Assembly: GCA_022827945.1 (NCBI GenBank)
Contig: JAJEIT010000017.1
Location: 1 to 64,000 of the forward strand
DNA from: Dehalococcoidia bacterium
Lineage (GTDB): Bacteria > Chloroflexota > Dehalococcoidia > Tepidiformales > Tepidiformaceae
Direction: 5' to 3'
Length of the DNA: 64,000 bases
The notes under the pieces were generated by a model that made no database searches, had not been told where the DNA came from, and saw nothing but the letters and a program-made list of their open reading frames with translations. How positions within the stretch are numbered: position 1 is the stretch's first letter; the number at the start of each line of letters is the position of its first letter. This document shows positions 1-64,000 of this stretch, piece after piece. The position numbers and the translations under genes are program-made.

Positions 1-433
1 CGCCTTGGCCGTAGGCTTTGGCGGCCGCGATTACCAAACCGCGGGGGACGTACCCTAAGCGCGCGATGCCGGCGCCAGCGCGGCCGCCGCGGGCGCCACG
101 ACCGTCGAGGTCGATGGAGCCGATGTTGCGGGGACGGCCGACCGCCTGGCGCTCCGGCGCGGGGTCGGTGACGGGTGGAGGGGCGGAGACGGGCGGCGGG
201 GCGGGAGGTGTCCTCGGAGCGGAGGGGCGGGCGGCAGGCGGGGGCGGGGGCACGCCGCCGAAGGTGCGGGGAAGGGGCTGGCCCTCGCAGTCGCCGGCGG
301 TCGCGCAGCCGTCGATCTCGATCCAGCAGGCGGGGTGGTGGACGGCGTGGCAGCCGGAGCACTGCAGGACCGGCTCGCCCGCGAAAAAGGCGACTCCGCA
401 GACGGGACAGAGCCGGTGCGTGGGCTGGGTCAA
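1..433 (-). CDS. Prokaryotic RING-finger protein, N-terminal part (C-terminus beyond window)
   Basis: The frame starts at a TTG (433-431) preceded seven bases upstream by GGAG, and runs off the left edge after 144 codons. Residues 9-49 hold a cross-brace zinc pattern: C9-P-V-C12, C25-S-G-C28, H32/H33, C36-W, C43 and C49. This resembles the prokaryotic RING family 1 domain (family recall, not a search). A proline-rich linker (about 55-90) and a basic Gly/Arg segment follow. Such domains in bacteria usually sit in membrane-associated proteins of unknown job; ubiquitin-ligase activity should not be assumed. Divergent from the Nudix gene. Protein length is unknown because it is cut by the window. 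Confidence 0.62.
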   Translation of the reverse strand, partial: MTQPTHRLCPVCGVAFFAGEPVLQCSGCHAVHHPACWIEIDGCATAGDCEGQPLPRTFGGVPPPPPAARPSAPRTPPAPPPVSAPPPVTDPAPERQAVGRPRNIGSIDLDGRGARGGRAGAGIARLGYVPRGLVIAAAKAYGQG

Positions 434-543
434 GAGCGAACTCCTGTATCGCAGTATCGAGCGGCCCGTGACGTCCGGCAAGGCTCCCGGTGGCGGGCGC
501 CCCGAACGCGCGGGTAGGCTCCATGCTTCGCGGGGAGGACTCG

Positions 544-957
544 ATGGGCGCGAAACAGCGGCCAGCGGTGGGCGTGGCGATCGTGGTGCGTGACGAGCTC
601 GGTCGGGTGCTGCTGGGGAAGCGGGCGGTAGGGTGGGGCACGGGCGAGTGGTGCATCCCGTGCGGCTCGCTGGAGTGGGGAGAGGACGTGCGGGCGGCAG
701 CGGAGCGGGAGCTGCTGGAGGAGACGGGCCTGCGAGCGCGGGCGGGGGAGGTGGTGGCCGTGCACTCGAACTTCCACGACCCGGAGCGACTGACGGTCGG
801 GATCTGGTTCGCAGGCGAGGATGTTGGGGGCGACCCGGTTCCCGTGGACGGTGAGCTGAGCGAGATCGGCTACTTCGATCCCGCGGTGCCGCCGCCGCTC
901 GCGTTCCCCACGGACGCGCTGGTGCTCCAGCAGCTTGCGGCGGAGGGGTCGGGCTAG
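544..957 (+). CDS. Nudix hydrolase
   Basis: 137 aa. The start at 544 is chosen because GGGGAGGAC sits just upstream; an in-frame GTG/ATG further upstream lacks a ribosome site. A perfect Nudix box is present: G41-x5-E47-x7-R55-E56-L57-x-E59-E60-x-G62-L63. The family cleaves nucleoside diphosphates linked to another moiety, using Mg2+ bound by the box glutamates. W36 and the CGSLEWGE context resemble ADP-ribose/nucleotide-sugar type members, but the substrate cannot be read from the sequence. A TAGGCT box at 515-520 could be its -10 element. It is a single gene, divergent from the RING gene. Confidence 0.9.
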   Translation: MGAKQRPAVGVAIVVRDELGRVLLGKRAVGWGTGEWCIPCGSLEWGEDVRAAAERELLEETGLRARAGEVVAVHSNFHDPERLTVGIWFAGEDVGGDPVPVDGELSEIGYFDPAVPPPLAFPTDALVLQQLAAEGSG

Positions 958-973
958 CGAACGAGGCCGGGAT

Positions 974-1687
974 CTAGGGAACCGTCAACTCCACCTGGAA
1001 GGTGGCGCGGCAAGCTGCACAGGAAGATGCCCCGGCTGGGTCGAGGGGTTCGCCGCAATTCGGGCAGAACCGGGTGGGAGCCTCAGGCGGCTCCTCGTCG
1101 TCGGCCGGCCCTTCGAGGCGGCGCAGCACCGGAAGGGCGATGGTAGTCGCGACGAGCAACACGAACATGGTCCCGTAGAGGCGCGCTAGCGGTTCGTTCT
1201 CGGCGACGTCGGCCCACCAGATGGCCAGGAGCACAAGGGTCGTCACAACGGTATTCAAGGCGTAGGGGGCGAGCGGGGCCAGCCAGAATCGCCCTCGCAA
1301 CTCAAACATGGCAACGAAACTCGCGTGGGCGGAGGCCACGGCGGGCGTGCAGATGGTGCCGAGCACCTTCCAATACGTCTCATCGTCGGCGTCGGCGCCG
1401 CCCCAGATCAACACAAGGCTCACCACGAGGGCGACCACGGCCAGGAGGGTTCCCAGCGGCGGCACCAGTCCCAGCCGGCCACGCTCCCAGGCAGCGCCGC
1501 AGACAAGCGCGATCGTGCTCGCCGCGAAGGTGGAGAGCGATGTGGACAGGAGCCTGGCCTCAGTCTCGTCGAACTCCCCGACGATGACGACGTAGCACCC
1601 GATCACGGCGCTCGCAGCGACGGATGCCAGGACTACCAGAAGGGCGCTTCGGCGCAGGGCCCTGCGGCGGCCTCCGGGTTGGCTCAC
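974..1687 (-). CDS. Polytopic membrane protein with C-terminal zinc ribbon
   Basis: 237 aa, GTG start. About six hydrophobic segments (near 12-35, 46-66, 73-96, 105-128, 136-160, 170-190) are followed by a cytosolic-type zinc ribbon at the C-terminus: C208-x2-C211 and C223-x2-C226. No enzymatic motif is seen, so function is unknown. The start is supported by a TAGACT box ending six bases before the GTG, with no Shine-Dalgarno, so the mRNA is probably leaderless. That box overlaps the stop codon of the sodX frame upstream. The architecture (membrane bundle plus zinc ribbon) is common in Chloroflexota and actinobacteria. Confidence 0.75.
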   Translation of the reverse strand: MSQPGGRRRALRRSALLVVLASVAASAVIGCYVVIVGEFDETEARLLSTSLSTFAASTIALVCGAAWERGRLGLVPPLGTLLAVVALVVSLVLIWGGADADDETYWKVLGTICTPAVASAHASFVAMFELRGRFWLAPLAPYALNTVVTTLVLLAIWWADVAENEPLARLYGTMFVLLVATTIALPVLRRLEGPADDEEPPEAPTRFCPNCGEPLDPAGASSCAACRATFQVELTVP

Positions 1688-1693
1688 GCCGGC

Positions 1694-1699
1694 AGTCTA
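1694..1699 (-). promoter_or_regulatory. -10 box TAGACT, probable leaderless promoter
   Basis: TAGACT ends six bases before the GTG of the zinc-ribbon membrane protein. No Shine-Dalgarno lies between. The same arrangement recurs at other starts in the window. Confidence 0.45.
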
Positions 1700-1987
1700 G
1701 CGGACGGGGCCGAAGCGGGAGGATGGCCAGTAGCGCCAGATGACTCGCCCCGTAAGGGCATCGGGGGGAAGGGGGCCGAAGGTGCGGCTGTCGGTGCTCT
1801 CCTCGCGGTTATCGCCGAGCAACACGACAGCGCCACCGGGCTCGAGGGCGGCCACACGCTTGGCGATGATGCGGGAGGGCTCGCGAGGATCGCGAGCGAG
1901 GGCAATATCGCCGAGTTCCGGCAAGCGCCGGACGTAGGCGCGGGAGTCGACGACGACGTAGTCGCCGGGGGCGAGGGCGGGGGTCAT
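1697..1987 (-). CDS. sodX: Nickel-SOD maturation protease, S26 signal-peptidase-like
   Basis: The ATG-started core (96 aa) carries the S26 boxes: GDYVVV at 8-13, catalytic-type K43-R44-V45, and GDNREESTDSRTFGP near the middle. The catalytic serine is in ITGES-M, the residue just BEFORE this ATG. The frame stays open upstream to 2092 and would add a hydrophobic helix plus that serine, but contains no ATG, GTG, TTG or CTG after the sodN stop. The family cleaves the propeptide of NiSOD to expose His1, which agrees with its position directly behind sodN and in the same frame. The true start is therefore unresolved: an unusual initiator, UAG read-through from sodN, or a sequence error. Confidence 0.8.
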   Translation of the reverse strand: MTPALAPGDYVVVDSRAYVRRLPELGDIALARDPREPSRIIAKRVAALEPGGAVVLLGDNREESTDSRTFGPLPPDALTGRVIWRYWPSSRFGPVR

Positions 1988-2092
1988 GCTCTCGCCCGTG
2001 ATGGCGTAGCGGGAGAGGCGCCAGCGGGCGAGCGCGACGAGCGCCGCGCCCGCGGCGACGATGGCGAGAGCGTTCCGGACCGGCGTTCGTGC

Positions 2093-2539
2093 CTAGCCGG
2101 CGGTGTAGAAGGGAACGTCGTCGCGGCTCTTGGAGGCCCAGAAGATGTTGTGGATCTCGCCGATGGTATCGACGAGGGCCTGGGCAGCTTCGACGTTCAC
2201 CTCGACCTTGTTCTGGGAGCAGAGCTTGGCCGCGTTCCAGAACGTGTCGTGCAGGCCGGGGTTGGCCTCAAGGTGCGGGGGCTTGAAGTAGTCGGTCCAG
2301 AGGATGAGCAGCTCCTCCTTGGCGAGCTGGGCCTGCTCTTCCTTGATGGCGATGAAGCGGCCGCGGGTGTTCTCGGTGGCGATGTCGTGACTCTCGGGGA
2401 GGTCGACGAGCTTCTTCGCCATGGAGAGGACGGCTTCGGCGGCGATGCGCGCCGAGGCGGGGTCGTAGACGCCGCAGGGGCCGTCGCAGTGGGCCGAGGC
2501 GGTGAGGGAGGGGCGGAGGACGCGGTCGAGCAGGCTCAT
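2093..2539 (-). CDS. sodN: Nickel superoxide dismutase
   Basis: 148 aa. ATG at 2539 follows AAGGAG with five bases between. A 16-residue propeptide precedes the nickel hook H17-C18-D19-G20-P21-C22-G23-V24-Y25, the diagnostic HCxxPCGxY motif; H17, C18 and C22 would bind Ni after cleavage. The rest is the expected helical bundle with conserved YDPASARI and a C-terminal Trp-Ala-Ser-Lys segment. The enzyme dismutates superoxide in the cytoplasm. A maturation protease frame follows immediately and in phase after the TAG stop, the classical sodN-sodX arrangement. A second, exported Cu/Zn SOD is encoded at 22532. Confidence 0.95.
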   Translation of the reverse strand: MSLLDRVLRPSLTASAHCDGPCGVYDPASARIAAEAVLSMAKKLVDLPESHDIATENTRGRFIAIKEEQAQLAKEELLILWTDYFKPPHLEANPGLHDTFWNAAKLCSQNKVEVNVEAAQALVDTIGEIHNIFWASKSRDDVPFYTAG

Positions 2540-2603
2540 GGGAGCTCCTTTTCGGGCAGGTGTTTCGGCGGGGGAGTATAGCGGGGCGGCAGGTTCTACG
2601 CGC

Positions 2604-3533
2604 TCAGGAGAGCTGGTCGCTGAGCTCGGCGAGGCGGGCGGCCTCGGCATCGGTGATGGCGAAGTCGATGGCGCCGGCGTTCTCACGCGCCTGGCGGGCG
2701 TGGCGGGCGCCGGGGATGGGCAGGACGTTGTCCTGGCGGGCGAGCCAGTTGATCGCGACCTGCGCGGACGAGCGCCCGTGCGTGTGGCCGATCTCGTCAA
2801 GGGCCTGGAGGAGGGGCTCGAGCCGCTCGGGATTGCGGAAATTGCCGCTGAAGCGGCGGAAGCCTCGGGCCTCGCGACCACCGGCGCGGTATTTCCCGGT
2901 GAGCATCCCGCTGGCGAGGGGGAAGTAGGCGATAAGGGTCACGTCGAGCTCGCGGCAGGCCTCGAGGAGGCCGCTCCGCTCGGGACCGCGGTTGAGGAGG
3001 CTGTAGTTGACCTGGTTCGAGACGAGGGGGACGCCGCGGCGCGCCAGGGCGGCATGGGCGGTGCGCATCTGGGCGGCGCTGTAGTTGCTGACACCGGCAT
3101 GGCGGATGCGGCCCTGCTCGACCGCCTCGGCGAGGCGGTTCATGAGGCTGGGGATGCGGAGGAGGGTGAAGGGGAAGTGGATCTGGTAGAGGTCGACGGT
3201 GTCACGCTGGAGGCGGCCCAGGCTGGCATCGAGGGCGCGGTGGAGGGAGCCGCTGGTGAGACGCCAGGGAAGGGGCGCGAACTTGGTGGCGACGAAGGCC
3301 TCGGCATCGCCCCCGGCGAGGGCGCGGCCGAGGGCGCGCTCGGAGGCGCCGCTGTTGTAGATCTCGGCGGTGTCGAAGAGGTTCACGCCCGAGGCGAGGG
3401 CGGACTCGACGGCGGCGGCGGGATTGGTGGAGTCGGGAGTCGCGCCGGCTTCGTCCTTCCACGTATTCGTGCCCACGCCGAGGGGGCGGACGAGGAGGTC
3501 GGTGGGGCCGAGGGGCATGTCGGGCAGGGTCAT
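2604..3533 (-). CDS. Aldo/keto reductase
   Basis: 309 aa. The catalytic tetrad is complete: D54, Y59 (DTAEIY), K84 (VATKF) and H119 (YQIHF). NADPH-binding features near the C-terminus include PIPGARH. The enzyme would reduce carbonyls in the cytoplasm; substrate unknown. The start at 3533 is chosen over upstream in-frame ATGs because TACACT ends six bases before it, matching the leaderless promoters seen elsewhere in the window. It is divergent from and close to the ferredoxin gene at 3655. Confidence 0.9.
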   Translation of the reverse strand: MTLPDMPLGPTDLLVRPLGVGTNTWKDEAGATPDSTNPAAAVESALASGVNLFDTAEIYNSGASERALGRALAGGDAEAFVATKFAPLPWRLTSGSLHRALDASLGRLQRDTVDLYQIHFPFTLLRIPSLMNRLAEAVEQGRIRHAGVSNYSAAQMRTAHAALARRGVPLVSNQVNYSLLNRGPERSGLLEACRELDVTLIAYFPLASGMLTGKYRAGGREARGFRRFSGNFRNPERLEPLLQALDEIGHTHGRSSAQVAINWLARQDNVLPIPGARHARQARENAGAIDFAITDAEAARLAELSDQLS

Positions 3534-3539
3534 GGCGGG

Positions 3540-3545
3540 AGTGTA
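3540..3545 (-). promoter_or_regulatory. -10 box TACACT, probable leaderless promoter
   Basis: TACACT lies six bases upstream of the aldo/keto reductase ATG with no Shine-Dalgarno between; it decides the start choice. Confidence 0.45.
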
Positions 3546-3654
3546 GGGGGCGAGGGGCGGCATTCCCAGCGGGAGGAAGGCCCGCCGCTGCTTGCGGGCG
3601 GTGGGACTCAAACCTAAGATCGACCTCGCGCGGGCCACCTGCGGCGGAGAGGCG

Positions 3655-4170
3655 ATGTCCTACAGCATCATCGAGACGTGTATCGGCTGTACCGCCTGCA
3701 CGAAGCGCTGTCCCACCAATGCGATCACGGGATCGCGGAACGAACTCCATGTGATCGACCCGACGCTCTGCATCGACTGCGGGGCCTGCGGCGTTGTCTG
3801 CCCGCCTGAAGCCATCCTCGACAACCTCGGCGACGTGACGAAGTCGATCAAGAAGAACGAGTGGCCGAAGGCGGTGGTGATCGAGGAGAAGTGCATCGGC
3901 TCGGGTTGCGAGCTGTGCATCAACATCTGCCCCTTCGATGCGCTCAGCCTGCAGCACACCGATCGCGTCGACGACTTCTTCGGCGTGAGCACGGTGGACG
4001 AGAAGAAGTGCACGGGCTGCCGGCTGTGCGAGGACGTGTGCGGCTGGGACGCGGTTCACATCTTCCCGCTGCGGGACGAGATCCTGAAGCCCCTCGAGGA
4101 GCTGACGGATCAGGAGATCGCCCTGATGAGGCGGGCGAAGCGGGCGCAGGACGCGGTCCCGCTGACCTAG
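3655..4170 (+). CDS. Ferredoxin-type protein with four 4Fe-4S motifs
   Basis: 171 aa; ATG at 3655 follows GGAGAGG. Four cysteine sets are visible: C9-C12-C15-C19, C39-C42-C45-C49, C80-x4-C85-C88-C92 and C119-C122-C125-C129 (the last followed by Gly-Trp rather than Pro). This is an electron carrier of the polyferredoxin kind, cytoplasmic, with no membrane segment. The first two motifs form an ordinary bacterial 2x[4Fe-4S] module; the third has a spacing of four residues instead of two. No oxidoreductase partner is adjacent; the P450s and flavoproteins further right are possible clients. Partner assignment is inference. Confidence 0.88.
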   Translation: MSYSIIETCIGCTACTKRCPTNAITGSRNELHVIDPTLCIDCGACGVVCPPEAILDNLGDVTKSIKKNEWPKAVVIEEKCIGSGCELCINICPFDALSLQHTDRVDDFFGVSTVDEKKCTGCRLCEDVCGWDAVHIFPLRDEILKPLEELTDQEIALMRRAKRAQDAVPLT

Positions 4171-4188
4171 TCCGAGCCGGCGCCAGGG

Positions 4189-4473
4189 CTAGGCGTAGTG
4201 TTCGATCTTGCCCGCCAGATCGATATCAAGCTGGGTCACCCCACCGGCGTCGTGCGTGCTGAGCCGGATATCGACGGTGCTGTAGACGATGGAGAGCTCG
4301 GGGTGGTGATTCATCACCTCGGCGGCCATGGCGACGCGGTTGACGAAGCCCATGGCGGTGATGTGGTCGTCGAGCTTGAAGGTCTTGCGGATGCCGTCGT
4401 CGCCGTCCGCGGACCAGCCGGGGAGGCCGGCGAGGGCATCGGTCACCTGGTCGGAGCTGAGTCGGTCGGGCAT
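4189..4473 (-). CDS. phhB: Pterin-4a-carbinolamine dehydratase
   Basis: 94 aa, normal length for the family. ATG at 4473 is preceded by AAGGAGG six bases upstream. The signature is E52-V-M-N-H56-H57-P58-E59 with the following beta strand, the dehydratase active-site region. It dehydrates 4a-hydroxytetrahydropterin to recycle the cofactor of aromatic amino-acid hydroxylases, or acts as a molybdopterin-related paralogue. No hydroxylase is adjacent, so the physiological partner is not shown here. Convergent with the ferredoxin gene. Confidence 0.9.
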   Translation of the reverse strand: MPDRLSSDQVTDALAGLPGWSADGDDGIRKTFKLDDHITAMGFVNRVAMAAEVMNHHPELSIVYSTVDIRLSTHDAGGVTQLDIDLAGKIEHYA

Positions 4474-4538
4474 CTCGTGCCTCCTTGGCGTCAGGTCGGC
4501 GGCGGCGCATACGCGCTCGGCAGGCAAGGATAGTACGG

Positions 4539-6293
4539 ATGACGGGACCGAGGGGCCGACGGAGATACAGCCGCCGCTGGTTCCTGGGGGCGCTGGGCGC
4601 TTCCGCGGGGGCGGCGGGACTGGCGGCGCTCGGTTGCGAGGACACGGAAGAGCCGGTTCCCGACCAGGTCACCCCGGAGCCGACGGAGGAGCCGGAGGAA
4701 GCCCACCCGACCTACCCAAGCACCCCCGCTCCCGAGCCGACGCGAGCCAGTCAGACGAGTCGGCAGGGCGGAACGCTGCGGTACGCGGCGGCGTTCTCGA
4801 GCGACGGCCTGTTCGATCCGCACACGACCACTTCGGCAGCGCTGCTCGGCCAGCAGTCCCTCATCTACAGCCGCCTCCTGACCTACGAGAGCCAGGTGGA
4901 CGGAGAGCTGGCGCCGGACCTCGCAACGGGGATGCCGGAGCAGCCGGACGAGCTTACCTACGTCTTCACGGTGAATCCCGAGGCGCGCTGGCACGACACC
5001 GAACCGCTCAGCGGGCGGGCGGTGACGGCAGAGGACGTGGTGGGGAGCATCGAGCGGCAGCGGCTGGGGAGAGCGCAGGACTTCCCCCGGAAAGGGCGCT
5101 GGGACCAGGTCGCGAGCCTGGAGGCGCCGGACAGCCAGACGGTCGTGGCCCGGACGGGGGAGCCGTTCGCGGGCACGCTGGCGCGGTTCGCCTCGCCCGA
5201 GGGCTTCGTCATTCCCCCCGAGCTCGACGGCGACCTGAGCTCCACGCTGCAGGCAGGAAGCGGACCGTTTCGCTGGATCGAGTGGTCGGAAGGCTCGTAC
5301 GCGAGCGTGGCGCGGAACGACGCCTGGTACGGCCCGGACAACGGCCCGTTCCTCGACGGCATCTCCACGGTCCCGCCCCGGTCGCTGGATGAGCTCGAGG
5401 CGGATTTCCGGACACGGCAGCTGGACGCGGTAGAGGCGGGGTTTCTGCAGGCGCAGGAGATCAAGCGGCGGCTCCCCGACCTGCGGGAGGTGCGCTCGGC
5501 AGTGGCGCGCTTCTACGGGATGCGGTTCCTCGCCGGGACGCCCCCCTACGACGACCCGCGGCTGCGCCGGGCGATCACCGTGGCCATCGACCGGCGGGAG
5601 ATGCTGGAACGCTTCTTCCACGACAGCGGCACCCTCAACCCGTGGATCAGCGCGGCGGTGCGACAGTGGTCGCTGCCCCAGACGGAGCTCCAGCGTCAGC
5701 CCGGGTACCGGCCCGGCGTGGGCGGACGGGAACTGGACGAGCGCGATGCGCTCGCCGCCCTGAACGCCTACCTGGAGGAGCACGAGCTGCCGGACCCGGT
5801 GGAGCTGTTCGTGACGGCCAACCTGGAGGAGACGCTGAACATGGGGGGGCTCATCGCCGCGCAGCTTCGGGACACGCTCGATCTCAGCGTTCAGGTGAAC
5901 CGGGTGGGGCTCGAGGAGCTGGCGCTGCGGCTCAGCGAGGGAGAAGCGCCGTGGGCCGTGGGCGTCGACAACGGCTGGATCGAGCTCGACGACTGGCTCT
6001 ACCCGTACTTCCACGCAGACGGAACCGGCAACACGTTCGTGCTCCGCGACGAGGAGATGAACGTGATGATCGAGGCGCAGCGTGCGGAGATGTCGTCCGA
6101 GCGGAGGCAGCAGATCGGCTACGACGCGCAGCGACGGCTCCTGGAACTGAACGTGGGGGCGAATTTCGTGAGCGAGGACGTGGTGACGTTGTTCTGGCCG
6201 TACGTCCAACTCTTCCCGGTGGACGCGGGAGAGGCCTACCAGGACCGGTTCGCGAAGACGTGGATCGACCGCACGCACCCCACCTACCTGTAG
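4539..6293 (+). CDS. Family-5 extracellular solute-binding lipoprotein (Tat-exported)
   Basis: 584 aa. The start at 4539 has AAGGA eight bases upstream. The N-terminus has a twin-arginine motif S-R-R-W-F-L-G followed by a hydrophobic stretch and the lipobox L-A-A-L-G-C, so it is probably a Tat-dependent, folded-exported lipoprotein. A Glu/Pro-rich linker (about 35-75) leads to a SBP_bac_5 fold beginning with GGTLRYA, as in peptide/nickel/opine ABC binding proteins. No permease or ATPase gene lies nearby, so the transporter is encoded elsewhere or it acts as an orphan receptor. Ligand unknown. Confidence 0.88.
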   Translation: MTGPRGRRRYSRRWFLGALGASAGAAGLAALGCEDTEEPVPDQVTPEPTEEPEEAHPTYPSTPAPEPTRASQTSRQGGTLRYAAAFSSDGLFDPHTTTSAALLGQQSLIYSRLLTYESQVDGELAPDLATGMPEQPDELTYVFTVNPEARWHDTEPLSGRAVTAEDVVGSIERQRLGRAQDFPRKGRWDQVASLEAPDSQTVVARTGEPFAGTLARFASPEGFVIPPELDGDLSSTLQAGSGPFRWIEWSEGSYASVARNDAWYGPDNGPFLDGISTVPPRSLDELEADFRTRQLDAVEAGFLQAQEIKRRLPDLREVRSAVARFYGMRFLAGTPPYDDPRLRRAITVAIDRREMLERFFHDSGTLNPWISAAVRQWSLPQTELQRQPGYRPGVGGRELDERDALAALNAYLEEHELPDPVELFVTANLEETLNMGGLIAAQLRDTLDLSVQVNRVGLEELALRLSEGEAPWAVGVDNGWIELDDWLYPYFHADGTGNTFVLRDEEMNVMIEAQRAEMSSERRQQIGYDAQRRLLELNVGANFVSEDVVTLFWPYVQLFPVDAGEAYQDRFAKTWIDRTHPTYL

Positions 6294-6314
6294 GCAGAAT
6301 GGCGGAGCCCCGGC

Positions 6315-7106
6315 CTAGGCGTTGTAGTTGGGCTCGCGCTTCTCGCGGAAGGCAGCGACGGCTTCCTTGAACTCGGGGCCCTGGATGAGGTCGCGCTGGA
6401 GGGGCCACTCGAACTCGAGCTGCTGCTCGAGCGTGGCCCACTGGGAGTGCTGGAGCATGCGCCTGGTGTAGGCGAGGGCGGTGGGGGGCTGGTTCGCGAC
6501 CTGCGAGGCGAAGTCGAGGGACTCCTCGACGAGCCGGTCGTGTGGCACGACACGGGAGACGATGCCGAGCTGCAGCGCCTCCTCGGCTTCGACGATGCGG
6601 CCCGTGTAGAAGAGCTCGGCAGCGTGCTCGTGGCCGACCATGCGGGGCAGGAAGTAGGAGAGGCCGAAGTCGGAGGCGAGGGCGCGCTTGATGAAGATCG
6701 TGCCGAAGCGGGCGCGCTCGCTGGCGATGCGGATGTCGAAGGCGCTGCAGAGGCCGAAGCCACCACCCACGGCGACGCCGTTGACGGCGGCGATCATGGG
6801 CTTGCCGCTCTTGTAGATGGCGAGGATGGAGCGGCCGGGGCCCATCGTGTCGAGCTGCGAGGATCGACGCTGGGGGGCGTTGCCGCTCTCCTGGCGCTGG
6901 CCGGCATCCTCGAGGTCGGCGCCGGCGCACCAGGCTCGCCCCTCGCCGGTGACGACAAAGGCGCCAACACCGTCGTCCTTCGTTCCCTCTTCGATGGCGT
7001 CCGTGAATTCGGGCATGAGGGTGCCGCCCATGGCATTCATGCGCTCGGGGCGGTTGAAGCGCAAGAGCATCACGCGGTCGTGGCGCTCGACAATGCAATC
7101 CGGCAT
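6315..7106 (-). CDS. Enoyl-CoA hydratase/isomerase family protein
   Basis: 263 aa; GGAGG precedes the ATG at 7106. The crotonase core is clear: oxyanion-hole segments C-A-G-A-D-L (about 60-65) and N-G-V-A-V-G-G-G (about 109-116). The usual second catalytic Glu region reads ALASDFGLS, with Asp rather than Glu, which points to an isomerase-like or other crotonase reaction rather than a textbook hydratase. Cytoplasmic, beta-oxidation or side-chain degradation of a CoA ester. It is divergent from the quinone reductase at 7195. Confidence 0.88.
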   Translation of the reverse strand: MPDCIVERHDRVMLLRFNRPERMNAMGGTLMPEFTDAIEEGTKDDGVGAFVVTGEGRAWCAGADLEDAGQRQESGNAPQRRSSQLDTMGPGRSILAIYKSGKPMIAAVNGVAVGGGFGLCSAFDIRIASERARFGTIFIKRALASDFGLSYFLPRMVGHEHAAELFYTGRIVEAEEALQLGIVSRVVPHDRLVEESLDFASQVANQPPTALAYTRRMLQHSQWATLEQQLEFEWPLQRDLIQGPEFKEAVAAFREKREPNYNA

Positions 7107-7194
7107 GGGAATCCTCCGCAGGCGACGATGATACGCGGGCCTCGGCTACCCGCTCCCCGGCCGGCTGCCGTAGGGTTCCGCGGCGGAGGGCGTG

Positions 7195-8166
7195 ATGCGC
7201 GCGGTCGTTTGCGACGAGCTGGGGAAGCCCGAGAACCTGCGACTCGGAGAGCTGCCGGATCCGGCGGTGGGGCCGGGGGAGGTGGGGATCGCGGTGGAGG
7301 CGGCAGGGGTGTCGTTCGCCGACGTGATGTTCGTCCAGGGGAAGCACCAGACCGAGCACGTGCCGCCGTTCGCGCCCGGGATGGAGGTGGCGGGCCGGGT
7401 GGTCCAGGTGGGGTCCGGCGTTGAGGGGCTCCGGGCCGGGGATGCGGTGGCGGCGCTGCTCTACGACGGCGGCCATGCGGAGCAGGCGACGGCGCTCGCG
7501 ACGGAGTGCTTCCCCGTTCCGGAAAACCTCTCGGCGGAGGTGGCGGCTGGGGCGCTCTCCGCGTACCTGACAGCGCACATCTGCCTGACGTGGGAGGCGA
7601 GGCTGGAGGCGGGGGAGCGCGTGCTCGTGCTGGGGGCGGGGAGCGGCGTGGGGCTGGCGGCGGTGGCGGTAGCGGCGGCGCTCGGCGGGGAGGTGGTGGC
7701 GGCAGCGAGCAGCGCGGAGAAGCTGGCCACGGCGGAGGCGGCGGGCGCGAAGCACCTCGTGAACTACCGGGAGCAGGACCTGCGCGAAGCGACGCTGGCG
7801 GCGACGGGCGGAAACGGGGTGGACGTGGTGGTCGACCCGGTGGGGGCGCAGGGGGAGCAGGCGTTCCGCACGCTGGACTGGGGTGGGCGCTATGTCGTGG
7901 CGGGTTTCGCCGGCGGGGCGGTCCCGCAGTTCAAGGGAAACCACCTGCTGATCAAGAACCGGAGCGCCGTGGGGATGGTGCTGATGCACTACCGGGAGCG
8001 GCAGGTCGAGCGCATGCGGCAGTCGGTGGCGGAGGTGTTCGCGATGCTGGCGGACGGCAGGCTGGCGCCGCCGGCCATCGAGACGGGCAGCCTCGCCGAC
8101 GGGCCCCGGTTCCTGCAGCGCGTGCTGGATCGGGACGTGGTGGGGAAGCTCGTTCTGCGCATCTGA
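7195..8166 (+). CDS. Zinc-free quinone oxidoreductase / MDR alcohol dehydrogenase-like
   Basis: 323 aa. A GTG directly precedes the ATG at 7195; GGAGGG upstream serves either. The Rossmann motif is V-L-G-A-G-S-G-V-G at about 145-153, and the structural and catalytic zinc cysteines of alcohol dehydrogenases are absent, typical of QOR (zeta-crystallin) members. It transfers hydride from NADPH to quinones or enoyl-type substrates. A TAGGGT box at 7171-7176 may be its -10 element. Neighbouring crotonase, LLM and MaoC genes suggest a role in the same catabolic theme. Confidence 0.88.
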   Translation: MRAVVCDELGKPENLRLGELPDPAVGPGEVGIAVEAAGVSFADVMFVQGKHQTEHVPPFAPGMEVAGRVVQVGSGVEGLRAGDAVAALLYDGGHAEQATALATECFPVPENLSAEVAAGALSAYLTAHICLTWEARLEAGERVLVLGAGSGVGLAAVAVAAALGGEVVAAASSAEKLATAEAAGAKHLVNYREQDLREATLAATGGNGVDVVVDPVGAQGEQAFRTLDWGGRYVVAGFAGGAVPQFKGNHLLIKNRSAVGMVLMHYRERQVERMRQSVAEVFAMLADGRLAPPAIETGSLADGPRFLQRVLDRDVVGKLVLRI

Positions 8167-8232
8167 GGGTGCGGCGAGGGTTCGGGCGCGCTACGCTGCC
8201 GCCGCCGGCGGCACGGCCGGCCGAGGAGGCGC

Positions 8233-9075
8233 ATGAAGTTCGGAATCACGATGTTCCCCACCGACTACGCGATCGGGCCGGGCGAGCTGGCCCGCGAGGT
8301 GGAAGCTCACGGCTTTGAGTCGCTCTTCTTCCCGGAGCACACGCACATCCCGGCGAGCCGGAAGTCGCCGTGGCCGGGCGGGCCCGACTTGCCAGAGGAG
8401 TACTCGCACACGCTCGACCTGTTCGTTGCGCTGACGGCAGCGGCCGCCGCCACCGAACGGCTCCTGGTCGGGAGCGGCATCTGCCTCGTCATCGAACGCG
8501 ACCCCATCACGCTGGCGAAGGAGGTCGCGAGCCTGGATTACGTTTCCGGGGGCCGGGCTCTGCTGGGGATCGGGGCGGGGTGGAACCTGGAGGAGATGGA
8601 GAACCACGGGACGGATCCGGCGCGTCGCTGGCGGCGGATGCGGGAGACGATCGAGGCGATGAAGGCGATCTGGGCGGACGACGAGGCCGAGTACCACGGC
8701 GAGCTCGTGGACTTCGACCCGATCTGGCAGTGGCCGAAGCCGGTCCGGGACCCCCACCCGCCGGTCATCATCGGCGGCGACGGGCCGACGACGCTGAAGC
8801 GAGTGGCTCGCTACGGCGACGGCTGGATGCCGATCGACGGGCGCAATCGCGAAGACTTCGCCCCCGCGATCGCGGAGCTGAACGACCTCGCGGCCGAGCA
8901 GGGCCGGGGGGCCATGACCGTTTCGCTCTTCGGCGTGGGCGGCGACCCGGCGCGGATCGAGAAGCACGCGAAGGCGGGCGTCGACCGCCTCGTGTTCCTG
9001 GTGCCCCCGGCGCCCGCGGACGTGGTGCTGCCGGCGCTCGAGAAGCGCGCGCGCCTCGCCGAGCAGTTCGCATAG
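8233..9075 (+). CDS. LLM-class F420-dependent oxidoreductase
   Basis: 280 aa, preceded by GAGGAGG. It has the bacterial-luciferase TIM-barrel hallmarks: E-H-T-H-I-P after the first strands, L-L-V-G-S-G-I, GGRALLGIGAGWN, and the C-terminal G-R-Y/A-R-Y-G-D-G-W-M-P motif. TIGR-type members of this subgroup use coenzyme F420 rather than FMN, which is an inference from family. First gene of a plus-strand run: LLM, MaoC-like A, MaoC-like B, MFS, MFS. Eleven bases separate it from the next start. It probably oxidises or reduces a step of the same catabolic route. Confidence 0.88.
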   Translation: MKFGITMFPTDYAIGPGELAREVEAHGFESLFFPEHTHIPASRKSPWPGGPDLPEEYSHTLDLFVALTAAAAATERLLVGSGICLVIERDPITLAKEVASLDYVSGGRALLGIGAGWNLEEMENHGTDPARRWRRMRETIEAMKAIWADDEAEYHGELVDFDPIWQWPKPVRDPHPPVIIGGDGPTTLKRVARYGDGWMPIDGRNREDFAPAIAELNDLAAEQGRGAMTVSLFGVGGDPARIEKHAKAGVDRLVFLVPPAPADVVLPALEKRARLAEQFA

Positions 9076-9085
9076 GAGGCGATCA

Positions 9086-9550
9086 ATGGCCGACATCCAA
9101 CCGCCAGTCGAGGAGATCCGGGCGCTCGTGGGTCACGAGTTCCCGGGAGGCAAGTACACGGTCGCGCACTGGGAGAACTTCCTGCTGACCGAGTGCACGG
9201 GTTCCGAGCCGCTGCCGGACGGCCTCGTGCATCCGGTGGTGCTGTTCCACATGCCGATCCTGGGCGCGAACACCTCCATCGGGGGAATGTTCGCGCTGGG
9301 GCAGGCGGAGTCGGATTTTTCGATCGGTATCGAGAGCTACGACTGGGAGATCGAGCGTCCCCTGCACGAGGACGTGGAGTACACGGTGACGGGCAGGGTC
9401 ACGGAGGCGGACCGGATGGAGGGGCCGCGGCGGAACGACCGTCCGGGTGTCTACGACCGGATCCAGTTCCGCTTCGAGTTGCATGAGCCGGGGGGCGACT
9501 TCGCGGCCAGCTCGACGATCACCTGGACCTATCGGAGGTCGGCGGCATGA
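9086..9550 (+). CDS. MaoC/FAS1-like dehydratase, N-terminal-type hot-dog subunit
   Basis: 154 aa. It starts ten bases after the LLM gene, with GGAGGCG upstream, and overlaps the next start by four bases (ATGA), implying translational coupling. The sequence has the FAS1-DH/MaoC N-terminal style hot-dog fold: G-x-E-F near the start, ARPLHEDVEYT-like strand (here E-R-P-L-H-E-D-V) and a C-terminal T-x-T-W-T-Y. This half usually lacks the catalytic Asp-His and pairs with a MaoC C-terminal-type subunit to hydrate enoyl-CoA. Together with the following gene it forms a heteromeric hydratase (inference). Confidence 0.82.
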   Translation: MADIQPPVEEIRALVGHEFPGGKYTVAHWENFLLTECTGSEPLPDGLVHPVVLFHMPILGANTSIGGMFALGQAESDFSIGIESYDWEIERPLHEDVEYTVTGRVTEADRMEGPRRNDRPGVYDRIQFRFELHEPGGDFAASSTITWTYRRSAA

Positions 9551-9963
9551 ACGTGCAAGTGGGCGACTCGATACCGGACTGGGTGATGGAGAGCGTGCGG
9601 CCCGAGCGGATGCGCACGATGGCCGCCATCCTGCGCGACCCCAACCCCGTGCACTGGGACCGCAAGGCCGTGGCGGCGCTGCCGTTCGGCATCGGCGAGC
9701 GGACGATCAACCAGGGGCCGCTGGGGCTGAGCTACATGCTCAACATGCTGATGGACTGGGCAGGTCCGACGAGCGTGCGGCGGGTCACGGTGCGCTTCCC
9801 CAAGGTGGTGCTGGATGGCGACCACGTAACGGCCGGCGGCCGGGTAACCGCCATCCGGGAGGAGGACGGCGTACGCCTAGCGGACTGCGACATCTGGCTG
9901 TCGCGGGAGGGCGAGTCGCCGAGCCTCGAGGGCACGGCCACGGTGGCGCTCCCGGAGAGCTAG
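9547..9963 (+). CDS. MaoC-like acyl dehydratase, catalytic-type subunit
   Basis: 138 aa, coupled to the upstream subunit through an ATGA overlap. The hydratase-2 motif region reads R-D-P-N-P-V-H-W-D at about 33-41, giving the Asp and His of the R-specific enoyl-CoA hydratase dyad; a Q-G-P-L-G-L-S segment follows where QG-hydratase members carry their Gly-rich turn. It would hydrate a trans-2-enoyl-CoA in the cytoplasm as partner of the preceding protein. The stop at 9963 is 26 bases from the putative CTG start of the MFS gene. Confidence 0.85.
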   Translation: MNVQVGDSIPDWVMESVRPERMRTMAAILRDPNPVHWDRKAVAALPFGIGERTINQGPLGLSYMLNMLMDWAGPTSVRRVTVRFPKVVLDGDHVTAGGRVTAIREEDGVRLADCDIWLSREGESPSLEGTATVALPES

Positions 9964-9988
9964 CGGACTGCTCGCGGACGTTTCACCA

Positions 9989-11305
9989 CTGGGCCGTTAC
10001 TGGCGGCGGGCGCGTCGCGCCTACTACGGCTGGTGGGTGCTGGCGGCCTCGGTGGTCTCGGTGGCGCTGGCGGCAGGGCTCTCGTTCTGGTCGTTCGGGC
10101 TCTACATCGACCCGCTTGAGCAGGAGTTCGGGTGGTCGCGGTGGGAAGTCTCGGGCGGCTTCTCGATCGCGCTGCTGGTGGGCGCCCTCGCATCGCCGCT
10201 CATCGGACGGGGGGTCGACCGTTACGGGCCGCGCCGGGTCGTCATCCTCGGGGCGGTGCTGACGGCGGGGAGCTTCCTGCTGCTGGCGACGACCAGCTCT
10301 CTCTGGCAGTGGTTCCTCTATCAGTCCATCGCGGCGGTCTTCCGCAACATGATGTTCTTCATCCCGTTCCAGACGCTGGTCTCGCGCTGGTTCGACCGGA
10401 AGCGGGGGCTGGCCGTGGGCATCCTGGGGACGGGCTTCTCCATGGGCGGGTTCATCGTGGTGCCGATCCTGCAGGCCGTGATCAACGCGGTGCAGTGGGA
10501 GGGCTCGTTCGTCGTCTCGGCGATCGTGACGGTGGCGGTGGTCGCGCCGCTCGCACTCCTGCTCATCCGGGACCAGCCCGCGGACAAGGGGCTGCAGCCG
10601 GACGGGGACGCACAGCCCGAAGGAGAACCGCCGAGACCCGTGGTCCTGACCGGGCTGACGGACCGGCAGGCGCTGCGGACCCCGCTCTTCTGGGTGATCG
10701 CCATCGCCCTGATGGTGTTCTTCTTCGGAATGTTCGGGTGGACCGCGCACGCGGTGCCGTACTACGAGTCGGTGGGGTACTCGAAGTGGTGGGCGGCGCA
10801 GTTGCTCGCGATCGCGGCGGGCAGCGGCATCATCACGCGGCTGGTGTTCGGCTACGTGGCCGACCGCATCTCGCGGATCGAGGTGGCGGCAATGGCGCTC
10901 TGCGCCTGCCTGACGCTGTCGATGGTGGTGCTGCTCGTGACCGGCGGCAGCGTGACGGGCGTCGTGTTCTTCCTCGTGTTCTGGTTCGTCGGCTCAAGCG
11001 GCGGACCCATGATCGAGCCCCTCCTGACGGCGCGCACTTTCGGCATGGCGTACTTCGCCTCGATCCTGGGGGCGATCGCCATCGTCTCGCAGAGCGGCCA
11101 AATCGTGAGCCCCATCATCGCAGGGGCGATCTTCGACGCGACCGGCGAGTACGACTGGGCGCTGGTGATGTTCGCGTGCTCGATGGGGCTGTCGCTCCTG
11201 CTGTACTGGCTGGCGTGGAAGCTGCCGCGCCCTGAGCTTCCCGTCGTTACCGTCGTGACGAGCGCTGAGGCGGGCGGGGAGGCCGGGCGGACAGCAGAGG
11301 CATAA
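9989..11305 (+). CDS. MFS transporter (monocarboxylate/oxalate-formate type), probable CTG start
   Basis: 438 aa from the CTG at 9989. Twelve hydrophobic segments; family features include R-P-Y-G-P-R-R between TM2 and TM3 (here D-R-Y-G-P-R-R) and W-F-D-R-K-R-G-L-A. No ATG/GTG/TTG occurs in frame until a GTG at 10037, which would remove the conserved YYGWW and part of TM1. The CTG aligns exactly with the ATG of the tandem paralogue: both encode G-x-Y-W-R-R next. Substrate is likely a small carboxylate or aromatic acid. Start assignment is inference from the paralogue; no good Shine-Dalgarno is seen. Confidence 0.85.
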   Translation: MGRYWRRARRAYYGWWVLAASVVSVALAAGLSFWSFGLYIDPLEQEFGWSRWEVSGGFSIALLVGALASPLIGRGVDRYGPRRVVILGAVLTAGSFLLLATTSSLWQWFLYQSIAAVFRNMMFFIPFQTLVSRWFDRKRGLAVGILGTGFSMGGFIVVPILQAVINAVQWEGSFVVSAIVTVAVVAPLALLLIRDQPADKGLQPDGDAQPEGEPPRPVVLTGLTDRQALRTPLFWVIAIALMVFFFGMFGWTAHAVPYYESVGYSKWWAAQLLAIAAGSGIITRLVFGYVADRISRIEVAAMALCACLTLSMVVLLVTGGSVTGVVFFLVFWFVGSSGGPMIEPLLTARTFGMAYFASILGAIAIVSQSGQIVSPIIAGAIFDATGEYDWALVMFACSMGLSLLLYWLAWKLPRPELPVVTVVTSAEAGGEAGRTAEA

Positions 11306-11318
11306 GGGGACAGACACC

Positions 11319-11324
11319 TAGAAT
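11319..11324 (+). promoter_or_regulatory. -10 box TAGAAT, probable leaderless promoter
   Basis: TAGAAT ends seven bases before the ATG of the second MFS gene, with no Shine-Dalgarno between, so this gene probably has its own leaderless transcript despite lying behind its paralogue. Confidence 0.45.
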
Positions 11325-11331
11325 CCCTCGG

Positions 11332-12591
11332 ATGGGCCAGTACTGGCGGCGGCTGCGGAATGCCTACTACGGCTGGTGGATGCTCGCCGCGTCCGTGGTG
11401 GCGGTGGCGCTGGCGGCGGGCATCTCGTTCTGGTCGTTCGGTCTTTATGTTGACCCGTTGGAGAGCGAGTTCGGGTGGTCGCGGGCGGAGGTCTCGGGAG
11501 GTTTCTCGGTCGGGTTCCTCGCGAGCGCCCTCGCGGCGCCGCTTATCGGGTGGTGGATCGACCGGTACGGCCCGCGACGGGTCATCCTCATCGGGGCTTT
11601 GCTGACAGCCGCGAGCTACGTGCTCCTGGCCGCGACGAGCGAGCTCTGGCAGTGGTTCGTGTACCAGTCCATCAACGCCGTGTTCCGCCAGATGATGTTC
11701 TTCATTCCGTTCCAGGCGCTCATCTCGCGCTGGTTCGACCGGCGGCGAGGGCTAGCAGTGGGGCTCCTGGGGACGGGGTTCTCGATCGGCGGATTCGCCG
11801 TCGTCCCCATCATGCGGATCGTGATCGAGGCGGTGCAGTGGGAGGGGTCGTTCATCGTGGCGGGCATCGTGACCGTGGCGGTGTTCGTGCCGGTCTCCCT
11901 CCTCCTGGTGCGCGATGACCCCTCGGATGTGGGAGCGGAGGTGGACGGTGACGCAACACCCGCCGATCGCCCGGCGGCGCCACGCGTGCTCACGGGGGTG
12001 ACGGTGCGGGAGGCGCTGCGAACACCACTCTTCTGGGTGGTCTCGGGAGCTCTGACGGCCTTCTTCTTCGGAATGATCAGCTGGATGGTTCACGGCATCC
12101 CCTACTACGAATCGGTGGGCTACTCGACCGAGCGGGCGGCGCTGCTCTTCTCGATCCAGGCAGGAGGCGGTGTGGTGGCGCGCCTGACGTTCGGCTACCT
12201 CGCGGACCGTATCCCCCGCATGGAAGCGGCGGCGGTGGTGGTGGCCATGTTCCTTGCGGGGGCGTTCGCGACGCTGCTGCTTACGGACGGGAGCGTCATC
12301 GGGATCGCCGTCTTCCTCGTGTTCTTCGTCGTGGGATCGAGCGGGGGGCCGATGATCGAACCGCTGCTGCTAACGCGTTCGTTCGGGCTGGCATCCTTCG
12401 GGGCGTTGCTCGGAATCATCCAGGTCATCTCTGTCCTGCACCTGGCGAGCCCGATCATCTCGGGGGCGATCTTCGACGCGACCGGTAACTACGACTGGGC
12501 GCTGGTGATGCTGATGGGCGCGATGGGGCTGTCGGTAGCGTTGTTCTGGGTGGCGTGGCGGCTGCCGCGGCCGCAGTACAGCGCGGGCTAG
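11332..12591 (+). CDS. MFS transporter, tandem paralogue
   Basis: 419 aa, twelve hydrophobic segments. It matches the preceding carrier almost throughout, including the N-terminal G-x-Y-W-R-R...Y-Y-G-W-W, the D-R-Y-G-P-R-R loop, W-F-D-R-R-R-G-L-A, and the C-terminal A-I-F-D-A-T-G-x-Y-D-W-A-L. This is a recent-looking tandem duplication with divergent central loop (about 200-225). Substrate unknown; two carriers with related but different loops could serve related substrates. Its stop overlaps the stop of the convergent selenoprotein gene by three bases. Confidence 0.9.
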   Translation: MGQYWRRLRNAYYGWWMLAASVVAVALAAGISFWSFGLYVDPLESEFGWSRAEVSGGFSVGFLASALAAPLIGWWIDRYGPRRVILIGALLTAASYVLLAATSELWQWFVYQSINAVFRQMMFFIPFQALISRWFDRRRGLAVGLLGTGFSIGGFAVVPIMRIVIEAVQWEGSFIVAGIVTVAVFVPVSLLLVRDDPSDVGAEVDGDATPADRPAAPRVLTGVTVREALRTPLFWVVSGALTAFFFGMISWMVHGIPYYESVGYSTERAALLFSIQAGGGVVARLTFGYLADRIPRMEAAAVVVAMFLAGAFATLLLTDGSVIGIAVFLVFFVVGSSGGPMIEPLLLTRSFGLASFGALLGIIQVISVLHLASPIISGAIFDATGNYDWALVMLMGAMGLSVALFWVAWRLPRPQYSAG

Positions 12592-13151
12592 CGGGTGGGC
12601 TGCTCGGAGGGCACGAAGGGAGCCAGCATTGTCGGGCCCCAGACGACCGCGCCGCCGTCGTCGAAATCGAAGAGGCTGAGGCGGTCGGCGTCGATGGGGT
12701 CGTCGGTGCCGAGGGCGACGGGGAGCTTCTGGGTGCTCCACTTCGACATGTCGAGCATGAGCTCGACGATCTGGGCCTCGGTGAAGTGCGCCTGGACCTG
12801 CTCGCGGAGCTCATCGCTGATGGCGCCGGGGGCGGTCACGAAGGCGTCGGTGAGGCGAAGCGCGACCTTCTGGTGCTCGGGCAGGTCGCTGTCCTCGTAG
12901 TAGTCGATCTTGGCGGCCATGTCCTCGTCGAGGCCTGCATCCCGGGCAACGCCCAGGCGGAGGGACATTCAGGTGAAGCACTGGTGCTGGCGTGCGCAAC
13001 GCAGCCGCACCAATTCGGTGGTGACGGGGTCGAGGCCGCTGAGTCGCACGACGGCGTCCTGGTAGGCGCCGATGGCGGCGCCCAGTCCGGGGGCGACGGG
13101 GGCGGTGGGGCCGGCGGGTTCGGGCAGGCGGCGCTCACGTACGGAAGTCAT
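12588..13151 (-). CDS. CMD/AhpD-like protein with in-frame TGA (probable selenocysteine, CxxU)
   Basis: 187 aa if the TGA at 12971-12969 is read as Sec61. ATG at 13151 has GAGGAG eight bases upstream and overlaps the stop of the preceding gene (ATGA). Before the TGA the sequence reads L-R-C-A-R-Q-H-Q-C58-F-T; after it, M-S-L-R-L-G-V-A-R-D-A-G. In the carboxymuconolactone-decarboxylase/AhpD family this is where the CxxC redox pair lies, so the frame gives C58-F-T-U61. A perfect 7-bp hairpin with a GUU loop lies 12-28 bases behind the TGA, the place of a bacterial SECIS. Otherwise the gene would be split into two fragments of one domain. It likely acts as a thiol/selenol peroxidase or reductase. 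Sec machinery is not in the window. Confidence 0.8.
12941..12957 (-). promoter_or_regulatory. Candidate bacterial SECIS hairpin
   Basis: On the coding strand CCTGGGC-GTT-GCCCGGG forms seven pairs (one G-U) closing a GUU loop. The loop starts 19 bases after the in-frame TGA, within the spacing used by SelB-dependent bacterial SECIS elements, and has G followed by U at the loop start. Confidence 0.65.
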
Positions 13152-13621
13152 GGGGTCTTCTCCTCGGGCGCGAGGACCGTTCGCAGGCCGAGCGCCAGAC
13201 GCTGGTGTTGATCGAGGGCAAGGAGGGCGCTGACGAACGCCTGCACCTCTCCGGGGCTGAAGTGCTCCAGCAGGGCGTCGATATCGCCCTGGGTGACGCC
13301 GGCGACATCGCCCACGAACTGCTCGGTGAAGGCGAGGCAGGCGCGCTCGCGGTCGCTGAAGAGGGGCGAGTCGGGCCAACCGGCGATGGCGGCGGCCTTC
13401 TCGGGGGCGACAGGAGCGCCGGGGGCGGGGCGGGCGGCCTCGCGGTCGTCGGCCTGGAGGCCGGCGATGCGGAGGCGGCAGAGCTCAAGGACCTCGGGAT
13501 CGAGGGCCCGCCAGAGCTCCCCGTGGAGGTTCGTGATGACGTCGCGGACCTCGGGGGCGAAACGCGCGAGGCGTTCGTCGAGGTCGGCGGCGAGGAGGCC
13601 GGGTTGGGCGGTGTCCGCCAT
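13148..13621 (-). CDS. CMD/AhpD-like protein without redox cysteines
   Basis: 157 aa. It has the carboxymuconolactone-decarboxylase/AhpD-like helical fold, visible in L-E-L-C-R-L-R-I-A-G-L and F-T-E-Q-F-V-G-D-V. At the position where its downstream partner has CxxU it reads A-G-L-Q-A-D-D, so it lacks the redox pair. The two genes overlap by four bases (ATGA), suggesting a two-subunit or heterodimeric enzyme in which only the second carries the Sec/Cys site. The start has TACCGT ending six bases upstream and no Shine-Dalgarno, so it is probably leaderless. Confidence 0.82.
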   Translation of the reverse strand: MADTAQPGLLAADLDERLARFAPEVRDVITNLHGELWRALDPEVLELCRLRIAGLQADDREAARPAPGAPVAPEKAAAIAGWPDSPLFSDRERACLAFTEQFVGDVAGVTQGDIDALLEHFSPGEVQAFVSALLALDQHQRLALGLRTVLAPEEKTP

Positions 13622-13627
13622 AGGGGG

Positions 13628-13633
13628 ACGGTA
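13628..13633 (-). promoter_or_regulatory. -10 box TACCGT, probable leaderless promoter
   Basis: TACCGT ends six bases before the ATG at 13621. It is divergent from a second box at 13678-13683 serving the opposite strand. Confidence 0.4.
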
Positions 13634-13677
13634 CGAAGGCGAGGGAGGCGCGTCAATGCCCCCACGGACGCTCCCGG

Positions 13678-13683
13678 TAGGAT
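13678..13683 (+). promoter_or_regulatory. -10 box TAGGAT, probable leaderless promoter
   Basis: TAGGAT ends six bases before the ATG at 13690, with no Shine-Dalgarno between. Confidence 0.45.
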
Positions 13684-13689
13684 GTGCCC

Positions 13690-14238
13690 ATGCCGGAGAA
13701 CGAACGGATTCCCGCGCCGCTCATCGTGGAGGCGCTGAAGGCGGCGTTCCGGGGGCAGCGGTCGGCCCCGGCGAAGGACGGCGAGCCCCTGGGCTGGGTG
13801 CTCTCCGTGCCGGATACGCACCAGCGCAGCATCATCGCGGAGCTGGAGGGCGACGACGAGCTGCGGCTGCTGACCTGCTCGACCGAGGACGAAGCGAACG
13901 CGATCGCGGCGGGGCTCTACATCGGCGGGGCGGAAGTGGCGATAATGATCCAGCACGCGGGGCTGTATGCCTCCGTGAACACGCTCCGTGGCGTGGGGCT
14001 GGACGGGGGGGTGCCCCTGTTCGCGCTGGTGGGCCTGCTGAGCCGCGAGCCGGAGTTGGAACCGAAGGACTCGCCGCGCTCGATGGTGCGGTTCGCGGGA
14101 CCGCTCATGGATACCTTCGAAGTCCCGCACGCGCTGCTGGAGACGCGGGACGATCTCGGCCTGATCCCCGAGTACTACGCGCTCAGCCGGGAGAGGTCGG
14201 GGCCCGCGGTCGTGTTCGTGGGGCGGGAGACGGCCTGA
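13690..14238 (+). CDS. Thiamine-diphosphate decarboxylase, PYR (alpha) subunit
   Basis: 182 aa. It corresponds to the N-terminal pyrimidine-binding half of sulfopyruvate/phosphonopyruvate-type decarboxylases: the activating glutamate lies in C-S-T-E-D-E-A-N-A-I-A-A-G, followed by Q-H-A-G-L-Y-A-S-V-N-T-L and a G-L-L-S-R-E segment. It is encoded separately from its PP-binding partner, which starts one base before this stop (TGATG), so they are coupled. Substrate among alpha-keto acids is unknown; sulfopyruvate decarboxylase is the nearest split relative I recall. A GTG at 13684 is an alternative start; the TAGGAT box favours 13690. Confidence 0.86.
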   Translation: MPENERIPAPLIVEALKAAFRGQRSAPAKDGEPLGWVLSVPDTHQRSIIAELEGDDELRLLTCSTEDEANAIAAGLYIGGAEVAIMIQHAGLYASVNTLRGVGLDGGVPLFALVGLLSREPELEPKDSPRSMVRFAGPLMDTFEVPHALLETRDDLGLIPEYYALSRERSGPAVVFVGRETA

Positions 14239-14807
14239 TGCGACCCGAGGATGTGCTGCGGGCGATCAACGAGGCGCGGGGGGATGCGCTCGTCGTGCCG
14301 ACGATGACGGCGGTGCCTGCGTGGCGCACGATCGCGCCGGAGGCACCGAGCGTGGCCTGCGTCGGCTTCATGGGCGGGGCGTCGTCGCTGGGGTTGGGGC
14401 TGGCGCTGGCGCAACCGGAGCGGCGGGTGGTGGTGCTCGACGGGGACGGATCGCTGCTGATGCAGCTCGGCTCGCTGGCGACGGTGGCAGGGGCGGCGCC
14501 GGCGAACTACACGCACGTGCCGTTCGCGAACGGGGTCTACCAGACGTCGGGGAGCCAGGGAATCCCGGCCTCGGGGTCAGTCGACTTCGCGGGGATGGCA
14601 GAGGCGGCGGGGTACGCGTTCACGACGCGCATTGAGACGCTGGAGGAGCTGCGCATCCGCTTGCCGGAGCTGCTCAGCGTTCAGGGGCCGGTACTGGTGG
14701 AGCTGGCGGTGGAGGAGGCGGAGCTGACGCCCATGACCGCGCCCGGCGGGGATCCGCTGCGGGTGCAGGTGAATCGGCTGCGGGAACGGCTCGCGAGCGG
14801 GGAGTGA
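14238..14807 (+). CDS. Thiamine-diphosphate decarboxylase, PP (beta) subunit
   Basis: 189 aa, start overlaps the upstream stop by one base. The ThDP/Mg signature is V-L-D-G-D-G-S-L-L-M-Q-L-G-S-L, followed by F-A-N-G-V-Y-Q-T-S-G-S-Q, matching the GDG...N motif with its usual spacing. This subunit binds the diphosphate while the preceding one supplies the catalytic glutamate. It would decarboxylate an alpha-keto acid. Neighbouring CMD-like genes (divergent) and MFS carriers suggest an acid-catabolism locus; the link is inference. Confidence 0.88.
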   Translation: MRPEDVLRAINEARGDALVVPTMTAVPAWRTIAPEAPSVACVGFMGGASSLGLGLALAQPERRVVVLDGDGSLLMQLGSLATVAGAAPANYTHVPFANGVYQTSGSQGIPASGSVDFAGMAEAAGYAFTTRIETLEELRIRLPELLSVQGPVLVELAVEEAELTPMTAPGGDPLRVQVNRLRERLASGE

Positions 14808-14899
14808 CACCCGGTTAGCAGGCTCACCGTTTGACAGGGAATGGGCCCGTAGGGTGGTACCTCGTATCGTTTTCCGAGAGCACTTCCGGAGAGAGCACC

Positions 14900-16816
14900 T
14901 TGAACGCTTCCACCACGACAACGCTTCGACGACCCCTGGGCCTCTGGTTGGGTCTCGCCTTGCTGGCGCTCGTCGCCATTGTGCTGGCGACGGCCTGCGG
15001 GGATGACGACGACGCGGCTCCCGAGGAGACCCCGCCCGCTACAGAACAGCCAGCGGCGGAACCGACGGCAGAGGCGAGGGCCGAGGCAACAGCCGAGCAG
15101 GAAGCGGAGGATGGGCGGCTGGGGCAACTGCGCGCGAATGCCTCGGAGTTCGAGTACCGGGTCGGGACATTCGGCGGAACGCTGACGTTCGCGACGATCT
15201 CGGACCCGCTGACTTTCAACCTCGCCATCGCCAACGACGCCTCCTCCGGAGGGGTGCTGGGCTACCTGTTCGAGGGCCTGACCGAGGTCTCATGGCTGAC
15301 CAACGAGGTCGAGCCGTCGCTGGCGGAGTCGTGGGAGAACTCGTCCGACGGGCTCAGCTGGACGTTCCGGCTGCGCCAGGACGTGCGCTGGCATGACGGG
15401 GAGCCGTTCACGGCGCAGGACGTGGCGTTCACCTTCAACCAGATCATCTACAACGACGACATCCCTGCGACCAGCCGAGCCACTTTCACGTACCGATTCC
15501 TGGACGAGGCGGGAGAGTGGCAAACAGCGCGGATGTCGGTGGACGTGATCGACGACTACACGGTGCGCTTCGTGCTGCCGGTGCCCTTTGCACCGTTCCT
15601 GCGGGCGATGGGGACGCCGATCTACCCGAAGCACATCCTCGAGCAGGCCGTGGTAGACGGTGTATTCGCGGAGACGTGGGGCATCGAAACGCCCCCGGCG
15701 GAGATCATCGGGACGGGGCCGTTCACGATCGAGACGTATGAGCCCGGTCGACGAGTCGTGCTGAAGCGCAACCCCAACTACTGGCTGACTGACGAGGAGG
15801 GTGAGCGGCTTCCGTACCTGGACTCGGTCGTCCACGTGATCGTTCCGGACATCGAGGCGGAGCTGGCGTCGTTCCGGTCGGGCGAGAGCGATCTCTACGG
15901 GGTCCCCGGGAAGGAGTTCGCTGAACTCTATCCCTTCCAGCAGGAAGAGAACTTCACGATCCACCGGCGGGGACCAGGCTTCGGAACGACCTTCCTCGCG
16001 TTCAACCAGAACCCGGGAACGAACCCGGAAACCGGCGAGCCGTACGTCGCGCCGGAGAAGCTGGTGTGGTTCCAGAGCACGCAGTTCCGCAAGGCCGTCT
16101 CCCATGCGATCAACCGGGACGCCATCATCGAGGGCGTATTCGACGGGCTGGGGTACCCGCAGTGGGCATCGATCAGTCCCTCGGCGGGCGACTTCCACAA
16201 CCCGGAGGTGCGCCGGTACGAGTACGACCCGGAGACTGCCGGGAGCATCCTCGACGAGCTCGGCTGGAAGGACGAGAACGGCGACGGTTTCCGCGAGGAC
16301 GGGGACGGCAACCCGATCGTCTTCACGATCGTGACGAACGAGGAGAACTCCATCCGCACGGAGGTGCTGGCCCTGATACGCGAGGACCTCCACGCGATCG
16401 GCATCAACGCGAGTGTCGAGGCACTGCCGTTCGGCGACATCGTGACGCAGCTGACGGCTACGTATGACTGGGAGGGAGTCATCATCGGGCTGACGGGTGG
16501 CACGGAGCCGCACGGCGGGATCAACGTGTGGCACAGCAGCGAGCCGCTCCACCTGTGGAACCCGAACCAGTCCGAGCCGGCAACGGAGTGGGAGGCAGAG
16601 GTCGACCGTCTGTACATCGAGGGCAGCCAGGATCTGGACCCGGAGAGCCGGGTGCAGCACTACCACCGGGCACAGGCGATCGCGGCGGAAAACCTGCCGC
16701 TGATTTACACGGTGCTCGCGGAGCGGTTGAGCGCGGTCCGCAACGTGTTCGGCAACACGACGCCGACGCTGTACGGCCTGTTCGACGTTCGCTACGTGTA
16801 CCGCCTGGACGAGTAG
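14900..16816 (+). CDS. Family-5 extracellular solute-binding lipoprotein
   Basis: 638 aa. The TTG at 14900 is chosen because GGAGAG lies six bases upstream and it gives a clean lipoprotein signal: basic N-terminus, hydrophobic core, then L-A-T-A-C. An Ala/Glu/Thr-rich linker precedes a SBP_bac_5 fold with R-Q-D-V-R-W-H-D-G-E-P-F and G-T-G-P-F-T-I-E-T-Y-E-P-G-R. Such proteins feed peptide, nickel or glycoside ABC importers. As with the Tat-exported one at 4539, no permease or ATPase gene is adjacent. Ligand unknown. Sec-type export here versus Tat for the other. Confidence 0.9.
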   Translation: MNASTTTTLRRPLGLWLGLALLALVAIVLATACGDDDDAAPEETPPATEQPAAEPTAEARAEATAEQEAEDGRLGQLRANASEFEYRVGTFGGTLTFATISDPLTFNLAIANDASSGGVLGYLFEGLTEVSWLTNEVEPSLAESWENSSDGLSWTFRLRQDVRWHDGEPFTAQDVAFTFNQIIYNDDIPATSRATFTYRFLDEAGEWQTARMSVDVIDDYTVRFVLPVPFAPFLRAMGTPIYPKHILEQAVVDGVFAETWGIETPPAEIIGTGPFTIETYEPGRRVVLKRNPNYWLTDEEGERLPYLDSVVHVIVPDIEAELASFRSGESDLYGVPGKEFAELYPFQQEENFTIHRRGPGFGTTFLAFNQNPGTNPETGEPYVAPEKLVWFQSTQFRKAVSHAINRDAIIEGVFDGLGYPQWASISPSAGDFHNPEVRRYEYDPETAGSILDELGWKDENGDGFREDGDGNPIVFTIVTNEENSIRTEVLALIREDLHAIGINASVEALPFGDIVTQLTATYDWEGVIIGLTGGTEPHGGINVWHSSEPLHLWNPNQSEPATEWEAEVDRLYIEGSQDLDPESRVQHYHRAQAIAAENLPLIYTVLAERLSAVRNVFGNTTPTLYGLFDVRYVYRLDE

Positions 16817-16825
16817 CGGCGCGCG

Positions 16826-17653
16826 CTACTCCCGGGGGATGCCGAGGGCGTCGTACGAGTCCATGCCGGCGTCGTACTTCGCCTGGGCGGCGTTCATGAT
16901 CTCGATGGCGTCGGCGCGACGGGCGGTCTGACCGAAGATCTGCTGCTCGTGGCGGCGGGCGTCGTAGATGTTGAGGTCGCGGCCGCCCATGAAGCTGCGC
17001 TTGCAGGCGTCGAGGCTGAAGGCGGGCCACTGGGCGATGTGAGCAGCCCAGGCGATGGCCTCCTCGCGGAGCGTGTCGTCGGGGACGACCTTGTTGATGG
17101 CGCCGAGATTGAGCGCTTCCTGCGCCGTGATTGGGCGGCCGTCGAGGATCATCTCGAGGGCCTTGGTGGGGCCGATGAGGCGGGCGAGGCGGGTGCAGCC
17201 GCCGGCGCCCGGGGGGATGCCGATGGCGACCTCGGGCTGGCCGTAGGTGGCGGACTCGGCGGCGATGCGGAGGTCGCAGCCCCAGGAAAGCTCGGCGCCC
17301 CCGCCCCAGGCCTGGCCGTTGTTGGCGGCTATGGAGATAAGGGGGCTGTCACCGACCCGCTCGAAGATGGAGCGGTCGGCGCCGTAGGGGGTCTTCGGCG
17401 GAGGGACGGCGTTGCCAACGGCGGCCATACCCTCCATGGCCTGGACGATGCCGCCGAGGTGCCAGTGGGCGATGAAGTAACCGGGCGTGTCGGAAGCGAG
17501 GACGAAGACCCTGGCGCCGGACTCTTCGATCTCGGAGATGGCGTTGAGGATGCCCTCGCCGAGCTCTCCTCCGCCGAAGTTCATGGGCGGGTCGGAGAAG
17601 GCGACGAGGCCGACGCCGTCGGCCGGGTAGGTCACGTTGACGGTTACGGGCAT
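16826..17653 (-). CDS. Enoyl-CoA hydratase/isomerase family protein
   Basis: 275 aa from the ATG at 17653, which follows GAGGAG. Crotonase features: A-S-D-T-P-G-Y-F-I-A-H-W-H at the first oxyanion region (unusual, lacking the normal A-G-A-D-L), and N-N-G-Q-A-W-G-G-G-A-E-L at the second; G-I-P-P-G-A-G-G follows with no Glu at the usual catalytic position. These changes mean the reaction may differ from simple hydration. Two such crotonases and the MaoC pair point to degradation of CoA-activated acids. Divergent from the P450 cluster. Confidence 0.85.
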   Translation of the reverse strand: MPVTVNVTYPADGVGLVAFSDPPMNFGGGELGEGILNAISEIEESGARVFVLASDTPGYFIAHWHLGGIVQAMEGMAAVGNAVPPPKTPYGADRSIFERVGDSPLISIAANNGQAWGGGAELSWGCDLRIAAESATYGQPEVAIGIPPGAGGCTRLARLIGPTKALEMILDGRPITAQEALNLGAINKVVPDDTLREEAIAWAAHIAQWPAFSLDACKRSFMGGRDLNIYDARRHEQQIFGQTARRADAIEIMNAAQAKYDAGMDSYDALGIPRE

Positions 17654-17795
17654 GGGAGGGGCTCCTCGGAGTGAAGTGGGGCGTAGTGTGCTGCGGCGCG
17701 AGACCGTTCGCCAGCGCCCCGCGGCCGCCCGGGGCCGCGCCTGCGCCGATAAAGTGGCAGAATCCGCCAAAGACCTCATCGAGGGAGGCCGACGC

Positions 17796-19148
17796 ATGAC
17801 GACGAGCGAGGCGAGCGACTACACGGAGATGATCAACGCGGTGGCGGAGTGCCCCGTGAACCTGGAGCAGGTGGACCTGTTCGAGCCCGGCGCGCAGGAG
17901 CACTGGGCGGACGCCTACAAGATCCTCCACGCGGAGTCGCCCGTGCAGCGCATTCCGGGGGAGGGCAGCACGCCCGATACCGACGGCTTCGTGATCACGA
18001 AGTACCAGGACATCTACGACATCGTGCGCGACCCGTGGACGTTCCCGCAGCCGGGCTTCGCCGGGGCGGAAGGCAACAGCACCGCCGGCATGAGCACCGA
18101 GGATGGCGAGGCGAGCGCGCTCGCCGATGCGATGGCGCTGAACACCCTGCGGCCCAACCTGGAGCTGCACAAGGCGCACCGCATCGAGCTGACCGATCCG
18201 TGGGTGGGGGCGACGGGCGCCCCACGCCACCGCCCGATGGTGACGAAGTTCGTGGACCAGCTGATCGACGAGTGGATCGACCGCGACCCGGCGGAGATCG
18301 AATTCGTTGAGGACTTCGCGGCGCCGCTGCCGCAGCTCGTGATGACGACGATCCTGGGGTGGCCGCTCGAGGACCTGGACATCCTGCGGAAGTGGGGCCA
18401 GGCGCAGGTGCGCCGCTTCGTCTACGGCAAGGGCCACCGCAACATCATGTCGGACGAGGAAGAGCTCGAGAACGCGAAGGACCTTGGCGAGTTCATGGCG
18501 TACGTGCAGGAGCAGGTGACGCACAAGCGCAACAACCCGGGGGACGACATGACTACGTTCCTCACGCAGGTCACCTACCAGGCGATGAACCGCAAGCTGA
18601 CCGACAACGAGGTCATCGGCGTCCTGTTCGGGATGCACATAGGCGGTCTTGAGACGACGCAGTACGCGATCGCGGCGGAGGCGCAGCTGCTGGCGGAGAA
18701 TCCCGCGCTGTTCCAGGAGCTGAAGGCGGACCCCTCGAAGGTTCGCTTCTTCGCGGAAGAGGGGATGCGCATCCACGCGCCCACGCAGGGGCTCTCCACG
18801 CGCATGGCGGCCAAGGACGTGGAGATTCGCGGAGTGCCGATCCCGAAGGGGTCGATCCTGCACCTGCGCTACGGCGCGGCGAACCTCGACGACGAGGAGT
18901 TCGGCTGTCCCGCCGACGTGGACCTGGGCCGCCCGAACACGGGACGGCACATGACCTTCTCGCAGGGGATCCGGGTGTGCCCGGGGGCGGGCATCTCGCG
19001 CCTGGAGCAGAACATCGCCTGGGAGCGGCTGACGCAGCGGCTGGACTCACTCGAGTTCATCCCGGGCAAGAACGACTTCCGGCATCAGCCCGGCATCATG
19101 CTCGGCCTGTGGGAGCTGCACATGCAGTTCACGAAGGCCGCCGGCTAG
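17796..19148 (+). CDS. Cytochrome P450 (type A)
   Basis: 450 aa; GGGAGG upstream of the ATG at 17796. All P450 marks are present: I-helix G-G-L-E-T-T, K-helix E-x-x-R (E-G-M-R), and heme loop F-S-Q-G-I-R-V-C395-P-G-A-G. No membrane anchor, so it is a soluble bacterial class I enzyme needing a ferredoxin. It heads the plus-strand run P450-A, 101-aa protein, P450-B1, P450-B2, ferredoxin. It is closely related to the P450 at 27847 and much less to its two neighbours. The I-helix acid expected before the Thr is Glu in G-L-E-T-T. Substrate unknown. Confidence 0.95.
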   Translation: MTTSEASDYTEMINAVAECPVNLEQVDLFEPGAQEHWADAYKILHAESPVQRIPGEGSTPDTDGFVITKYQDIYDIVRDPWTFPQPGFAGAEGNSTAGMSTEDGEASALADAMALNTLRPNLELHKAHRIELTDPWVGATGAPRHRPMVTKFVDQLIDEWIDRDPAEIEFVEDFAAPLPQLVMTTILGWPLEDLDILRKWGQAQVRRFVYGKGHRNIMSDEEELENAKDLGEFMAYVQEQVTHKRNNPGDDMTTFLTQVTYQAMNRKLTDNEVIGVLFGMHIGGLETTQYAIAAEAQLLAENPALFQELKADPSKVRFFAEEGMRIHAPTQGLSTRMAAKDVEIRGVPIPKGSILHLRYGAANLDDEEFGCPADVDLGRPNTGRHMTFSQGIRVCPGAGISRLEQNIAWERLTQRLDSLEFIPGKNDFRHQPGIMLGLWELHMQFTKAAG

Positions 19149-19162
19149 AGGAGGCCGATCCC

Positions 19163-19468
19163 GTGCGCGACGAACGGGAACACCCGAGGAACTCCGGGGC
19201 CGGGAAGGCCGGCGCTCCGGCGATGGAGCGGCCCTTCCGCAAGCCGCCGCCACTGCACGGGCGGGAGTCGCACATCCGCATCTTCGACGCGGAGAACGAG
19301 GCGCGGAGGGTTTACGGGGAGACGCAACGTTCGCGGGACGGCTCGCTCCCGAAGGAGGAGCACGGTCCGAGCGCCGTGCTGAAGGCGCTCGATCCGTTCT
19401 GGACACGCGGGATCATCCCCGAGGAAGAAGCCGACGACGGCACCGATACCGGGGAGACCAGCGCCTAG
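19163..19468 (+). CDS. Small charged protein in the P450 cluster, unknown
   Basis: 101 aa from a GTG at 19163 with AGAGGAGG eight bases upstream. No recognised domain, signal peptide or membrane segment. It is rich in Arg, Glu, Pro and Gly, with a central stretch S-H-I-R-I-F-D-A-E-N-E-A-R and an acidic tail. It sits 14 bases after the P450-A stop and 23 before P450-B1, so it is very likely co-transcribed. It could be an accessory or assembly factor, but nothing in the sequence shows this. Confidence 0.65.
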   Translation: MRDEREHPRNSGAGKAGAPAMERPFRKPPPLHGRESHIRIFDAENEARRVYGETQRSRDGSLPKEEHGPSAVLKALDPFWTRGIIPEEEADDGTDTGETSA

Positions 19469-19491
19469 CGGCCCCCATAAGGAGACACGCG

Positions 19492-20844
19492 ATGACGGCG
19501 ACAGACGAGTCCTCCGCTCTTGCCGAGGCCATTCGGGCGCAGCTGGCGCTCGCGATCGAGCCGCAGGAGTTCGATACCGACGAGTACCGACGCGATCCGT
19601 TTCCGCTGTACAAGCGGCTGCGAGACCACCACCCCATCTACCAGGACCTGTTCCACAACCACTGGGTGGTGAGCCGCTACGACGACATCGTCGAGATCTT
19701 CCAGAACAACGACGACTTCGACCGGGCGGCCTACGACCCGAAGGGCGAGTACGAGTTCGGGAAGAAGCAGGTGTTCGGACCGAACATCCTCGAATACGGC
19801 AACAGCGACGAGCACCGCTTCCTGCGCAACGTCGTGGCCGATCAGTTCGTGGGGAACCGGCTGCAGGGGTTCCTGCCCTTCATCGAGCAGATTGCACGCG
19901 AGCTGATGGGGCAGATCTGGGCGAAGTCGGCGGACGACATTACGAAGGGCTTCTCGGACACGGGCGAGGTAGAGCTGGTCAGCCAGTTCACCAGCCAGTT
20001 CCCGATCCGCGTCATCTCCAACATGCTCGGACTGCCGCGGGAGGACGAGGACACGTTCGTGCGCTGGTACCAGCACCTGATCGAGGGGCTGGGGTTCGGC
20101 GGGGAACACTTCGCCCGGGGCATGCAGGCGCGCAACGAGATGTGGGACTACCTGGACCCCCTGATCCGCAAGGCGGAAGACGCGCCGGGAGAGGACCTTA
20201 TCTCGCGCATCGTGCACGCGGAGTTCCGCGGCCAGCGGATGAACGTCGACGAGATCAAGGGGTTCATCGCGCTCCTGCTGGCGGCAGGCGGCGACACCAC
20301 CGACAAGGCGATCGCGAACATGTGGTACCACATGCTGTACACGCGCCCGGACCAGTTTGAGAACGAGGTGCAGCGCGACCCGAGCCTCTGGACCAACGTG
20401 TTCACGGAAATGATGCGCTACGACCCGGTGGTTCACGGCCAGGCGCGGCACACGACGCGCGAGATCAAGATCCACGGCGAGGTGATCCCGGAGCGGGCGG
20501 TGGTCTCACTCTTCCTCGGGGCGGGGAATCGCGATGAGCGCGTGTTCAAGGATCCGGACACGTTCGACATGCTGCGGGACGACCTGCACATGGGTAGGGA
20601 GCTGCGCTCGGGACGATATCCGGACGGGAAGCACGGCCACCTCGGGTTCGGCATGGGGCAGCACTTCTGCATGGGGTACGCGATGGCGCGCCAGGAGGCG
20701 ATCATCGCCTGCACGCGGCTGGCGGAGGCGATGAAGAACCCGCGACCGAAGTTCCCGACGCACCCGGGCATCACGTCGCCGGTGACCGGCTCCGGGGGCT
20801 TCCGGGCGCCGGAGGAACTCTGGATCCAGTTCGACGTCAACTAG
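19492..20844 (+). CDS. Cytochrome P450 (type B, copy 1)
   Basis: 450 aa; TAAGGAGA precedes the ATG. I-helix A-A-G-G-D-T-T, K-helix E-M-M-R, heme loop G-F-G-M-G-Q-H-F-C393-M-G. Soluble class I type. The next gene encodes a protein matching it along its whole length, so this is a tandem duplication. Differences concentrate around residues 345-390 (region before the heme loop: A-V-V-S-L-F-L-G here) and at the N-terminus. Monooxygenase on a hydrophobic substrate; electron donor likely the ferredoxin at 22283. Confidence 0.95.
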   Translation: MTATDESSALAEAIRAQLALAIEPQEFDTDEYRRDPFPLYKRLRDHHPIYQDLFHNHWVVSRYDDIVEIFQNNDDFDRAAYDPKGEYEFGKKQVFGPNILEYGNSDEHRFLRNVVADQFVGNRLQGFLPFIEQIARELMGQIWAKSADDITKGFSDTGEVELVSQFTSQFPIRVISNMLGLPREDEDTFVRWYQHLIEGLGFGGEHFARGMQARNEMWDYLDPLIRKAEDAPGEDLISRIVHAEFRGQRMNVDEIKGFIALLLAAGGDTTDKAIANMWYHMLYTRPDQFENEVQRDPSLWTNVFTEMMRYDPVVHGQARHTTREIKIHGEVIPERAVVSLFLGAGNRDERVFKDPDTFDMLRDDLHMGRELRSGRYPDGKHGHLGFGMGQHFCMGYAMARQEAIIACTRLAEAMKNPRPKFPTHPGITSPVTGSGGFRAPEELWIQFDVN

Positions 20845-20916
20845 CGGCCCCGCCGAAGCGCTTCGCGTTCGGGATGCCGTAGGCTACGCACACGCACTCT
20901 CAGCAGGAGTTGGCCG

Positions 20917-22266
20917 ATGACGGCAACCGATGAATCCACCGCGATGGCGGACGCCATCAGGGCGCAGCTGGCGCTTGCGATCGAGCCCCAGGAGTTCGAC
21001 GGCCCCGAGTTCCGGAAGGATCCGTTCCCGCTCTACAAGCGGCTCCGCGACCACCACCCCATCTACCAGGACCTGTTCCACAAGAACTGGGTGGTGAGCC
21101 GCTACGACGACATCGTCGCCGTCTTCCAGAACAACGATGACTTCAACCGCGCCCAGTACGACCCCAAGGGGGACTACGAGTTCGGCAAGAAGCACGTGTT
21201 CGGGCCGAACATCCTTGAGTACGGCAACAGCGACGAGCACCGCTTCCTGCGCAACGTCGTGGCCGACCAGTTCGTCGGGAACCGGCTCTCCGGCTTCCTG
21301 CCCTTTATCGAGCAGATCGCCCGCGAGCTGATGGGGAAGATCTGGGAGAAGTCGGCGGACGACATCGCCAGGGGATTCTCGGACACCGGCGAGGTGGAGC
21401 TTGTCAGCCAGTTCACGAACCAGTTCCCGATCCGGGTCATCTCCAACATGCTCGGGCTGCCTCGCGAGGACGAGGACATGTTCGTGCGCTGGTACCAGCA
21501 CCTCATCGAGGGGTTGGGCTTCGGCGGTGAGCATTTCGCGAGGGGGATGCAGGCGCGGAACGAGATGTGGGCGTACCTCGACCCCCTGATCCGCCGCGCG
21601 GAGGACGCGCCCGGCGAGGATCTGATCTCGCGCATCGTGCACGCGGAGTTCCGCGGGCAGCGCATGAACGCGGACGAGATCAAGGGATTCATCGCCCTGC
21701 TGCTGGCAGCCGGCGGCGACACGACCGACAAGGCGATCGCGAACATGTGGTACCACATGCTCTACACGCGTCCGGACCAGTTCGAGGAAGTGAAGAAGGA
21801 CGGGGAGCTCTGGACCAACGTCTTCACGGAGATGATGCGCTACGACCCGGTGGTTCATACCCAGGGGCGCCGCACGACGCGGGAGATCAAGATTCACGGC
21901 GAGGTGATACCCGAGCGCGCCAACATCATCATGTACCTGGCGGCGGGGAACCGGGACGAGCGCGCGTTCAAGGACCCGGACACCTACGACATCTTCCGCG
22001 ACGACCTGCACATGGGTCGCGAGCTGCGCTCGGGGCGCTATCCCGACGGCAAGCACGGGCACCTCGGTTTCGGCATGGGCCAGCACTTCTGCATGGGCTA
22101 CGCGATGGCGCGCCAGGAAGCGATCATCGCCTGCACGCGACTCTCGGAGGCGATGAAGAACCCGCGGCCCAAGTTCGCCGACCACCCGGGCATCACATCG
22201 CCGGTCATGGGCTCAGGGGGCTTCCGGGCGCCGGAAGAGCTCTGGATCCAGTTCGACGTCAACTAG
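20917..22266 (+). CDS. Cytochrome P450 (type B, copy 2)
   Basis: 449 aa, tandem paralogue of the preceding gene, one residue shorter near position 290 (E-E-V-K-K in place of E-N-E-V-Q-R). All catalytic motifs are intact: A-A-G-G-D-T-T, E-M-M-R, and heme C392 in H-F-C-M-G-Y. The ferredoxin start lies 16 bases after its stop, which strongly suggests one mRNA. Retention of two near-identical copies implies dose or slightly different substrates. A TAGGCT box at about 20880 may give it a separate promoter. Confidence 0.95.
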   Translation: MTATDESTAMADAIRAQLALAIEPQEFDGPEFRKDPFPLYKRLRDHHPIYQDLFHKNWVVSRYDDIVAVFQNNDDFNRAQYDPKGDYEFGKKHVFGPNILEYGNSDEHRFLRNVVADQFVGNRLSGFLPFIEQIARELMGKIWEKSADDIARGFSDTGEVELVSQFTNQFPIRVISNMLGLPREDEDMFVRWYQHLIEGLGFGGEHFARGMQARNEMWAYLDPLIRRAEDAPGEDLISRIVHAEFRGQRMNADEIKGFIALLLAAGGDTTDKAIANMWYHMLYTRPDQFEEVKKDGELWTNVFTEMMRYDPVVHTQGRRTTREIKIHGEVIPERANIIMYLAAGNRDERAFKDPDTYDIFRDDLHMGRELRSGRYPDGKHGHLGFGMGQHFCMGYAMARQEAIIACTRLSEAMKNPRPKFADHPGITSPVMGSGGFRAPEELWIQFDVN

Positions 22267-22282
22267 GGACGGGGAGGCAACG

Positions 22283-22480
22283 ATGCGAGTCAAGGTCGAC
22301 CTGAAGAAGTGCACGAAGAGCGGCGAGTGCTACTACAACCACCCCGCGCTCTTCAAGGTGGACGACGAGGGCTTCCCCGTGATCCAGATGGACCCGCTTG
22401 AGGGCGAGGACATGAAGATCGAGGCACAGCAGGCCTCGGAGGTGTGTCCCGTCGAGGCGATCACGGTGGAAGGCGAGTAG
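22283..22480 (+). CDS. Small ferredoxin, 3Fe-4S type, P450 redox partner
   Basis: 65 aa, typical for ferredoxins that serve bacterial P450s. Cysteines C10, C16 and C55-P are present, but the middle Cys of a CxxCxxC motif is Ser13, giving the three-cysteine set of a [3Fe-4S] cluster. GGGGAGG lies before the ATG. Its position directly behind P450-B2 identifies it as the likely electron donor for this cluster. A ferredoxin reductase is not visible in the window. A sister gene is at 29532. Confidence 0.92.
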   Translation: MRVKVDLKKCTKSGECYYNHPALFKVDDEGFPVIQMDPLEGEDMKIEAQQASEVCPVEAITVEGE

Positions 22481-22531
22481 GAGCCGTACAATTCCAACCA
22501 TAGACAGGGCCGTCAGGCCACGGAGCATAGT

Positions 22532-23266
22532 GTGAAGAAGAAGCTGATCCTCTTGCTCGGCGCCGTGGCGGCGTTGGCGGCCATGGGCGGATTCGCCATC
22601 GCCAGTCACCCCGGCGACGGTTCCGTACAGATCGCGGTCTGGCAGAGCGCATCCGAGCCCTCGCAGCTGCACCTGAGCACTCGCGTCGAGGGGGGCGGGT
22701 GGGCTACGGGTGCGCCCCTCACCCTTGAGCAGAAGGGCGACTCCGGTCGATACCTGCGGAGCGAGATCGTTTCGGTGGAGGTACCCCCGCCATCGCCATA
22801 CGAACCGGTGGCCGTCGGCGCCACGGCAACTGCACGGATGCAGGGGGCAGACGGGGCCGACATGGGGACGGTCACGATCGAGCAGGGGCCGCACGGCCTC
22901 ATCATCCAGGCGAACGTGCACGGGCTAACGGAAGGCGGCCACGGGTTCCACATCCACGCGATTGGATCCTGTGAACCCGACTTCAAGGCGGCGGGCGGCC
23001 ACCTCGATCTCGATGGTCGGAGCCACGGGGCGCGAGTGGGCGAGGGCAGTCACACGGGCGACCTGCCCAACATTTACGCAGGGCCAGAGGGTGTGGCGCG
23101 CGCTGACGCCTTCACGGACGGCGCGACGCTGGACGGCCACGCGCCCCATACGCTGTTCGATGCCGACGGCTCGGCCATCGTCATTCACGCCGGTCCGGAC
23201 GACTACGTGGACATCGCCAGCGCCGGTGCGCGGGTGGCCTGCGGGGTGATCCAGCTCGACTCGTAG
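22532..23266 (+). CDS. sodC: Exported Cu/Zn superoxide dismutase with N-terminal WQ domain
   Basis: 244 aa from a GTG with GGAG upstream. Signal peptide at 1-25. The SOD domain (about 93-244) keeps metal ligands H140, H142, H157, H165, H174, D177 and H219 and the disulfide pair C147/C237. Between them and the signal lies a 55-residue module (31-88) with V-W-Q-S-A-S-E-P...L-S-T-R-V-E-G-G-G-W that recurs twice in the glycosidase at 24587. The enzyme dismutates superoxide outside the cytoplasm; the module may bind the cell surface. A TACAAT box at 22487-22492 is a possible -10. Confidence 0.9.
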   Translation: MKKKLILLLGAVAALAAMGGFAIASHPGDGSVQIAVWQSASEPSQLHLSTRVEGGGWATGAPLTLEQKGDSGRYLRSEIVSVEVPPPSPYEPVAVGATATARMQGADGADMGTVTIEQGPHGLIIQANVHGLTEGGHGFHIHAIGSCEPDFKAAGGHLDLDGRSHGARVGEGSHTGDLPNIYAGPEGVARADAFTDGATLDGHAPHTLFDADGSAIVIHAGPDDYVDIASAGARVACGVIQLDS

Positions 23267-23293
23267 GATCGCGGTGGCGAGCCGACCCCGGAG

Positions 23294-24097
23294 TCAGTAG
23301 TGGATGGCGCGTCCGACGCCGCCGCCGGCGGCGATGGTGTCGCCGGAGATGGCGACGGACCTCGGCGAGGCGAGGAACGCCACGACGCTGGCGATGTCGG
23401 ACGCATCGATGATGCGGCGGACGGAGTTGCCCTGGGCGGCGCGCTCCGTGGCCTCTTCGACGGAAATGCCCTGCTCCGCGGCGCGGTGGGCCATGAGGTC
23501 GGGCATTCGCTCGGTCCAGGTGAGGCCGGGGTGGACGACGGTGACGTTGATGCCGTGGGGCCCGAGCTCGTCGGCCAGATTCTTGGTGAGAGCGGCGACG
23601 GCGACGTTGCGCATGCTGCCGATTGCCGTGCCCGACTGGCGCGCGGCCATGCCGCTGATGTTGATGATGCGGCCCCAGCCGTTCGCCTTGAGGTGGGGGG
23701 CGGCGGCGCGGGCGCAGCGCAGGTAGCCCAGCACCTTCGTGTTCATCTCCTCCTCGAAGTTGTCGTCGGTCGTGGTTTCGAGGGAGGGAACGGGACCGGC
23801 CCCGCCACCGGGGCGGGCGGCGTTGTTCACGAGGATGTCGAGGCGCCCAAGCTGCTCGACAGCGCTCGCGACCATCGCGTCGACAACGGCGGTGCTGCCG
23901 GTGTCGCAGACGATGGGGACGATGCGGCGGCCCGTCTCGGTGGCGAGCTCGGCGGCTGTCTTCTCGAGGGTCTCCTTCGTGCGGGCGGCGATGGCGACAT
24001 CGACGCCCTCCTCGGCGAGGGTGCGCGCGATGGCCTTGCCGATGCCCTTGCTTCCGCCGGTGACGAGTGCGGCCTTGCCTTCGAGTTCGAGGTCCAT
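23294..24097 (-). CDS. SDR-family protein lacking the catalytic Tyr-Lys pair
   Basis: 267 aa. The start at 24097 lies two bases after the upstream stop. The Rossmann part is normal: T-G-G-S-K-G-I-G (13-20), D65, and N91-N-A-A. The active-site Ser148 (I-N-I-S-G) is present, but the residues where Tyr and Lys should be (about 160-165) read G-S-M-R-N-V, so both catalytic residues are missing. C-terminal G-x-x-I-A-A-G-G-G-V is normal. It may bind NAD(P) without classical dehydrogenase chemistry, or be a specialised subfamily. Co-transcribed with the ABM-like gene. Confidence 0.88.
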   Translation of the reverse strand: MDLELEGKAALVTGGSKGIGKAIARTLAEEGVDVAIAARTKETLEKTAAELATETGRRIVPIVCDTGSTAVVDAMVASAVEQLGRLDILVNNAARPGGGAGPVPSLETTTDDNFEEEMNTKVLGYLRCARAAAPHLKANGWGRIINISGMAARQSGTAIGSMRNVAVAALTKNLADELGPHGINVTVVHPGLTWTERMPDLMAHRAAEQGISVEEATERAAQGNSVRRIIDASDIASVVAFLASPRSVAISGDTIAAGGGVGRAIHY

Positions 24098-24099
24098 GG

Positions 24100-24507
24100 C
24101 TAGCGGAGCGAGGCCCACCAGTCGGGCACGGCGACGCGCAGGACCTCGTCGTAGGTCTTCGCGATCTCGGGTGCGTCGTCAGGGACGTCCTGCTGGTCGC
24201 TGGGGGGCAGGGGCGAGGCGCCCTGGATGGGGTCGACCCACTCAATGCCCTCTTCCTCGATGACCTCCATCAGGGGCGGCGTGGCGTCCTCGTGGTGGTC
24301 GCTGATCTGGTGCTTCAGGAGGAAGGTGTTGTAGTCGGGGAAGGAGAGGATGCAGTAGTAGCTGCGGGGCTCCTGCCCGCGCCACATCTCGTAGCGGAGG
24401 ACATCGCTCTCGAGGGAGTGGGTCTTCTCGTAGAGATCTTTCTGGATCTCCTCGTAGCGGGCCTCCATGCCCTCCTTGATCTTGAGCGTGATGAGCACGG
24501 TCGCCAT
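24100..24507 (-). CDS. ABM-like dimeric alpha/beta-barrel protein
   Basis: 135 aa from the ATG at 24507, which follows GGAGGAG. The N-terminal 95 residues look like an antibiotic-biosynthesis-monooxygenase or stress-responsive barrel domain: T-V-L-I-T-L-K-I-K-E-G-M, then Y-E-M-W-R and Y-Y-C-I-L-S-F, ending S-D-H-H. The C-terminal 40 residues are an added tail. First gene of a two-gene unit with the SDR. Possible heme-free monooxygenase or ligand-binding protein; substrate unknown. Confidence 0.75.
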   Translation of the reverse strand: MATVLITLKIKEGMEARYEEIQKDLYEKTHSLESDVLRYEMWRGQEPRSYYCILSFPDYNTFLLKHQISDHHEDATPPLMEVIEEEGIEWVDPIQGASPLPPSDQQDVPDDAPEIAKTYDEVLRVAVPDWWASLR

Positions 24508-24586
24508 TGGGCGCTCCTCCGGGGTCTGGGATTGGCAGGCGGCACGATACGGCGGGGCGAGCGGGAGCGGCAAGGGAGGGGCGGGA

Positions 24587-26104
24587 CTACTCGGCGATGC
24601 CGTACGCGTTCTTCAGGGCCGTGATGCGCTCCAGCGACTCGCGGATGCGCTCGGGGGAGATGAGGCCGACGGTCACGGCCCTGGAGATCGCGTCGCGCAC
24701 GCGGGTAACAATGGCGAGGTCGTAGGGGGCGGGCTGGTTGGTGAGCAGGATGATGTCGACGCCGGCGTTGATCGCCTCCACGGCCGCTTCCTCGAGTCCG
24801 TACTCGGTGACGATGGCGCCCATCTGCATGTCATCGGAGAGGACGAGGCCCTCAAAGCCGATCTCGCCGCGGAGCAGGTCGGTCATGATGGGGCGGGAGA
24901 GGGTGGCGGGCAGCGCGCGCTCGTCAAGGTTCCGGTTGACGATGTGGGCAGTCATCACGGGGGCGTCGTAGCCCTCCTCAATGAGCCGGCGGTAGGGTTC
25001 AAGCTCCTCGGCGCGCTGGTAGGTGGCGGTCACGTCGGTGACGCCGATGTGAGTGTCGCCGGCGGCGCTTCCGTGTCCCGGGAAGTGCTTGAGCACGGTG
25101 ATCACACCGTGCTCGCGATGGCTTTCGACGAAGGCGCGGGCATGCGCCGTCACGACCTCGGGGTCGGCGCTGAAGGAGCGCTCCCAGTAGCCGATGGCGG
25201 GGCTCTCGGGGTCGATGTTGACGTCGACGACGGGGGCCAGGTTCCAGTTGATCCCGTAGGCGCTCAGCTCGCGGGCGAGCTCGGCGGCGATGGCGGCCGT
25301 GTCCTCGGGCGTTCCTTCACCCAGCGTCTGCGCGGAGGGCACGACAAGGGGGAAGCCGTAGCGCGTCCTGAGCCTGTTGACGTAGCCGCCCTCGGCATCG
25401 ACGGCAATGAAGAGGGGAATGGCGGAGGCCGCCTGCAACTCGGCCGTGAGCGCGCTGAGCTGCTCGGGACTGGTGATGTTGCGGTCCTCGGCGCCGCCGC
25501 TGGGGCCGTCGAAGTCGAACAGGATGACGCCGCCGGGCCGCACGCCGGAGAGCATGGCGCGGGAGCCGGCGTCGAGGGCGACGCCCCTGAAGCCGACGAG
25601 GAGCATCTGCCCGATGGCGTCCCTCAGGGAGAGGCGTCCGAAATCGAGGGTGATCCGGGCGTAGCGGTGGCGCCCGGACGGACTGACCTCGCTCAGATCG
25701 AGGGGCCGGGCGACGAAGGCCCGCCAGGAGTCGCTCGAGTGGCGGGCGTTGATGTAGATGAGCTCGGGCGTGTCGACAGACTGCAGGATGACGACCTCGA
25801 CTGATGGGGCGTCCGGCGCCGTGGCGAGGGAGAAGTCGCCGAGGCGGTAGGTCCGCGACGGAGTAAGGCGGTCGAAAGTGAGCGGGACCGTGCCCAGCGC
25901 CGTCCACGACCCGCCCACGGGTCGGGCGCTGTACGCGAGGCGCTCGGGATCGGCAACGTTCTGCCAGATACGCAGTTCGAAGGCGGGCGGGGGAGGCGCA
26001 ACGGCGGTCTCGTGCGAGTCCGCCCGGGCGGACGGGGCCAGCAGGAGCGCGGCGACGAGGGGGACCGCCAGTGCGCACGCGCCGAGGCGGAGGAGCCTGA
26101 TCAT
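24587..26104 (-). CDS. Exported GH3 beta-N-acetylhexosaminidase-like enzyme with two WQ domains
   Basis: 505 aa. Signal peptide 1-28 (ends S-A-R-A). Two tandem WQ-type modules occupy about 41-95 and 101-156. The GH3 barrel follows: G-Q-M-L-L-V-G-F near 165, K339-H-F-P-G-H-G, D350-T-H352 (the Asp-His general acid/base loop of NagZ), and the nucleophile in L-S-D424-D-M-Q. It would release beta-GlcNAc from glycans or peptidoglycan fragments outside the cytoplasm, unlike cytosolic NagZ. The start at 26104 is chosen for the signal peptide; GGGAGG lies 12-17 bases upstream. Confidence 0.9.
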   Translation of the reverse strand: MIRLLRLGACALAVPLVAALLLAPSARADSHETAVAPPPPAFELRIWQNVADPERLAYSARPVGGSWTALGTVPLTFDRLTPSRTYRLGDFSLATAPDAPSVEVVILQSVDTPELIYINARHSSDSWRAFVARPLDLSEVSPSGRHRYARITLDFGRLSLRDAIGQMLLVGFRGVALDAGSRAMLSGVRPGGVILFDFDGPSGGAEDRNITSPEQLSALTAELQAASAIPLFIAVDAEGGYVNRLRTRYGFPLVVPSAQTLGEGTPEDTAAIAAELARELSAYGINWNLAPVVDVNIDPESPAIGYWERSFSADPEVVTAHARAFVESHREHGVITVLKHFPGHGSAAGDTHIGVTDVTATYQRAEELEPYRRLIEEGYDAPVMTAHIVNRNLDERALPATLSRPIMTDLLRGEIGFEGLVLSDDMQMGAIVTEYGLEEAAVEAINAGVDIILLTNQPAPYDLAIVTRVRDAISRAVTVGLISPERIRESLERITALKNAYGIAE

Positions 26105-26243
26105 GTCGGGGCGGGGCCTCCCGAGGACGTCGAAGCAGTCCGGGAAATCGATACTAAGTATACAAACCTCATCGGTGTGGCGTCCGCAGCCCCACCGGGC
26201 CCCGCCTGCCTGGTGCTGATCGGCGGAGCTCGGAAGGAAGCAG

Positions 26244-27635
26244 TCAGCGGCGGTAGCTGGTACGGACGCCGGCGACAATGCCGAGAGCAGCGGCAAGAGT
26301 CGCGAGGACGGCGGCGGCGTTCACGGCGAGGGGGATGGCGGCAGGCGCGGTGGGGACGAGGCCGGTGCCGGTGTCGCCGGGCTCGGGCTCGGGGCAGTCG
26401 GGGAGGTTGAGCTGGCCAGCATCGTGGCGGAGTGGGGCGCCGAGGCCGGGAGGCAGGCACCCCGTAAACTCATTCCCACTGAGTCTCAGCCACCCAAGGG
26501 AAGGAAGCAGACCCAATCCCTCGGGGATTTGCCCTCCAAGCCGGTTACCATGCAGCCACAGCCTCTCCAATCGAGGCAAGGCCGCGATCGACTGAGGAAT
26601 CTCTCCTTCGAGGTGGTTCCACTGTAGCTGGACAGACTCCAGCACACTTGAGCCGAATTGCCGGGGTATTTCCCCTTCCAACTGGTTGTGAGAAAGGTTG
26701 AGAAGGCGAAGATTCGGCAGCCTCGCGATCTCAGGGGGAATTGTCCCCGTCAACTTGTTTTCAGAGAGATCTATTACTTGAAGATTCTTCAGGTTGCCAA
26801 TGCTGGGTGGTATGCTTCCACTGACATTCTGCCGAGATATCACAAGTCTAACAAGTCCATCTAACTCTCCAATATCGGTCAAGATTTCCCCTAGATCCCA
26901 TGGGTTCACGTTCTTCAAGTGCAAACTTATGATGCGCGAGGGACAGCAGCCTCCTATCTCGATGTTGCTAACGGAATCATTCCCGTAGTACTTGTTCCAA
27001 CTAACGCCATACCCGGTGAGAGCGAAGACGATACGAGTGATGGCAGCGCAATCTTCGACTCGGAGAGAGCCGTTCGAGCAGGACTTGAGGGCCTCGCTTC
27101 GAGAAGGAGGGCAGTAGCGATTACCCATCCGGTGCAGGTCGTTCATGCCCACACTATGTAGGCCCCATGGTATGCATCCTTGAAGGCCATTCTCACTCAA
27201 GTAAAGGATACGCAGGTTCACCAGATCAACGAGTGCTTCCGGAATCTCGCCGACCAAGCGATTGCCCCGCAAGCTAAGAAACTCGAGGTCCGACAGCAAC
27301 GCAATCTCTCGTGGGATTGAGCCGGTCAGCCCCTTGTGCGCCAGATCCACTCGAAAAACGCCCAAAGGGGAGCCTTTGAGCTCGATGCCCTCCCAGCCCG
27401 TGACTGGCATGTCGGGGCTCCAATCGAGGGAACCGTCGCCGGCGACGGTGTCGCGGACACTCAAGAGGATGGCGCAATCCTGCACGAGGCCGCGGTTGTC
27501 TTCGGGCCTGGGGACAGCGATACCGTTCGAGCAGGCTTCGATGAAGTCCTCAGGGGCGGCCTGCGCAGGGGTGGCCCCGAAGGCAAGGCCGAGCAGTAGC
27601 GCGGCCAGAGCAAGGGCGGCGACGCGTACACCCAT
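26244..27635 (-). CDS. Secreted plant-type leucine-rich-repeat surface protein
   Basis: 463 aa. Signal peptide 1-27, then two blocks of LRRs of the form L-x-x-L-x-L-S-x-N-x-L-x-G-x-I-P (about 85-155 and 245-400), the plant-specific subclass. Between them sits a cysteine-containing segment (about 175-240) with CC and CSNGS motifs. The C-terminus has D-T-G-T-G-L, a hydrophobic helix and T-S-Y-R-R, a tripartite surface anchor shared with the protein at 36947. The 26650-27200 stretch is clearly less GC-rich than its neighbours, suggesting transfer. Likely adhesion or protein binding. Confidence 0.85.
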   Translation of the reverse strand: MGVRVAALALAALLLGLAFGATPAQAAPEDFIEACSNGIAVPRPEDNRGLVQDCAILLSVRDTVAGDGSLDWSPDMPVTGWEGIELKGSPLGVFRVDLAHKGLTGSIPREIALLSDLEFLSLRGNRLVGEIPEALVDLVNLRILYLSENGLQGCIPWGLHSVGMNDLHRMGNRYCPPSRSEALKSCSNGSLRVEDCAAITRIVFALTGYGVSWNKYYGNDSVSNIEIGGCCPSRIISLHLKNVNPWDLGEILTDIGELDGLVRLVISRQNVSGSIPPSIGNLKNLQVIDLSENKLTGTIPPEIARLPNLRLLNLSHNQLEGEIPRQFGSSVLESVQLQWNHLEGEIPQSIAALPRLERLWLHGNRLGGQIPEGLGLLPSLGWLRLSGNEFTGCLPPGLGAPLRHDAGQLNLPDCPEPEPGDTGTGLVPTAPAAIPLAVNAAAVLATLAAALGIVAGVRTSYRR

Positions 27636-27846
27636 GTGGCTGCCCTCGTCGTTTCGCGAGTCGGGGCAAGCTAGCACGGCGCAGGCCGAATTACCCCGTC
27701 CGTTTGAGCATATGCACCGGGAACCCCCTTCGTTCCCTCCAGTCCCCTCCGTCCGTACAAGTCTGCTGATCGGCGCGGGCGGATACGGGTAGGATTGGCG
27801 GCACGAAAATCCGGAATCGGCGGCGTGCGCCGCAGGGAGGACAACG

Positions 27847-29190
27847 ATGCAGCGAGCGACTTCAGACGCCCCTCACGCAAAGGGCCATCGCCAGGAACAG
27901 GTGAGCGAGTGCCCGGTCAATCTGGACGACGTTGACCTCTTCTCGCCGGGAGCGCAGGAGTACTGGTTCGACTCCTACAAGATCCTTCACGACGAGGCGC
28001 CGGTTCACAGGATTCCGGGCGAGGGGGCGATCCCCGGCTCGGACGCGTACATCCTGACGAAGTACGACGACATCGCGATGGTGGTGCGCGATCCGGAGAC
28101 GTTCGAGTTCTACAACGCGGCCGAGGGCGACGAGGCGGCGCAGGAGATCTTCCGGGAGCAGGGTTTCGGCACGATCACGGACACCTGGGACACGCTTCGT
28201 CCGACGATCGAGGAGCACAAGCGCCACCGCATGGAGCTCACCGACCCGTGGGTCGCCCTGCCCGCCGCCGAGCGGCATACGCCCATGATCACGCAGGCCG
28301 CGAACGACCTGATGGACAAGTGGATCGAGAAGGGCGAGGTCGAACTCGTGAAGGCGTTTGCGGCGCCGCTGCCGCAGATCGTGATCACGACGATCCTTGG
28401 CTTTCCCCTGGAGGACATGCCGAAGACGCGGGTGTGGGAAGAGGAGCAGGTCAAACGGTTCGTGTACGGCTTCAGCCACAAGAACCTGTTGACTCCCGAG
28501 CAGGAGAAGGCGAACGCGGAGGCGCTGGTCGCCTTCCAGCACTACATCGGCGAGCAGATCGAGGACAAGCGCAAGAATCCCAAGGACGACATGATCACGT
28601 TCCTCCTGAACGTCGAGTACGGGCCGGAGAAGCGGAGACTGAGCGATGCGGAGATCGTCAGCGTCGTGTACGGGATGCACATCGGCGGGAACGAGACGAC
28701 GCAGTACGCGCTGACGGCCGAGGCGATGTTGCTGGCGCAGCAGCCGGATCTGGTCGAGGAGCTGCGGGCGGATCGGTCGAAGGTGCGCTTCTTCGTCGAG
28801 GAGGCGCTACGGCTGTTTGCGCCCACGCAGGGGCTCTCGACGCGCATCGCGATGAAGGACGTCGAGATGCGAGGCGTGACGATTCCCCGCGGATCGATGC
28901 TGCACCTGCGCTACGGGGCCGCGAACCGCGACCCGGACCTCTGCCCGGCGACGGACTCGATCGATTTGACCCGCAAGAACCCCGGGCGGCACCTGACGTT
29001 CTCGATGGGTCCGCGGGTGTGTCCGGGCGCGGGGCTGTCGCGGCTGGAGCAGAACATCGCGGTGAACGTGATGCTCGACCGGCTCGACAACCTGCGGCTG
29101 GCTCCCGGCAAGAACGACCTCACGCACCAGCCGGGCATCATGCTGGGGCTGTGGGAGCTGCACCTCGAGTTCGACCAGCGTGGCGCGTAG
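27847..29190 (+). CDS. Cytochrome P450 (type A)
   Basis: 447 aa, GGGAGGAC before the ATG. I-helix G-G-N-E-T-T, E-E-A-L-R in the K-helix, heme loop F-S-M-G-P-R-V-C392-P-G-A-G. It shares with the P450 at 17796 the whole architecture, including L-F-x-P-G-A-Q-E-x-W and the C-terminal G-I-M-L-G-L-W-E-L-H. They are paralogues separated by about 9 kb. A TAGGAT box (27790-27795) may be its -10. A small 3Fe-4S ferredoxin gene lies 340 bases downstream on the other strand. Confidence 0.95.
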   Translation: MQRATSDAPHAKGHRQEQVSECPVNLDDVDLFSPGAQEYWFDSYKILHDEAPVHRIPGEGAIPGSDAYILTKYDDIAMVVRDPETFEFYNAAEGDEAAQEIFREQGFGTITDTWDTLRPTIEEHKRHRMELTDPWVALPAAERHTPMITQAANDLMDKWIEKGEVELVKAFAAPLPQIVITTILGFPLEDMPKTRVWEEEQVKRFVYGFSHKNLLTPEQEKANAEALVAFQHYIGEQIEDKRKNPKDDMITFLLNVEYGPEKRRLSDAEIVSVVYGMHIGGNETTQYALTAEAMLLAQQPDLVEELRADRSKVRFFVEEALRLFAPTQGLSTRIAMKDVEMRGVTIPRGSMLHLRYGAANRDPDLCPATDSIDLTRKNPGRHLTFSMGPRVCPGAGLSRLEQNIAVNVMLDRLDNLRLAPGKNDLTHQPGIMLGLWELHLEFDQRGA

Positions 29191-29208
29191 CCGGGGCCGG
29201 ACGGGCTA

Positions 29209-29535
29209 GTGGCGGAGCGGGCGCTGGAAGCGACTCGCCGGCGCGCAGCCGACGTGCTCGACCGGGGCGAGTCGCTGGACCTCGTCGCGATCCTTCGGGA
29301 GGAGTACGCGCTGGAGCCGCGGGCCTCGTATGAGCGCGCCGTGAAGGCGATCGCGGAGACGGCCGCGAGCACATCGCGACGGGGTTCCGATGATGGCGAG
29401 GACGCGGTGGAGCGGTGGGCGCGGGGGGTGCGGGCGAGCGGCTCCCTCTACCTGGCGCTGGGGGATGCTATCGCCTGGCTCCGCGACAACAGCTCGGAGA
29501 GCGGGAGCGAAGCGCAGGCCTCGATGCCGTTCTAG
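29209..29535 (+). CDS. Small helical protein, unknown
   Basis: 108 aa from a GTG 18 bases after the P450 stop; no clear Shine-Dalgarno. Mostly charged, predicted helical (A-L-E-A-T-R-R-R-A-A-D-V-L, V-E-R-W-A-R-G-V-R-A). No domain recognised. It is probably co-transcribed with the P450. Its stop overlaps the stop of the convergent ferredoxin gene. Confidence 0.55.
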   Translation: MAERALEATRRRAADVLDRGESLDLVAILREEYALEPRASYERAVKAIAETAASTSRRGSDDGEDAVERWARGVRASGSLYLALGDAIAWLRDNSSESGSEAQASMPF

Positions 29536-29729
29536 TCGTCGTCGATGAGGGCGATGGCGTTGCCGGGGCAGACGCGGACCGCGTCCTCGGCGTCCTCGAC
29601 CTGATCGCCCTCGGGCTCCTCGACGATCACGACGGGGAAGCCGTCTTCCCGCGCGGCGAACAGCTCGGCGTGGTAGGTGGAGCACTCCGCCGCCTTGATG
29701 CAGCGGTCGAGATTCACGGTGAGTTTCAT
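29532..29729 (-). CDS. Small ferredoxin, 3Fe-4S type
   Basis: 65 aa; GAGGAGG precedes the ATG at 29729. Cluster ligands C10, C16 and C54-P, with Ala13 in place of the middle Cys, so again a [3Fe-4S] pattern. Same length and order as the ferredoxin at 22283, which follows P450-B2. It is convergent with the P450 type A unit and may serve that enzyme. Two P450 types each having a nearby ferredoxin suggests matched redox pairs (inference). Confidence 0.92.
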   Translation of the reverse strand: MKLTVNLDRCIKAAECSTYHAELFAAREDGFPVVIVEEPEGDQVEDAEDAVRVCPGNAIALIDDD

Positions 29730-29891
29730 CGCGTCCTCCTCGGAGTTGCGGGGTTCGCGGGGGTATGCGGGCAGATTATCGGGCAGCGGCGGCGCGAGTA
29801 CCAGCGGAGGCGCTTGACGCGCCTCTCGCAGGCTCCCACGATGCGGCCAGGCGCGGATGCGCCGGGCCAGGACAGGCCGAGGGAGGACAGC

Positions 29892-31277
29892 ATGGAGCGG
29901 GACTACGACGTCGTCGTAATCGGTTCGGGGGCGGCGGGACTGTCGGCGGCGGTGGCCGCCGCCGACTCGGGCGCGAGCGTGATCGTGCTGGAGGCGGACG
30001 ACAAGGTGGGCGGCTCCTCGCGGCTCTCCGGGGGGCACTTCTACGCAGCGGGCACGAGCGTGCAGCGCGAGGCGGGCATCCTCGACGACACGCCCGACGA
30101 CATGTTCAGCTACTACATGACGCTTAACCAGTGGAACGTGGAGCCGGCTGTGGCGCGGACGTACTGCGACAACGCCGCGCCCACGTTCGAGTGGCTTCGC
30201 AGCCTGGGGGTCGAGTACAAGCCCGAGCGCGTCTACATCTCCGGAATCGACACGGTCGCGCGGGGCCACCCGCCCGAGGGCGAAGGGCTGGCGGTGGTGC
30301 GGGTGCTCGACTCCGAGCGCATCAAGCGGGGAGTCGACATGGCCCTCATGACGCGCGCGGACAAGCTGATCGAGGAAGACGGCGAAATCGTGGGGGTGGC
30401 GGCGGGCGACCAGGAGGTCGGCTGCGGGGCGGTGGTCATCGCCTCCGGCGGGTTCGGACACAACAAGGAGTTCATCGAGAAGTACTGGCCCGATGCGCAC
30501 GAGCAGGGCGACGGCGTCTGGGCCATCTCGGGTCCGAAGGCGATGGGCGACGGGATCGTGCTCGGTGAGCAGGTGGGGGCCACGTTGGGCGGCCACAACC
30601 GCGGCCTGCTCCTCGTGACGCCCGGGTTCACGCGGGACCTGGAGCTGGGAGTGCCACCCTGGTCGATCCTGGTGAGCCGCGAGGGGCGCAGATTCGCGAG
30701 CGAGATGGCTCCGTACACGGTGATGGCGGGCCTCTTCAAGCGGAACGGGGGCATGGCCTACGCGATCTTCGACGAGGCCGCCAGGCTGGATGCGGACGCA
30801 ATGCCCACGGGGCCCAGCTGGACCTCTGAGAACCTGCTGGCGCGGGCGGAGGCGGGCGAGGTGCTGCGGGCGGACACGCTCGAGGAGCTTGCGGGGCTGT
30901 GCAAGATCAACCCGGCGCCCCTCGCGGGGACCGTCCAGAAGTACAACGAGGACTGCGCGAAGGGGGTCGATACGGCGTACTTCAAGCCGATGGGCCTGCG
31001 CGCGATCGAAACACCACCGTTCTATGCGGTGGAGGTGCGGCCGGCGATCATCGCCTGGACGGGGTGCGGCCTGCGGGTCGACCCGGACACGCACGTGATC
31101 GCGAACAACGAGCTGCCGATCGACAACCTCTTCGCCGCGGGAGAGGCGATGGGTACGCTCCACGGCGATCGCTACATCGGCGGGGGCGGGTCGTACGGGC
31201 CGGCGGTCACGTTCGGGCGTATCGCGGGGCGGAACGCAGCCACGGCGGCGGCGAAGAGCGCTGGTTTGATGGAGTAG
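29892..31277 (+). CDS. FAD-dependent oxidoreductase, 3-ketosteroid dehydrogenase/fumarate reductase family
   Basis: 461 aa; GGGAGGAC before the ATG at 29892. FAD site G-S-G-A-A-G (11-16) with E-x-D at the end of strand 2 (V-L-E-A-D-D), then G-G-S-S-R-L-S-G-G. C-terminal FAD contact G-G-G-G-S-Y-G-P-A-V-T-F-G-R-I-A-G. This is the FAD_binding_2 family, which includes ketosteroid delta-1-dehydrogenases and flavocytochrome fumarate reductases. Cytoplasmic, no signal. With the P450s and CoA hydratases this fits steroid or terpenoid ring breakdown, though substrate is unproven. Confidence 0.9.
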   Translation: MERDYDVVVIGSGAAGLSAAVAAADSGASVIVLEADDKVGGSSRLSGGHFYAAGTSVQREAGILDDTPDDMFSYYMTLNQWNVEPAVARTYCDNAAPTFEWLRSLGVEYKPERVYISGIDTVARGHPPEGEGLAVVRVLDSERIKRGVDMALMTRADKLIEEDGEIVGVAAGDQEVGCGAVVIASGGFGHNKEFIEKYWPDAHEQGDGVWAISGPKAMGDGIVLGEQVGATLGGHNRGLLLVTPGFTRDLELGVPPWSILVSREGRRFASEMAPYTVMAGLFKRNGGMAYAIFDEAARLDADAMPTGPSWTSENLLARAEAGEVLRADTLEELAGLCKINPAPLAGTVQKYNEDCAKGVDTAYFKPMGLRAIETPPFYAVEVRPAIIAWTGCGLRVDPDTHVIANNELPIDNLFAAGEAMGTLHGDRYIGGGGSYGPAVTFGRIAGRNAATAAAKSAGLME

Positions 31278-31383
31278 GAACGGGCCTACCCTCGCTACTT
31301 CCCCGGACTCACCCTGGCCTGACCCTCGCCGGATGGCGGGGCGGTAGGATGGTGGGGCGCGCGACGCGCTGGAGGATGCTGCC

Positions 31384-32553
31384 ATGACGCCACCGCTGAC
31401 CGTTCACGGCGTACCGGTTATCGACATCGACAGCCACTACACCGAGCCGCCCGAGCTGTGGACCTCGCGGGCGCCGGCTTCCTACAAGGAGCGCGTGCCG
31501 CACGTGGTCCAGGACGAAGACGGGCGGTCGCGCTGGGTCGTCGACGGGGACGTGGACTTCGGGCCGATGGGCTTCACAGTGGTGAAGCAGGACGGCGAGA
31601 AGGCCTACGGGATGATCAGCCTGACCGACTTCGACGAGATGAGCGACGCGGCGAGCTACCCGGAGCCGCGGCTCGAGCTGCTCGACCGGCTCGGCATCTC
31701 GCAGCAGATCATCTACCCGAACGTGGCGGGCTTCGGGAGCAACCGCTTCATGTCGCTGGAGGACCGCGAGCTGCGGAACATCTGCGCGCGCGTCTACAAC
31801 GACGCGATCATCGATCTGCAGCAGGCGGGCAACGGACGGCTCTTTCCGCAGGCGCTGACGCCGTTCTGGGACATCGACGAGTGCGTGCGCGAGATCCGGC
31901 GGGTGACGGACGCGGGCATCACGGGCATCACGATGACGGACACGCCCGAGGCGTTCGAGCTTCCGCACCTGCACGACCCGCACTGGGATCCGCTGTGGTC
32001 GACGTGCCAGGAACTGGGCATCCCCGTGAACTTCCACGTGGGCTCGGGCAACAACCTCGGGAGCCAGATGATCTGGGACGGGTACGGACCGCAGCGCTTC
32101 CTCGCGACGATCAGCGTTTCGCTGTTCATGGTGCAGTGCAAGACGATCATGAACCTGATCTTCAGCGGGCTGCTGGACCGCTACCCGAACCTGAACTTCG
32201 TCTCCGTGGAGAGCGGCATCGGCTGGATCCCGTTCCTGCTGGAGGCGATGGAGTGGCAGTACGACGAGACGATCCCGACGGAGCGCGAGGGGCTGAGCCT
32301 GCGCCCCAAGGAGTACTTCAAGCGGCAGGTGTACGCGTCGTTCTGGTTCGAGCAGTGGGGGCCGCTGCACGCGATCGAGGAGCTGGGCGAGGACAACGTC
32401 ATGTTCGAGACTGACTTCCCCCACCCCACCTGCCTTTACCCGGAGACGCATACGCGCATCTCGAAGACGCTGGACCAGCTCGACCCGACGGTGCGGCGCA
32501 AAGTGCTGCACGATACGGCGGCGCGGGTCTACAACCTGCCGGAGATCGGGTAG
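31384..32553 (+). CDS. Amidohydrolase-2 family metal-dependent hydrolase
   Basis: 389 aa; GGAGG lies eight bases before the ATG. The TIM-barrel family marks are D16-x-H18 near the N-terminus, F-H-V-G-S-G in the middle, and E-T-D-F-P-H near the C-terminus, supplying the Zn/Mn ligands. Members decarboxylate or hydrolyse aromatic and cyclic acids (aminocarboxymuconate-semialdehyde decarboxylase type). Reaction here unknown. A TAGGAT box at 31346-31351 is a plausible -10 with a 26-base leader. It continues the aromatic/alicyclic degradation theme. Confidence 0.9.
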   Translation: MTPPLTVHGVPVIDIDSHYTEPPELWTSRAPASYKERVPHVVQDEDGRSRWVVDGDVDFGPMGFTVVKQDGEKAYGMISLTDFDEMSDAASYPEPRLELLDRLGISQQIIYPNVAGFGSNRFMSLEDRELRNICARVYNDAIIDLQQAGNGRLFPQALTPFWDIDECVREIRRVTDAGITGITMTDTPEAFELPHLHDPHWDPLWSTCQELGIPVNFHVGSGNNLGSQMIWDGYGPQRFLATISVSLFMVQCKTIMNLIFSGLLDRYPNLNFVSVESGIGWIPFLLEAMEWQYDETIPTEREGLSLRPKEYFKRQVYASFWFEQWGPLHAIEELGEDNVMFETDFPHPTCLYPETHTRISKTLDQLDPTVRRKVLHDTAARVYNLPEIG

Positions 32554-32562
32554 GGAATTGCG

Positions 32563-35500
32563 CTAGCGCCGGTCGACGCCGGCGAAGGCCTCGGCGGCCT
32601 TCGCCTCCTCCTCGGGGACACCGTCGACGAGGACGACCGAGTGTCCCGCATAGGCGGGTACGCGCGGTCCGGGCAGGACCGTGCCGGTCAGGTTCACGGG
32701 GTCAACGGCGCTGACGACGACGCGTTCCCCTGAGGCGGGCTCGTTGCGGGTGCGACGGAGTTGCTCGACGGCGTCGATGAGGGCGTACTGCTCGCCGACG
32801 ACACCGGAGACGAAGCGCCCGCCGCGGACGTCGCCGCGAGCCTCCATCGTGCGGAGGGCGCGAAGGACGGAGCGCCAGGGCAGGGTGAAGCGTTCGTGCG
32901 TGGCGAGATCGCGGAAGACGACGCCGTAGCGTTCGAGGAGGACGCTCGCGACAAGGGCGGCGAGCTCCTCCTGGCGGGCGGGGTCGACCGGGGGCGCCTC
33001 GACGAGTGACCAGCGGCCGGGCGGGCCGCCGAGGACGAGCCCGAGGCGGTAGCTGGCCACGGGGCGGCGGACGGCGGGTCGGCGGCGACCCGAAGAGGAG
33101 CGCGCGAAGATCTTGCGCACGCCCTCGAAGCCGTCGGAGGCGACGAGGCCGGTGGCGATGAGCTCGCGCAGGGTGTCCTCGGTCTGGCTGCTGAGCTGAC
33201 CGGTCTCGCGGACAAGCTCGTCGAAGAAGAGGGCTCCGCGCTCGCGCAGGAGGTCGATGATGGTGGAGGCGGCGCCTGGTGGGGTGGGGACGCCTTCGGG
33301 GCGGTCGTAGCGGGCGGCGGCGAGGAGGTCGGGGAAGGCGCGGCGGGCGACGAGCGTGATGGGGGTGGCGCGGGTGGCGGGCGCGGGGCGGGAGGGGGTG
33401 TCATCGGCTTGTGCGGGTTTGCGGCCGCTGAGGCGGGCCCAGGCAATCTCGCCGGCGAGGCAGAGCTCGTCGAGCCAGGCGGGGTCGTAGTCGCGGACGC
33501 GGGCGCGGAGGAGGTCGTCCTCCCAGGAGCCGGCGGGCGCTTCGAAGCCCTGGAGGCGTTCGAGGGCGCGGCGCAGGCCGGGGCGACCGCCGTAGGTGGC
33601 GCCGGGGGCGAGTCCCTGCCAGCGGGTGAGGAAGCGCATGTAGTCGGCGCGGGAGACGGGGGCGACGGCCTTGCGCAATCCCTCAAGGGTGTAGCGGTGG
33701 ATGCGGGCGAGGAGGCGCCGGTCGCAGAGCTCGTCCTCGGGGGCGTCCGGGGTGAAGCGGCCACGAACAAGGTAGCCGGCCGCTTCTGCGGCTCGGAGGC
33801 CGTAGTCAGCGTCCTTCCCGGCGAGGCCGGTACGACGGGCGATATCGGCGGGCGTTAGGGGGCCGAGGCACTCGGTGTGGCCACGGACTACGGCGAGGCG
33901 AGCGGCCTCGCGGTCCTCCACCTCCAGCAGCGCACGGGCGGGGACGCTGGGAGAGGGGACATCGGCGTCGGGGAAGAGGAGGCGAATCGAGGGGAGGTTC
34001 TCGACGGCGAACCAGAAGGCCCGCTCGCCAAGGTCGAGCCGGGCGGCTCGTCCGCCGGCTTCCAGCTCGGCCAGCCACTCGCCCCAGGAGGCGGCATGCT
34101 CCGCGGCGAGCACAACGAAGCCGAGCAGGGCGTCGTGCGCCTCCTCGGCATCGCGGGGCTCGGGCCAGGCCTCCGCGCGGACGCGGGCGATGGCGTCGGG
34201 GCTGAGGGCGGCGAGGTCGCGGGCGGAGTCGGGGAGGGTCTTGCGGAGGGTGACGGCGCGGGTGCGGCGCTCCTCGATGGGGGCGTCATCGAGATAGGTG
34301 TAGGGGCGGCCGCTCACGATCTCGTGGGCCATGGGGGAGGGCTCGACCGTATCGACGGCATGGAGCCGGACGGCGCCGTCCTCGATGCGGGTGAGCACGT
34401 CCCTGAGGCCGTGCACGTCCATCGCCTCGTAGAGGCAGTCGTCGCGGGTCTGGCGCATGAGGGGGTGGTCGGGGAGGGAGAGGGGCTCGTCGAGGTGCTC
34501 CTGGCACCCGACCTGGGCGGGGAAGACGGCGGCCATGAGGTCGTCGCCACGCATGCGCTGGAGGAAGGGGGGCACGCGCTTGCCGTTGCGCTGGCGGGCG
34601 ATGGCGAGCGCGCGCGAGGCGTTCCAGCGCCAGCGGGTAGGAAAGAGGGGGATATAGAAGATCGACTTCTCGACGAGCGTGGCGGCGTTGCGGGGATTCA
34701 CCCAGGAAAAGGCCTCGGCGAGGGGCCAGGAGTGCTGGGGACCGGCGGAGAGGAGGATGGCGTCGTCGTTGGCGGCGGCCTGGAGCTCGAAGTCGAAGGT
34801 GGTGCAGAACTGCTTGCGGAGGGCAAGCCCCCAGGCTCGGTTGACGCGCGCGCCGAAGGGCGCGTGGACGACGAGCTGCATGCCGCCCGCGTCGTCGAAG
34901 AAGCGCTCGAAGACGACGTCGGTGTCGGAGGGGACGACGCCGAGGCCGTCGCGGGTTGCGCGAACGTAGTCGACCATCTGGCGGGCGCCGTTTTCGGTCA
35001 GGCTGCATTCGTCCTGGATGCGAGCGATGAGGGCCTCGGGGTCATCGAGGCCATCGGCGACCTCGCGGCGGAGGCGGCCGGCCTCCTCGGAAAGCTCAAT
35101 GGTGCGCCCCGGGGCTTCGCCCAGCCAGAAGGGGACGGTGGGGGGCGCGCCGTGGGCGTCGATGACGCGGACGGTGCTTTGCTCGACGCGCGTGATGCGC
35201 CAGGAGGTGGAGCCGAGCAGGAAGATGTCGCCGGCGGCGCTCTCCATGGCGAAGTCCTCGTTGACGGTGCCGACGGGGATGTCCTCGGGCTCGGCGACGA
35301 CGCGGTAGTCGCCCATCTCGGGGATGACGCCGCCGTTGTTGAGGGCGGCGAGGCGCGCTCCGCGGCGTCCGCGGACGATGCCGTTGATGCGGTCGCGGTG
35401 GATGAGGGGCGCGGCGGAGCCGGGACCGTCGCCGATACCGGTGGCGAGCATCGTCACAATCTCATCGAAGGGCCCGCGATCGAGGTCCGCGAAGGGCGCA

Positions 35501-36843
35501 GCCTCGCGGACGAGGTCGTAGAGGGCATCCTCGGACCAGGGCTCGCAGGCAGTCTCGGCCACGATCTGCTGGGCGAGGACGTCGAGGGGGGCGGTCAGGG
35601 GATTGATGCGGTCGAGGCGACCGGCGCGGACGGCGCGGACGAGGGCGGAGCACTCCAGCAGCTCGTCGCGGGTGGTGGGGAAGAGGCGGCCGTGGGGGCG
35701 GAGGCCGAGGGCGTGGCCGGAGCGCCCGATGCGCTGCAGGAGGGTGGCGATGCTGCGGGGCGAGCCCACCTGGCAGACCAGGTCGATGGCGCCGATATCG
35801 ATGCCGAGCTCGAGGGAGGCGGTGGCGACGAGGGCGCGCAGCTCGCCCGCCTTTAGGCGCTGCTCGACGTGCAGTCGGCGTTCCTTCGCGATGCTGCCGT
35901 GGTGGCTGGCCACAGACTCTTCGCCAAGGCGCTCGGCGAGCTCCTTGGCGACTCGCTCGGAGAGGGCGCGGGTGTTGACGAAGATGAGGGTGGTGCGGTG
36001 CTCCCGCACAAGCTCGGCGAGCCGGTCGTAGATGTCGGCGAACTGCTCCCGCGGGGGAACGGCCTCCAGGTCACTGGGGGGCGTCTCGACGTGGAGCTCG
36101 ATGTCGCGCTGATGGCCGCAGTCGACGATGGAGGCTTCGCGGCCGGCGCCGGCGAGGAAGCGGGCGATGAGTTCGATGGGGCGCTGGGTAGCGGAGAGCC
36201 CGATACGGACGGGCGGTGTTTCGGCGAGGCGATCGAGGCGGGCGAGGGTGAGGGCGAGATGGCTGCCGCGGCGGTCGCGGGCGAGGGCGTGGATCTCGTC
36301 GACGATGACCGTGCGGACGCCGCGCAGGTTCTCACGGCTGCGCTGGGCAGTCACGAGGAGGAAGAGCGACTCGGGGGTGGTGACGAGGATGTGGGGTGGG
36401 CGGCGCACCATGGTCTGACGGGCGGAAGGGGGCGTGTCGCCGGTGCGGACGGCGCTGGTGATGGGCGGGAGGTCGTAGCCCATCTCCCTCGCGAGGGCGC
36501 GGATCTCGTCGAGGGGTTCCTCGAGGTTGCGCTGGATGTCGTTGCTGAGGGCCTTGAGGGGGGAGACATAGACGATGCGCGTGCCGTCGTCGAGTTCACC
36601 CGACTCGGCCTCGCGGATGAGCTGGTCGATGCCGACGAGGAAGGCAGCGAGGGTTTTACCGGAGCCGGTGGGGGCGGCGATGAGCGTCGTCTCACCGGCG
36701 TGGATGCGAGGCCAGCCTTCGGCCTGGGCGTCGGTGGGATGGGCGAAGCGGCGCTCGAACCAGGCGCGCACAACGGGGTGGAAGGCCGCGAGCGGGTCAC
36801 CGGCGGGCGGAGGCGGGGCGGCTGCGGGCTCGCGCTCGAACAT
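32563..36843 (-). CDS. lhr: Lhr-type ATP-dependent DNA helicase
   Basis: 1426 aa, close to the usual length of long Lhr proteins. N-terminal SF2 core: Q-type start, A-P-T-G-S-G-K-T (57-64), D182-E-I-H, S-A-T, and Q-R-I-G-R-S-G in motif VI. A winged-helix and the Lhr core domain follow, then a long C-terminal region (about 850-1426) whose end carries the Lhr-CTD-like fold. It translocates 3'-5' on DNA and acts in repair of DNA damage; the C-terminal half is linked to uracil/nucleic-acid processing in other bacteria. A TACCAT box ends eleven bases before the start. Long antisense frames inside it are shadows. Confidence 0.93.
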   Translation of the reverse strand: MFEREPAAAPPPPAGDPLAAFHPVVRAWFERRFAHPTDAQAEGWPRIHAGETTLIAAPTGSGKTLAAFLVGIDQLIREAESGELDDGTRIVYVSPLKALSNDIQRNLEEPLDEIRALAREMGYDLPPITSAVRTGDTPPSARQTMVRRPPHILVTTPESLFLLVTAQRSRENLRGVRTVIVDEIHALARDRRGSHLALTLARLDRLAETPPVRIGLSATQRPIELIARFLAGAGREASIVDCGHQRDIELHVETPPSDLEAVPPREQFADIYDRLAELVREHRTTLIFVNTRALSERVAKELAERLGEESVASHHGSIAKERRLHVEQRLKAGELRALVATASLELGIDIGAIDLVCQVGSPRSIATLLQRIGRSGHALGLRPHGRLFPTTRDELLECSALVRAVRAGRLDRINPLTAPLDVLAQQIVAETACEPWSEDALYDLVREAAPFADLDRGPFDEIVTMLATGIGDGPGSAAPLIHRDRINGIVRGRRGARLAALNNGGVIPEMGDYRVVAEPEDIPVGTVNEDFAMESAAGDIFLLGSTSWRITRVEQSTVRVIDAHGAPPTVPFWLGEAPGRTIELSEEAGRLRREVADGLDDPEALIARIQDECSLTENGARQMVDYVRATRDGLGVVPSDTDVVFERFFDDAGGMQLVVHAPFGARVNRAWGLALRKQFCTTFDFELQAAANDDAILLSAGPQHSWPLAEAFSWVNPRNAATLVEKSIFYIPLFPTRWRWNASRALAIARQRNGKRVPPFLQRMRGDDLMAAVFPAQVGCQEHLDEPLSLPDHPLMRQTRDDCLYEAMDVHGLRDVLTRIEDGAVRLHAVDTVEPSPMAHEIVSGRPYTYLDDAPIEERRTRAVTLRKTLPDSARDLAALSPDAIARVRAEAWPEPRDAEEAHDALLGFVVLAAEHAASWGEWLAELEAGGRAARLDLGERAFWFAVENLPSIRLLFPDADVPSPSVPARALLEVEDREAARLAVVRGHTECLGPLTPADIARRTGLAGKDADYGLRAAEAAGYLVRGRFTPDAPEDELCDRRLLARIHRYTLEGLRKAVAPVSRADYMRFLTRWQGLAPGATYGGRPGLRRALERLQGFEAPAGSWEDDLLRARVRDYDPAWLDELCLAGEIAWARLSGRKPAQADDTPSRPAPATRATPITLVARRAFPDLLAAARYDRPEGVPTPPGAASTIIDLLRERGALFFDELVRETGQLSSQTEDTLRELIATGLVASDGFEGVRKIFARSSSGRRRPAVRRPVASYRLGLVLGGPPGRWSLVEAPPVDPARQEELAALVASVLLERYGVVFRDLATHERFTLPWRSVLRALRTMEARGDVRGGRFVSGVVGEQYALIDAVEQLRRTRNEPASGERVVVSAVDPVNLTGTVLPGPRVPAYAGHSVVLVDGVPEEEAKAAEAFAGVDRR

Positions 36844-36891
36844 GCGTGCGGACGATGGTAGCGGAACGCGGCACTTCCCGCTCGCGCGAGG

Positions 36892-36920
36892 GCCCGGCGC
36901 CCCACGAAGGGGCGCCGGGC
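36892..36920 (-). terminator. Perfect 12-bp stem-loop between surface protein and lhr
   Basis: GCCCGGCGCCCC and GGGGCGCCGGGC pair completely around a five-base loop (TTCGT on the minus strand). It follows the surface-protein gene in its direction of transcription. No U-run follows, so termination may be Rho-assisted, or the hairpin may stabilise the mRNA end. Confidence 0.5.
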
Positions 36921-36946
36921 GGGATGCAGGGCGAGGGCGGTGTCTG

Positions 36947-37549
36947 CTAGCGGCGCCTGTAAGAGACGGCCAACAGCGCTCCCATGACGATTACGACGGC
37001 GAGGAAGACCGAGACCGTGACCTGCTGGGTGCGGAGGCCCGCCCCCGTATCGGGTTCTTCGACGGGCCCGCTCGGCTCTTCCGACTCGGCGGGCTCAGCG
37101 GGCTCCTCCGGCTCGGACGGTTCTTCCGGCTCCTCGGGCTCGCTCGGCTCCGAAGGTTCAACGGGCTCCTCCGGCTCGGACGGCTCCTCCGGCTCATCAG
37201 GCTCGCTCGAGTCTGCAGGTTCGGCGGGCTCATCCTGCCCGGACGACTCGCCCGGCTCGGGTGGCTCTTCAGTGTCTCCGGGCTCTGCAGGCTCATCGCC
37301 CTGGTTAGCGGGCTTCGGCGCGTCGTCGTTGGCCCCGGTGACCCGCTCCAGGGCGGCGAGCTTCTTGCCCCCGCTCCTGTCGGCGTGGTCGGCAATGACG
37401 GCGCCGCTCACGCTGATGGAGTCGTCGAGGGCAGTCTCCGCCTGCCCGGCAGACGCGAGAGACGGGGGGCGCACCAGGGTCGCGGCGAGCAGAGCCACAG
37501 TCGCAACCAGTAGAAGTACTGCGCTGGGGCCAAATCGATTCAACTGCAT
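36947..37549 (-). CDS. PEPS-rich surface protein with C-terminal anchor
   Basis: 200 aa. Signal peptide 1-33; residues about 80-170 are a low-complexity Pro/Glu/Ser/Asp stretch of the P-E-E-P-S-E type. The C-terminus has D-T-G-A-G-L, a hydrophobic helix and S-Y-R-R-R, the same tripartite pattern as in the LRR protein at 26244. It looks like a wall- or membrane-spanning stalk. No enzymatic domain. The start at 37549 is chosen because it begins the signal peptide; AGGGG lies nine bases upstream. A decayed copy of its C-terminus lies at 37878-38010. Confidence 0.8.
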   Translation of the reverse strand: MQLNRFGPSAVLLLVATVALLAATLVRPPSLASAGQAETALDDSISVSGAVIADHADRSGGKKLAALERVTGANDDAPKPANQGDEPAEPGDTEEPPEPGESSGQDEPAEPADSSEPDEPEEPSEPEEPVEPSEPSEPEEPEEPSEPEEPAEPAESEEPSGPVEEPDTGAGLRTQQVTVSVFLAVVIVMGALLAVSYRRR

Positions 37550-37877
37550 AGAGCTTTCCCCTTGTCTCTGGAGATGTGTTGGACATGGCGTTGAGGGACT
37601 TGGCCGCATGAGACAGCAGCAAGCCCCGGGAGAGGCGCGGCGTTGATCGGGCGGCCACGAGGATGGGCCACCCCGGTCAGAGCACCGATCGCGACGGACG
37701 GCGGTATGTGGAGGGGACGAAGGGATGAGCGGGACGCTGCAGCACGCAAGTCACGAGACAACGCTCGAACCGGCCTCGGGCCCACCGCCAGGGTTACGTG
37801 CCATGTCATGGGCCGCTCTCCCACGCGACCCCGCCAGCCGATATGTTAAAGGATGCGCAATCTTAACGCTAGTGCGC
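37550..37877. other. Intergenic stretch, no gene seen
   Basis: About 330 bases without a convincing frame, RNA gene or repeat. It contains the upstream region of the PEPS protein (minus strand) and an AT-rich spot near 37842-37868. A GGTTCGAG motif near 37780 was checked as a tRNA T-loop and rejected. Confidence 0.5.
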
Positions 37878-38010
37878 CTACGCAGATAAACAGAACCGGT
37901 AAGCGGAGGGCCACCGGCGCGCGTGGCCAAGGGCCAGCAGCGCTCCACTGAGCGCGACGACAGCCAAGTAGAGCGAGATCGTGACCTGTGCCTCGCAGAG
38001 CGGGAAGTGT
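37878..38010 (-). pseudogene. Remnant of a C-terminal surface anchor
   Basis: In one minus-strand frame this region encodes T-G...Q-V-T-I-S-L-Y-L-A-V-V-A-L-S-G-A-L-L-A followed by H-A-R-R and a stop a few codons later. It matches the end of the protein at 36947 (Q-V-T-V-S-V-F-L-A-V-V...G-A-L-L-A...R-R-R) at most positions. Nothing upstream in frame looks coding and the VOC gene occupies the space. It is a duplicated, truncated tail. Confidence 0.45.
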
Positions 38011-38014
38011 CCGG

Positions 38015-38875
38015 TTAGGGCGAGGGTTCCTCGAAGAGCTGGAAGAGTACGCCGTTGGTGTCGCGGGGGGAGAGGAAGATGTTGCGCTTCCAGCGCTCGC
38101 CGCCGACGCCGCCGGGGGGCTCGATGCCCTCGGCCGCCAGCGCTTCGAGGGCGCGGTCAAGGGACTCGACCTCGCAGGAAACGTGGTGCAGGCCCTTGCC
38201 CCGCTTCCCGAGGAAGTCCTGGAGGAAGCCCTCTTCGCCGAGCGGCTCAAGTATCTCGAGCTTGAGTTCGGTGTTGGGGATGCGCATGAGGCAGCCCTTG
38301 TAGCCCTGGTCCGCCACGTCCCAGCGGCTCTCGACCTCCATGCCGAAGACGCGCTCCTGCCAGGCGGCCTGCGCTTCGAGGTCGGGGGAGGCGAGGGAGA
38401 CGTGGTCGAGGCGGCGGAAGCCGAGAGCGCCGGCTTCGCCCTTCGTGCCGTTCACGGGGTTGTCGCTCTTGGGCTGGTAGAGCTGCCAGAGGACGCCGCC
38501 GCTGTCACGGGGATGGATGTAGGCCATCCACCACATGGTGTCCTGGCTGATGCCGCCGAAGGGAGTCACGCCGAGGCGCTCGAGCTCGGCGACGGCCTCC
38601 TCGATGTCGGGGACCTGGACGGTGAGGTGGTGGAGGCCGGGGCCGCGCTGGTCGAGGAAGCGCTGGACGAAGCTCTCGGGGCCGTCGGGCTGCAGAAGCT
38701 CCCACTCGATCTGGGTATTGCGAATGCGGGTGACGCAGCCCTCGAAGGGCGTTCCCGGGTGGGGAGTGAAGCGTCGCAGGAAACGGAAGCCGAAGAGGCG
38801 CTCGAAGCGGTCGCGCTGCTCGCGCCAGTCCTGGGCGGCCATGCTGATGTGGTCGAAGCGGGTGAGGGTGAGCAC
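38015..38875 (-). CDS. Two-domain VOC (glyoxalase/dioxygenase) protein
   Basis: 286 aa from a GTG at 38875. Two vicinal-oxygen-chelate modules: the first begins R-F-D-H-I-S-M-A and contains L-H-H-L-T-V-Q and G-V-L-W-Q-L-Y; the second begins R-L-D-H-V-S-L-A and contains L-H-H-V-S-C-E and N-G-V-L-F-Q-L-F-E. His, His and Glu-type positions of metal binding are present in the second. Possible roles are methylmalonyl-CoA-epimerase-like or extradiol-dioxygenase-like. Divergent from the lipid kinase gene across a shared promoter. Confidence 0.85.
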   Translation of the reverse strand: MLTLTRFDHISMAAQDWREQRDRFERLFGFRFLRRFTPHPGTPFEGCVTRIRNTQIEWELLQPDGPESFVQRFLDQRGPGLHHLTVQVPDIEEAVAELERLGVTPFGGISQDTMWWMAYIHPRDSGGVLWQLYQPKSDNPVNGTKGEAGALGFRRLDHVSLASPDLEAQAAWQERVFGMEVESRWDVADQGYKGCLMRIPNTELKLEILEPLGEEGFLQDFLGKRGKGLHHVSCEVESLDRALEALAAEGIEPPGGVGGERWKRNIFLSPRDTNGVLFQLFEEPSP

Positions 38876-38905
38876 GGAGCCCCCGGGGAGAGAGGTGTGG
38901 GGCGG

Positions 38906-38912
38906 TATGGTA
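38906..38912. promoter_or_regulatory. Overlapping divergent -10 boxes
   Basis: The 7-mer TATGGTA reads TATGGT on the plus strand (towards the lipid kinase at 38938) and TACCAT on the minus strand (towards the VOC gene). One A/T-rich spot may therefore open for both directions. Confidence 0.35.
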
Positions 38913-38937
38913 GGAAGGCAGGAGCCGCCGGGCAACG

Positions 38938-39843
38938 ATGGGAGCGACCAGCGCGACGATCGTGGCGAACCCCCATGCTCGGGGAATGCGCCGTTTCGAC
39001 ACCGAGGAGGCCCTGCGCCGGCTCGAGGAGCGCGGTTACGAGGCGCGTCTCGAGCTGCCGGACTCGCCGGAAGGGACCGCGCAGGCCGCAGGTCGCGCGG
39101 CCGAACGCGGGGACGCCTTCGTGTTCGTGCTGGGCGGAGACGGCACGGTGCGGCTGGCGGCGGGGGCGCTGGCGGGGTCGGAGTCGGCACTGGCGGTCCT
39201 GCCGGGGGGCACGGCAAACGTCTGGGCCAGGGAGGCAGGGATACCCCGGAACCTCATGAGGGCGCTCGACACCCACCTCGACGGGCAGCAGGTAGCGATG
39301 GACCTGGGCCGCGCGAACGACGAGCCCTTTCTGCTCATGGCGGGCATTGGCTGGGACGCGGAGATCGCGGCGACCGTGACGCCCGCGCTCAAACGGAAGC
39401 TGGGCGTGCTCGCGTACGTCCTGCACGGGATCCCCATGCTGCCCAGGCTGCGAACGGCGGAGGTGGCATGGTCGGCGGGCAGCGAGTCGGCGGAGGAGCA
39501 AGCGGGGCTGATCGTGGTCAGCAACACGCGGCTCTACGGCGGGTTCCTCATGTTCTCGATGGGGGCGAGCGCCCGGGACGGGCAGCTGGACGCATGCATC
39601 TTCACGCCTCGAACCGCGGGGGAAGCGCTTCGCCAGGCACTGCGGGTGGTGGTGCGCCGCCATCCGGGGGCCGACGGCGTGCGGGAACTGCGAACGCCAG
39701 GGTTCGAGGTGACGACGCGTGGGCTGCCGGTGCAGCTCGATGGGGACGTGGTCGGGGAGACGCCGGTGACGCTGACCGCTGAACGGGGAGCGATCAGCAT
39801 GAGCGTTCCGGCCGGATCGCTCACGCCGGTGCTCTGGGACTAG
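38938..39843 (+). CDS. Diacylglycerol/lipid kinase family protein
   Basis: 301 aa. The catalytic-domain signature is L-G-G-D-G-T-V-R, followed by L-P-G-G-T-A-N-V-W-A, both diagnostic of the DAGK/YegS/sphingosine-kinase fold. C-terminal beta domain ends with D-G-D-V-V-G-E-T-P. It phosphorylates a lipid alcohol with ATP at the inner membrane face; the exact lipid is unknown. AAGGCAGGAG upstream of the ATG. Between VOC and recF. Confidence 0.9.
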   Translation: MGATSATIVANPHARGMRRFDTEEALRRLEERGYEARLELPDSPEGTAQAAGRAAERGDAFVFVLGGDGTVRLAAGALAGSESALAVLPGGTANVWAREAGIPRNLMRALDTHLDGQQVAMDLGRANDEPFLLMAGIGWDAEIAATVTPALKRKLGVLAYVLHGIPMLPRLRTAEVAWSAGSESAEEQAGLIVVSNTRLYGGFLMFSMGASARDGQLDACIFTPRTAGEALRQALRVVVRRHPGADGVRELRTPGFEVTTRGLPVQLDGDVVGETPVTLTAERGAISMSVPAGSLTPVLWD

Positions 39844-39849
39844 GGGCGG

Positions 39850-41016
39850 CTATTCGCCCTCGAAGCGACCGATGCTGCCGCCGGCAACGACGAACCGGCC
39901 GGCTGCGCTGGTGAGGACATCGCGAACGCGGTCGGGGTCGGCGGTCGTGACGATGACCTGCTGGAAAATCTCGAAGGAATCGAGCACGCCGCGGCGGCGC
40001 TGTTCGTCGAGTTCACTGAGGACGTCGTCGAGGAGGACGACGGGCTCGTCGCCGAGGCAGGTCTGAAGGTAGGCGGCCTCGGCGAAACGCAGGGAGAGGG
40101 CGGCCGTGCGGAGCTGCGCGCGCGAGGCGAAGGAGGCGGCGGAGAAGCCCTCGATCAGCACCTCGACATCGTCGCGGTGAGGGCCGAAGAGCGTGACACC
40201 GGCGCCGATCTCGCGGGGCCGGCCCCGGTCGAGGGCCTGCAGCATGCGGCTGGTCCACTCGGCTTCGTCGATGGGCAGGTCGTCCTCGACGGAATCGCCG
40301 AGGGCAGGCTTGTAGGTGAGGTCGATCGTTTCAGCATCATCGCTGAGGCGGCCCATCTGCTCGCGGGCGTACGGCACCAGCAGGCCGAGCGCGTCGGCAC
40401 GGCCCTTCATGATGATGCCGCCCGCGTGGGCAAGCTCCTGGTTCCAGAAGCCGAGCTCGGTGGGGGACGCCTCGCGGGCCTGGATGCGCTTGAGCAGCCC
40501 GTTCCGCTGCTGGAGGACCCGCTGGTAGCGCTGCATGGCGCGCAGGTACCCGCGATCGACCTGGGAGGCCATCATGTCGAGGTAGCGGCGGCGGAGGATG
40601 GGTGGCCCGGCAACGACTTCGATATCGAGGGTGGTGAAGAGGACGGCGGCGAGCTCACCGACGGCATCGGATGTGCGCTTGGCGAGGCCGTTCACGCGGA
40701 CCCGCTTGCCGGCACGCTGCCCCTCGCCGCTGCGGCCGACGACGGCGACTTCGAGGTTGAGGCGCCCGGCGGCCCGCTGGACCTCGGTCTGAAGGCGGGC
40801 GACGGGAAACTCGGAGTCGAGAACATCGCGCCGGACGAGGTCGGAGTCGCTGCTGGCGCGGCTGGAGCGGAGGGTGGAGAGCAGGTAGATGGCCTCGAGC
40901 AGATTGCTCTTGCCCTGGGCATTCTCGCCAACGAAGAGGTTGAGGCCGCGATCGAGGGACAATTCGACCTGCGCATAGTTTCGAAAGTTGGCGAGGTTGA
41001 GATCAGTGATGTACAC
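39850..41016 (-). CDS. recF: DNA replication and repair protein RecF
   Basis: 388 aa from a GTG at 41016. SMC-like ATPase: Walker A G30-E-N-A-Q-G-K-S37, preceded by the N-terminal N-F-R-N-Y segment typical of RecF; ABC signature region L-R-T-A-A-L-S-L-R; Walker B V-V-L-L-D-D-V-L-S-E-L-D. It loads RecA at gaps with RecO/RecR. It is divergent from dnaN with 170 bases between, not in the common dnaA-dnaN-recF order. An upstream in-frame ATG at 41058 would add 14 residues that families lack. Confidence 0.95.
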   Translation of the reverse strand: MYITDLNLANFRNYAQVELSLDRGLNLFVGENAQGKSNLLEAIYLLSTLRSSRASSDSDLVRRDVLDSEFPVARLQTEVQRAAGRLNLEVAVVGRSGEGQRAGKRVRVNGLAKRTSDAVGELAAVLFTTLDIEVVAGPPILRRRYLDMMASQVDRGYLRAMQRYQRVLQQRNGLLKRIQAREASPTELGFWNQELAHAGGIIMKGRADALGLLVPYAREQMGRLSDDAETIDLTYKPALGDSVEDDLPIDEAEWTSRMLQALDRGRPREIGAGVTLFGPHRDDVEVLIEGFSAASFASRAQLRTAALSLRFAEAAYLQTCLGDEPVVLLDDVLSELDEQRRRGVLDSFEIFQQVIVTTADPDRVRDVLTSAAGRFVVAGGSIGRFEGE

Positions 41017-41149
41017 GGCGCATCCAGCGTAGCCCCCCGCAGGGCCCGAGAACGTCAAGTATAGAGGCCTTTACGGTAGGAGGTTATGTTCCATCCGCGA
41101 GAAGCATCGTTGGAACTGCTTACGTGCCTACGCCCTCGGCGTTTGGGGG

Positions 41150-41155
41150 TATAAT
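41150..41155 (+). promoter_or_regulatory. -10 box TATAAT of dnaN
   Basis: A consensus TATAAT lies 31 bases before the dnaN start in the recF-dnaN divergent region. No good -35 hexamer stands at the standard spacing. Confidence 0.6.
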
Positions 41156-41186
41156 CCCGGCCAACACCGAACAAGCGAGTAAACGG

Positions 41187-42326
41187 ATGAAGGTTCAAGT
41201 CCTGCAGGAGAACCTCCAGCGGGGGCTCGCGATCGTCGGGCGCGCGGTCGCCGCCCGGTCGACGCTCCCCATCACCTCAAACGTCCTGATGGCGACGGAC
41301 GGGGGGCGGTTGCGCCTCTCGGCCACCGATCTCGACATCTCCATCAGCACCTGGATCGGGGCGAAGATCGAGGAGGAGGGGGCTACGACGATCCCGGCGC
41401 GGCTGATCACGGACTTCGTGGGGCAGCTGCCGCCGGCGACGGTGTCGATCGAGGTCCCGGAGCGCACCCGCCAGGCGAAGCTGGAGTGCGCGCGCACGGA
41501 GTCGACCATCAACACGATGGATGCCGAGGACTTCCCGCGCATCACGGCGATCGACGAGGGTCCGTCGATCGAGCTGGACGCGGCGACGCTGCGCCGCACG
41601 ATCGACCGGGTGGAGTTCGCAGCAGCGACGGATGACTCGCGGCCGGTCATCACGGGCGTGAGCATCAAGGGTGAAGAGAGCAAGCTGACGTTCGCGGCCT
41701 CGGACGGCTTCCGGCTGGCGGTTTCGGACATTGAGCTGGGCGCCAAGCAGGCGTTCCCGGTGACCGACCTGAACCTGATCGTGCCGGCACGAGCGCTCCG
41801 GGAAGTGGGCCGGCTGATCGGGGACGGAGCGGCGCCGGTGGAGTTGCGCGTGAACGACAAGCAGACACAGGTGCAGTTCTCGATGACGGACGTGGAGCTG
41901 GTGGCGCAGCTGATCCAAGGTACGTTCCCCAACTACAACCAGTTGATCCCGGGAGAGTTCAACACCGCCACGGTGGTGGACGTCGACGACTTCATGCGCG
42001 GGGCGCGCATTGCGGCCATCTTCGCGCGGGACGGGAGCGGCATCGTGCGGCTGCAGGTGCAGCCGTCGGGCGATGGCGGCGCGGGGAAGCTGGTTATCAG
42101 CGCGCGCGCGGACGAGGTCGGGGACAACGAGGGGGAGATCGACGTGAAGGTGGACGGAGAGCCGGCCAAGATCGCGTTCAACAGCCGCTACCTGGCAGAC
42201 GTGCTTGGCGTCCTCGACGGCGAGGTCCGCCTGGAGACAACGAGCCCCTCAAGCCAGGGCGTCTTCCGCCCGGCCGAGGAAGACGGCTACGTGCACGTCG
42301 TTATGCCAATGTTTGTTCAATGGTGA
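41187..42326 (+). CDS. dnaN: DNA polymerase III beta sliding clamp
   Basis: 379 aa, normal length, from ATG at 41187 (M-K-V-Q-V-L-Q-E-N-L). Three clamp domains are recognisable; conserved pieces include A-T-D-L-D-I-S, A-A-S-D-G-F-R-L-A, G-T-F-P-N-Y-N-Q-L-I-P and the C-terminal V-M-P-M-F-V. The last codons (from about 42290) are A/T-rich compared with the rest and lie at the junction with the serine recombinase element, which seems to restore the C-terminus. dnaA is not adjacent. Confidence 0.96.
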   Translation: MKVQVLQENLQRGLAIVGRAVAARSTLPITSNVLMATDGGRLRLSATDLDISISTWIGAKIEEEGATTIPARLITDFVGQLPPATVSIEVPERTRQAKLECARTESTINTMDAEDFPRITAIDEGPSIELDAATLRRTIDRVEFAAATDDSRPVITGVSIKGEESKLTFAASDGFRLAVSDIELGAKQAFPVTDLNLIVPARALREVGRLIGDGAAPVELRVNDKQTQVQFSMTDVELVAQLIQGTFPNYNQLIPGEFNTATVVDVDDFMRGARIAAIFARDGSGIVRLQVQPSGDGGAGKLVISARADEVGDNEGEIDVKVDGEPAKIAFNSRYLADVLGVLDGEVRLETTSPSSQGVFRPAEEDGYVHVVMPMFVQW

Positions 42327-43895
42327 TAAACTGGCGGCAGATTCGGTGCATTCTGGTGGACAATTGGTGGATTTAGCCGATTCTGGAGGTTGTTCGGTCG
42401 GGAGCAGCCCTTCGACCGTGACCTCATCCCGGGTGGCAACCACGCTTAGCTGAACCGCCTCCATCACGCGCTCGTACTGCTCCGGTTCGGCACCGTCGAG
42501 CCGCGCGGCGATGGTCGCGCACACCTGCCGGAGGTCGGCCTCGTCGACGCCGGCCGCGATCGCCGAGGCCGGACGGGCAAGCGTCTCCAACTCCGCGCTG
42601 AGAGCTTCGCGCCGTCGCTGGACCTCGCGGAGTTCGGCGCGCACCACGGTGCCGTCGACCTCGTCATAGCCGAAGAGTTGGACGAGCCGCTCCTCGCGCT
42701 TCTTCAGCGTCGCCAGCTCTGACTCCAGACGCTGGATTGCCTCTCGGGCGGAGTCGGAGTCGTCGGGCCGCCGCAGTTCGTGCAGAACCACCTCGGGTGC
42801 CGTCAGCACCTTGCGCACCTCGTCCCGGATCTCCTGTTCCAGCGCCTCGGCCGGGATGTAGCGGGCCGTACAGGCGCGCGACGTGCTCTTGGTGTACGCG
42901 TGCCGGCAGCGGTAGTAGGGATAGCTCTTACCCTTCGAGGAGAGCGTCTGCCCAACCATCGCGCTCTGGCAGACGCCGCAGCGCAGCCGTCCCCGGAGCG
43001 CATAGTGCCGCCTTGCCACGGGACGGCGGCTCGTGCGCTCGGGGTCGTTCAGGATCGCCTGCACGCGCCCCCAGAGTTCGTCTTCGATGATGGCCGGCGT
43101 CGCGCCGGGAATCTCGATGCGCTCGTCCTCGGGCCGCTCCACAACGCGGGTACGGCGTCTCGCACCCGGCGCACGGACGGGCACCCGCCTGGTGCGGCGG
43201 TACACCGTGCGTCCGATGTACGCCTCGTTGAGGAGCACGCGCCGCACCGTAATCGGGTACCAGCGCCCCCCGGAGAAGGCGGGGATGCCGGCGTCGTTGA
43301 GTTCGCTGGACACTGCCGAGAAGCTGCGGCTGTCGGCGTAGCGCTCGAAGATGCGGCGTACGACCGCCGCCTGGAAGGGCTCGATCTCACGGCGCCCGGT
43401 ATCCGGGCTGTAAATGTAGCCGTAGCAGCCCGCCCCGGTCGCCTGGGGGATGCGGCCGCTACGCGCCCGCTCCTCCTTGCCGCGCATGGTGCGCTCGGCA
43501 ATCTTCTCCCGCTCGACCTCGGCGATGAACGCACGCGCGGCGAGGATGAACCGCCCCACAGCGGTGTCCTCGAAGCGCTCGGTCACGAACTCCAGACGCA
43601 CACCGGCGCGTTCGAACTCGTCGAACAGGATGCCAATGTGGTTCTGGCTGCGCGAGAGGCGATCGACGGCGAAGGCCACGACGACCTCGGCTTCCCCGCT
43701 TCGCAGCGCGGCGCGCAGCTCATCGAGGCCGTCACGCTCGAGCACCCCGCCGCTCGCGGCTTCGCGGATGCGGCGCACCACGCGCCCGCCGCGGTCGGCG
43801 GCCACCTCGTCACAGGCGCGCTCCTGCGTGTCGAGCGAGGTGCCGTCGCGTTCCTGGGCGTCGGTCGAGACGCGGGAGTAGATGATTGCTCGCAT
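42249..43895 (-). CDS. Large serine recombinase
   Basis: 548 aa; GGAG six bases before the ATG at 43895. Resolvase domain: Y6-S-R-V-S10-T-D with catalytic Ser10 and D-R-L-S-R. A recombinase domain follows, then a zinc ribbon (R-C-G-V-C...Y-Y-R-C...R-A-C) and a coiled coil (about 395-470). The C-terminal 26 codons lie antisense within dnaN, so the native end was probably altered by integration. Such proteins insert phage or ICE DNA at a fixed attB. It is the enzyme expected to have placed this island in dnaN. Confidence 0.93.
   Translation of the reverse strand: MRAIIYSRVSTDAQERDGTSLDTQERACDEVAADRGGRVVRRIREAASGGVLERDGLDELRAALRSGEAEVVVAFAVDRLSRSQNHIGILFDEFERAGVRLEFVTERFEDTAVGRFILAARAFIAEVEREKIAERTMRGKEERARSGRIPQATGAGCYGYIYSPDTGRREIEPFQAAVVRRIFERYADSRSFSAVSSELNDAGIPAFSGGRWYPITVRRVLLNEAYIGRTVYRRTRRVPVRAPGARRRTRVVERPEDERIEIPGATPAIIEDELWGRVQAILNDPERTSRRPVARRHYALRGRLRCGVCQSAMVGQTLSSKGKSYPYYRCRHAYTKSTSRACTARYIPAEALEQEIRDEVRKVLTAPEVVLHELRRPDDSDSAREAIQRLESELATLKKREERLVQLFGYDEVDGTVVRAELREVQRRREALSAELETLARPASAIAAGVDEADLRQVCATIAARLDGAEPEQYERVMEAVQLSVVATRDEVTVEGLLPTEQPPESAKSTNCPPECTESAASLSPLNKHWHNDVHVAVFLGRAEDALA
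42285..42335. other. Candidate attachment-site junction in the dnaN 3' end
   Basis: The recombinase frame enters dnaN antisense for 78 bases, and dnaN base composition changes sharply over its last ten codons (GTT, CCA, TTT, CAA in place of GC-ending codons). This is where an integrated element would meet the chromosome. The other junction is not in the window. Confidence 0.45.
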
Positions 43896-43994
43896 GGCAG
43901 TCTCCGTCGGGTGGGGGATGTGAGTCGTCGACACCGTTCGTTCCAGCCTACCCGGTCGAGGCAAGGGAGCGGGCGAAGGAGGCGAGGCTACTCG

Positions 43995-44210
43995 TTAGTG
44001 GCCTTGCCTCTGTTCTGGATCACTGCTCGCGGGCGTTCCCGCCGAGCCAGACGGATGGAGATCGTCGGGAGCGAGCAGCCAGCGCCACAGTTCGTCCCAG
44101 GCGCGCGTACGCGGCCCCGTCCGCCAGTTCGTCGAGAGGGTGAACGCGCGCCGCTCCCGGCCACCCCGGTGGCCGGGCCTCGTGCGCTTGCGCCGCTTCG
44201 CCGATCTCAT
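43995..44210 (-). CDS. Small basic protein upstream of the recombinase, uncertain
   Basis: 71 aa. A basic N-terminus (R-S-A-K-R-R-K-R) is followed by T-N-W-R-T-G-P-R-T-R-A-W-D-E-L-W-R-W-L-L. This tryptophan-rich part looks like real protein rather than a shadow, and codon use is normal. No domain recognised. If real it precedes the recombinase on the same strand and could be a recombination directionality or accessory factor; this is speculation. Confidence 0.4.
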   Translation of the reverse strand: MRSAKRRKRTRPGHRGGRERRAFTLSTNWRTGPRTRAWDELWRWLLAPDDLHPSGSAGTPASSDPEQRQGH

Positions 44211-44275
44211 CTCATCCGACCTCGTACGCCAGGAAAGCGTGAGGGGCTGGAGCGCCGGACGTAATCCCATGAAGA

Positions 44276-44308
44276 GGACTACATCGATGTAGTCCCGCCG
44301 GCGGGACT
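44276..44308. repeat. Two overlapping perfect palindromes sharing one arm
   Basis: 44276-44295 is a 20-base perfect palindrome centred on ATCGAT. 44291-44308 is an 18-base perfect palindrome centred on GCCGGC. They share the AGTCC arm, so GGACT-AGTCC-GGACT can form only one hairpin at a time. It lies between recombinase and the repeat-domain gene. Confidence 0.7.
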
Positions 44309-44366
44309 GCGCTCATCGTCCAGAAGGGCTCTCATGTCAGCGGGCCGTACAGGGAATAGAGGGTGG

Positions 44367-44382
44367 TTGCAGAAAGGCAATC
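44367..44382 (+). repeat. Direct repeat copy 1 (TTGCAGAAAGGCAATC)
   Basis: Thirteen of sixteen bases match a second copy at 44486-44501, 119 bases away. They flank the proposed GTG start at 44438 and may be operator sites. Confidence 0.45.
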
Positions 44383-44437
44383 AGGTCCGAGAACCCCTGC
44401 GGTACAAGGGGAAAACGCCCCCTACAGGAGGTCCGTC

Positions 44438-45850
44438 GTGAAGATTCATCGAGAAGGTCACATTCCAGGGCAAGAAAAACGGAGATTGACAAAAGGCAAT
44501 CGCGAACCGGGGGCCAGTGCCTGGCCCGAGACGGGTGGTGAGGAGACCGGACACGTGCGTGCAGACGACCACGAGGGCGGCGCCAGGAGCGCGGCGAGCG
44601 GGAACAGGGACGAACAGCAGTTGCTGGCGCTGCTGCGAGACCTGGTCGGCCGCGAAGGCCCGGTGAAGGCCGCGGAGGGGCTGGGCGTGACCTACCGCAC
44701 GGTGATGCGCGCCATCGAGACGCACACGCTCACGGGGCGCATGGAGGACGCCCTGAAGCGCCTCCAGCTGGAAGCCGGCAGTGCCGTCGTCGAGCGCCTG
44801 GATGTCCTCGAGCGGCGGCAGGAGCGGCTGGAAACGGGCCTGACGGTGCTGGCCAGGGAGGTGGAGCAACGGCTGGCGGACCGCTCCGGCGCGCCCGGCG
44901 AGGTGCTCGATGCCCTGCCTGCACGCGACTCGCAGGATCAGGTGGGCGAACCGGTCGGGGCCGGTCGGAAGGCGATGAACCCCCGGAAGCCGGACGGGGC
45001 GCCCGCCCTGAGGGGCGCGCCGCCGGCGCCCATCGGCCCGCCGGAGCCCGACGTCGTGACGCGGGAGCCGCAGGAGGGTGAAGCGCTCCTCTTTGGCGAG
45101 GCTGCGCCCCTCATCGCGGAGTGGCGCGAGGCGCGGCAAGGACGGTGGGAGGCGGAGCGCTACATCGACTGGCTGGATACCGAGCGACGCATCTGCCAAC
45201 TGGAGATCACGCTCATCCGCGAGCACTGGTTGACTCTGCCACCGTCCACCGACCCCTGGGACGCCTTCGTCCGGGAGGCCGAGCTGGGGCTACGTGAGAG
45301 GGAGCTGCGGAGCCTGCGCGCGGCCCGGCGGCGGGAGCTGCGCGATGGCGAACCTCGGGGACAGCCGGGAGGACGGGGAAAGCCCACGGGCGGACGGGTC
45401 GAGGCCAGGGGTGGGGCGGCAGTGGACCGGACCCCAGCTGGGATGGGCGCGCCCCGGGCGGTCATCGGCCAGCCGGGGCGCGGCAGGTTCCCGCTCTGCC
45501 ACCCCGAGGTCGTGACCGTGGAACCCATGCCGGAAGAGGAGTTCGACTATGGGGAGGCCGCACCGCTCGTCTTCGAGTGGCGACGGGCGCGCGCGGCCTT
45601 TCTCAGCCACGGCTCGAGCCGCGTGGGGCGCGCCAGGGGTAGGGTCCGCATGTGCGAGCTCGAGCTCGTCCTGATCGGCGACCACAAGTTGACGCTGCCG
45701 CCGTCGACGTACCCGTGGGACGAGTCCCGCCGCCACGACGAGCTGTACTGGGTGAAGGCATCCCTCGCTCACGCGCGCTGGGAACTGGTGCAGGCGCTGT
45801 TCTGGCGCTGGGTGCGGCTCGTGCTCACGCTCGGGCTGTGGCGGAGGTAG
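44438..45850 (+). CDS. Helix-turn-helix protein with two copies of an undescribed domain
   Basis: 470 aa from a GTG with AGGAGG six bases upstream; a later GTG at 44555 with GAGGAG is an alternative. Residues about 58-106 look like a helix-turn-helix (K-A-A-E-G-L-G-V-T-Y-R-T-V-M-R-A-I), 118-148 a coiled coil. Then come two repeats (about 204-302 and 356-457) with a common core: F/Y-G-E-A-A-P-L-x-x-E-W-R, a C-x-L-E-x-x-L-I stretch, and L-T-L-P-P-S-T-x-P-W-D. I do not recognise this domain. A basic Gly/Arg linker joins them. It may regulate or assist the element. Confidence 0.75.
   Translation: MKIHREGHIPGQEKRRLTKGNREPGASAWPETGGEETGHVRADDHEGGARSAASGNRDEQQLLALLRDLVGREGPVKAAEGLGVTYRTVMRAIETHTLTGRMEDALKRLQLEAGSAVVERLDVLERRQERLETGLTVLAREVEQRLADRSGAPGEVLDALPARDSQDQVGEPVGAGRKAMNPRKPDGAPALRGAPPAPIGPPEPDVVTREPQEGEALLFGEAAPLIAEWREARQGRWEAERYIDWLDTERRICQLEITLIREHWLTLPPSTDPWDAFVREAELGLRERELRSLRAARRRELRDGEPRGQPGGRGKPTGGRVEARGGAAVDRTPAGMGAPRAVIGQPGRGRFPLCHPEVVTVEPMPEEEFDYGEAAPLVFEWRRARAAFLSHGSSRVGRARGRVRMCELELVLIGDHKLTLPPSTYPWDESRRHDELYWVKASLAHARWELVQALFWRWVRLVLTLGLWRR
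44486..44501 (+). repeat. Direct repeat copy 2 (TTGACAAAAGGCAATC)
   Basis: Partner of the copy at 44367. It contains a TTGACA hexamer. Its location inside the frame argues that translation might really start later, at the GTG at 44555. Confidence 0.4.
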
Positions 45851-45919
45851 GTGGCAGGACTGGCCCGTTGGGCGACACCAAAGCGCCGCAGCGCGGGGCT
45901 CGTCTTGGCCTCCGTGAGA

Positions 45920-48900
45920 CTAACTGCCGGCTATGCTGATGGCCCGTTTCAAGGCTTCGATAATGCGCTTTCCCGTCCGCTTGAAGCCAAGCTCGTCCAT
46001 CATTTCTCGCAGCAGGTCATCCTCGGTGCGGAGCAGGGTGTCGGACTTAATCCAGCGGGCGACCTGAACCAACTGGCCGAGGCTGTAGTCGTCAATGCTG
46101 TCGTAGCCGGGGCTTCCCCTTGGTGGCACGCCGGGAGAGGGGCCACGCTGGGGGGCCGCTGGGCGCAGTGCCTTTGAGAGCCGTCGGGGTCTGGATGTGC
46201 TTGGCGTGGATGACTCCTCTTCACCAGATGCCGCAACGGCGCGCTTCCAGGCCTCCTCGGCCTTGTCCAGTTCAGTCTCCCGATCACGGAACCATGCCGT
46301 GGACCAGATGCGGTGGAAGCGCCACCCCTTCCCTTCGAGCACTTGCTGGCGGAGGCGGTCACGGTCGCGGGCGGTGGGGGAGGAGTGGTAGCTGGCGCCG
46401 TCCGCCTCGACAGCCAGCACCATCCGCCCTAGTTCCTCGGGATGGGCGCACGCGAAGTCGATGCGGTAGCCAGAGACGCCGTATTGTGCGGTGACCGGGA
46501 TACCACGCCGCTCCAGCCCCTCCTTGATTGAGAGTTCGAACGGGTTGAGCGGGACGTCACTTACGCCCGACCCGAGATCGGCGCCACCAGACGCGGCGTA
46601 TTCGAGGTACTGACGCAGTAGCTCAACGCCTTTGGCCGACGACTTCCCAGGGTCCATGTCCCGGTGGGTGAAGGAAGATACGAGTGTGAGTCGCGAACGG
46701 GCGCGCGTGACAGCAACGTTGAGGCGACGCTCACCGCCATCCTGAAGGATGGGACCGAAGCGGTAGGGGAGGTTCCCATTGGCGTCCTTGTGGTAGCCGA
46801 CACTGAGGATGATGACATCCCGCTCGTCGCCCTGGACACGTTCGATGTTCTTCACGAAGAAGCGCTCTTCGTTCGTCTCGGAGAAGAACTCGTCGAGGGA
46901 GGAGTCGTTGATCTCGCTTAGACGTCGTATCCGCGCGTTCTCGATGTGGTCGGCGTGGTGCTGTCCAAAGGCGATGACGCCGAGGGTCTCCTGCGGCCTC
47001 TCGCGGGCGTGTTCGAGGATGAGGTCGACGACCTTCTCTACCTCGTCGGGGTTGGAGCGCGTGCCGGTTACGCCGGTAATCGGTCGAAAGGGAACGAGGC
47101 AGTGAGAGATAGGGCTATCGACGAGCGCTCCCGGGAAGGCGGTCAGGGAGCTCCCGTAGATGTAGCTGTTCGAGAAGGCGATAAGGCGATCGTCCCGGCT
47201 CCGGTAATGCCACTGCAGCATCTTGTCGCGCAGGAGGACGCCCGCCGCGTCGAGCAGTGACTCCATGTCTTCGGTAAGGGCGACTGCACCCGTGTCGTCC
47301 TCTTCCTCCTCATCGCTGACCGAGTCTCGTCCGAAGAACGACGTGGGCGGAAGCTGACGGCTGTCGCCTGCGATCACCGCCTGGGAGGCTCGAGCAAGAC
47401 TTCCGATCGCCTCGGCGGGAGGAATCTGGGAGGCCTCGTCGAAGATGACGACATCGAAGAGCTGCCGGTCGAGGGGGATCATCTCTGCGGCCAGAACCGG
47501 AGACATCGTCCAGCAGGGACGAAGCGCCGAAAGCACATGAGGTGCTCGGGCGAAGAGTTGGCGCACGCTGAGGTGGCGGCGCTTCTTCGCTGCCTCCCTC
47601 CTGACCAGCGCAGTCTCCTCTTGGTGAACGCTCATGGTCCCGATGATCGCCTCGGCGGTAAGTCGGTGAACGCGCTGGGGATTGGTCTCGAGATGCTGGA
47701 GATCGCTCTCGGCGAACTCGTTCCGGTGACGGGAGTGCCCCTCGCTATCAAACGTCGAGAGTCGCCGGTCATCGAACTCCAGGTCGTCGAGCACGCGCTG
47801 AAGCCATGCGTACTCGACGGCCCTTACCGCCAGCTCAGGAGGAGTCGTTTCTCCAACGCGTTCCATGATGTGCGAAATACCGGTCGCGCGGAATCGCGCT
47901 TGGCGTTCTCGGATGCGTGGGAGGTTTGCGACAACATTGCGATGTGTGGCGAGTCGGTCAAGCGTGCCGGCCAGAACGCTGTAGTCGGTCGCGCCGATGT
48001 CGCCGAGGTCCACGAAGTTGGTCAGGGCTTGGAGCTTGGCCAACAGTTCGTCCACACCCTCGCGAGCACTGTCTAGTCCTGCGGGAACACGTGGCTCTCC
48101 CTGGCCACCCTGCTGAGTCCAGCGTTCTGTCTGCTCCACTGCTTCGCTGACCAATTCGAGGGCTGTTGCTGCCGACAGGTGCTCTCGATGCTGTAGCGCG
48201 TTAGCGACCCTCTTGCGGGCTTCCCAGTGCTCGCTTAACCCTGCCAGGAGCTTCTTCAAGTAGGCGTGGGAGTACTGATGCAGGTCGCTGACCCCACCTC
48301 TCTCACCGAGTTCCGCGAGGGAAGCTAGCAGCTCGTCAACGAGTTCGCGCAGCTGGCTCAGGTTGGAAGGAGCATGAGGGAGGCTGTCGCCAGTTCTGCG
48401 CTCCTGCCACTTGTCGAGCTGTTTGTGGGCCTTCCCTGCGATGTCGAGGAGGTCTGCGTCGGACAGACTCTCACCGTCGCGGTGCGCTCTCCGTAGCTGT
48501 TCCTTCGCCGTCCGGTAGTCCTTCGAGAAGAGCCGAGCCGCGAGCCGGCTCAAGCTCCCGCCCGTCGCGGGAGCCAGGGACGTGACGAGCTGACTCAGGT
48601 CGAGCGCGTAGACTTCGGGCCCGCACCGTTCCAGCGTCTCCGCTACCTCATGGAGTTCGGCTAATACGCTCTTCCACTCAGCGACAGTTGCCGGTCGGGC
48701 CAGTCCCACGTGGTCAAGTGCCTCGAAGACGGCGTCCCTCGTGGTAGGCAAGGCCTTGTCGCCCACCTGAACGATGAGAGCGAAGCCTTCCTCCTCGCGT
48801 TCAGTTCCCTGCCTGAATAACGTGTCGGCCACCTGCGCTGCTGGGCTGTTTTGGTGAAGGGTGAGTGTCTTGAGGAGCGTGGTGTGGTCGAGCTCATAGA

Positions 48901-50548
48901 GTGACGGTTGGCACCGCTGAAGCGTCGCGTTCAGGTCCGTCAGGAAGTCAGCCGTCTGCTGCCACTCCTGCACCAACTTCGGGCGTGCAAGGCCCGCGTC
49001 GTCGAGCGACGCGAACAGCGCCTCGCGCGCGCTGGGTAGGCCCTCGTGCGCGAGGTCGCGGACCAGTTCGAAAGCCTCACGAGCTTGCTCGCTGGTGGTT
49101 ACGGAACTGCGAGACCACTCGGGGTGCTCCTCGGAAAGCACATGACCCCCAAGGTCCAGCCACTCCTCAATCTCGCTGGCCAGCTCTTCGAACCCTTCTC
49201 GGTCCAGTTCGCGGGCGGCATCGGAGGAGAGCCGTTGTTTGATGCGAGCGGCCTCAGGGATGGCGAGGAGTCGCTCCTGCATATGGAACACGGAGAGGTT
49301 CCAGGGTTTCCGTGGCTCGTGGAGTGCGGCATCGTTGGCGATCAGTGAGTCGCGCCGGTCCTGGAGGCGGTTGTGGAGGGCTGAGTAGTCGCGAGCCGGA
49401 ATCGTCGCCACATGCCCGAGAGAGTCAGCGAGCGTTCGGGCGAAGTCCCGCCGGGAGGTGATCCGCCCGTGCATGTCCATGACGAGGTCGTTGAGCCCCA
49501 CCTGCTCCAGTCGCTTCGTGACAGCTTCGATGGCGGCGCGCTTCTCAGCGACGAAGAGGACGCGCTTCCCCCGGGCGATGAGCGCAGTGATGAGGTTGAC
49601 GATGGTCTGGGACTTGCCCGTCCCCGGAGGCCCCTGGATTACCAGGGACTCACCTCCAAGCACGCGATTGATGGCCATGTGCTGGCTTGAGTCGGCGTCG
49701 AGGACAAGGAACTCATCTTTGGGCGGATCGGTGTCAGGCTGATTGGGATCGGGGTCACAGATACGAGACGTGAGCGCTTCACGCGCCGAGGCGTCGCCGG
49801 CGATGGCGGCAACGATGTCACTTTCGGCGAAGAGCTCTCCGTTCTCGTTCAGGTCGGTCACCAATGGCATGGTGGAGTACGAGAAGATGGCAACGACGAT
49901 GCGCGGCTCGATCGTCAGGTCGGGAAGGCTGCTCCAGGACTCTTCCAGGCGAGCGAGAAGGGTGTGGAACCCCTCAAGGTCCAGGGGCGGATCCTCTGCC
50001 ACATCTGCCTCATCGCCCTCGGAATCGATGTCGTGTTCGTCGCGCAGGATGTGCGTCAAGACGGGGTTGAGATGCGCGTCCCCGGAAACCTCGACCTTGA
50101 AGTCGCGCGCGGCGGCGCCGGTGGCTTCCACCTCAAGGGGAAGAAGGATCACGGGCGCGTTCGGCTCGGTGCCCTGCTCGACCTTCCAGGTCGCCAGCCC
50201 GATGCCGGCGAAGCAGGTCTCGATGCCTTTCTCCTCGCGATTCGTGAGTGCGGTTCTGTGGATGGCATTCAGGCGGCGGCGGGCGTCGTCGAAGGGGAGA
50301 GGAGCGTCAGGATCACTGGACGGTTGGGAGAAGAGCTCGCCAATAGTAACGGGCTTGTCGGCCAGCAGGCGGTCCAGGGCCCGCGCACTCAGGCCTTCGG
50401 TGCGGCCGGGCGTGAGGTCGAGCGTACTCCTCTTCAGATCGCGATAGCGGCGGAGGCGGTTGCGTCCAGACGTGTCGACGAGTTCGTTCTGCCACCGCTT
50501 GGTGGCCCGCAGGACGGCTTCAATGCGCGCAGGGGTCAGTTCCGGCAT
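45920..50548 (-). CDS. DUF4011-SF1 helicase-Vsr-like nuclease giant protein
   Basis: 1542 aa. N-terminal DUF4011-like region (about 10-250), SF1 helicase with Walker A G306-P-P-G-T-G-K-S313, D-E-A-S (1037-1040), G-D-S-R-Q-L-P-P, and R-V-Q-G-D-E-R-D plus N-V-A-V-T-R-A-R. A long helical insert (450-1000) contains a 60-residue module twice (about 503-563 and 600-659). A Vsr/DUF559-type nuclease follows (D1364, E1381-x-D1383-G) and a DUF3320-like tail. This architecture has been reported among antiphage proteins (named Hhe in one survey, from memory). A TAAGAT box ends nine bases before the ATG. Confidence 0.88.
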   Translation of the reverse strand: MPELTPARIEAVLRATKRWQNELVDTSGRNRLRRYRDLKRSTLDLTPGRTEGLSARALDRLLADKPVTIGELFSQPSSDPDAPLPFDDARRRLNAIHRTALTNREEKGIETCFAGIGLATWKVEQGTEPNAPVILLPLEVEATGAAARDFKVEVSGDAHLNPVLTHILRDEHDIDSEGDEADVAEDPPLDLEGFHTLLARLEESWSSLPDLTIEPRIVVAIFSYSTMPLVTDLNENGELFAESDIVAAIAGDASAREALTSRICDPDPNQPDTDPPKDEFLVLDADSSQHMAINRVLGGESLVIQGPPGTGKSQTIVNLITALIARGKRVLFVAEKRAAIEAVTKRLEQVGLNDLVMDMHGRITSRRDFARTLADSLGHVATIPARDYSALHNRLQDRRDSLIANDAALHEPRKPWNLSVFHMQERLLAIPEAARIKQRLSSDAARELDREGFEELASEIEEWLDLGGHVLSEEHPEWSRSSVTTSEQAREAFELVRDLAHEGLPSAREALFASLDDAGLARPKLVQEWQQTADFLTDLNATLQRCQPSLYELDHTTLLKTLTLHQNSPAAQVADTLFRQGTEREEEGFALIVQVGDKALPTTRDAVFEALDHVGLARPATVAEWKSVLAELHEVAETLERCGPEVYALDLSQLVTSLAPATGGSLSRLAARLFSKDYRTAKEQLRRAHRDGESLSDADLLDIAGKAHKQLDKWQERRTGDSLPHAPSNLSQLRELVDELLASLAELGERGGVSDLHQYSHAYLKKLLAGLSEHWEARKRVANALQHREHLSAATALELVSEAVEQTERWTQQGGQGEPRVPAGLDSAREGVDELLAKLQALTNFVDLGDIGATDYSVLAGTLDRLATHRNVVANLPRIRERQARFRATGISHIMERVGETTPPELAVRAVEYAWLQRVLDDLEFDDRRLSTFDSEGHSRHRNEFAESDLQHLETNPQRVHRLTAEAIIGTMSVHQEETALVRREAAKKRRHLSVRQLFARAPHVLSALRPCWTMSPVLAAEMIPLDRQLFDVVIFDEASQIPPAEAIGSLARASQAVIAGDSRQLPPTSFFGRDSVSDEEEEDDTGAVALTEDMESLLDAAGVLLRDKMLQWHYRSRDDRLIAFSNSYIYGSSLTAFPGALVDSPISHCLVPFRPITGVTGTRSNPDEVEKVVDLILEHARERPQETLGVIAFGQHHADHIENARIRRLSEINDSSLDEFFSETNEERFFVKNIERVQGDERDVIILSVGYHKDANGNLPYRFGPILQDGGERRLNVAVTRARSRLTLVSSFTHRDMDPGKSSAKGVELLRQYLEYAASGGADLGSGVSDVPLNPFELSIKEGLERRGIPVTAQYGVSGYRIDFACAHPEELGRMVLAVEADGASYHSSPTARDRDRLRQQVLEGKGWRFHRIWSTAWFRDRETELDKAEEAWKRAVAASGEEESSTPSTSRPRRLSKALRPAAPQRGPSPGVPPRGSPGYDSIDDYSLGQLVQVARWIKSDTLLRTEDDLLREMMDELGFKRTGKRIIEALKRAISIAGS

Positions 50549-50557
50549 AGGCCGCGC

Positions 50558-50563
50558 ATCTTA
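50558..50563 (-). promoter_or_regulatory. -10 box TAAGAT before the helicase-nuclease giant
   Basis: TAAGAT ends nine bases before the ATG at 50548, without Shine-Dalgarno; a nearly leaderless promoter. Confidence 0.35.
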
Positions 50564-50758
50564 GCGGCGGCTGAGGGAGAGTGCAGCGCAACCGGTCTGC
50601 ACCGACGGCCAGACTCCCTACGTGGCTCTGTCAGGAATCGCCACTCCCCTCCCCTACAGGCTCACCGCACCCAGGTCAGTCGGGCGTGTTGACGGGCCAC
50701 GCGCTTCCCGCCGTTCAGACTTCGGCTACCCTTGCCCCTCGATTCGGGGAGGACCGTG

Positions 50759-51733
50759 ATGGCCGACTTGGGCATGTGGAGGGTTGACGGTGACGCACCG
50801 CGGCGCGTGGGCCGCTCCGGCGTGGGACTTGAGCGCCGCCTGGAAGATTGGATCGCGAGCGACTCATCGTTGCTCGCCGATGGGCTCACGGTGGTTGGCC
50901 GCCAGGTGCGCCTCGACGGTGGCCCGCTCGACCTCCTCGCCATCGACTGGCAAGACCGTTGGGTTGTTATCGAACTCAAGCGTGAGCGTTTGTACCGCGA
51001 CGCCCTCGCGCAGGCACTCGACTACGCGTCGTCGATTGCGGGGATGGACGGCGATGACCTGGAGGAACTGCTACGGCCTGGCCTCTCGACCCTCGGTGAC
51101 GCCGAGGAGTTGGCGCAGGCGATACGGCGACAGTTGGACGGGGAGGATGGCGGCCGTGACGTGGCCGTCTTGCTAGCTGGCGTCGGCGTCGACCCTGCGT
51201 TGGAACGCATTGCCGCCCACCTGAGCGGGTACGGAGTGCCGATCACGATCGTGAGCTTTGAAGCGTTCGAGCCCGAGGGCGGTCCAATGTTGCTGATTCG
51301 CGAGGTCATCGAGGAACAGACACGCCCGCCACGCCGGGCTCGGCGGCCCCGCCTCAGCGTTGACGAAATGCGAGGGCTTGCCGCTGAGAAGGGTGCTGGG
51401 GAGCCCTTTGATCGCTTCCTCGGAATGGTTGAAGCCGCGGGCCTGGCGGTGCAGCCGTATCGCAGGGGGGTGATGATCGCGCCCCCAACGAACCGCACCC
51501 GGTACCTGATGTATGCGCGACCTGAGCAGGGATGCATCTACCTGCACGCTGGCCCAGCGCAATTCGCTGAGTTCTTCCCACCGCTCACGGAGGAGGAGGC
51601 GACAGCTGCCATCGGCTCCCTCCGGAGTGGCGCTGCGTACCGGGCTGGCGCCGAACTCGCTGCCTGCCTTGACCAGATCGAGGCCTTCCTGAGAGCGCTC
51701 CCGCGTCCGGATGAGGAGGGCGAGCCCAGTTAG
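50759..51733 (+). CDS. NucS/EndoMS-like PD-(D/E)XK nuclease family protein
   Basis: 324 aa; GGGGAGGAC before the ATG at 50759, TACCCT at 50727-50732 as possible -10. N-terminal nuclease core: E25 in G-L-E-R-R-L-E-D, D58 in P-L-D-L-L, and E72-L-K74, then Q-A-L-D-Y-A-S. NucS and related DUF91 proteins cut DNA near mismatches or flaps. The C-terminal 200 residues differ from NucS and end in a region like DUF5655-type tails (uncertain). It is divergent from the giant helicase-nuclease and convergent with mcrC. Probably a defence or repair nuclease. Confidence 0.8.
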   Translation: MADLGMWRVDGDAPRRVGRSGVGLERRLEDWIASDSSLLADGLTVVGRQVRLDGGPLDLLAIDWQDRWVVIELKRERLYRDALAQALDYASSIAGMDGDDLEELLRPGLSTLGDAEELAQAIRRQLDGEDGGRDVAVLLAGVGVDPALERIAAHLSGYGVPITIVSFEAFEPEGGPMLLIREVIEEQTRPPRRARRPRLSVDEMRGLAAEKGAGEPFDRFLGMVEAAGLAVQPYRRGVMIAPPTNRTRYLMYARPEQGCIYLHAGPAQFAEFFPPLTEEEATAAIGSLRSGAAYRAGAELAACLDQIEAFLRALPRPDEEGEPS

Positions 51734-51794
51734 GAGTAGGAGGTGGCTGGAGCACCCGCAGGCCTGCTCCGTAGCCTTAGTGGTGGCGTTAGGG

Positions 51795-53018
51795 TCAGGC
51801 TGCGCGAGGAAAGTGGCGAGCTTCGTTACGCAATGCTCGGACGCGCTGGGCCAGTTCGTCGACTGAGGCGCGGATGTCCGCAATCGAGCCAGACAGATTG
51901 ACCGCCGCGACTTCCAGACGCTTGCCGGCGTTGCGAACCTCGTGCACAACAGGCTTGAGTTCGCCCTCCGCGTAGGCGAGTAACCCGCCAGGCAAGTCGA
52001 GCGCGGTGGCGTAGGCGAGCACCTGGTAGAGGTCGGCGTTGGGGATGCGTTCGTTTCGAACCCGTTTGTACTTGGCGTCGCCGACGAAGGTGCAGGTGGA
52101 ACCGTCCCACCAGGACAGGTCGGGCCTGAGGTGGACCTTCTGATCCTCGTCAAGGGTGATGCCTCTGGGAAGGTCAACGTCGGAGCGGAACGCCACCTCC
52201 GAAACTCGGAGGGTCTCGCGAAGCGCCCTCGTGACGAAGCCCTGGAACACCTGCTTCATGTCCATGAGGAATCCGTTGGCGCGCACGACGCCGCGATCCA
52301 TCTCGAACGCCCGGTATCGCAGGACGAGGCGTGACAGTTCGACCACCTCGCGGTAGTGCTCGTTCAGCCGGTCGTACGTCACGGTTGGAATGTCGCTCTG
52401 GGGGAACCGCGCCAGCGACACGTTCCCGAGAGTTGCGTCCATCCAGCGGAGGCCGTCGCGTGCGTGCGCGTCTCGGATGTCCATGGCGCCGAGAACGGCG
52501 GCGGCCGCCTTCACAAGGCGGTTGGGCAGGATGTCGTCGGTGAAGTCGTCGTAGCGGACCTCGACAGGCATCGGGATGTCGAACCTGCGACGGACCTGCT
52601 CCGCAACCATGATCCGCCCCCGGACGGTGTGCAGTGGCTCCTCCTCGGTCCGGTACCCGTGAAGGAGGCCGCAACCGAAGGCCCGCTGCGCGGTGGCGAC
52701 GAGCGCGGGCGCGAGGGCTTCGACCAAGGTCTCTGCATCGTCGAAGGCGAAGGGTTCGTCCTGGAGCCTGAACGCCCCCATTGCGTAGGAAGCGAGGAAG
52801 AGCACGCGCGAGACTTCCAGCTTCGGGCGGATGGAGACCGAGAGGCCGCCCAGCTCAAGGGCGCCAACGGTGGAGCCCGGGGTCAGGTGGTAGACAGCCT
52901 CCTGCCCGGCGACAGGCTCGACTGTCAGCGACGGAACGGCAGCCCGGAGCGTATCTCGCTCCTCGACGGAGAGCCCCTCCTCGCGCGGTTCGTACTCCTT
53001 GAGTTCAATCCTCCGCAT
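51795..53018 (-). CDS. mcrC: McrC-family nuclease subunit of type IV restriction
   Basis: 407 aa. It starts inside the last codons of mcrB (14-base overlap), so the two are coupled. N-terminal McrC domain (L-E-L-G-G-L-S-V-S-I-R-P-K), then PD-(D/E)XK nuclease: R-P-D300 and D314-A-K316. McrC stimulates the GTPase McrB and cuts DNA. Last gene of the four-gene operon phosphatase, ADP-ribosylhydrolase, mcrB, mcrC. Confidence 0.92.
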   Translation of the reverse strand: MRRIELKEYEPREEGLSVEERDTLRAAVPSLTVEPVAGQEAVYHLTPGSTVGALELGGLSVSIRPKLEVSRVLFLASYAMGAFRLQDEPFAFDDAETLVEALAPALVATAQRAFGCGLLHGYRTEEEPLHTVRGRIMVAEQVRRRFDIPMPVEVRYDDFTDDILPNRLVKAAAAVLGAMDIRDAHARDGLRWMDATLGNVSLARFPQSDIPTVTYDRLNEHYREVVELSRLVLRYRAFEMDRGVVRANGFLMDMKQVFQGFVTRALRETLRVSEVAFRSDVDLPRGITLDEDQKVHLRPDLSWWDGSTCTFVGDAKYKRVRNERIPNADLYQVLAYATALDLPGGLLAYAEGELKPVVHEVRNAGKRLEVAAVNLSGSIADIRASVDELAQRVRALRNEARHFPRAA

Positions 53019-55014
53019 CGCCGGGGTCGGCCCCGCCTCCCTGTTCGCCCGTGACTGCTCTGTCGTCCGCACCAGCGCCACTGAGTTCGCGGCGGAGCCG
53101 GTTCAGGGCGAACTCAGCTAGGCGGTCGTGCTGTCCGTAGAGCTGTTCCTCGACGTAGGGGAGGACGTTGTGCTCCCAGGTGAGTTCGACCTTGTCCTCG
53201 GTGAGGTCGTCCTGCATGAAGTAGCTGGGGCCGATGGCGGCTTCCCTGTTCGCCAGCTTCCGGTTGGCGTGCTCGACGATGTCCCCCACCCACTCCAGCC
53301 CCTCCGCGTTGCGGTCCAACCACCTTCCTAGCAAGCCTTCTACCGGTGGCTTGTCCGGGTGGAACTCGACGAAGTGGAAACGGCGGCGCAGTGCCAGATC
53401 CACCAGCGCGATCGAGCGATCGGCTGTGTTCATCGTGCCGATGATGTAGAGGTTGCGTGGCAGCCCGAACGGCTGGTCCGAGTACTGGAGGCGCATCGCC
53501 TCGTCGCGGTACTCCAGCAGGAAGTACAGCTCGCCGAACACCTTGGCGAGATTTCCCCGGTTGATCTCGTCGATAACGAGGAAGTGCTTTGCTTCCGGCT
53601 CTTGGCGGGCCTTGTCCGCCATCTGGACCAGCGGACCGTCCCGCAGCGCGAAGCTTGCTCTCCCCTCGGCATCGAGTGTCGGTCTGTAGCCCTGGACGAA
53701 GTCCTCGTAGGCGTACGAGGGGTGGAACTGGACGAGCCTCACGCGGTCCCGTGCCCCGGCCAGACACTGCGCCAGCTTCCGTGCGACGTATGTCTTCCCC
53801 GTCCCCGGCGGCCCCTGGAAGATGACCTGGGCCTTGTCGTCGAGCAATCGCTCGATGTTGCGCAGGAAGGCGGGCTGGAGAAGGAGTTCATCCGCGAGCG
53901 CTTCGAGGTTGTCCGGTGTGCCTCCTCCGCCTGTCGGGTCCTCGACAGGCGGCTCCGAGGTTTCGTTCATCCAGACGACCGAGTGGGCCTCAAGGCGATT
54001 GCGGGGCCGCTCGAGACCCAGTGCCTTCGTCCGTTCGACGAGCCGATCGAGGAAGGCAAGGGCATGCTCGTACTCCTCGCCCTCACTGGCTCCAGCCTGG
54101 GGCCTGGGATACCCCGTGCGCTCGTAGGCCTTCCGGAACTCGGTGATCTTGAAGGGCGGATACTCGGTGCCGAGAGCCATCAGGAGGACCGAGAGCGGCC
54201 GAAGGCGGGTCCCAACTCCAGTGAAGTTGGCGTCCTCGGGTACCTGGCTGAGGAACGCGGAGATGCGCTCCCCGGCAGCTGTGGCATCGTCCGACCACAA
54301 GGCCCTGAAGGCTGCCTGAGCCCCTTCAGGTTCGTTCTGAAGCCACTTCGTGATCACTTCGCTTGCGCGCCACCCGCCCCCACTGAGGTTGCTGTCAAGC
54401 AGAGCCCGCCCTACGAGGGCTGGCCAGTCCTCTTCGTTGGCGAACGCGGCGGCGCGAATCTCTCCGAGGCGCTCGACCGTCTCAAGCTTGTAGTCCATCT
54501 CCTCGGCATCCAGCCGCCCGGACTCGATGTAGGGCTGCGCTCGCCTGACGTACCCATCGACTCCGCTCCACGAAGCGAGCTCTCGCACGCGCTCCTCGGC
54601 GCCGGGCGCCGCGATGGGGTGAAATGCCGGTTGGATGCTCATGGAGCTGTAAATGTCCTCATCGAACTCCGCAGCAGGAATCCCGTGCGCCAACCACCGG
54701 ACGGGCCGAACATGGTAGGGGTCCGTGTCTGGCCGAAACTCGTAGGGACCGACTACCTCACCGATGGAAAGCCGGGCATCCCTGAACGAGGCCGATGCGT
54801 CCTTGAAGGGAACGATCACCAGGTCTTGTTCGCTGACCTTGGTGTAGAAACGCCACAGGGTGTCGGAGCCCTCGCCTTGCTGCTGCTTGAGGGATTCCTG
54901 CGACTCCACCTCGGCAAGGTTCAGAAGACAGTTGTAGCTAATCCCCACGTGGCTGTTGTCCAGGAAGTCGCGGTCGTACGCTCCCTTGGATGTATGTGCT
55001 ACCCAGAGCGCCAC
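53005..55014 (-). CDS. mcrB: EVE-domain McrB-type GTPase
   Basis: 669 aa from a GTG with GAGGAGGGG upstream. Residues 1-110 look like an EVE/PUA-type modified-base reader (D-L-V-I-V-P-F, I-G-E-V-V-G-P-Y-E-F, V-R-P-V-R-W). A helical middle part leads to the AAA+ core: Walker A G401-P-P-G-T-G-K-T408, I481-D-E-I-N-R-G-N, and M528-N-T-A-D-R-S, the McrB signature. It would recognise modified DNA and translocate with GTP, passing DNA to McrC. The usual McrB N-domain is thus replaced by an EVE reader, implying another modified base. 31 bases separate it from the ADP-ribosylhydrolase gene. Confidence 0.92.
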   Translation of the reverse strand: MALWVAHTSKGAYDRDFLDNSHVGISYNCLLNLAEVESQESLKQQQGEGSDTLWRFYTKVSEQDLVIVPFKDASASFRDARLSIGEVVGPYEFRPDTDPYHVRPVRWLAHGIPAAEFDEDIYSSMSIQPAFHPIAAPGAEERVRELASWSGVDGYVRRAQPYIESGRLDAEEMDYKLETVERLGEIRAAAFANEEDWPALVGRALLDSNLSGGGWRASEVITKWLQNEPEGAQAAFRALWSDDATAAGERISAFLSQVPEDANFTGVGTRLRPLSVLLMALGTEYPPFKITEFRKAYERTGYPRPQAGASEGEEYEHALAFLDRLVERTKALGLERPRNRLEAHSVVWMNETSEPPVEDPTGGGGTPDNLEALADELLLQPAFLRNIERLLDDKAQVIFQGPPGTGKTYVARKLAQCLAGARDRVRLVQFHPSYAYEDFVQGYRPTLDAEGRASFALRDGPLVQMADKARQEPEAKHFLVIDEINRGNLAKVFGELYFLLEYRDEAMRLQYSDQPFGLPRNLYIIGTMNTADRSIALVDLALRRRFHFVEFHPDKPPVEGLLGRWLDRNAEGLEWVGDIVEHANRKLANREAAIGPSYFMQDDLTEDKVELTWEHNVLPYVEEQLYGQHDRLAEFALNRLRRELSGAGADDRAVTGEQGGGADPGDAED

Positions 55015-55045
55015 TTGCTCCCCTCCTCTTGCTTGTGTGGTCGCA

Positions 55046-55987
55046 TCACGCGGGCCTGCCACTCAGTTCGTGAAGTCGGTCGGCCAGTGATGTCATCTCC
55101 TCCAGCATGGTGAGCTTCTCCCTCCACTCCGCGGGAATCGCCCCAACGCCGTAGTAGGCGCCGGCGAGTTGCCCGTAGATCGCCGCAGTCGTGTCGGCGT
55201 CATGGCCGAGGTTGGCGGCAAGCAAGGTCCCTTCGCGGAAGTTCTCAGAGTGGTGGAAGGCCCACAGGGCTGCCTCGAGCGTCTCTATCACATAGAACCC
55301 ACCTCGTATCTCCGGAGGCTGGCGTTGCTTGAACGAGCCTTCGGCGATGTCGGTGACCTTCCCCGCTAACGGCTCTCGCTCCCACAACTCCTCTACTGGA
55401 CAGTAGGAGGGTGAGAGGAGCGTGTTCTTGTCGACACCCCGCAGGGAGCCGACGAGCAGGCCAGCGTAGTAGCGGCAGGCATCGATGGCCTCCTGAGCCC
55501 CGTGGGTTGTCCTGGAACTGTCGGCTGCCATACGGATGGCTTCTTCGGCATCTCCCGCGAAGTACATCGGCACAGGGGCCAGGCGCATCAGCGACCCGTT
55601 CCCCGCAGTCTTCGGATCGGTGGACCCGGCATAGGGGTCGCCATCTGGATCAAACAGTGAAAGAGCTCCCCTCACAGTGGTCCCGATGTCAAAGCACCGA
55701 CCGGTGGAGGAGAGGTATCCATCCTTCCACCAGCGCACGTACCGCCGCATCTGGTCCCTAGCGTCGAACCCGTCTCGCTCGACCAGGCTCGTCGCAAGGC
55801 AGAGAGCCATCGACGTGTCGTCTGTCCATTGGCCCGGCTGAAGTTCAAACGGCCCCCCGCCGACCATGTCGTCGATCGGCTCGAACGAACCTGGCTGCTC
55901 GAACTCAAGCGTGGTGCCCAGCGCATCACCAGCGGCCAGTCCGAGGAGGCAACCTCGGAAGCGCTCGCGCGTGGTGGGTTCGCTCAT
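55046..55987 (-). CDS. ADP-ribosylglycohydrolase (DraG/ARH family)
   Basis: 313 aa. ATG at 55987 overlaps the upstream stop (ATGA). Mg-binding motifs are complete: T55-D-D-T58 in Q-W-T-D-D-T-S-M, and D263-A-D265-T266 in G-H-D-A-D-T-T-A. N-terminal G-C-L-L-G-L-A-A-G-D-A-L-G is diagnostic. It removes ADP-ribose from proteins or nucleic acids. In an operon with phosphatase, mcrB and mcrC it may control or protect from ADP-ribosylation used in immunity, or undo a phage-encoded modification; both are inference. No ADP-ribosyltransferase is visible nearby. Confidence 0.92.
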   Translation of the reverse strand: MSEPTTRERFRGCLLGLAAGDALGTTLEFEQPGSFEPIDDMVGGGPFELQPGQWTDDTSMALCLATSLVERDGFDARDQMRRYVRWWKDGYLSSTGRCFDIGTTVRGALSLFDPDGDPYAGSTDPKTAGNGSLMRLAPVPMYFAGDAEEAIRMAADSSRTTHGAQEAIDACRYYAGLLVGSLRGVDKNTLLSPSYCPVEELWEREPLAGKVTDIAEGSFKQRQPPEIRGGFYVIETLEAALWAFHHSENFREGTLLAANLGHDADTTAAIYGQLAGAYYGVGAIPAEWREKLTMLEEMTSLADRLHELSGRPA

Positions 55988-56541
55988 GCGGTGCCTTCCG
56001 TCGAGGGATCGGTCCAGTTTCGAACGTAGTCGCACTGTTCCGGGGTTTCTGGCGACTCCGGCCGGCGCCACGCTTTTTCCACGCCGCGCCACCAATCCGA
56101 GACCTGAGCCAGCGCCTCTTCCCCGGTGCGTCCGCGCCTCACGAGCCAACAGCCGACGGCTGTGCCCGTTCGACCGATCCCGCCCCAGCAGTGGACGTAC
56201 ACGGTCCTGCCATCGTCCAGCGCTGCGTCGATGGCATCGAGGATGGCCGCCATCTCTTGTCTGCTGCGCGGGACCTGCACGTCGCGGATAGAGTGCCGGT
56301 GATGCTCAATCGACAACCCCAGTTGTGCGGCTTCCTCCTCCGCGATCCCGGCGTACGGGGCCAGCTCGTGAGGCTCCGTAAGGTCGACGAAATGGTTGAT
56401 GCCAGCGCCCATCAGAGCCCGCAGCTTGCCGGCTGCGTCCCTGCGGCTCTTCGCGCCCGGGTACTCGCCCGCTGCGAAGCGACCGGGAATGACCCAATAG
56501 GCATTGGGTGGCAGCTGGCCACTTCCTGTAGTTGTGCTCAT
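55984..56541 (-). CDS. Dual-specificity/tyrosine-type phosphatase
   Basis: 185 aa. P-loop V-H117-C118-W-G-G-I-G-R124-T-G gives the Cys-x5-Arg active site; D87 in S-I-R-D-V-Q is a candidate general acid. Cytoplasmic, no signal. First gene of the operon; the next starts on its stop (ATGA). Pairing with an ADP-ribosylhydrolase suggests processing of a phospho-ADP-ribose or other nucleotide-derived substrate, or signalling by protein phosphate. Not a normal partner of McrBC as far as I know. No clear Shine-Dalgarno; TAGAGT upstream on the minus strand may be its -10. Confidence 0.9.
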   Translation of the reverse strand: MSTTTGSGQLPPNAYWVIPGRFAAGEYPGAKSRRDAAGKLRALMGAGINHFVDLTEPHELAPYAGIAEEEAAQLGLSIEHHRHSIRDVQVPRSRQEMAAILDAIDAALDDGRTVYVHCWGGIGRTGTAVGCWLVRRGRTGEEALAQVSDWWRGVEKAWRRPESPETPEQCDYVRNWTDPSTEGTA

Positions 56542-56615
56542 GTCTACGACGACTCGACCTAAGGGATACCAAGAGAAACCGCGCCGCACTCTAGCACCCG
56601 CTCGATCGTGCCTGC

Positions 56616-56621
56616 TACGGT
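56616..56621 (+). promoter_or_regulatory. -10 box TACGGT, probable leaderless promoter
   Basis: TACGGT ends six bases before the GTG at 56628, with no Shine-Dalgarno. Confidence 0.4.
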
Positions 56622-56627
56622 TTCGGG

Positions 56628-56915
56628 GTGACGGTCGAGGTAGTTGACTTCTTCAGGATTGACGAGGCCGCTGGCGGCAGCGAGCCGGTTGCCACCCTCG
56701 TCGACTACGAGTTGCAGGGCGATGCCACGCCGCAGTTTCGCGAGCTCTGGCAACGTCGCCCGCGCGAGGTGGCATATCACTACGGAGACTCCAGCGAAGC
56801 GGCGTGTGTTCTCTACGCCCGCGACGTGACGCTGGAAGACGAGCCTGGCTTCTACCTATCGGCGTTGAGTTCCTGGCTGATCGAGCACGGGTACGTCCTT
56901 CAGGCCCGCCCGTAG
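56628..56915 (+). CDS. Small acidic protein in the island, unknown
   Basis: 95 aa from a GTG. Acidic, no recognised domain; aromatic-rich parts V-D-F-F-R-I-D, A-Y-H-Y-G-D-S-S and F-Y-L-S-A-L-S-S-W-L. It lies divergent from the phosphatase operon and 61 bases before the nuclease-helicase gene. The TANNNT box at the right distance supports a real leaderless gene. It could be a regulator or inhibitor for the neighbouring systems; nothing shows this directly. Confidence 0.5.
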   Translation: MTVEVVDFFRIDEAAGGSEPVATLVDYELQGDATPQFRELWQRRPREVAYHYGDSSEAACVLYARDVTLEDEPGFYLSALSSWLIEHGYVLQARP

Positions 56916-56964
56916 CCGCAAGACCAAGAGACGCTCCGCTCGCACTCCTCCCGTCTTGACCCGA

Positions 56965-56970
56965 TAGCAT
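56965..56970 (+). promoter_or_regulatory. -10 box TAGCAT, probable leaderless promoter
   Basis: TAGCAT ends six bases before the GTG at 56977, with no Shine-Dalgarno. Confidence 0.45.
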
Positions 56971-56976
56971 GGCCCG

Positions 56977-59900
56977 GTGCAGCAAGTCGACGGGCGGGTG
57001 GTGTACTCCGCGACGGACCTCGTCGGATACTTGGAGTGCCGGCACCTTGCGACGCTTGAGCGGGCGTCCGCCTGGGGACACCTGACGCGGCCCGTTCGCG
57101 AAGACAAAGTGCTGGACCGCATCGCCCAGCGAGGCATCGAGCACGAGCAGCGTTTCCTGGAGTCGCTGCGTGGCGAGGGGCTCACCATCGCCGAAATCAA
57201 GCGGGACGATAACTTGTCGTACGAAGAACGCCGCAGCCGCGGGCGTGACAAGACCCTCGCGGCAATGCGCGAGGGCGTCGACGTCGTCTTTCAGGCGGTG
57301 CTGTTTGACGGCCGCCGACTTGGCTACGCCGACTTCCTGCGCCGCGTCGAGCGACCCAGCGACCTTGGCGCCTGGAGCTACGAAGTCTGGGACACGAAGC
57401 TCGCCCGCCACGCGAAGGCTTCGGCGGTTCTGCAGCTCTGCCTCTACTCGGACATGGTCTCGGAGCTGCAGGGAGTGCAGCCCCAGGAAATGCACCTGGC
57501 GCTCGGCGGCGTCCAGCGCGAGACCGTGTCCTTCCGCGTCGCCGACTACGCTGCGTACTACCGGCTCGTCGCGCGCGACTTCGAGGCGTTCCTCGAAAGC
57601 GGCGGAGTCTTCCCCGTGGAGGGCACACCGGAGCCGGTCGAGCACTGCCACGTGTGCCGCTGGAGCGAGCGCTGCCGCAAGCAGTGGCGGGACGAGGACG
57701 ACCTCTCGCTTGTCGCCGGCCTCTCGTCAAGACAACGCCGTGCCCTGCACGCCGTCGACGTGACCACGCGCACCGGGCTCGCCGAACCGGCGGAACCGCT
57801 TCCGGATCGACTCGATGGCGCCGGCCGCGAGGCCTTGGCGCGAATCCAGGCGCAGGCGGAAATCCAGGTTCGAGGTGAGCGCTTCGGGAGGAGGATCTCC
57901 GAGCGCATCGAGCCTCCGCGCGACCGCGAGGGGGAGTTGGTTCCCAACCAGGGGCTGCTCATGCTCCCCGAGCCCTCCGCCGGGGATCTCTTCTTCGACA
58001 TTGAGGGCGACCCGTTCTTTGAGTCGGACGAGGTCGATGGCATCGACTACCTCTTCGGCGTCATCGAACCGGCACGCCAGGACGACGACGGCCAGCCGGC
58101 CTTCCACGCCTTCTGGTCGATCGAGGCCAGCACCGTCACGACCGGCGCGGAACGGCGCGCCTTCGAAGCCTTCATCGACCTCGTGATAGACCGGCTTGAA
58201 GCCGACCCCAACCTGCACATCTACCACTACGCGGCCTACGAGCCGACCGCCGTGAAGCGCCTCGCCGGGCGCTACGGCACGCGCGAGGAGGAGGTCGACC
58301 AGCTCCTGCGAGGAGACGTGTTCGTCGACCTCTATCGGGCCGTGCGCCAGGGCGTGCGCGCCTCGGTGGAGAGCTACTCCATCAAGCGTCTGGAGCCGCT
58401 CTACGGATTCAAGCGCGGGGTCGACCTGCGCGATGCCAATGAAAGCATCGTCGAGTTCGAGACGTGGCTTGAGCTTGGGCAGGGGGAGGAACGGGAGGAC
58501 CTGCTCGCCGAGATCAAGGGCTACAACCGCGACGACTGCTTGTCGACGTTCCACCTCCGGGACTGGCTGGAAGAGCAGCGGGCGGAGCTTGAGCGAGACC
58601 TCGGCGACCTACCCCGTCCAACCGTGTCCGAGCCCGAGGAGCGGGAGGACAGCGCGGAGCAGAAGGCCGTCAACGAGCTGGCGGATGAGTTGTGTGCCGG
58701 CCTGTCTGAGAGCATCGAGGAGCTCGATGGCGACGAGCGAGGGCGGTGGCTGCTGGCGCAGCTTCTGAACTGGCACCGGCGCGAGGCCAAGTCGTTCTGG
58801 TGGAGGTACTTCTACCTCATGGAAGAGCTCACCGATGAGGAGCGCCTTGAGGAGTCTGACGCCCTCGGTGGACTCACGTTCGAGGACTCGCGGCCTGACC
58901 CGAGGCCGAAGGCGCGCTCGACCATCTACCGGTTCCGCTTCCCACCGCAGGACCATGCCATCAGGGAGGACGACTCGCCTCACGATCCCGAGACTGCCAA
59001 GGCGGCTGGCAAGGTCGTATTCATCGACGACGAGGAAGGGGTGCTCGACCTGAGGCGGGGTAGCAGCCAACCTCCCCCCACGCCCACTTCCCTCATCCCG
59101 CACGACTTCGTCCGGCCGAGTCCGAAGCCCGAGAGCCTTCAGGGGCTCGCCCGCTGGGTGCTCGAGCATGGTCTCGACAGCGCTGGTCCGTACCAGGCGG
59201 CGCGGGATCTGTTGGCGCGACGACCACCGAGGCTGGGGCAAAGCGAGGGCAAGCCCCTGCTCCACGATGGCGAGGATGCCCAGGATGCCGCACGTCGGCT
59301 GGTGGCGAGGATGGACGCGAGCTACCTCGCCATCCAGGGACCGCCCGGGTCGGGGAAGAGCACGGTGGGAGCGCAGATGATTGCCGACCTCGTGGCTGCG
59401 GGGAAACGCATCGGGGTCACCGCCAACAGCCACAAGGTCATCGGCGAGCTACTGGCGAAGGTGGCTCGGGTTGCAAGCGAGAGAGACATCGATGTCGCGA
59501 TTGGCCAGCGCTCGAACGACGAGCCCTCCTACGCGGACGCCGAACAACTCAAGGACAACGACGCCGCGCGTAGCGCCCTCGCCGCCGGCGACCTTGATGT
59601 CGTCGGCGGAACAACATGGCTGTGGGCCCGCGAGGACATGGTCGAGAGCGTCGACGTGCTGTTCATCGACGAGGCCGGTCAGATGTCACTGGCCGACGCG
59701 CTGGCGGCTTCGCTCTCGGCGACCAACCTCGTCCTCCTTGGCGACCCGCAGCAACTGGACCAGCCCCTTCAGGGCGTCCATCCGCCGGGCGCCGAGCGCT
59801 CAGCGCTCTCGCATGTGCTCCACGGGGAACGGGTCATGCCGGACCATCTCGGCCTCTTCCTCGATGGGACCTGGCGTCTCCATCCCGACATCAGCGCCTA

Positions 59901-60474
59901 CACGTCCGAGGTGTTCTATGAGGGCCGCCTACACTCGCATCCCGACCGTGACCGACTCGATTTGGAGGGCACCCCGCCCCTTTCTGGCACGGGCATCCGG
60001 TTCATACCGGTCCAACACACGGGTCAGTCGAGCGAGTCACCCGAGGAGGCGGAGGAGCTGTCCGCCCTCATCCGCGCCCTCCTCGATGCCAACCCGACTT
60101 ACACCGATGCGGAGGGCTCAGCCCGCTCGCTGGACGACAAGGGCGTCCTCGTCATCACGCCCTACAACGCGCAGGTCAAGGCCATCCACGACGCCCTCCC
60201 GAACTTCCGTGTCGGCACGGTCGACAAGTTCCAGGGGCAGGAAGCGCCCATCTCCATCTACTCGATGGCGACCAGCTCCGCTGACGAGGCTCCCCGCGGG
60301 ATGGAGTTCCTGTACAGCCTCAACCGCCTCAACGTCGCCACCAGCCGCGCCCAGTGCCTCGCGGTCGTCGTCGCCAGCCCCGGCCTCATCTGCGTCCGCT
60401 GCCGCACCCCCCGCCAGATGCGCCTCGCCAACGCCCTCGCGCGGTTGATTGAAGTTGCGGTCGAGGGCGCATAG
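56977..60474 (+). CDS. RecB/Cas4-like nuclease fused to DnaQ-like exonuclease and SF1 helicase (TM0106 family)
   Basis: 1165 aa from a GTG. N-terminal nuclease: D119 in G-Y-A-D-F, D139-T-K141, and an iron-sulfur cysteine set C21 with C224, C227 and C233, as in Cas4/AddB. Middle: RNase-H-like exonuclease with F-F-D341-I-E343-G-D and Y-N-R-D-D-C near 516-521. C-terminal SF1 helicase of the Dna2/NAM7 type: G788-P-P-G-S-G-K-S, D898-E-A-G-Q, G-D-P-Q-Q-L, D-K-F-Q-G-Q-E and N-V-A-T-S-R-A-Q. This triple fusion resembles the TM0106-family proteins. It likely resects or degrades DNA ends, in defence or repair. Product length and all motifs are intact. Confidence 0.9.
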   Translation: MQQVDGRVVYSATDLVGYLECRHLATLERASAWGHLTRPVREDKVLDRIAQRGIEHEQRFLESLRGEGLTIAEIKRDDNLSYEERRSRGRDKTLAAMREGVDVVFQAVLFDGRRLGYADFLRRVERPSDLGAWSYEVWDTKLARHAKASAVLQLCLYSDMVSELQGVQPQEMHLALGGVQRETVSFRVADYAAYYRLVARDFEAFLESGGVFPVEGTPEPVEHCHVCRWSERCRKQWRDEDDLSLVAGLSSRQRRALHAVDVTTRTGLAEPAEPLPDRLDGAGREALARIQAQAEIQVRGERFGRRISERIEPPRDREGELVPNQGLLMLPEPSAGDLFFDIEGDPFFESDEVDGIDYLFGVIEPARQDDDGQPAFHAFWSIEASTVTTGAERRAFEAFIDLVIDRLEADPNLHIYHYAAYEPTAVKRLAGRYGTREEEVDQLLRGDVFVDLYRAVRQGVRASVESYSIKRLEPLYGFKRGVDLRDANESIVEFETWLELGQGEEREDLLAEIKGYNRDDCLSTFHLRDWLEEQRAELERDLGDLPRPTVSEPEEREDSAEQKAVNELADELCAGLSESIEELDGDERGRWLLAQLLNWHRREAKSFWWRYFYLMEELTDEERLEESDALGGLTFEDSRPDPRPKARSTIYRFRFPPQDHAIREDDSPHDPETAKAAGKVVFIDDEEGVLDLRRGSSQPPPTPTSLIPHDFVRPSPKPESLQGLARWVLEHGLDSAGPYQAARDLLARRPPRLGQSEGKPLLHDGEDAQDAARRLVARMDASYLAIQGPPGSGKSTVGAQMIADLVAAGKRIGVTANSHKVIGELLAKVARVASERDIDVAIGQRSNDEPSYADAEQLKDNDAARSALAAGDLDVVGGTTWLWAREDMVESVDVLFIDEAGQMSLADALAASLSATNLVLLGDPQQLDQPLQGVHPPGAERSALSHVLHGERVMPDHLGLFLDGTWRLHPDISAYTSEVFYEGRLHSHPDRDRLDLEGTPPLSGTGIRFIPVQHTGQSSESPEEAEELSALIRALLDANPTYTDAEGSARSLDDKGVLVITPYNAQVKAIHDALPNFRVGTVDKFQGQEAPISIYSMATSSADEAPRGMEFLYSLNRLNVATSRAQCLAVVVASPGLICVRCRTPRQMRLANALARLIEVAVEGA

Positions 60475-60536
60475 GAGTCATCACCGGCCAGCACAGGAGT
60501 GTGTTTGACAGCCCGCGCGAGGGACACCGATCATGA

Positions 60537-60788
<252 letters not shown>

Positions 60789-60797
60789 GCCGCGACG

Positions 60798-61007
60798 ATG
60801 CATAAGTACGAAGTCATCATCTATTGGAGCAACGAGGACAACACGTTCATCGCCGAGGTTCCCGAGCTTCTTGGTTGCTGTGCGCATGGCGACACGAAGT
60901 CGGCCGCCCTGCACAGCGTCGAGCAGGCGACCGAGCTCTGGATCGACACCGCGAGGGAGTTCGGCGACCCCGTCCCGGAGCCCCGGGGGCGCCTGATACT
61001 GGCCTAA
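60798..61007 (+). CDS. HicB-like antitoxin-type protein
   Basis: 69 aa, starting nine bases after the DUF433 stop. HicB-type partial RNase-H fold: Y-E-V-I-I-Y-W-S-N-E-D-N-T-F-I-A-E-V-P-E-L, then A-H-G-D-T-K-S-A-A-L. No HicA double-stranded-RNA-binding toxin is adjacent, so it is an orphan or has taken over the DUF433 toxin position. No DNA-binding tail. Confidence 0.85.
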   Translation: MHKYEVIIYWSNEDNTFIAEVPELLGCCAHGDTKSAALHSVEQATELWIDTAREFGDPVPEPRGRLILA

Positions 61008-61102
61008 GAAGGGCCGGTTGCCGAGGAGGCCGCCCTCGACTGGCGGCGGCACCTAGTCTGGCAGACCGCCTACGTCGGAGGGCACCATCCGCGGGGCGGG
61101 CA

Positions 61103-61153
61103 CAGGTCGTCGACTTCGACCGGCCCGCGGCCAACGACTGGCTCGCTATCAAT
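61103..61153 (+). pseudogene. Relic of a type I restriction HsdR subunit
   Basis: One plus-strand frame encodes Q-V-V-D-F-D-R-P-A-A-N-D-W-L-A-I-N, which fits the HsdR nuclease-region motif (L-I-D-F-x-x-P-x-x-N-D-W/F-L-A-V-N-Q) and then loses it. Nothing else of hsdR remains. It is a scar of an older restriction locus. Confidence 0.5.
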
Positions 61154-61184
61154 CGGCGGTCACCGCCTCGATGGCGCTGCTCAT
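61149..61184 (-). pseudogene. Truncated start of a coupled gene behind the antitoxin
   Basis: An ATGA overlap with the antitoxin stop opens a frame of only eleven residues before TGA. In antitoxin-first operons this is the toxin position; the rest appears replaced by the hsdR relic. Confidence 0.35.
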
Positions 61185-61573
61185 CCGCCCGCCAAGAAAG
61201 AGCGCACGGCGCCGAGCACCGCAGGGCCGATCTCGTCGAGCTCGCCCTCGCGGAGCAGGTGCGCGGGCGAGCGATCTTCGAGCTGCGGGTTCAGTCCCTG
61301 AAACCAGGCTTGCGCAACGGCAGCCGAGTCGGCGGCGGCGATCGGGGCGGCAGCCTGCAGGGCGACGCGCAACCGCCGCTGCACGTCCACGCTCGGGGCG
61401 CGCGACCCCTCTACCCACTGGTGGACGGCACGGGTCTCCTTCACCGATCCCAGGTACGCGCAGAGCCGTGCACCGAGGATGCCGCGGACTTCGCGGACTA
61501 CCTCTGGGAAGGCGGAGCGTGTCGCGCGTGCGTGCGCGTCGTAGTCCGGGCGGGCAACCGGCATGGTCGACAT
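61181..61573 (-). CDS. Xre/MbcA/ParS-type antitoxin
   Basis: 130 aa. Helical N-part with a DNA-binding-like stretch (L-C-A-Y-L-G-S-V-K-E-T-R-A-V-H-Q-W) and a C-terminal MbcA/ParS-type segment (A-Q-A-W-F-Q-G-L-N-P-Q-L-E-D-R-S-P-A). Partners of this family are RES-domain toxins, normally the next gene. Here only a short stub of one follows, so it is probably an orphan. The start at 61573 is supported by TATACT ending six bases upstream and no Shine-Dalgarno. Confidence 0.8.
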   Translation of the reverse strand: MSTMPVARPDYDAHARATRSAFPEVVREVRGILGARLCAYLGSVKETRAVHQWVEGSRAPSVDVQRRLRVALQAAAPIAAADSAAVAQAWFQGLNPQLEDRSPAHLLREGELDEIGPAVLGAVRSFLAGG

Positions 61574-61579
61574 GAGGAG

Positions 61580-61585
61580 AGTATA
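61580..61585 (-). promoter_or_regulatory. -10 box TATACT, probable leaderless promoter
   Basis: TATACT ends six bases before the antitoxin ATG at 61573. Confidence 0.5.
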
Positions 61586-61649
61586 CCCTCGCAAATCCCA
61601 ACCAGAATCACAGGGATTATCACAGAGTAGTCTGACTCAAGCAGGGTCG

Positions 61650-62348
61650 CTAAGGCGGGAGCGTAGGCATCCGGTCCTGTCCGGTAATGCACAGGTCCAC
61701 AAGAGGGCACTCGGGGCAGGAGGGCTGCCGCGGTCGACAGACAGTCATTGACAGGTCGAGTGTGGCGTACCCATAGGCCCTGAACTCGAACTCGGGTGTG
61801 AGTCGATCCGCAAGGTCGAGCAACCATCGCTTACGACGAGTCTCCCCGTCATACTCCCGCCCCGTCAGGCGGCACAGGAGGCGAACGATGTTCGCGTCGA
61901 CTATCGCGGCGCGGTTACCAGCATGTAGCGCTGCAGTGGCCGCAGCCACGTAGGAGCCGACACCGGGAAGCTCCCTCAACTCGTTGACGGTCGTGGGGAT
62001 GTCGCCATCGCGTTCAGCTATAACACGAGCCAGCTGAACGAACAGCGGGCGCCTCCACCGAAGGCCAAGCGATGCGATCAGCTCGCTCAGGTGGTCTTCC
62101 GGGGCATCACCTAGCGAGCGCGCGTCCGGGTAGTGGCGCTGGAAGCTCTCGAAGACAGATGCGGCCTGGTCAGCGCGAGTTCGCAGCAGGAGGAACTCGG
62201 CGATGAGGCCCTGCCAGACAGGAAGGCCGGGCGCGCGCCAAGGGTAGCTCTGTGCGTGCGTAGCTCCCCAGGTGAGCACCGCGTCGCGAACCTCCTCGAC
62301 CCATTCGTCAGAGGGCGCTGTCCGACTTGCCCTATCAGGTGGGTTCAC
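61650..62348 (-). CDS. HhH-GPD mismatch glycosylase (MIG/MutY-like)
   Basis: 232 aa; its ATG lies inside the end of the methyltransferase gene (14-base overlap). HhH L-P-G-V-G-S-Y133, catalytic D151 in A-I-V-D-A-N, E51 in I-A-E-F-L-L-L-R-T, and a C204-x6-C211-x2-C214-x5-C220 iron-sulfur loop. The lysine of bifunctional Nth is Tyr133, as in the T/G-specific MIG glycosylases. Coupling to a C5-methyltransferase fits: it would excise T from T/G mismatches made by 5-methylcytosine deamination. The MutY C-terminal OxoG domain is absent. Confidence 0.9.
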   Translation of the reverse strand: MNPPDRASRTAPSDEWVEEVRDAVLTWGATHAQSYPWRAPGLPVWQGLIAEFLLLRTRADQAASVFESFQRHYPDARSLGDAPEDHLSELIASLGLRWRRPLFVQLARVIAERDGDIPTTVNELRELPGVGSYVAAATAALHAGNRAAIVDANIVRLLCRLTGREYDGETRRKRWLLDLADRLTPEFEFRAYGYATLDLSMTVCRPRQPSCPECPLVDLCITGQDRMPTLPP

Positions 62349-63942
62349 GAGGGACCAAGCCCAGAGCTTCGGCCAAAACGCCGGCGATGCGGCGTGCGAG
62401 GAGTGGCGGCACCGCGTTTCCTACTTGGACATACTGCTTTGTGCGGGGGCCTTCAAAGAAGTAGTTATCCGGAAAGGTCTGGAGCCTTGCCGCCTCACGA
62501 ACCGTCAGACTCCGACACTGACGAGGATCGGGATGAATGTAGTAGTGCCCGTCCTTCGAAATGTGCGAGGTGATCGTGGTGGAGGGTCGGTTGTGTAACT
62601 GAACCCTGAACCGGTCTGAGAACAGACTTCCTGTGAGCGCAGTCCGGACGTTCTGGTGCTGCGGCAACAGAACGTCCGGGAAGTCGCCAAGTGTGGGAGA
62701 ACGTCCCTCGACCCGGCCGAACACCGCGGCGAACAGGTACCGGGTCAGGTCATCCCGCATGTGCCCTCGGGACTCGTGATTGAGGACGCCTCCGATCTTC
62801 GAATCCACGAACCATGAGGGCTCGTATCTCGGAGAGACCTGTGTTGTAGAGACGAAGCGCCCGCCACGCCCGTTCAGGGGTGTCTTGAGTTCCGCCCTCA
62901 CATGCGCAAGCTCTTGTCTCATCGGCCGGGGCAGTGCCGCCTTGGTGTTCTTGAGGAGACGGTCCGCGGATGCCTGAACAGCGTCTTCCCAGGCGTGATC
63001 CGAGTCCGTCGTTCGGCTGAGTCCCGAACGTAGCGGAGGCAGTCCCGCGAGTACGTCGTCCAGCGACGCGCATTCGGTCAGCTTGGTGAACGGCATCAAC
63101 ACTGCTCGCGCCCGCTCTGCGCGATCACTGCGAATCCCGACGATGATGACGCGGTGTCTGGCCTGCGGCAGTCCGAGTTCTTCCGCGCGCAGCACGAAAC
63201 TCTCGGCGGGCGGATCGCTGCCACTATTGGTCTGCGGGAGTGCCGACCCGAGCGGAAAGAGCTCGTACTCGACGTCGCTGTTCCGGGGGTGAAAGTCGTC
63301 GAGGGCCTTCCCCGGGTAGCGAAGATCCGTCTGGATCCGGTCAAAGATCTGCTTGCCATCGCTGGTGGATGACAGCATCCCCTTGACGTTCTCGAGGACG
63401 AACGCACTTGGCGCGTGATCGGCGAGTAGCTTGAGATACTCCCGGTAGAGGAAGTGTCGGCTGTCAGACTCGAAGTCTGCCCCGAGCACGGGTCGCATCC
63501 GTGATCGACCAGCCAGCGAATAGGCCTGACAGGGGGGACCTCCGACGAGAACAGTGTCACCCATGTTTTGCTCCGCGCCGAGCGCCCTGTCCACCCGCTC
63601 CCGCACCCGTGCGTGTTCCTCGACCCCGAGCTCAGCCAGCCAGGCCTCCGCCTCCGCCTGCTCCCACTCGCAGCGATATGCGGCCATGAGTTCGGTGATC
63701 GTGAGAGCGCCACGGACGTACTCGTAGTACTCAGGCGGCACACAGTCGTTCCCAAACTGTCGGAAGAACGATCGAAGCCGCAGTGTCTCATGGGCCGTCT
63801 TCTCCATCTCAATGGAGATAGCGATTCGGAACATGCTGCCGCCGTCGAGTGCGCTAAAGCCCTCCCCGAGGCCACCGGGGCCCGCAAAGAGGTCAACGAT
63901 GGGGACCCGCGACTCTGAGGCGCCCGAAGGTCGGAAGCTCAT
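62335..63942 (-). CDS. DNA (cytosine-5-)-methyltransferase
   Basis: 535 aa, complete. Motif I D17-L-F-A-G-P-G-G, motif IV G-G-P-P137-C138-Q with catalytic Cys138, motif VI E184-N-V, motif VIII Q260-A-R-H-R, a target-recognition region (about 270-450), motif IX R-E-A-A-R-L-Q-T-F-P and motif X Q-V-G-N-A-V. It transfers methyl to cytosine C5. Longer than simple M.HpaII types. It is coupled upstream (ATGA) to a partial frame and downstream to a glycosylase. A restriction enzyme may lie beyond the window. Recognition site unknown. Confidence 0.95.
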   Translation of the reverse strand: MSFRPSGASESRVPIVDLFAGPGGLGEGFSALDGGSMFRIAISIEMEKTAHETLRLRSFFRQFGNDCVPPEYYEYVRGALTITELMAAYRCEWEQAEAEAWLAELGVEEHARVRERVDRALGAEQNMGDTVLVGGPPCQAYSLAGRSRMRPVLGADFESDSRHFLYREYLKLLADHAPSAFVLENVKGMLSSTSDGKQIFDRIQTDLRYPGKALDDFHPRNSDVEYELFPLGSALPQTNSGSDPPAESFVLRAEELGLPQARHRVIIVGIRSDRAERARAVLMPFTKLTECASLDDVLAGLPPLRSGLSRTTDSDHAWEDAVQASADRLLKNTKAALPRPMRQELAHVRAELKTPLNGRGGRFVSTTQVSPRYEPSWFVDSKIGGVLNHESRGHMRDDLTRYLFAAVFGRVEGRSPTLGDFPDVLLPQHQNVRTALTGSLFSDRFRVQLHNRPSTTITSHISKDGHYYIHPDPRQCRSLTVREAARLQTFPDNYFFEGPRTKQYVQVGNAVPPLLARRIAGVLAEALGLVPREPT

Positions 63943-64000
63943 CGGAATCCGAGTCTCCTCGCTTCCTCAAGCAGAATCACTCCCTGTCGGGCCTGCTTCA
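63939..64000 (-). CDS. C-terminal end of a gene coupled to the methyltransferase
   Basis: Twenty codons (V-I-L-L-E-E-A-R-R-L-G-F-R at the end) finish in a TGA that shares ATGA with the methyltransferase start, the same coupling seen across this island. The remainder is outside the window. It could be the regulator, Vsr or nuclease of the modification unit; nothing visible decides this. Confidence 0.4.
   Translation of the reverse strand, partial: KQARQGVILLEEARRLGFR

Follow-up and report, generated by a model that had tools for sequence, protein, structure and literature searches.

In the 64,000-nucleotide stretch of DNA analyzed here (the window), one minus-strand frame, running from position 13151 down to 12588, comprises 187 codons in read-through translation and is interrupted by one in-frame TGA. 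The locus raises the question of whether this TGA is read as selenocysteine (Sec) and, if so, what kind of enzyme the gene and its upstream companion would form (Table 1).

Table 1. Features of the selenoprotein locus and related genes of the source genome
Feature	Position	Strand	Description and basis
CMD/AhpD-like selenoprotein gene	12588..13151	minus	187 aa, Sec at residue 61; read-through translation, Pfam, nine genus orthologues
Sec codon TGA (U61)	12969..12971	minus	Second position of CxxU; TGA in 9/9 species, Cys in related families
Partner Cys58 codon, TGC	12978..12980	minus	Invariant across nine species
Glu46 codon	13014..13016	minus	Equivalent of AhpD relay Glu118, at -15 from the second Cys; sequence position, invariant
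Arg65 codon	12957..12959	minus	Place of AhpD relay His137 (U+4); sequence position
Candidate bacterial SECIS core	12941..12957	minus	7-pair stem, GUU apical loop (12948-12950); conservation, fold, bSECIS model
Extended lower stem of candidate SECIS	12934..12963	minus	Predicted fold; minimum-free-energy and centroid structures agree
Companion gene	13148..13621	minus	157-aa protein of CMD fold lacking the Cys pair; its stop overlaps the selenoprotein start (ATGA); in all nine species
Intergenic gap, putative promoter region	13622..13689		Between the CMD pair and the divergent TPP-enzyme pair; gene order
Divergent gene pair	13690..14807	plus	Second gene with TPP-binding domain (Pfam PF02775); adjoins CMD pair in 7/8 genus loci examined
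Convergent MFS transporter gene	11332..12591	plus	Pfam MFS_1; overlaps final 4 bases of selenoprotein gene
Further TGA-containing CMD genes	L052, L054, L055, L056 (source genome G000, contigs C7, C19, C75, C75)

Decoding of the TGA codon

A preliminary description of this DNA had located the TGA in a CMD/AhpD-like frame, at the site of the second CxxC cysteine, with the same domain continuing on both sides. The read-through translation and the Pfam search agree with this, since codon 61 (12971-12969) completes the active-site motif C58-F-T-U61 and the match to the CMD domain (PF02627; 30 bits, cutoff of 23; residues 21 to 78) runs across the TGA. The solved structures matched by sequence are those of the AhpD-like proteins PA0269 and Atu0492; the AlphaFold model of the selenoprotein, computed with nine close homologues, has a mean pLDDT of 42, and no claim about the fold is based on it.

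Eight other genomes of the genus were searched, and each has the gene, with one TGA at codon 61 and 77 to 96% identity. The orthologue records that bear names are metagenome-assembled Dehalococcoidia, one of them labelled Tepidiformaceae, and the source isolates are presumably sponge-associated for the most part, judging by their names. A read error, envisaged in the preliminary description, can be set aside because nine species, each assembled independently, share the TGA. Furthermore, the numbers of variable sites at the first, second and third codon positions in the nine species are 13, 9 and 34 upstream of the TGA and 27, 24 and 82 downstream of it. The pattern is coding-like on each side and, since third positions are the most variable downstream as well, the part following the TGA is selected as protein. 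In a scan of the window for in-frame TGAs with coding-like flanks, judged by eye, only the TGA of codon 61 appeared selenoprotein-like, the remaining ones resembling gene ends or spurious frames.

The source genome (2.85 Mb in 99 contigs, 95% complete) contains the sel genes that the preliminary description had proposed to look for, namely, selA (E = 1.1e-126), selB (E = 9e-90) and selD (E = 1.6e-102), together with one tRNA-Sec above the Rfam threshold (71 bits), whose anticodon is tca according to ARAGORN. The selD gene (G000:C22:122333-123268, minus strand) has an in-frame TGA of its own, reading CGGUASK, as is usual for the Sec form of selenophosphate synthetase.

Homologues carry Cys exactly at the position equivalent to codon 61 (CGFC, CKMC, CAYC and others), as the preliminary description had expected of a Sec site. 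Among the CMD relatives in the class, in-frame stops are nearly all TGA, with one TAG and one extra TAA seen, and five of the eight CMD-domain matches in the source genome carry one TGA each. In the four genes other than the one under study, the motifs are CRYU, CGYU, CDFU and CDFU. A peroxiredoxin-like frame with one TGA (L108; G000:C46:60057-60455, minus strand; 46 bits to the AhpC model) is a candidate Prx selenoprotein.

A tree built from 57 CMD domains of the class shows no fewer than four changes of the Sec state. The clearest example is a second paralogue group, in which the source genus and three more genera of its family have CGYU or CGFU and the sister genus g13 has CGFC. The distribution of the machinery follows the same line: selA occurs in 9/9 genomes of the source genus versus 0/5 genomes of g13, which are 91 to 98% complete, and the best scores with the tRNA-Sec model are 70 to 71 bits in the former versus 47 to 49 bits in the latter. 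Some genomes (G012 and G029) keep selA along with Cys forms of other CMD groups, as is possible if other selenoproteins are present there.

These observations bear on two other readings of the codon. The TGA could be a true stop, leaving a 60-residue peptide, a restart at the next ATG or a decaying gene, and indeed an ATG directly after the TGA (TGAATG) opens a frame of 126 codons. However, a stop would split the active-site motif and the invariant residues flanking it, TAA or TAG never occurs at codon 61 in the nine species, purifying selection acts on both halves, the Cys homologues are continuous through this codon, and the Sec system of the genome is complete, so that we regard termination as very improbable. 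Even more remote is the reading of UGA as an ordinary amino acid through a changed code or a suppressor, which a read-through frame alone cannot separate from Sec and in favor of which nothing was found, whereas the companion gene itself terminates with TGA, the TGA-containing relatives align with Cys in homologues within CxxU motifs, and a dedicated tRNA-Sec(UCA) is present with selA, selB and selD.

The preliminary description had also reported, just downstream of the TGA, a perfect 7-bp hairpin with a GUU loop. The seven pairs (12957-12951 with 12947-12941) and the loop (12950-12948) are there, but one of the pairs is U-G, and the stem is therefore not perfect. The TGA is separated from the stem by 11 nt and from the loop by 18 nt. 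As a single sequence, the hairpin is not more stable than expected by chance (z = -0.79, with 38 of 200 shuffles folding equally well), nor does it stand out from synonymous recodings (p of about 0.3), about 30% of which give an equally good hairpin because the gene is very rich in G+C. No match was returned by an Rfam search of the window, and Rfam is not expected to contain such a SECIS.

Conservation at silent sites is more informative. Across the nine species, the degenerate sites in amino-acid-invariant codons are identical in 6 of 6 cases within the hairpin (codons +4 to +9) compared with 20 of 94 elsewhere in the gene, and at codon +3, just outside the hairpin, all four CTN codons occur. 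If each site is given a 0.21 chance of being identical, simple arithmetic that treats the sites as independent puts the expectation for six out of six at about one in 10,000. According to the bacterial SECIS model, the loop lies 16 to 37 nt from the UGA and has a G in its first two positions, the next base often being G or U (PMC13188914); the 18-nt distance and the GUU loop agree with the published bSECISearch model (PMC13188914). It is this agreement, together with the freezing of silent sites, that makes the hairpin credible as a SECIS.

In 33 distinct Sec-CMD sequences outside the studied gene, the hairpin loop is fixed at 20 nt after the TGA, the 7-pair totals at this offset exceed those at the other offsets tried, and pairs 1 and 3 are formed in 33/33 sequences, with five and two pair types, respectively. 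Since the loop of the studied gene lies at 18 nt, the covariation in the relatives backs the general rule and not the individual pairs seen here; the studied hairpin, being invariant, offers no compensatory changes. Recoding of the UGA by SelB and Sec-tRNA(UCA), aided by the hairpin located 12 to 28 nt downstream, is strongly indicated, and from the sequence evidence as a whole we consider it highly probable that the gene encodes a genuine selenoprotein. An annotation treating TGA only as a stop would truncate it, and in all at least five CMD proteins of the source genome would lose their active sites.

Active site and the Cys-less companion

In AhpD, the proton relay consists of Glu118, Cys130, His132, Cys133 and His137 (PMC3141380), to which Glu46, Cys58, Thr60, Sec61 and Arg65 correspond in the selenoprotein. 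The full AhpD relay is therefore absent: Glu46, Cys58 and Sec61 are present, with Thr60 at the place of His132/Tyr50 and Arg65 at that of His137. Among the 57 sampled proteins, position +4 from the second catalytic residue is occupied by Arg in 37 and by Asn in 6 of the 43 Sec proteins and by His in none, while the Cys proteins have His in seven cases and Arg in seven. The Arg-type Cys proteins cluster with the Sec families in the CMD tree and, as the sampled sequences are related, the occurrence of Arg or Asn at +4 represents a pattern and not a test.

A selenol is ionized at neutral pH. With the selenol already ionized, we infer that the relay His would not be needed for deprotonation and could be replaced by Arg65, so that Sec may make the AhpD relay His dispensable. 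In the mechanism that can be proposed, Sec61 would act as the low-pKa nucleophile of the Cys58/Sec61 pair, as Cys133 does with Cys130 in AhpD; it would reduce a hydroperoxide, a disulfide or another electrophile and would then form a selenenylsulfide with Cys58, which a thiol donor would reset. Moreover, matched Sec and Cys forms of the gene pair are available from sister genera, of which one has selA and the other does not, and they make both the Sec/Cys exchange and the role of the AhpD His directly testable.

The companion had been described from the outset as lacking the Cys pair and overlapping the start of the selenoprotein gene, and both features hold in our analysis. It was found in 9/9 species, with the ATGA overlap in eight of them. 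Its score with the Pfam CMD model is below threshold (16 bits); its AlphaFold model (pLDDT of 80) matches AhpD-like proteins, with a best Z of 14.8 over 127 residues (7XW1). In the second paralogue group, 9/9 species likewise have a Cys-less CMD gene directly upstream, as do three further genera and the five g13 genomes with the Cys form. In this second pair of the source genome (L053/L054; G000:C19:42000-45700), the next gene on the same strand encodes the alpha subunit of a ring-hydroxylating dioxygenase, with Rieske and catalytic domains. A related arrangement occurs in genome G039, where the upstream CMD partner (L034, contig C191) reads CAYD at the active site, i.e., half a Cys pair, and possibly represents a state midway between a catalytic and a Cys-less subunit.

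Since AhpD-like proteins assemble into hexameric rings (PMC3141380), a mixed ring of the selenoprotein and its companion is a reasonable proposal; the translationally coupled companion would join the ring as a noncatalytic subunit. Judged from gene order, we give such a ring about an even chance. The companion could also be independent, as a remnant of duplication or as a distinct enzyme with no physical link to the selenoprotein. The three other Sec-CMD genes of the source genome stand alone, without a Cys-less neighbor, and the companion diverges faster than the selenoprotein (68 to 95% identity versus 77 to 97%), both of which favor independence; against it are the retention of the gene pair in 9/9 species at both paralogue groups, extending at the second one to the further genera and the Cys-form genomes, and the overlap in nearly all species. 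Independence is thus a serious contender, although we would place it somewhat short of even. Conservation of the Cys-less partner points to a CMD enzyme of two components. Literature searches on CMD tandem selenoproteins and on sponge Dehalococcoidia with selenocysteine returned nothing specific, and the pair arrangement was not found described for selenoproteins.

Neighborhood and substrate

The gap upstream of the companion is probably the promoter region for the divergent pairs, and we read the second gene of the divergent pair as sulfopyruvate-decarboxylase-like. An MFS gene lies downstream of the selenoprotein gene in 8/8 loci of the genus that were examined. Two adjacent MFS genes of the window (10037-12591) resemble a tandem duplicate, whereas the two most distant loci of the genus show a single matching region. 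The neighbors are largely stable across the genus and include a P450, an enoyl-CoA-hydratase-like protein, a solute-binding protein, the TPP-enzyme pair and MFS transporters, as well as MaoC, a luciferase-like monooxygenase and a zinc-binding dehydrogenase; the two most distant species lack some of them. No AhpC above the family cutoff was found in the source genome, where weaker peroxiredoxin matches are present, one of them with a TGA. The neighborhood thus looks catabolic, and the context lends no support to a peroxidase activity.

Since the context has this appearance, a substrate-specific role stays in play: the selenoprotein could be a catabolic or dehalogenating enzyme, comparable to the CMD-family debrominase Bmp8, whose type dehalogenates bromopyrroles through the CxxC pair, instead of a peroxide or thiol reductase. 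The profile of the Sec-CMD proteins matches Bmp8 at 1.8e-13, Bmp8 likewise has no His at C+4, and the neighbors (P450, enoyl-CoA-hydratase-like, MaoC, luciferase-like monooxygenase, TPP enzyme), the transporters and the dioxygenase gene beside the second CMD pair would suit such a role. However, the C82A mutation of Bmp8 concerns the first Cys of the CMYC pair, while the Sec occupies the second position here, and the profile match to the AhpD-like PA0269 is stronger (5e-22). A substrate-specific role is therefore, in our opinion, rather unlikely, and a redox role of the peroxide/thiol type is moderately favored. The most likely mechanism is thiol/selenol redox catalysis, probably by a heteromeric enzyme.

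It is possible to hypothesize, more speculatively still, a heteromeric selenoenzyme in which catalytic Sec/Cys subunits alternate with obligate Cys-less ones, which lost the relay His since Sec suffices and which would catabolize host-derived, perhaps halogenated, organic compounds instead of serving in peroxide defense; we hold this combined picture to be improbable. For Bmp8, we know of no partner subunit.

Comparison with known systems

CxxU selenoproteins with a CMD domain were reported from the Sargasso Sea in 2005 (PMC1088965), as "AhpD-like 2" (pfam02627) in the GOS survey of 2008 (PMC2398784) and again, as CMD/AhpD-like selenoproteins, in a 2026 catalogue (PMC13188914). Having been known since 2005, they make the studied gene a member of a recognized type, with which it shares PF02627, Sec at the second position of CxxU, a stem-loop just downstream and the existence of Cys homologues. 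Different from them, it represents a genus-restricted branch, with a Cys-less CMD partner upstream and a C-terminal extension of about 35 residues.

The selenoprotein scores below the cutoff of every NCBIfam (seleno)protein model. With the families NF053654 (GroundWater_YciW) and NF041238 (AhpD_rel_CFYUT), it shows a similarity in the CMD core that is significant in the first case (33 bits) and weak in the second (14 bits), far below the curated cutoffs of 310 and 175 bits. Moreover, 400 genomes of the phylum were searched (E limit of 1e-18) without another member of this branch appearing. It follows from these two results that the protein is a new, genus-restricted member of the recognized type.

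With M. tuberculosis AhpD and P. aeruginosa PA0269 (PMC3141380), the selenoprotein has in common the domain, the Glu at -15 and the Cys at -3 from the second catalytic position, whereas Sec replaces the second Cys, Arg65 replaces His137/His55, Thr replaces His132/Tyr50, and no AhpC neighbor was found. The resemblance to the debrominase Bmp8 (PDB 6OHI/6OHJ) concerns the CMD superfamily, the CxxC-type pair, whose first Cys corresponds to Cys58, and the lack of His at C+4; Bmp8 differs in that it has no Sec and in that the Cys mutated is the first of the pair. Compared with the known systems, the less expected features are the Cys-less CMD gene directly upstream and the presence of Arg or Asn in place of the AhpD relay His throughout the 43 Sec proteins sampled.
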